From Burkholderiales bacterium (GTDB taxonomy: Bacteria > Pseudomonadota > Gammaproteobacteria > Burkholderiales > SG8-39): 16,023 nt of DNA. A program made the position numbers and the translations under genes. The stretch is taken from assembly GCA_029266935.1 (NCBI GenBank), contig JAQSVY010000073.1, positions 1 through 16,023 on the forward strand, given 5' to 3'. Positions 1 to 16,023 of the stretch are shown piece after piece (within the stretch, counting starts at the first letter, position 1; each line of letters starts with the position of its first letter). The notes beneath the pieces were generated by a model. It worked only from the letters and a program-made list of their open reading frames with translations, did not search any database and had not been told where the DNA came from.

Positions 1-625
1 CCTGCACCACCTGCTCACCCGCGTCGAGGACCTCGGCGTCTCCGGCATCAACGGCGTCGAATGGGACGCGGTCGAGCTGCCCAGCCAGTTCATGGAGAAT
101 TTCTGCTGGGAATGGGACGTGCTCCAGCACATGACGCGGCACGTGGAGACAGGTTCGCCGATTCCCCGGGTGTTGTTTGACCGCATGCTTGCGGCGAAGA
201 ACTTCCACAGCGGCCTGGCGATGCTGCGCCAGATCGAGTTCGCGGTGTTCGACATGCGCCTGCACGCCGAGTACGAGCCGGCGGCACCGTGCAGCGCGCT
301 TGAGCTGCTCCGGGAAGTCCGCAGCCGCGTCGCCGTGCTGCACCCGCCCGCATACAACCGCTTCCCGAACAGCTTTTCGCACATTTTTGCCGGCGGCTAC
401 GCCGCGGGCTACTACAGCTACAAGTGGGCCGAGGTGCTTTCCGCCGACGCCTACGGCTTCTTCGAGGAAAACGGCGTCCTCGATCCCGGGGCGGGTGCGC
501 GCTTCCGTGACGAGATCCTCGCGGTGGGCGGTAGCCGCCCGGCGGCAGAGTCCTTCGCGGCTTTCCGCGGCCGCGAGCCGAGCGTCGAAGCGCTGCTCAA
601 GCAAAATGGTATGATCGCTGCATGA
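1..625 (+). CDS. prlC: Oligopeptidase A (M3 zinc metallopeptidase), C-terminal part
   Basis: This is a partial gene whose 5' end lies outside the window; the reading frame is open from base 2. The visible part starts just after the expected HEFGH zinc motif, at the residues LHHLLT. It then shows the hallmark stretch VSGINGVEWDAVELPSQF, in which the Glu at bases 74-76 matches the third zinc ligand of M3 peptidases. MENFCWEWDV and the C-terminal helices, including the YYSYKWAEVLSADAYGFF segment, follow the usual order for this family. Oligopeptidase A is a cytoplasmic enzyme that degrades short peptides, including cleaved signal peptides. The TGA stop overlaps the ATG of the next gene (ATGA at 622-625), which suggests coupled translation. 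The family is certain; the choice of PrlC over a close M3 paralogue rests on the SGINGVEWDAVELPSQF wording. Confidence 0.93.
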   Translation, partial: LHHLLTRVEDLGVSGINGVEWDAVELPSQFMENFCWEWDVLQHMTRHVETGSPIPRVLFDRMLAAKNFHSGLAMLRQIEFAVFDMRLHAEYEPAAPCSALELLREVRSRVAVLHPPAYNRFPNSFSHIFAGGYAAGYYSYKWAEVLSADAYGFFEENGVLDPGAGARFRDEILAVGGSRPAAESFAAFRGREPSVEALLKQNGMIAA

Positions 626-1212
626 TGCGCATGCGCATCAGCGGCACCCTTCTCATGCTCGCGGTGGCAACGGCCGCGGCGCAGGAGCTATATCGATGGA
701 CGGACGACCAGGGGCGCGTCCACATCACCGACACGCCGCCGCCGGCGTCCGCAAAAAACGTGCAAAAGAAGTCCTACGCGAGCACGCCGGCCGAGGGGGA
801 GCAGATGCCCTACGAGCTGGCGCAGGCAATCAAGGATTTCCCGGTCACGCTCTATACCGCGCCAACCTGCAAGGAGCCCTGCCAGGACGCGCGAGACGTC
901 CTGAACCAGCGCGGCGTGCCGTTCAAGGAAATCCAGGTGTCCGATGCCGAGACCGCAGACGAGCTCAAGCGCGTTTCCGGCGGCGAGGTGGTGCCGGTTA
1001 TCGTGGTCGGCCGCAGCGTCCACAGCGGCTTTCTGCAGTCCGCCTACGACTCGCTCCTCGACGCGGCCCGCTACCCGAAGAAGGGTGCAGTGCCGCCACG
1101 CGCGCAGGCCCGACCCGCTGAGGGAGAGGCTGCGACGCCCCAGGCGGAGCTGGAGAGGCCACCCGGACCCTACGCCCCAGGCGCACCGCCGCAGCGAAGG
1201 CAGAAAAAGTAA
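622..1212 (+). CDS. Secreted DUF4124/glutaredoxin-like protein
   Basis: The 196-residue product begins with a probable signal peptide (residues 1-20, hydrophobic core ending in AAAQ). A DUF4124 domain follows (about 21-45, ELYRWTDDQGRVHITDTPP). A glutaredoxin/thioredoxin-like fold covers about 74-150. That fold carries cysteines C83 and C87 in a CKEPC arrangement, which is CxxxC rather than the usual CxxC. It also has a VVPVIVVG strand with the expected cis-proline. The last 45 residues are low-complexity, rich in Pro, Ala and Gln. An exported, possibly periplasmic, thiol-linked role is likely but the substrate is unknown. It starts inside the stop codon of prlC and ends 9 bp before exonuclease III, so the three are probably co-transcribed. 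The second methionine two codons on (the ATG at 628) is an equally possible start. Confidence 0.85.
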   Translation: MMRMRISGTLLMLAVATAAAQELYRWTDDQGRVHITDTPPPASAKNVQKKSYASTPAEGEQMPYELAQAIKDFPVTLYTAPTCKEPCQDARDVLNQRGVPFKEIQVSDAETADELKRVSGGEVVPVIVVGRSVHSGFLQSAYDSLLDAARYPKKGAVPPRAQARPAEGEAATPQAELERPPGPYAPGAPPQRRQKK

Positions 1213-1221
1213 CAATCCGAG

Positions 1222-1992
1222 GTGTCCTTCAGGCTCGCGACCTGGAACGTCAACTCGCTCAAGGTTCGCCTTCCCCACCTGCTCGACTGGCTGGCAGCAG
1301 CGAAGCCCGATGTTGTCTGCCTGCAGGAGACCAAGACGGAGGACGAAAACTTCCCGCGGCAGGCGCTCGAGCACGCGGGCTACCAGGCGGTGTACTGCGG
1401 CCAGAAGGCCTACAACGGCGTTGCCATCCTTTCGCGGCATCCGATCACCGACGTGACGCACGGAATTCCCGACTTTACCGACGACCCCAAGCGCACCGTC
1501 GCGGCCACGATCGAGGACGTGCGCATCGTCTGCCTCTATGCCCCGAACGGCCAGGAGCCTGGCAGCGACAAGTACGCGTACAAGCTGCGCTGGTACGAGG
1601 CGCTGGCACGCTGGCTCAAGGACGAGCTGGCAAGGCGCCCGCGCCTGGCGGTGCTCGGCGACATGAACGTCGCCCCCGAGGACCGCGACGTGCACAACCC
1701 GAAGCGCTGGGAAGGCAAAATCCACGTCTCGGGACCGGAAAGAAAGGCATTGCAAAGCGTCTTGGCGATCGGCTTGGCCGATGCCTTCAGGCTGTTTGCG
1801 CAACCGGAGAGGATGTTCTCGTGGTGGGACTACCGGCTGAAGGCGTTCGAACGAGGCTGGGGCCTGCGCATCGACCTCGTCATGCTCTCCCCCGCGCTCG
1901 CCGCGCGCTGTACGGCCTGTACGATAGACACGGCGCCGCGCGCGCTCGAGCGCCCCTCCGACCATGCGCCGGTGATCGCCGACCTGCAATGA
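1222..1992 (+). CDS. xthA: Exodeoxyribonuclease III (AP endonuclease)
   Basis: The 256-residue protein belongs to the EEP nuclease family. It removes nucleotides from 3' ends and cuts DNA 5' of abasic sites during base-excision repair. All catalytic positions of the ExoIII family can be placed: N9 in TWNVNSL, E36 in CLQETK, Y106 in LYAPNG, D147 and N149 in GDMNVAPEDRDVHNP, D218 in RIDLVM, and D247/H248 in SDHAPV. The length is normal for the bacterial enzyme. The start is a GTG, chosen because it lies just ahead of the first conserved strand (RLATWNVNSL) and no in-frame ATG fits. It begins 9 bp after the DUF4124/glutaredoxin gene, and its TGA overlaps the ATG of the next gene. Confidence in the function is very high; in the exact start, moderate. 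Confidence 0.95.
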   Translation: MSFRLATWNVNSLKVRLPHLLDWLAAAKPDVVCLQETKTEDENFPRQALEHAGYQAVYCGQKAYNGVAILSRHPITDVTHGIPDFTDDPKRTVAATIEDVRIVCLYAPNGQEPGSDKYAYKLRWYEALARWLKDELARRPRLAVLGDMNVAPEDRDVHNPKRWEGKIHVSGPERKALQSVLAIGLADAFRLFAQPERMFSWWDYRLKAFERGWGLRIDLVMLSPALAARCTACTIDTAPRALERPSDHAPVIADLQ

Positions 1993-2360
1993 CCGCCGAA
2001 CCCGCCCGCTCGATCGAGAAGATGGGATTCAAGCGCTGGTACGAGCGCCAGCTCCTGGAGAGCCATGCGTGGCTCGTGAGCTGCATCCTCTGCGCGCTCG
2101 CCATCTGCGCGGTGCTCGAGCTGGTCGGCTGGCGCGTCACGTCGGCGGCGAGCCTGATCACGCTCGGCTTCGTCTACGCCGTGGGCGTCACCGGCTGGCA
2201 CAGCCTCAAGCGCTATCGCGCGATCATGGCCGAGGCCGAGCGCCTTTCGGAGCAATCGACCTGCAAGTCCTGCCAAACCTATGCCGCATTCGACGTCATC
2301 GGCGAAGCACCGCTCAGCGCCCGCTGCCGCAAGTGCGGCAACGTGTGGCGGTTTGTTTGA
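1989..2360 (+). CDS. Small membrane protein with C-terminal zinc ribbon
   Basis: The predicted product has 123 residues. The start chosen is the ATG that overlaps the xthA stop (ATGA, 1989-1992). The reading frame is open further upstream, but that part is antisense-like filler inside xthA. A short N-terminal amphipathic segment is followed by two hydrophobic segments, about residues 27-47 and 53-72, separated by a short GWRVTSAAS turn. A charged helix then leads to a C-terminal module with C92xxC95 and C113xxC116, the pattern of a zinc ribbon. The cysteines would lie on the same side of the membrane as the N-terminus. I do not recognise the family, and no function can be assigned. It ends 4 bp before the next gene, so it is probably part of the same operon. 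Confidence 0.75.
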   Translation: MTAEPARSIEKMGFKRWYERQLLESHAWLVSCILCALAICAVLELVGWRVTSAASLITLGFVYAVGVTGWHSLKRYRAIMAEAERLSEQSTCKSCQTYAAFDVIGEAPLSARCRKCGNVWRFV

Positions 2361-3319
2361 AGTGATGCGCACCTCGATCTTCTCGGTGAACGACCATCAC
2401 CCGCGCCTGGCGCGCACGGTACCCGAGCTGTACGCGCAGGTGATGCGACAGTGCGAGCTCGCCGAGCGCCTGGGCTACGACACGTTCTTCTGCGCCGAGC
2501 ACCATTTCCACGAGTACGGGGTGGTGCCGGACCCGGCGGTCATGCTTTCCGCGCTGGCGCAGCGCACGCGGCGCATCCGTCTGGGCACGGCGATCTCGAT
2601 CCTCACCTTCCACGACCCGCGTCGCATCGCCGAGACCTATGCCATGCTCGACATGATGAGCGGCGGACGGCTCGTGTTCGGCGTCGGCTCGGGCTACCTC
2701 GCGCACGAGTTCGCGGGTTTTGGGCTCGACCCGAAGGAAAAGAGGACGATCTTCAACGAAAAGCTCGCGGTCGTGCGCCGGCTGCTCGCGGGCGAGGCGC
2801 ACGACAAGGCGGTGCTCAACGTGCTGCCGCACGAGGGGCGCGTGCCGCCGATCTACGTCGCCGTGCTGGCGCGCGAAGCGGCCTTCCACGTCGGCGCGCA
2901 GGGCAACAACATCTTCACCGTCCCCTACGCCTCCTGCAAGGACTTCGACGACATCGGCGCCATGCTCGCGGAGTATCGCCGCGGACGCCAGGAAGCAGGC
3001 TTAGCTGCCGAAGAGCAGGATCACGTCTTCACGCTGCACACCCACGTCGCCGAGAGCGACGCGGAGGCGCGCCGCCAGTGCAAGGCCGCCTACGAACTCT
3101 ACGTCGACACGCGGCTCTACGCGAAGAAGCACGTCTACGAGGACATCATCGCGACCGGCCTTTGCCTGTTCGGGTCCGTCGAGACGGTGACGGCCAAGGT
3201 GCGCCGGTTGCACGAGATGGGGGTCCGGCATGTCGCGACGATGCACAACTTCGGCGCCCTGGACCCGGGGCTGGTCGAGCGCTCGATGACGCTCTTTGCG
3301 CACGAGGTGATGCCCGAGG

Positions 3320-4906
<1,587 letters not shown>

Positions 4907-4911
4907 TGCAG

Positions 4912-4941
4912 CATTCTATGTGACGCCGTTGTGGCGCCGCA
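4912..4941 (-). promoter_or_regulatory. Candidate aceB promoter (TTGCGG – 18 bp – TAGAAT)
   Basis: On the minus strand, TTGCGG (4936-4941) is followed after 18 bases by TAGAAT (4912-4917), a one-mismatch -10 box. Six bases later comes the aceB ATG. Transcription would start at or next to the start codon. This is a pattern match only. Confidence 0.35.
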
Positions 4942-4943
4942 AC
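4928..4943. promoter_or_regulatory. Near-perfect 16-bp palindrome in the divergent aceB promoter region
   Basis: GTTGTGGCGCCGCAAC reads the same on both strands except for one mismatched pair (4932/4939). It lies 22 bp upstream of aceB, between two divergent genes, and overlaps the candidate -35 box. That position suits a dimeric repressor operator. The binding protein is unknown. Confidence 0.4.
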
Positions 4944-5014
4944 ATGAAAGGTCCCGCCGAACGGAGTAGGCTGCTTTCATCCGGTAACGCTGTATTTCAC
5001 ATCGTGGGAACCTG

Positions 5015-6076
5015 ATGACCTACAAAATCCTGATTCTTGGCGCCTCCTACGGCTCGCTGCTGGCGACCAAGCTGCTCATGGGCGGGCACACCGTGAAGCT
5101 CGTCTGCCTGCCGGCCGAGGCGGACGCCATCAACACCAACGGCACGCGCGTGCGCATGCCGATCAAGGGCCGCGAAGGCCTGCTCGAGATCGATTCGCGC
5201 AAGCTCCCCGGGAAGCTCTCCGCCGACGGTCCCGCGGGGATCAAGCCGGCGGACTACGACCTCATAGCCCTGGCCATGCAGGAGCCGCAGTACGGCTCGC
5301 CCGGCGTGCGCGAGCTGCTCGACGCCATCGCCAAGGCGAAGGTGCCGTGCATGTCGATCATGAACATGCCGCCTCTGCCGTACCTCGCCCGGATAAAAGA
5401 ACTTTCAATCGAGAAACTGCGCAGCTGCTATACGCAGCCCGCGGTGTGGGACAGCTTCGACCCTAACCTGATGACGCTGTGCAGCCCGGATCCGCAGGCC
5501 TTCCGCCCGCCGGAGGAGAAGATCAACGTGCTGCAGGTACGCCTGCCGACCAACTTCAAGTCGGCGCGCTTCCCGGCTGAGGTCCACACCAAAATCCTTC
5601 GCGACCTGGAAAGGGACATTGAGACGGCGCGCTTCGACGGCCTGGAAATCCCGGTGAAGCTGAAGGTGCACGACTCGGTGTTCGTGCCTCTCGCGAAATG
5701 GGCGATGCTGATGGCGGGCAATTACCGTTGCATCACCCGCGAGGGAATGCGGCCCATCAAGGAGGCGGTGCACGCCAACCCCGAGGCTTCCCGCGGCGTG
5801 TACGACTGGGTGGTCAAGCTCTGCGTATCGCTCGGCGCCGACGAGAAGGATTTGGTGCCGTTCGAGAAGTACGCTGCCGCCGCGAACGGCCTCGCGAGTC
5901 CGTCCTCCGCCGCGCGCGCGCTCTACGGCGGCGCGCCCAACATCGAGCGCGTCGACCGGCTGGTGCAGGCCGTGGCCGCGCAGAAGGGCATGCGCAACGA
6001 GGTCATCGACGAGGTGGTGAAGCTCGTCGACGCGCAGCTGGAAAAGAACCGCCTGGCGAAGAAAGCCGCCGCTTAG
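5015..6076 (+). CDS. Ketopantoate reductase-like NAD(P)-binding protein
   Basis: The 353-residue protein opens with a Rossmann dinucleotide-binding strand and turn (ILILGASYGSLLATKLLMGG). The glycine pattern differs from the usual GAGAIG of ketopantoate reductase. The following layout resembles the ApbA/PanE family: a middle ADYDLIALAMQEPQY segment, an MSIMNMPPLPYL segment where the family has its conserved Asn, and a helical C-terminal half (about 180-340). It is longer than a typical PanE and the C-terminal half is not clearly alignable, so the substrate is unlikely to be ketopantoate. A role as a different 2-oxoacid or opine-type dehydrogenase is possible. It is divergent from aceB across a 108-bp gap. 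A weak ribosome-binding site (GGGA) precedes the ATG. It ends 3 bp before the REP-like hairpin. Confidence 0.6.
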   Translation: MTYKILILGASYGSLLATKLLMGGHTVKLVCLPAEADAINTNGTRVRMPIKGREGLLEIDSRKLPGKLSADGPAGIKPADYDLIALAMQEPQYGSPGVRELLDAIAKAKVPCMSIMNMPPLPYLARIKELSIEKLRSCYTQPAVWDSFDPNLMTLCSPDPQAFRPPEEKINVLQVRLPTNFKSARFPAEVHTKILRDLERDIETARFDGLEIPVKLKVHDSVFVPLAKWAMLMAGNYRCITREGMRPIKEAVHANPEASRGVYDWVVKLCVSLGADEKDLVPFEKYAAAANGLASPSSAARALYGGAPNIERVDRLVQAVAAQKGMRNEVIDEVVKLVDAQLEKNRLAKKAAA

Positions 6077-6079
6077 GTC

Positions 6080-6158
6080 GAAAAGGGGTCAGAGCAATTT
6101 TCCGAGGCGGTGCTGCAGCTCACCGCTCACCTTCTGAAAATTGCTCTGACCCCTTCTC
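6080..6158. repeat. REP/REPIN-like inverted repeat, 20-bp perfect arms
   Basis: The left arm AAGGGGTCAGAGCAATTTTC (6083-6102) is the exact reverse complement of 6136-6155. With one mismatch the pairing extends to 6080-6102 against 6136-6158 (22 of 23). Inside the 33-base spacer a second stem pairs GCGGTG (6107-6112) with CACCGC (6121-6126). The GGGGTCAGAG core resembles extragenic palindromes that I recall as dispersed in proteobacterial genomes and mobilised by REP-associated tyrosine transposases. That link is from memory and is not shown here, since only one copy is in the window. It lies between two convergent genes and could also act as a bidirectional terminator or an mRNA-stabilising stem. 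The ntrC frame stops inside it (6120-6122). Confidence 0.85.
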
Positions 6159-7417
6159 TTCGATCCCCAGCTCCTGGATCTTGCGGGTGATGGTGTTGCG
6201 CCCCATCCCGAGCAGGTTTGCCGCCTCGATGCGCCGGCCGCCGGTCCGCGCGAGCGCGCGCGTGATCAGGGCGCGCTCGAACTGACGGGTGAGCGAGTCG
6301 AGGATGCCAGTCTCGCCGCGCGTGAGTCGCCGCTCGGCCTCTTGCTCGAGCCCCGCCAGCCAGTCGGAAGCCGCCCCGGCGGCCTGGCCGCGGAACTCCG
6401 CCGGCAGGTCGCCCACGTCGATCACCTGCCCGGGCGCCATCACGGTGAGCCAGTGGCAGAGGTTCTCGAGCTGGCGCACGTTGCCGGGAAACGGCAGGCG
6501 CGAGAGATGCGCGAGCGCGTCCTCGGCGAGGCGCTTGGGCTCGACGCCCAGCTGCTTTGCACTGGAAGCCAGGAAGTGCCTGGCGAGCAGGGGCACGTCC
6601 TCGGCGCGCTCGCGCAGGTTGGGCAGGCGCAGCCGGATCACGTTCAGGCGGTGGTAGAGGTCCTCGCGGAACGAGCCCTCGCGCACGCGCTGCTCGAGAT
6701 TGTGATGGGTGGCGGCGATCACGCGCACGTTGGCCTTGAGCTGCTGGTGCCCGCCGACGCGTGCTGCTGCGCGCCGGTGAAGGAGCCGCGCTCGTGGCCG
6801 AAAAGCTCAGACTCCAGCAGGTCCTTGGGCATCGCGGCGGTGTTGATGGCAATGAAGGGCTTCGCCGCGCGCGCACCGTGGCGGTGCAGCGCGCGCGCGA
6901 CCAGCTCCTTTCCGGTTCCCGACTCGCCGGTGATCAGCACCGTCGCGCTCGATTGCGAAAGCCGCCCGATGGCGCGGAACACCTCCTGCATCGCCGGCGC
7001 CTGCCCGAGCATTTCTTTTACTTCGATGTTGTTTTCCTTGACTTGCGTTTCTCGGCGGCGCTCCTCGAGGGCGCGGCGGATCAGGTCCACCGCCTGGTCG
7101 ATGTCGAAGGGCTTGGGCAGGTACTCGAAGGCGCCGCCCTGGAACGCCGCCACCGCCGAGTCCAGGTCGGAATAGGCGGTCATGACGATGACGGGAACGG
7201 CAGGGTCGCGCTCCTTCACCGCCTGCAGGAGCTCGAGGCCCGAGCGTCCGGGCATGCGAATGTCGGACACCAGCACCTCCGGCAAGCCGCCGGGAAGCGC
7301 GTCGATCGCCTCCTGCGCCGAAGCGAACGAGTCGAAGGCGATACCTTCTCGCGAAAGCGCCTTCTCGATCACCCAGCGGATCGAGCGGTCATCGTCGACG
7401 ATCCAGACCGGTTTCAT
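6120..7417 (-). pseudogene. ntrC: Nitrogen regulator NtrC, internally deleted and frameshifted
   Basis: Two overlapping frames together give NtrC minus its core. The first (7417 to 6719) holds an intact receiver domain (D9/D10, phosphoacceptor D52 in VSDIRMPG, T80, K102), then the sigma-54 activator domain with Walker A GESGTGKE (164-171) and the GSFTGAQ loop (211-217). It then runs out of frame to a stop. The second frame resumes at [19 protein letters not shown] (near 6758) and continues through the rest of the AAA+ domain to the Fis-type helix-turn-helix ([20 protein letters not shown]). About 40 residues expected between these points are absent, including the Walker B LFLDEIGDM segment. 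The stop of the second frame lies in the REP-like repeat and adds about ten foreign residues. ATGA overlap with ntrB. As written it cannot be a working sigma-54 activator; an assembly error remains possible. Confidence 0.88.
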
Positions 7418-8442
7418 ATGAGCGGCATCAGGATCCTGAATACGGTGCGGCCGGGGCGGGACTCGAACTCGATGACGCCCTGGTGATACTGGACGAACGT
7501 CTGCGCGAGCGAGAGTCCCAGGCCGGTGCCGCCCTCCCTCCCGGAAACGAGCGGATTGAAGATCCGGTCCTGGATCTCCTCCGCCACACCCGGGCCGTCG
7601 TCGACGACTTGCAATTCTAGTGCCAGCTTGTGGCGCTGCTTCAGGATGGTCACTTGCCGAAGCACTCGGGTTCTAAAAGTTATCTTTTTGCTTCCGGCCT
7701 GGGCAGCATTCCGCGCGATGTTGAGCACCGCCTGGATGAGCTGCTCACGGTCGCCGACAAGCTCGGGCAGGCTGGGGTCGTAATCGCGCTCGATGTCGGC
7801 ACCGAACTCGGCCTTGACCAGGCTTCTCACGCGCTCCAGCACCTCGTGCACGCTGAACGCCTCGAGGCGCGGCGCGCGGTGCGGCGTGAGCATGCGGTCC
7901 ATCAGCGTCTGCAGGCGGTCGGCTTCCTTGATGATCACCTGCGTGTACTCGCGCAGGTCGCCTCTTTTCAGTTCCTTTTCCAGGAGTTGTGCCGAACCGC
8001 GCAATCCCCCGAGGGGGTTCCTGATCTCGTGCGCGAGGTTGCGGATCAGCTCGCGGTTCGCCTGCTGCTCGAACTGCAGCCGGTCCTCGCGCGCCATGCG
8101 CAGCTGCTGCTCGAGGGGGCGCAGCTCCGCGAGCAGCGCCGCTTCCGGGAGGTCGATGCGCGTCACGACGCAGGCGAGCGGCAGCGGCTCGCGGCCCGGG
8201 CGCGTATAGGTCACGTTCCGCCCGGAGTAGTCCCAGTGGGTGGTGCGCGCTTCGGCCAGGGTCTGCTCGAGCTCCACCTGCTCGGAGAAGAGCGTCAGGA
8301 ACGCCTGTCCGATCAGGCTCTTCGCGCCGGTGGCAAGCAGGTTCTCCGCCGCGGGATTGGCATAGCGGACCACCAGCTCATCGTCGAGCGCCACCACCGC
8401 CGTGGGCAGCAGGTCCAGGCCTGAGAACGAGGCATTCGCCAT
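7414..8442 (-). CDS. ntrB: Nitrogen regulation sensor histidine kinase NtrB
   Basis: The 342-residue protein has no membrane segment, as expected for the cytosolic kinase that senses nitrogen status through PII and phosphorylates NtrC. Domains in order: PAS (about 5-100), dimerisation/phosphoacceptor helix with H138 in [20 protein letters not shown], and a GHKL ATPase domain with the N box [19 protein letters not shown] and [10 protein letters not shown]. All key boxes are present and the length is normal. The TGA overlaps the ntrC ATG by 4 bp, so the two are translationally coupled. It starts 18 bp after the DUF4124 gene. Its cognate regulator in this assembly is broken while the kinase itself shows no damage. 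Two lysine-rich stretches (7664-7695, 7967-7990) use AT-rich codons. Confidence 0.95.
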
Positions 8443-8460
8443 GGAACGCCGCCGGGCGGC

Positions 8461-8937
8461 TCAGCGGCTAAGGTTGGAGAGCTCTCGCTGCAGCGCTTCG
8501 ATGTTCTTCTGGTGAGTCTCGACGCTGTCCTTGTAGGGCTGCAGCCGCTCCAGCACGCGCGCGTAGTTGCGCTCGTCGCCGGTGCGGATCGCCTCCTGGT
8601 CGGCGAGGTCCTTCTGCGCCTTTGTGAGCAGCTGCTGCTCGGAGGCGAGTTCCTTCTCGAGGATCTCGCGTTGCCGCCCCTTCGCATTCGCACGGTCGGA
8701 GGCGGATTCCTTCGGGAAGCCGCCGGGAGACACCTTGCGCGCCGGCGGCGCCGGCACGATGTTGATCTCGCGCGACACCAGCTCGCACTTCTTGCCGCGA
8801 GTATCGCGCTTGTCGCTCGTGTACAGCGGCCGGCCGTTCTCGTCGTAGCACTTGTAGATTTCCGTGACCTGGGCGTACGCCGGCATCGCGCCGAGCGCCC
8901 CCAGGACCACGATCACCCCTGCCAGCTTCCGCCCCAT
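8461..8937 (-). CDS. Exported DUF4124 coiled-coil protein
   Basis: The 158-residue product has a signal peptide (about 1-22, ending AYAQ) and a short DUF4124 domain (about 24-60, EIYKCYDENGRPLYTSDK, with cysteines C30 and C51 that could form a disulfide). A long charged helical region with heptad-like spacing (about 80-158) is probably a coiled coil. A periplasmic location is inferred. Its place between glnA and ntrB is, as I recall, common in betaproteobacteria, but no function is known to me. It lies 37 bp downstream of glnA and 18 bp upstream of ntrB, so it is probably co-transcribed with the nitrogen genes. No clear ribosome-binding site precedes the ATG. It shares the DUF4124 domain with the gene at 622-1212 but is otherwise unrelated in sequence. 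Confidence 0.85.
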   Translation of the reverse strand: MGRKLAGVIVVLGALGAMPAYAQVTEIYKCYDENGRPLYTSDKRDTRGKKCELVSREINIVPAPPARKVSPGGFPKESASDRANAKGRQREILEKELASEQQLLTKAQKDLADQEAIRTGDERNYARVLERLQPYKDSVETHQKNIEALQRELSNLSR

Positions 8938-8971
8938 GCGCGGAAGTCTAGCAAAATCAAGGCAGAAGCGT

Positions 8972-8981
8972 TTCTTAAGAA
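8972..8981. repeat. Palindrome at the glnA stop codon
   Basis: TTCTTAAGAA is a perfect 10-bp palindrome containing the glnA stop. It is flanked by GCG (8968-8970) and GCG (8982-8984), and the octamer AGAAGCGT recurs at 8964-8971 and 8979-8986. There is no U-run, so it does not look like an intrinsic terminator. It could moderately reduce read-through into the DUF4124–ntrBC genes. Confidence 0.4.
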
Positions 8982-10390
8982 GCGTAGTACATGTCGAACT
9001 CGACCGGGTGCGTGGTCATGCGGAAGCGGGTGAGCTCCTCTTCCTTGAGCGCGATGTAGGACTCGAGGAAGTCGTCGGAGAACACGCCGCCGCGCGTGAG
9101 GAACGCGCGGTCGTCCTGCAGGCAGCCGAGCGCCTCTTCCAGCGAGGCGCAGACGTTGGGCACCTTCTTCGCCTCTTCCGGGGGCAGGTCATAAAGGTTC
9201 TTGTCGATCGGGTCGCCGGGGTTGGTCTTGTTCTGCACGCCGTCCAGCCCCGCCATCAGCATCGCCGCGAAGGCGAGATAAGCATTGGCGGTCGGATCGG
9301 GGAAGCGTACCTCGACGCGCCGGCCGTTCGGGCTGTTGACGAACGGGATGCGGCAGGCGGCGGAGCGGTTGCGCGCGGAATAGGCGAGATTGATCGGCGC
9401 TTCGAATCCGGGCACCAAGCGCTTGTAGGAGTTCGTGCCGGGGTTGGTGATGGCGTTGAGCGCCTTCGCGTGCTTGATGATGCCGCCGATGTAGTGCAGC
9501 GCGAACTCCGACAGGCCGGAGTAGCCGTTGCCGGCGAAGAGGTTCTTGCCGCCCTTCCACACCGACTGGTGGCAGTGCATGCCAGAGCCGTTGTCGCCCA
9601 CCACGGGCTTGGGCATGAAGGTCGCGGTCTTGCCGTAGGAATGCGCGACGTTCCACACCGTGTACTTGAGAATCTGCATCCAGTCGGCGCGCTGCACGAG
9701 CGGGGCGAAGCGCGTGCCGATCTCGCATTGCCCGGCGGCCGCCACCTCGTGGTGGTGCACCTCGCACTCGACGCCCTGCTGCTCGAGCGCGAGCACCATG
9801 GCATTGCGGATGTCGTTCAGCGTGTCGATCGGCGGCACCGGGAAGTAGCCGCCTTTGACCGGCGCGCGGTGACCCATGTTGCCCGACTCGTAGTCGATGC
9901 CGGCGGACCAGGGGGCTTCTTCGGACTTGATCTTCACGAAGCAACCCGACATGTCGACGTTCCAGGTGACGCCGTCGAAGATGAAGAACTCGGGCTCGGG
10001 CCCGAAGTAGGCGACCTCGCCCAGCCCGGTCGACTTGAGGTAGGCCTCGGCGCGCTTGGCGATCGAGCGCGGGTCGCGGTCGTAGGGCTTGTGGTCGATC
10101 GGGTCGTAGACGTCGCAGCTGAGGTTGAGCACCGGCTCGTCGGTGAAGGGATCCATGCGCGCCGAGGCGGCGTCTGGCATGAGCAGCATGTCGGACGCCT
10201 GGATGCCTTTCCAGCCGGCGATCGAGGAGCCGTCGAAGGCGTGGCCCGATTCGAACTTGTCCTTGTCGAAGTACCTGATCGGCACCGTCACGTGCTGCTC
10301 CTTGCCGCGCGTGTCGGTGAACCGGAGATCGACGAACTTCACCTCCTTGTCTTTGATGAGCTTCAGGACGTCATCGGGCGTCGTCGCCAT
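8975..10390 (-). CDS. glnA: Glutamine synthetase type I
   Basis: The 471-residue enzyme makes glutamine from glutamate, ammonia and ATP, and is the main entry point for ammonia. Characteristic segments are [24 protein letters not shown] with the metal-binding Glu, [31 protein letters not shown] and NRSAACRIP. The adenylylation tyrosine is Y400 in [10 protein letters not shown], so activity control by GlnE is expected. The start is the ATG at 10390, which gives the standard [12 protein letters not shown] beginning and has a good ribosome-binding site (GGAGA at 10398-10402, 7-base spacer). An in-frame ATG at 10459 would add 23 unrelated residues and cover the promoter. A sigma-54-type promoter and an NtrC-like site lie upstream. 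Its TAA sits in a small palindrome (8972-8981). Confidence 0.98.
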
Positions 10391-10436
10391 TCGGGAATCT
10401 CCGCTGAGTTGGTCTAGGTGTAGTAGCGCCGGGGGA

Positions 10437-10451
10437 GCATGTTCCATGCCA
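10437..10451 (-). promoter_or_regulatory. Candidate sigma-54 promoter of glnA
   Basis: The minus strand reads TGGCATGGAACATGC. GG and GC are exactly 10 bases apart, as in the sigma-54 consensus TGGCAC-N5-TTGC, with two mismatches outside those pairs. The predicted transcript would start near 10425 and leave a leader of about 35 bases before the glnA ATG. Confidence 0.7.
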
Positions 10452-10492
10452 CGCGCCATGCCCCGTACCGGCGCATTCTAGCCGGAGAGATA

Positions 10493-10509
10493 TGCACCGA
10501 ATAGGGGCG
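10493..10509 (-). promoter_or_regulatory. Candidate NtrC-binding site upstream of glnA
   Basis: TGCACC-N5-GGGGCG resembles the NtrC consensus TGCACC-N5-GGTGCA: the left half is perfect and the right half matches in four of six bases. It lies about 70-80 bp upstream of the predicted glnA start. A perfect GGTGCA half-site is present at 10512-10517 but at the wrong spacing for a single classical site. Confidence 0.4.
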
Positions 10510-10531
10510 CCGGTGCACGGCGGCGCACTCC

Positions 10532-10537
10532 TATAAT
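10532..10537 (+). promoter_or_regulatory. TATAAT -10-like box before the rhodanese gene
   Basis: An exact TATAAT stands 13 bases before the rhodanese ATG. No convincing -35 box lies 16-18 bases upstream. If used, transcription would begin around 10544, at the end of the ribosome-binding GAGGG, giving a nearly leaderless message. Confidence 0.35.
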
Positions 10538-10550
10538 GCGAGGGCAACCG

Positions 10551-10988
10551 ATGGACGAAATCAGGAAGCGGGCCGCCGAGCGCGCCCGCGCAATGGGCCT
10601 TACCTACGCTGGCGCGCTCCTGCCCGCCGAAGCCGGCGAGCTGATGAAGGCCGGGGGCTGGCTGGTCGACGTGCGCACCAAGCCGGAGCTCGCCTACGTC
10701 GGCCGCATCCCGGGCGCGGCTGCGGTCGAGTGGCAAACCTGGCCGGACGGCCGCCCGAACCCCGCGTTTCTCGCCGAGCTCGCCGCGCTGGTGCCCAGGG
10801 ACGAGCCGGTCATGTTCATCTGCCGCTCCGGCGCTCGCTCGCATTCGGCGGCGCAAGCCGCGACCCAGGCAGGCTGGCGTGAGGCCTACAACGTCCTCGA
10901 AGGCTTCGAAGGTGACAAGGACGCGGCGCAGCACCGCGGCACCGTAGGCGGCTGGAAGAAGGCCTGCCTGCCCTGGATCCAGAGTTGA
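10551..10988 (+). CDS. Single-domain rhodanese (sulfurtransferase-like)
   Basis: The 145-residue protein has one rhodanese domain. A helical lead (1-30) is followed by WLVDVRTKPELAYVGRIPGAAAVEW, typical of the first half of the fold, and by the active-site loop FICRSGARS with the persulfide cysteine C91. A C-terminal helix with the NVLEGFEGD motif completes it. It has no signal peptide and is probably cytoplasmic. The sulfur donor and acceptor are unknown. The ATG at 10551 is preferred over the one at 10536 because GAGGG (10540-10544) precedes it at a suitable distance; the upstream start would add five residues. It is divergent from glnA and converges on uppP with only 7 bp between the stops. 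Confidence 0.88.
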   Translation: MDEIRKRAAERARAMGLTYAGALLPAEAGELMKAGGWLVDVRTKPELAYVGRIPGAAAVEWQTWPDGRPNPAFLAELAALVPRDEPVMFICRSGARSHSAAQAATQAGWREAYNVLEGFEGDKDAAQHRGTVGGWKKACLPWIQS

Positions 10989-10995
10989 AACCGAG

Positions 10996-11787
10996 CTAGT
11001 CGAGCGTCCAGTCGACCCAGCCGAAGTACGCGGTTGCCAGCACGACCAGCCCGAACGCGATGCGGTACCAGGCGAACCAGCGGAAGTCGTGAGTGGCGAC
11101 GTACCGGATCAGCCAGCGGATGACCAAGAAGGCCGAGATGAAGGACATCACCAGCCCCACCGCCCACATGCCGAGATCGGCCTCGGAAAACAGCCCGCGG
11201 TTCTTCCACGAGTCGTAGGCGCCCGCCGCGATCAGCGTCGGCACCGCGAGAAAGAACGAGAACTCGGTCGCCGCCCGGCGCGAAAGCCCGAACAGCATCC
11301 CTCCGATGATGGTCGCCCCCGAGCGCGAGGTCCCCGGAATCAGCGCGAAGCACTGCGCAACACCGACCTTCAGCGCGTCGAGCCACGTCATCGCCTGGGT
11401 GCTTTCCACTCTCGCGTGGCGCTGTCCCCGGTCGACCCAGAGGATGATCAGGCCGCCGACGATGAAGGCGAGCGCGACCGGGACGGGCTTGAAGAGATGC
11501 GCCTTGATGAAGCCGCCGGCCAGCAGCCCGAAAACGGCTGCCGGCAGGAAGGCGACGATGAGGTTGCGCCAGAGCTGCGGGTCGACGCGAAAGAAGCGCG
11601 CCCGATACTCCCATACCACCGCCAGCATCGCGCCGGTCTGGATGGCAACGTAGAAGGCGTCGCGCCCGGGCGGGGCGAACTCCAGCAGGTCGCCGGCGAG
11701 GATGAGATGGCCGGTGCTCGAGATCGGCAGGAACTCGGTCAGCCCCTCAACGATGCCGAGGACCAGCGCGTCGAGCAGATCTTTCAT
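10996..11787 (-). CDS. uppP: Undecaprenyl-diphosphatase
   Basis: The 263-residue integral membrane protein, with about eight hydrophobic segments, removes a phosphate from undecaprenyl diphosphate to recycle the lipid carrier for peptidoglycan and other envelope polymers. The two signature motifs are complete: [16 protein letters not shown] (E14, E18, S24, H27) near the N-terminus and [10 protein letters not shown] with catalytic R155. Length is normal for the BacA/UppP family. The ATG overlaps the stop of the upstream alpha/beta hydrolase (11784-11787), so translation is probably coupled. It is the last gene of the minus-strand run that begins with the histidine kinase. No clear terminator is visible in the 7 bp before the rhodanese gene. 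Confidence 0.97.
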
Positions 11788-12590
11788 CCCGCCTTGATGA
11801 ACTCCCGGATGTTGTCCCAGAACTGCGGCGCGCTGTCGGTGCTGTTGTGCCCGGCGCCGCGCAGCTCGACCCAGCGCTTCTCGCCGGCCCAGGCCTCGTA
11901 GAGCCGCCGCGAATGGACGGCGGGTATCACCTGGTCGCGCTCAGCGACCAGGCAAAGCAGGGGAACCTTCAGCCGCGGCGCGAGCGCCACGGAGTCGAAG
12001 CGGTGCCTGAGGAGCATGCCTACCGGCAGGAAAGGATAGTGGTGCTGGCCCACCGCTGCGAGGCTGTCGTAGGGCGCGATGGCGATCACCCCGGCGACCG
12101 GCCGGGCGGCGGCGACCTGTACCGCGACGCCGCTGCCAAGACTACGGCCGAAGACGAAGATTCTGTGCGCTCGTGAAAGCTGCGAAACATGGTCGTACCA
12201 GCGCAGCGCGTCGGCGACCAGCGCCCTCTCGGAGGGAGACCCGCCGCTCGCGCCGTAGCCGCGATAGTCGACGAGGAGCCAGCCTGCGCCCGGGAGCCGT
12301 CGCCGCCCTTCCTCGAGCATCCAGGACACCTCTTCGGCGTTGCCGCCGAAGTAGAGGACGAGCGGCTCACCCTTCACCAGCCAGGCATGCAGCCGCGTGC
12401 CGTCTTCGGCGTCGAGCGACACGCTGGCAGCCTGACCCTCCTTTTCTTCCTGGATTTGCGCTCGGCGCTCTTCGCTCAGGGGCTGCGGCATGAACACGAG
12501 CTTGTCCTGCACGAGGTACATGAGCAGCGGCACGCCGATCGCCACCACCGCGGCGATCTGGGCAAGCGAGGCCAGCAGGCCCGATTCCAT
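11784..12590 (-). CDS. Membrane-anchored alpha/beta hydrolase
   Basis: The 268-residue product begins with a single hydrophobic helix (about 5-27), probably an uncleaved membrane anchor. An alpha/beta hydrolase domain follows. The triad can be placed: S150 in the nucleophile elbow GRSLGSG, D219 in AERDQVIP and H248 in [21 protein letters not shown] supplies the oxyanion-loop region, and [16 protein letters not shown] matches the BEM46/ABHD13-like branch. The natural substrate is unknown; an ester- or thioester-cleaving envelope enzyme is plausible. The start at 12590 was chosen because it puts the helix at the N-terminus. The frame is open further upstream, but that part is an Arg/Pro-rich antisense run over the kinase gene. 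It is 14 bp downstream of the kinase and overlaps the uppP start. Confidence 0.85.
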
Positions 12591-12604
12591 GAAGCCGCGG
12601 CGCA

Positions 12605-14662
12605 CTAGCTGCCCGGATGCGGCGCCGGGCGGCCGAGGGCCTGACCGACCGCCTCGACGACGCGGCTGCGCGAGTCGTTCTTCAGCAGCCAGTCGACGAT
12701 GCCGTGTCGCTGCGGCTCCGGCACGCCGGCCCGATCGGTGCGCAGGCCGGCGAGCATGATGATGCGCGTGCCCTCGAGCCGCTCGCGCATCTCCGCGATC
12801 AGCGCAAGGGGATCCTCGGCGTCGCGCAGCCGGCGCGAGAGGAGCCACGCGGCATACTTCCAGCGCCCGAGCAGCGTGCGCGAAGCTGCGGCGTCGGCGA
12901 CGGTGTCGACGCGGTAGCCCGCCTTCTCCAGCACCATGAAGATGGTGCCGCCGCCTTCGCGGTCCTCGAAGCCGACGCGGCCCTGCATCATCTCGATCAG
13001 GCGCTTGGAGATCGCTAGCCCCAGGCCGGTGCCGCCCTTGATGCGCGAATCTGTCGAGTCGGCCTGCGCGAAGCGGCCAAAGATGCGGTTGCGAAAGGCC
13101 TCCGGAATGCCCGGGCCGCGGTCGGCGACGCCCACGCGCACCATGCCCTCTCCGAGCGTGACGCTCACGTCGACGGAGCCGCTGGGCGGCGAGAACTTGG
13201 CGGCGTTCGAGAGCAGGTTCGTCATCACCTGCATCAGGCGCTTGCGATCGGCACGCACCGTGACCGGCGGCACGCTGCCCCGCATCTCCTCCGCCAGCGC
13301 CAGGCGCACGTGGAAGCGGTCGGCGAAGCCCTGGTTCAGGCGCACGGACTCGCGCAGCAGCTCGTCCAGCTCGATCGGCTCGGGCTCGAGCGAGAGGCGT
13401 CCGGACTCGATCTTCTCGATGTCGAGCACCTCGTTGATCAAGTCGAGCAGGCGCTTGCCGTTCCTCTCGGCGATCTCGACGATCTCATCCTGCTCCTTGG
13501 GCACGTCGCCGAGCGCGCCGCTGCGCAGCAGCGAAAGCGAGCCGAGGATCGAGGTGAGCGGCGTGCGCAGCTCATGGCTGAGGGTCGAGGTGAACTCGCT
13601 CCTCACCCGCTCGGCCGCGCGCTGCTGGGTGATATCGCGGCCTTGCAGCACGATCGAGCTGACCTGGCCCTCATCGTTGACGAGCGGGGTCATGGTCCAT
13701 TCGCAGGCGAGCGCCAGGCCATCGCGCCGCATGCAGTTTTCCGCCACCAGAGTCGCCGGCTTGCCGGCGGCGATGAATTCGGCCCACCACGCCTCGGTGC
13801 GGCTGCGATCGTCGCCGGCGAGCAGCATGGTGATGATGTTGCGCCCGACCATCTCGGGGGAGGCATAGCCGAACAGGTTCTGCGCTGCCGGATTCATGTC
13901 GAGGATCGTGGCACGCGGGTCGACCTCGAATACCGCGATCGGCGCGCGCTCGGAGAACAGCGACAGCTTGCGGCCGTACGCCTGCACCTCGCGGTGCGCG
14001 TCGAGCAGGCTGTCGAGCTGCTCGCCGAGCTGGGCCTGGATCTCGGCGTTGTCGCTCGAGAGGCGCCGGTAGGCCCCGCGCAGCCCGAACGCGCTGGCGA
14101 ACACCCGGCCGAGCTCGTAGGCGGTAAGCACGTTGGCGATGAAAAGCAGCGGCATTGCCGCACCGAGGAGCCGGAAGAGCTCGGTGCCGTAGGCGAAGAG
14201 CACGACGTTGAAGGGCAGCATGACCCCCGCGGCATAGAGCGCATACACCCACCACACCGTAGAGAAGAGCGGCAGCGCCCCCACGGTGACCACCGCGACC
14301 ATGAAGGCGATGAACACCTGCTCCTCCGGCGCGCCGGGGAAGAACACCGCCGCGGCGAAGCCCCAGCCGGCGCCCAGGGCGGCCGCGCCGAAGCCGGCGC
14401 GACGGATCCACAGGGCTGGCTTCTTGCGCGCCGCCGCAACGCGCTTGTACGCGAGCGACAGCGCCCACAGCGCTGCCGCGAGCCCGAGGATCAAGACCTG
14501 CCAGAAAGCAATCAGCTCGAGCGGCCGCGAGCGCCAGAGAAAGGCCGAGAGCAGCAGGCTCAGGACGGCAGTGGCGGCGACGCCGGGGGCGATCCGGCGG
14601 TAGATGAAGTCGCAGCGCTCGCGCGCGACCTCCGGCACCTGGGTCTCGTCCGGGGCTTTCAT
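12605..14662 (-). CDS. Membrane PAS histidine kinase with truncated, degenerate receiver
   Basis: The 685-residue protein starts with about six hydrophobic segments between residues 25 and 182. A coiled linker leads to a PAS domain (about 233-345). The phosphoacceptor helix has H363 in STLSHELRTPLTSILGSLSLL. The ATPase domain has TNLLSNAAKF, DRGPGIPEAF and GTGLGLAISKRLIEMM. The domain then stops abruptly at GGTIF (572-576) and is joined to what looks like the middle of a receiver domain (VLEKAGYRVDTVADAAASRTLL). The first strand and its acidic pocket are missing, and Ser609 stands where the phosphorylated Asp would be (YAAWLLSRRLRDAED). This looks like an in-frame internal deletion. Autophosphorylation may survive, but phosphotransfer to its own receiver cannot. 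The signal and partner are unknown. It is first in a probable operon with the hydrolase and uppP. Confidence 0.88.
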   Translation of the reverse strand: MKAPDETQVPEVARERCDFIYRRIAPGVAATAVLSLLLSAFLWRSRPLELIAFWQVLILGLAAALWALSLAYKRVAAARKKPALWIRRAGFGAAALGAGWGFAAAVFFPGAPEEQVFIAFMVAVVTVGALPLFSTVWWVYALYAAGVMLPFNVVLFAYGTELFRLLGAAMPLLFIANVLTAYELGRVFASAFGLRGAYRRLSSDNAEIQAQLGEQLDSLLDAHREVQAYGRKLSLFSERAPIAVFEVDPRATILDMNPAAQNLFGYASPEMVGRNIITMLLAGDDRSRTEAWWAEFIAAGKPATLVAENCMRRDGLALACEWTMTPLVNDEGQVSSIVLQGRDITQQRAAERVRSEFTSTLSHELRTPLTSILGSLSLLRSGALGDVPKEQDEIVEIAERNGKRLLDLINEVLDIEKIESGRLSLEPEPIELDELLRESVRLNQGFADRFHVRLALAEEMRGSVPPVTVRADRKRLMQVMTNLLSNAAKFSPPSGSVDVSVTLGEGMVRVGVADRGPGIPEAFRNRIFGRFAQADSTDSRIKGGTGLGLAISKRLIEMMQGRVGFEDREGGGTIFMVLEKAGYRVDTVADAAASRTLLGRWKYAAWLLSRRLRDAEDPLALIAEMRERLEGTRIIMLAGLRTDRAGVPEPQRHGIVDWLLKNDSRSRVVEAVGQALGRPAPHPGS
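12931..12948. repeat. Perfect 7-bp hairpin at the kinase domain junction
   Basis: GCACCATGAAGATGGTGC is a perfect inverted repeat, with GCACCAT (12931-12937) and ATGGTGC (12942-12948) around a GAAG loop. It falls inside the coding sequence exactly where the ATPase domain gives way to the receiver remnant (codons for GTIFMVL). Confidence 0.7.
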
Positions 14663-14680
14663 GCGTTAATCTTAACCCTC

Positions 14681-15901
14681 ATGCGAAAGACGGTACCCGT
14701 CGAGGAGCTGCAGTTCGGCATGTACGTGGCCGAGCTGGACCGGCCGTGGACCGACACGCCGTTCCGCTTCCAGGGTTTCGTGCTGCAGACTCCCGAGCAG
14801 CTCGAGACGCTGAAGAAGTACTGCAAGCAAGTGCAGGTCGACCCGGCCAAGGCCGAGACCATCGCGCAGCTGGTCGACCCGGCCATCGGCACCGGCGCGA
14901 TGAAAAGCGCGCTTGATCTCTCGCGCACCGGCAAGGTGAAATACATCGAGCAGGCGCCGGTCGAGGAGGAGCTTCGCCGCGCCATGGCCGTGCACCTCAA
15001 GGGCAAGAAGGCGGTCCAGGAAATCCTCATCGCGCTGCGCGCCGGCAAGATGCTGGACGCCCAGAGCGTGACCGAGGCAATCACCGGCCTCATCGAGAGC
15101 GTGCTGCGCAATCCTGACGCCATGCTGCTCTACACGCAGCTGCAGCAAAAGGGCGACTACACCCAGTCGCACGCGCTCGACGTCTCGGTGTACATGACCG
15201 CGTTCGGCCGCTTTCTCGAGATGTCGCGCGAGGACGTGGTGCTGCTCGGGCACGTCGGCCTGCTGCAGGACGTCGGCAAGGTGCGCCTGCCCAACAGGCT
15301 GATCGAGAAGCGCGACCGGCTCAGCGTCGAGGAGTTCGAGCTGGCGAAGAAGCACGTCGAGTACTCGGCCGAGATTCTGCGGGAGACCGCGGGCCTGCCG
15401 GCGCAGCTCCCCGAGCTCGCGCTGCTGCACCACGAGCGCCACGACGGCAGCGGCTATCCGAACAAGCTGCGCAGCAAGGAGATCGGCCTGATCGGCTCGA
15501 TCGGGGCCATCGTCGACACCTTCGATGCGCTCACGGCGCGCCGGCCTTACGCCGCGCCGGTGGCGCCCTCGACCGCGCTCAGCATGCTGTACAAGTGGCG
15601 CGGCACCTTCTTCGATCCGTTCCTGGTGGAGCAGTTCATCCGCTGCATCGGCATCTTCCCGATCGGCAGCACGGTGGAGCTCAACAGCGGCGAGTCGGGC
15701 ATCGTCATCGCGCAGAACCTGGAGAAGCGCCTGCAGCCTCGCGTCATGGTGATCCGCGACGCAGCCGGCAACCCGCTCAAGCCGCAGAAGCTGATCGACC
15801 TTTCGCGCGGCCTGAAGATCGCGAGCGGCGAGCCTTACCGCATCAAGCGCACGCTCGAGTACGGGCGCATCCCGATGAGCGCGGAGGCCCTCTTCCTTTA
15901 G
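14681..15901 (+). CDS. DUF3391/HD-GYP domain protein with altered HD motif
   Basis: The 406-residue product has an N-terminal DUF3391 region (about 1-130, [23 protein letters not shown]) and an HD-GYP domain (about 145-330), followed by a C-terminal extension ([22 protein letters not shown]). HD-GYP enzymes usually hydrolyse cyclic di-GMP. The HHExxDGSGYP signature (250-260) and H164 and H225 are present. The HD pair itself reads QD (Q196-D197, LLQDVGK), so one metal-ligand His is lost. Catalysis may be weak or absent. The ATG at 14681 is preferred. The frame is open far upstream to 13310, but only as an antisense run over the kinase gene. It diverges from that kinase with just 18 bp between the starts, and its stop overlaps the stop of thiC. 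Confidence 0.88.
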
Positions 15902-16023
15902 GTCTTCGGCGTGTAGATCTCCGCGCCCTTCTTCACGAACTCGACCGCCTTCTCCTTCAGCCCCTGCTCGACGTAGTCGCGCACGTCCTGCGTGATCTTC
16001 ATCGAGCAGAAGTGCGGGCCGCA
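15898..16023 (-). CDS. thiC: Phosphomethylpyrimidine synthase ThiC, C-terminal end
   Basis: Only the last 41 codons and the TAA are in the window; the rest lies beyond it. The visible start [17 protein letters not shown] matches the C-terminal iron-sulfur motif of ThiC (CxxCxxxxC, of which the last two cysteines are here). ThiC is a radical-SAM enzyme that turns aminoimidazole ribotide into the thiamin pyrimidine. The tail ([24 protein letters not shown]) is normal for a family C-terminus. Its TAA on the minus strand shares two bases with the TAG of the convergent HD-GYP gene, so there is no intergenic space. No riboswitch can be judged, since it would be at the far end of the gene. Confidence 0.9.

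Follow-up and report, generated by a model that had tools for sequence, protein, structure and literature searches.

A blunt 118-base loss in ntrC of a draft genome, with a probable origin in local assembly error

In the contig examined here, the gene for NtrC is split over two reading frames and lacks its Walker B block, beside ntrB and glnA genes that look intact. This raises the question of whether nitrogen control has been abandoned in this organism, as a first-pass annotation of the sequence implied, or whether the gene is whole in the organism and broken only in its assembly. The stretch of DNA that was analysed (the window) makes up all of contig C17 (16,023 bases) in draft G000, which consists of 2,188,172 bases in 375 contigs and has a completeness of 56.5%. 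Sixty relatives were searched, of which 59 gave some match to the ntrC region (several of them weak matches only), and the loci of 24 were aligned; the window was also compared with nine contigs, or pieces of contigs, from relatives.

Structure of the broken ntrC gene and its neighborhood

The ntrC gene lies on the minus strand from 7417 to 6120. Its first part (6762..7417, minus strand) encodes a receiver domain with its phospho-acceptor Asp (PF00072, 95.3 bits, residues 4-113), the Walker A motif GESGTGKE, and GSFTGAQQ, whose GSFTGAQ is the GAFTGA-type loop. Past the junction, the open reading frame list shows this frame continuing as an out-of-frame tail of 14 residues and a stop (6719..6761, minus strand), the entire frame from 7417 to 6719 encoding 232 amino acids. 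The second part (6120..6758, minus strand) encodes, in another frame, the rest of the AAA+ domain, the lid (PF25601, 93.6 bits) and the Fis-type helix-turn-helix (PF02954, 51.3 bits). The Walker B motif LFLDEIGDM is found in neither part. TIGR01818 (ntrC) is the top NCBIfam match for both parts and matches at positions 1-220 in the first and 250-463 in the second, and PF00158 matches at positions 2-86 and 115-167, respectively. The gene resembles NtrC/NR(I) (TIGR01818, NF008176) in lying beside ntrB and glnA in the order seen in relatives, with collinear matches, but differs in that 118 bases including Walker B are gone, the frame is changed and both parts score below the curated NR(I) cut-off (335.1 and 245.2 versus 558.6 bits).

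The junction is located at 6761..6762 (minus strand) and shows no microhomology, on which ground slippage between direct repeats was rejected. The missing block is present in all 24 aligned relatives and appears as one clean gap, and the figure of 118 bases is an ungapped fit against G002, G009, G001 and G003. Since 118 leaves a remainder of one when divided by three, the loss accounts for the frame change. The first-pass annotation had proposed that Walker B was lost and the frame changed at the same spot, and both proposals are confirmed by the alignment with ntrC of relatives that it had called for; its estimate of the missing length, about 40 residues or 120 to 135 bases, can be sharpened to 118 bases at 6761/6762. 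A search for a second ntrC, also proposed there, found none at the NR(I) family cut-off by profile search of the draft, which says little about a missing intact copy given that the draft is 56.5% complete. The gene rpoN was found in the draft (PF04552).

Both neighbors look intact, in agreement with the earlier reading. The ntrB gene, encoding NR(II) (7414..8442, minus strand), scores 334.8 bits with NF008293 against a curated cut-off of 240, and glnA (8975..10390, minus strand), starting at the ATG of MATTPDDV, scores 654.9 bits with TIGR00653 against a cut-off of 429. Upstream of glnA lies a sigma-54-type -24/-12 element, TGGCATGGAACATGC (10437..10451, minus strand), which fits the full sigma-54 consensus only moderately well and was missed at two mismatches. 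Near its position we read TGGCA-N7-TGC in five and AGGCA-N7-TGC in one of the seven relatives tried, the seventh giving no reading. As the element is kept in relatives, the earlier remark that the glnA promoter looks intact holds.

Near-identical intact proteins and a second junction in the contig

In the protein collection, the truncated NtrC is a single sequence (P0121), from the 16,023-base contig, and its out-of-frame tail occurs in no other of the 120 matches listed of 7,998; both observations count for an assembly error. In the 120 listed full-length NtrC relatives, from 8,000 scored, LFLDEIGDM is present without exception and GESGTGKE in 119. Three intact proteins are nearly identical to the window NtrC on both sides of the break: P0073 (100% over 218 residues and 97.2% over 212 residues), P0079 (99.5% and 97.6%) and P0089 (99.1% and 98.6%). 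A 10-residue ending is common to these three and seven more proteins, that is, to 10 of the 120 listed relatives. The contigs encoding the near-identical intact proteins, both NtrC and the kinase described below, are not known to share the window's sample.

A second blunt junction was found in the same contig, in a gene for a hybrid histidine kinase without the start of its receiver (12605..14662, minus strand), recognized by family matches and comparison with relatives. At 12937..12938 (minus strand), 102 bases corresponding to 34 residues are missing in frame, a loss seen against G002 and G001, whose matches span both sides, and fitted to the base against G002. Identities to the near-identical intact kinase P0254 are 99.65% and 100% on either side of the junction, where P0254 has the 34 residues that the window lacks, and all 120 listed kinase relatives, out of 3,557 found, have 32 to 35 residues at the gap. 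Out of 588 contig loci encoding a relative, the best 80, kept as best matches, all match over nearly their full length. That this 16 kb contig contains two blunt losses again counts for an assembly error. The G002 kinase is recorded as that of Betaproteobacteria bacterium RIFCSPLOWO2_12_FULL_68_19, and names of this type presumably belong to the data set of PMC5079060.

Blunt losses across the draft and the origin of the break

The draft, represented by 63 pieces (481,725 bases), was set against its nearest relative, G002, represented by 61 pieces (759,754 bases), which gave 92,231 aligned bases; G002 is the only genome compared with the draft at this scale. Clean one-sided absences of at least 40 bases numbered seven in the draft and zero in G002. 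One of the seven, at window position 15894 (76 bases), was dropped as a loss from the draft, because the relative holds there an inverted repeat found only in G002; this repeat, AAAATCAGGGACAG and its complement, lies at about 12,884-12,959 of L034, and its site is empty in the window. The remaining asymmetry of six versus zero has a two-sided probability of 0.03, which is modest taken alone, as the events are few. Ten further unequal gaps between the two genomes were left uncounted; the draft side is shorter than 20 letters in three of them (window 10983, L152 4779 and L158 3134), while a different one (L065 5973) has a relative's side of 9. Four one-sided absences are also seen in other relatives (G009 603 and G003 1345 against the window; G009 86 and G003 89 against G002).

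The window's own losses in ntrC and the kinase are among the six, and six further contigs also carry blunt losses, which range from about 90 to 490 bases. On C190, 489 bases are missing from a transglycosylase-like gene, where the alignment is not clean and gave no base fit, and 169 bases are missing in or beside a lysine-rich low-complexity stretch. A sucD gene lacks 181 bases with a change of frame (L055 on C222, position 6260), and the draft holds no other SucD-like match above 29% identity. A dusB gene lacks 93 bases (L148 on C19, position 2993), corresponding to 31 residues including GADGVMIGRAAQGRPW. The names sucD, dusB and transglycosylase are our own reading of the sequences by eye and thus putative. 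Two NtrC-type regulators, which match TIGR01818 and PF00158 in pieces, lack 150 bases (L044 on C290, about position 3753) and 294 and 123 bases (L045 on C130, about positions 1185 and 940), all multiples of three. Finally, 143 bases are missing on C185, where G002 has one open frame; a recent tandem duplication on this contig was considered and rejected, as the two copies are 71% alike.

Small frameshifts are even between the genomes, one in the draft and one in G002 (74 and 75 genes, respectively), which leads us to reject general genome decay. The same table contains four long gaps (at least 15 residues or at least 40 bases) in the draft and one in G002 (22 residues, in frame); sucD is absent from its results, and its stops were not used because the frames run from stop to stop. 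In a smaller set, gaps of at least 20 bases within alignments number three in the draft and two in G002.

Given that conserved genes including sucD are hit, that there is no matching excess of small frameshifts and that intact copies exist, local assembly errors offer the best explanation of these losses. For ntrC in particular, the similar clean gaps in other conserved genes of the draft and the near-identical intact copies elsewhere make an assembly mistake the most likely cause of the break, and on this comparative evidence we hold it to be very probably a local assembly error. The two flanks of an ordinary ntrC would each have been assembled correctly and then joined end to end over 118 unassembled bases, and such a join would yield a contig without the Walker B block and with a changed frame. 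The join would have arisen in assembly or scaffolding, with an assembler error, a scaffold gap that was closed or stripped of its Ns, or some other event as candidates. Counting against this, no runs of N were seen in the draft pieces checked, so that there is no direct sign of scaffold gaps. In the living organism, NtrC is most likely normal.

PMC7111523 and the methods of PMC5079060 describe local assembly errors in drafts that damage genes, and the former states that such errors, when uncorrected, lead to incomplete or incorrect gene sequences. The errors described for metagenome drafts are short faulty stretches at joins, as here; they were found there through read support, whereas here the error is inferred from sequence comparison.

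The details of the junctions point in both directions. Where a junction was fitted, microhomology amounts to 0 to 2 bases, the exception being the second C130 site (b) at 3 to 10; for the first C130 site (a) and for C185, one of three relatives passed the fit. We counted the near absence of microhomology in favor of an assembly error. However, an assembler normally needs shared letters, so an overlap-free junction could also mean that some read spans the join, which counts against an error, and assemblers more commonly err in other ways than by joining without overlap. Further observations also count against an assembly error. Of the nine losses that fall in open frames, six have a length divisible by three (102, 93, 489, 150, 294 and 123, versus 118, 181 and 143), a mild excess with a tail probability of 0.042 against an expectation of one third, or 0.077 for six of ten when the 169-base case is included. 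The losses are also spread unevenly, with a single one in 18.8 kb of C222 and none over 15.9 kb of C145. On the latter contig, about 1.2 kb present in the draft (L164, about 9,330-10,570) has no counterpart at this position in G007, G001 or G009.

Among the alternatives, the one that survives best is a real deletion in the sampled strain, in which a recent blunt loss of 118 bases inactivated ntrC and left ntrB and the glnA promoter without an activator. The absence of the 118 bases is directly visible in the letters, both flanks are otherwise open, as they would be after a very recent loss, and the in-frame share of the losses fits this explanation as well. The substitutions in ntrC were examined in this context, in a count made without relative G007. 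Changes found only in the window are non-synonymous more often than those found only in G002 (21 of 40 versus 7 of 28, p 0.027), a contrast that is not seen in five other genes (p 0.36), and this excess could hint at relaxed constraint. When window-only changes in ntrC are set against those in the five other genes (19 synonymous and 21 non-synonymous versus 107 and 83), however, the difference is not significant (p 0.38), and we regard relaxed selection on ntrC as unsupported. Moreover, the first part of the intact P0073 differs from the window's at no residue, indicating that these changes did not arise through the break. A real deletion would also require many independent deletions in one genome, sucD among them, without an excess of small frameshifts, and near-identical intact NtrC and kinase proteins exist. 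We therefore consider it unlikely.

It is more doubtful still that the deletions are real throughout. A free-living betaproteobacterium population would then be losing blunt segments of about 90 to 490 bases in a burst, many in frame, with catalytic segments removed from three sigma-54 activators and from other conserved genes and the flanks left clean. A mixture of strains, or a chimera, in which a minority variant or chimeric molecule carrying the deletions was assembled and the dominant population is intact, could draw on the presence of related strains suggested by the near-identical yet different P0073, P0079 and P0089; on its own it would leave the losses in unrelated genes on seven contigs unexplained, the window's NtrC tail is found in none of the listed matches apart from its own, and we regard this explanation as highly improbable. 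Rescue of the gene, by frameshifting into one product or by two cooperating polypeptides, can be dismissed almost entirely, since, despite both parts being open reading frames, the block with LFLDEIGDM is in neither frame and switching frames cannot supply it, so that programmed frameshifting and split-protein function are both rejected and the earlier statement that frameshifting could not rescue ntrC stands.

The local assembly error thus remains our preferred explanation, and it is likelier than an abandonment of nitrogen control, for which we find no support in view of the comparable blunt losses throughout the draft and the near-identical intact NtrC and kinase elsewhere; the first-pass annotation had itself named an assembly error as what would refute its reading. 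As biology, the break is probably of no consequence, since the organism most likely has the whole gene. The draft does call for caution: it has several clean gene-breaking joins, and read support is therefore needed before gene loss or an odd domain architecture is claimed from it.

A putative sigma-54 site within ntrB

YTGGCACN5TTGCW is matched exactly only once in the window, within ntrB at 7610-7626 on the minus strand (CTGGCACTAGAATTGCA), about 190 to 210 bases upstream of ntrC. We surveyed 113 ntrB loci, from which 99 distinct sequences were readable. The pattern [CT]TGGCA[CTA]N5TTGC is present in 36 of these, including all 14 closest to the window; the 63 without it are mostly more distant. 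The site is coded by otherwise uncommon codons (CTG GCA CTA/TTA GAA TTG), and third-position GC is 0.53, 0.74 and 0.45 at three of its codons, compared with values between 0.77 and 0.95 over the 12 preceding codons, although it is also low at some codons after the site (0.61 and 0.49). If synonymous codons are drawn at the usage of the locus itself, they match with a probability of 0.0002 to 0.005 in each of ten genomes of the genus, the window's included; as these genomes are related, the individual probabilities must not be multiplied. Taken together, the pattern suggests a predicted internal sigma-54 promoter for ntrC in many Betaproteobacteria. A limited literature search found no report of such a site within ntrB, which by no means proves that none has been described.

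At the opposite end of ntrC, a palindromic repeat formed by GGGGTCAGAGCAATTTTC and its complement, different from the inverted repeat of G002, is present at window positions 6085-6153, where it overlaps the 3' end of the gene and encodes part of its last residues. Against none for a reversed-pattern control, the repeat has 17 matches in the draft at no more than one mismatch.
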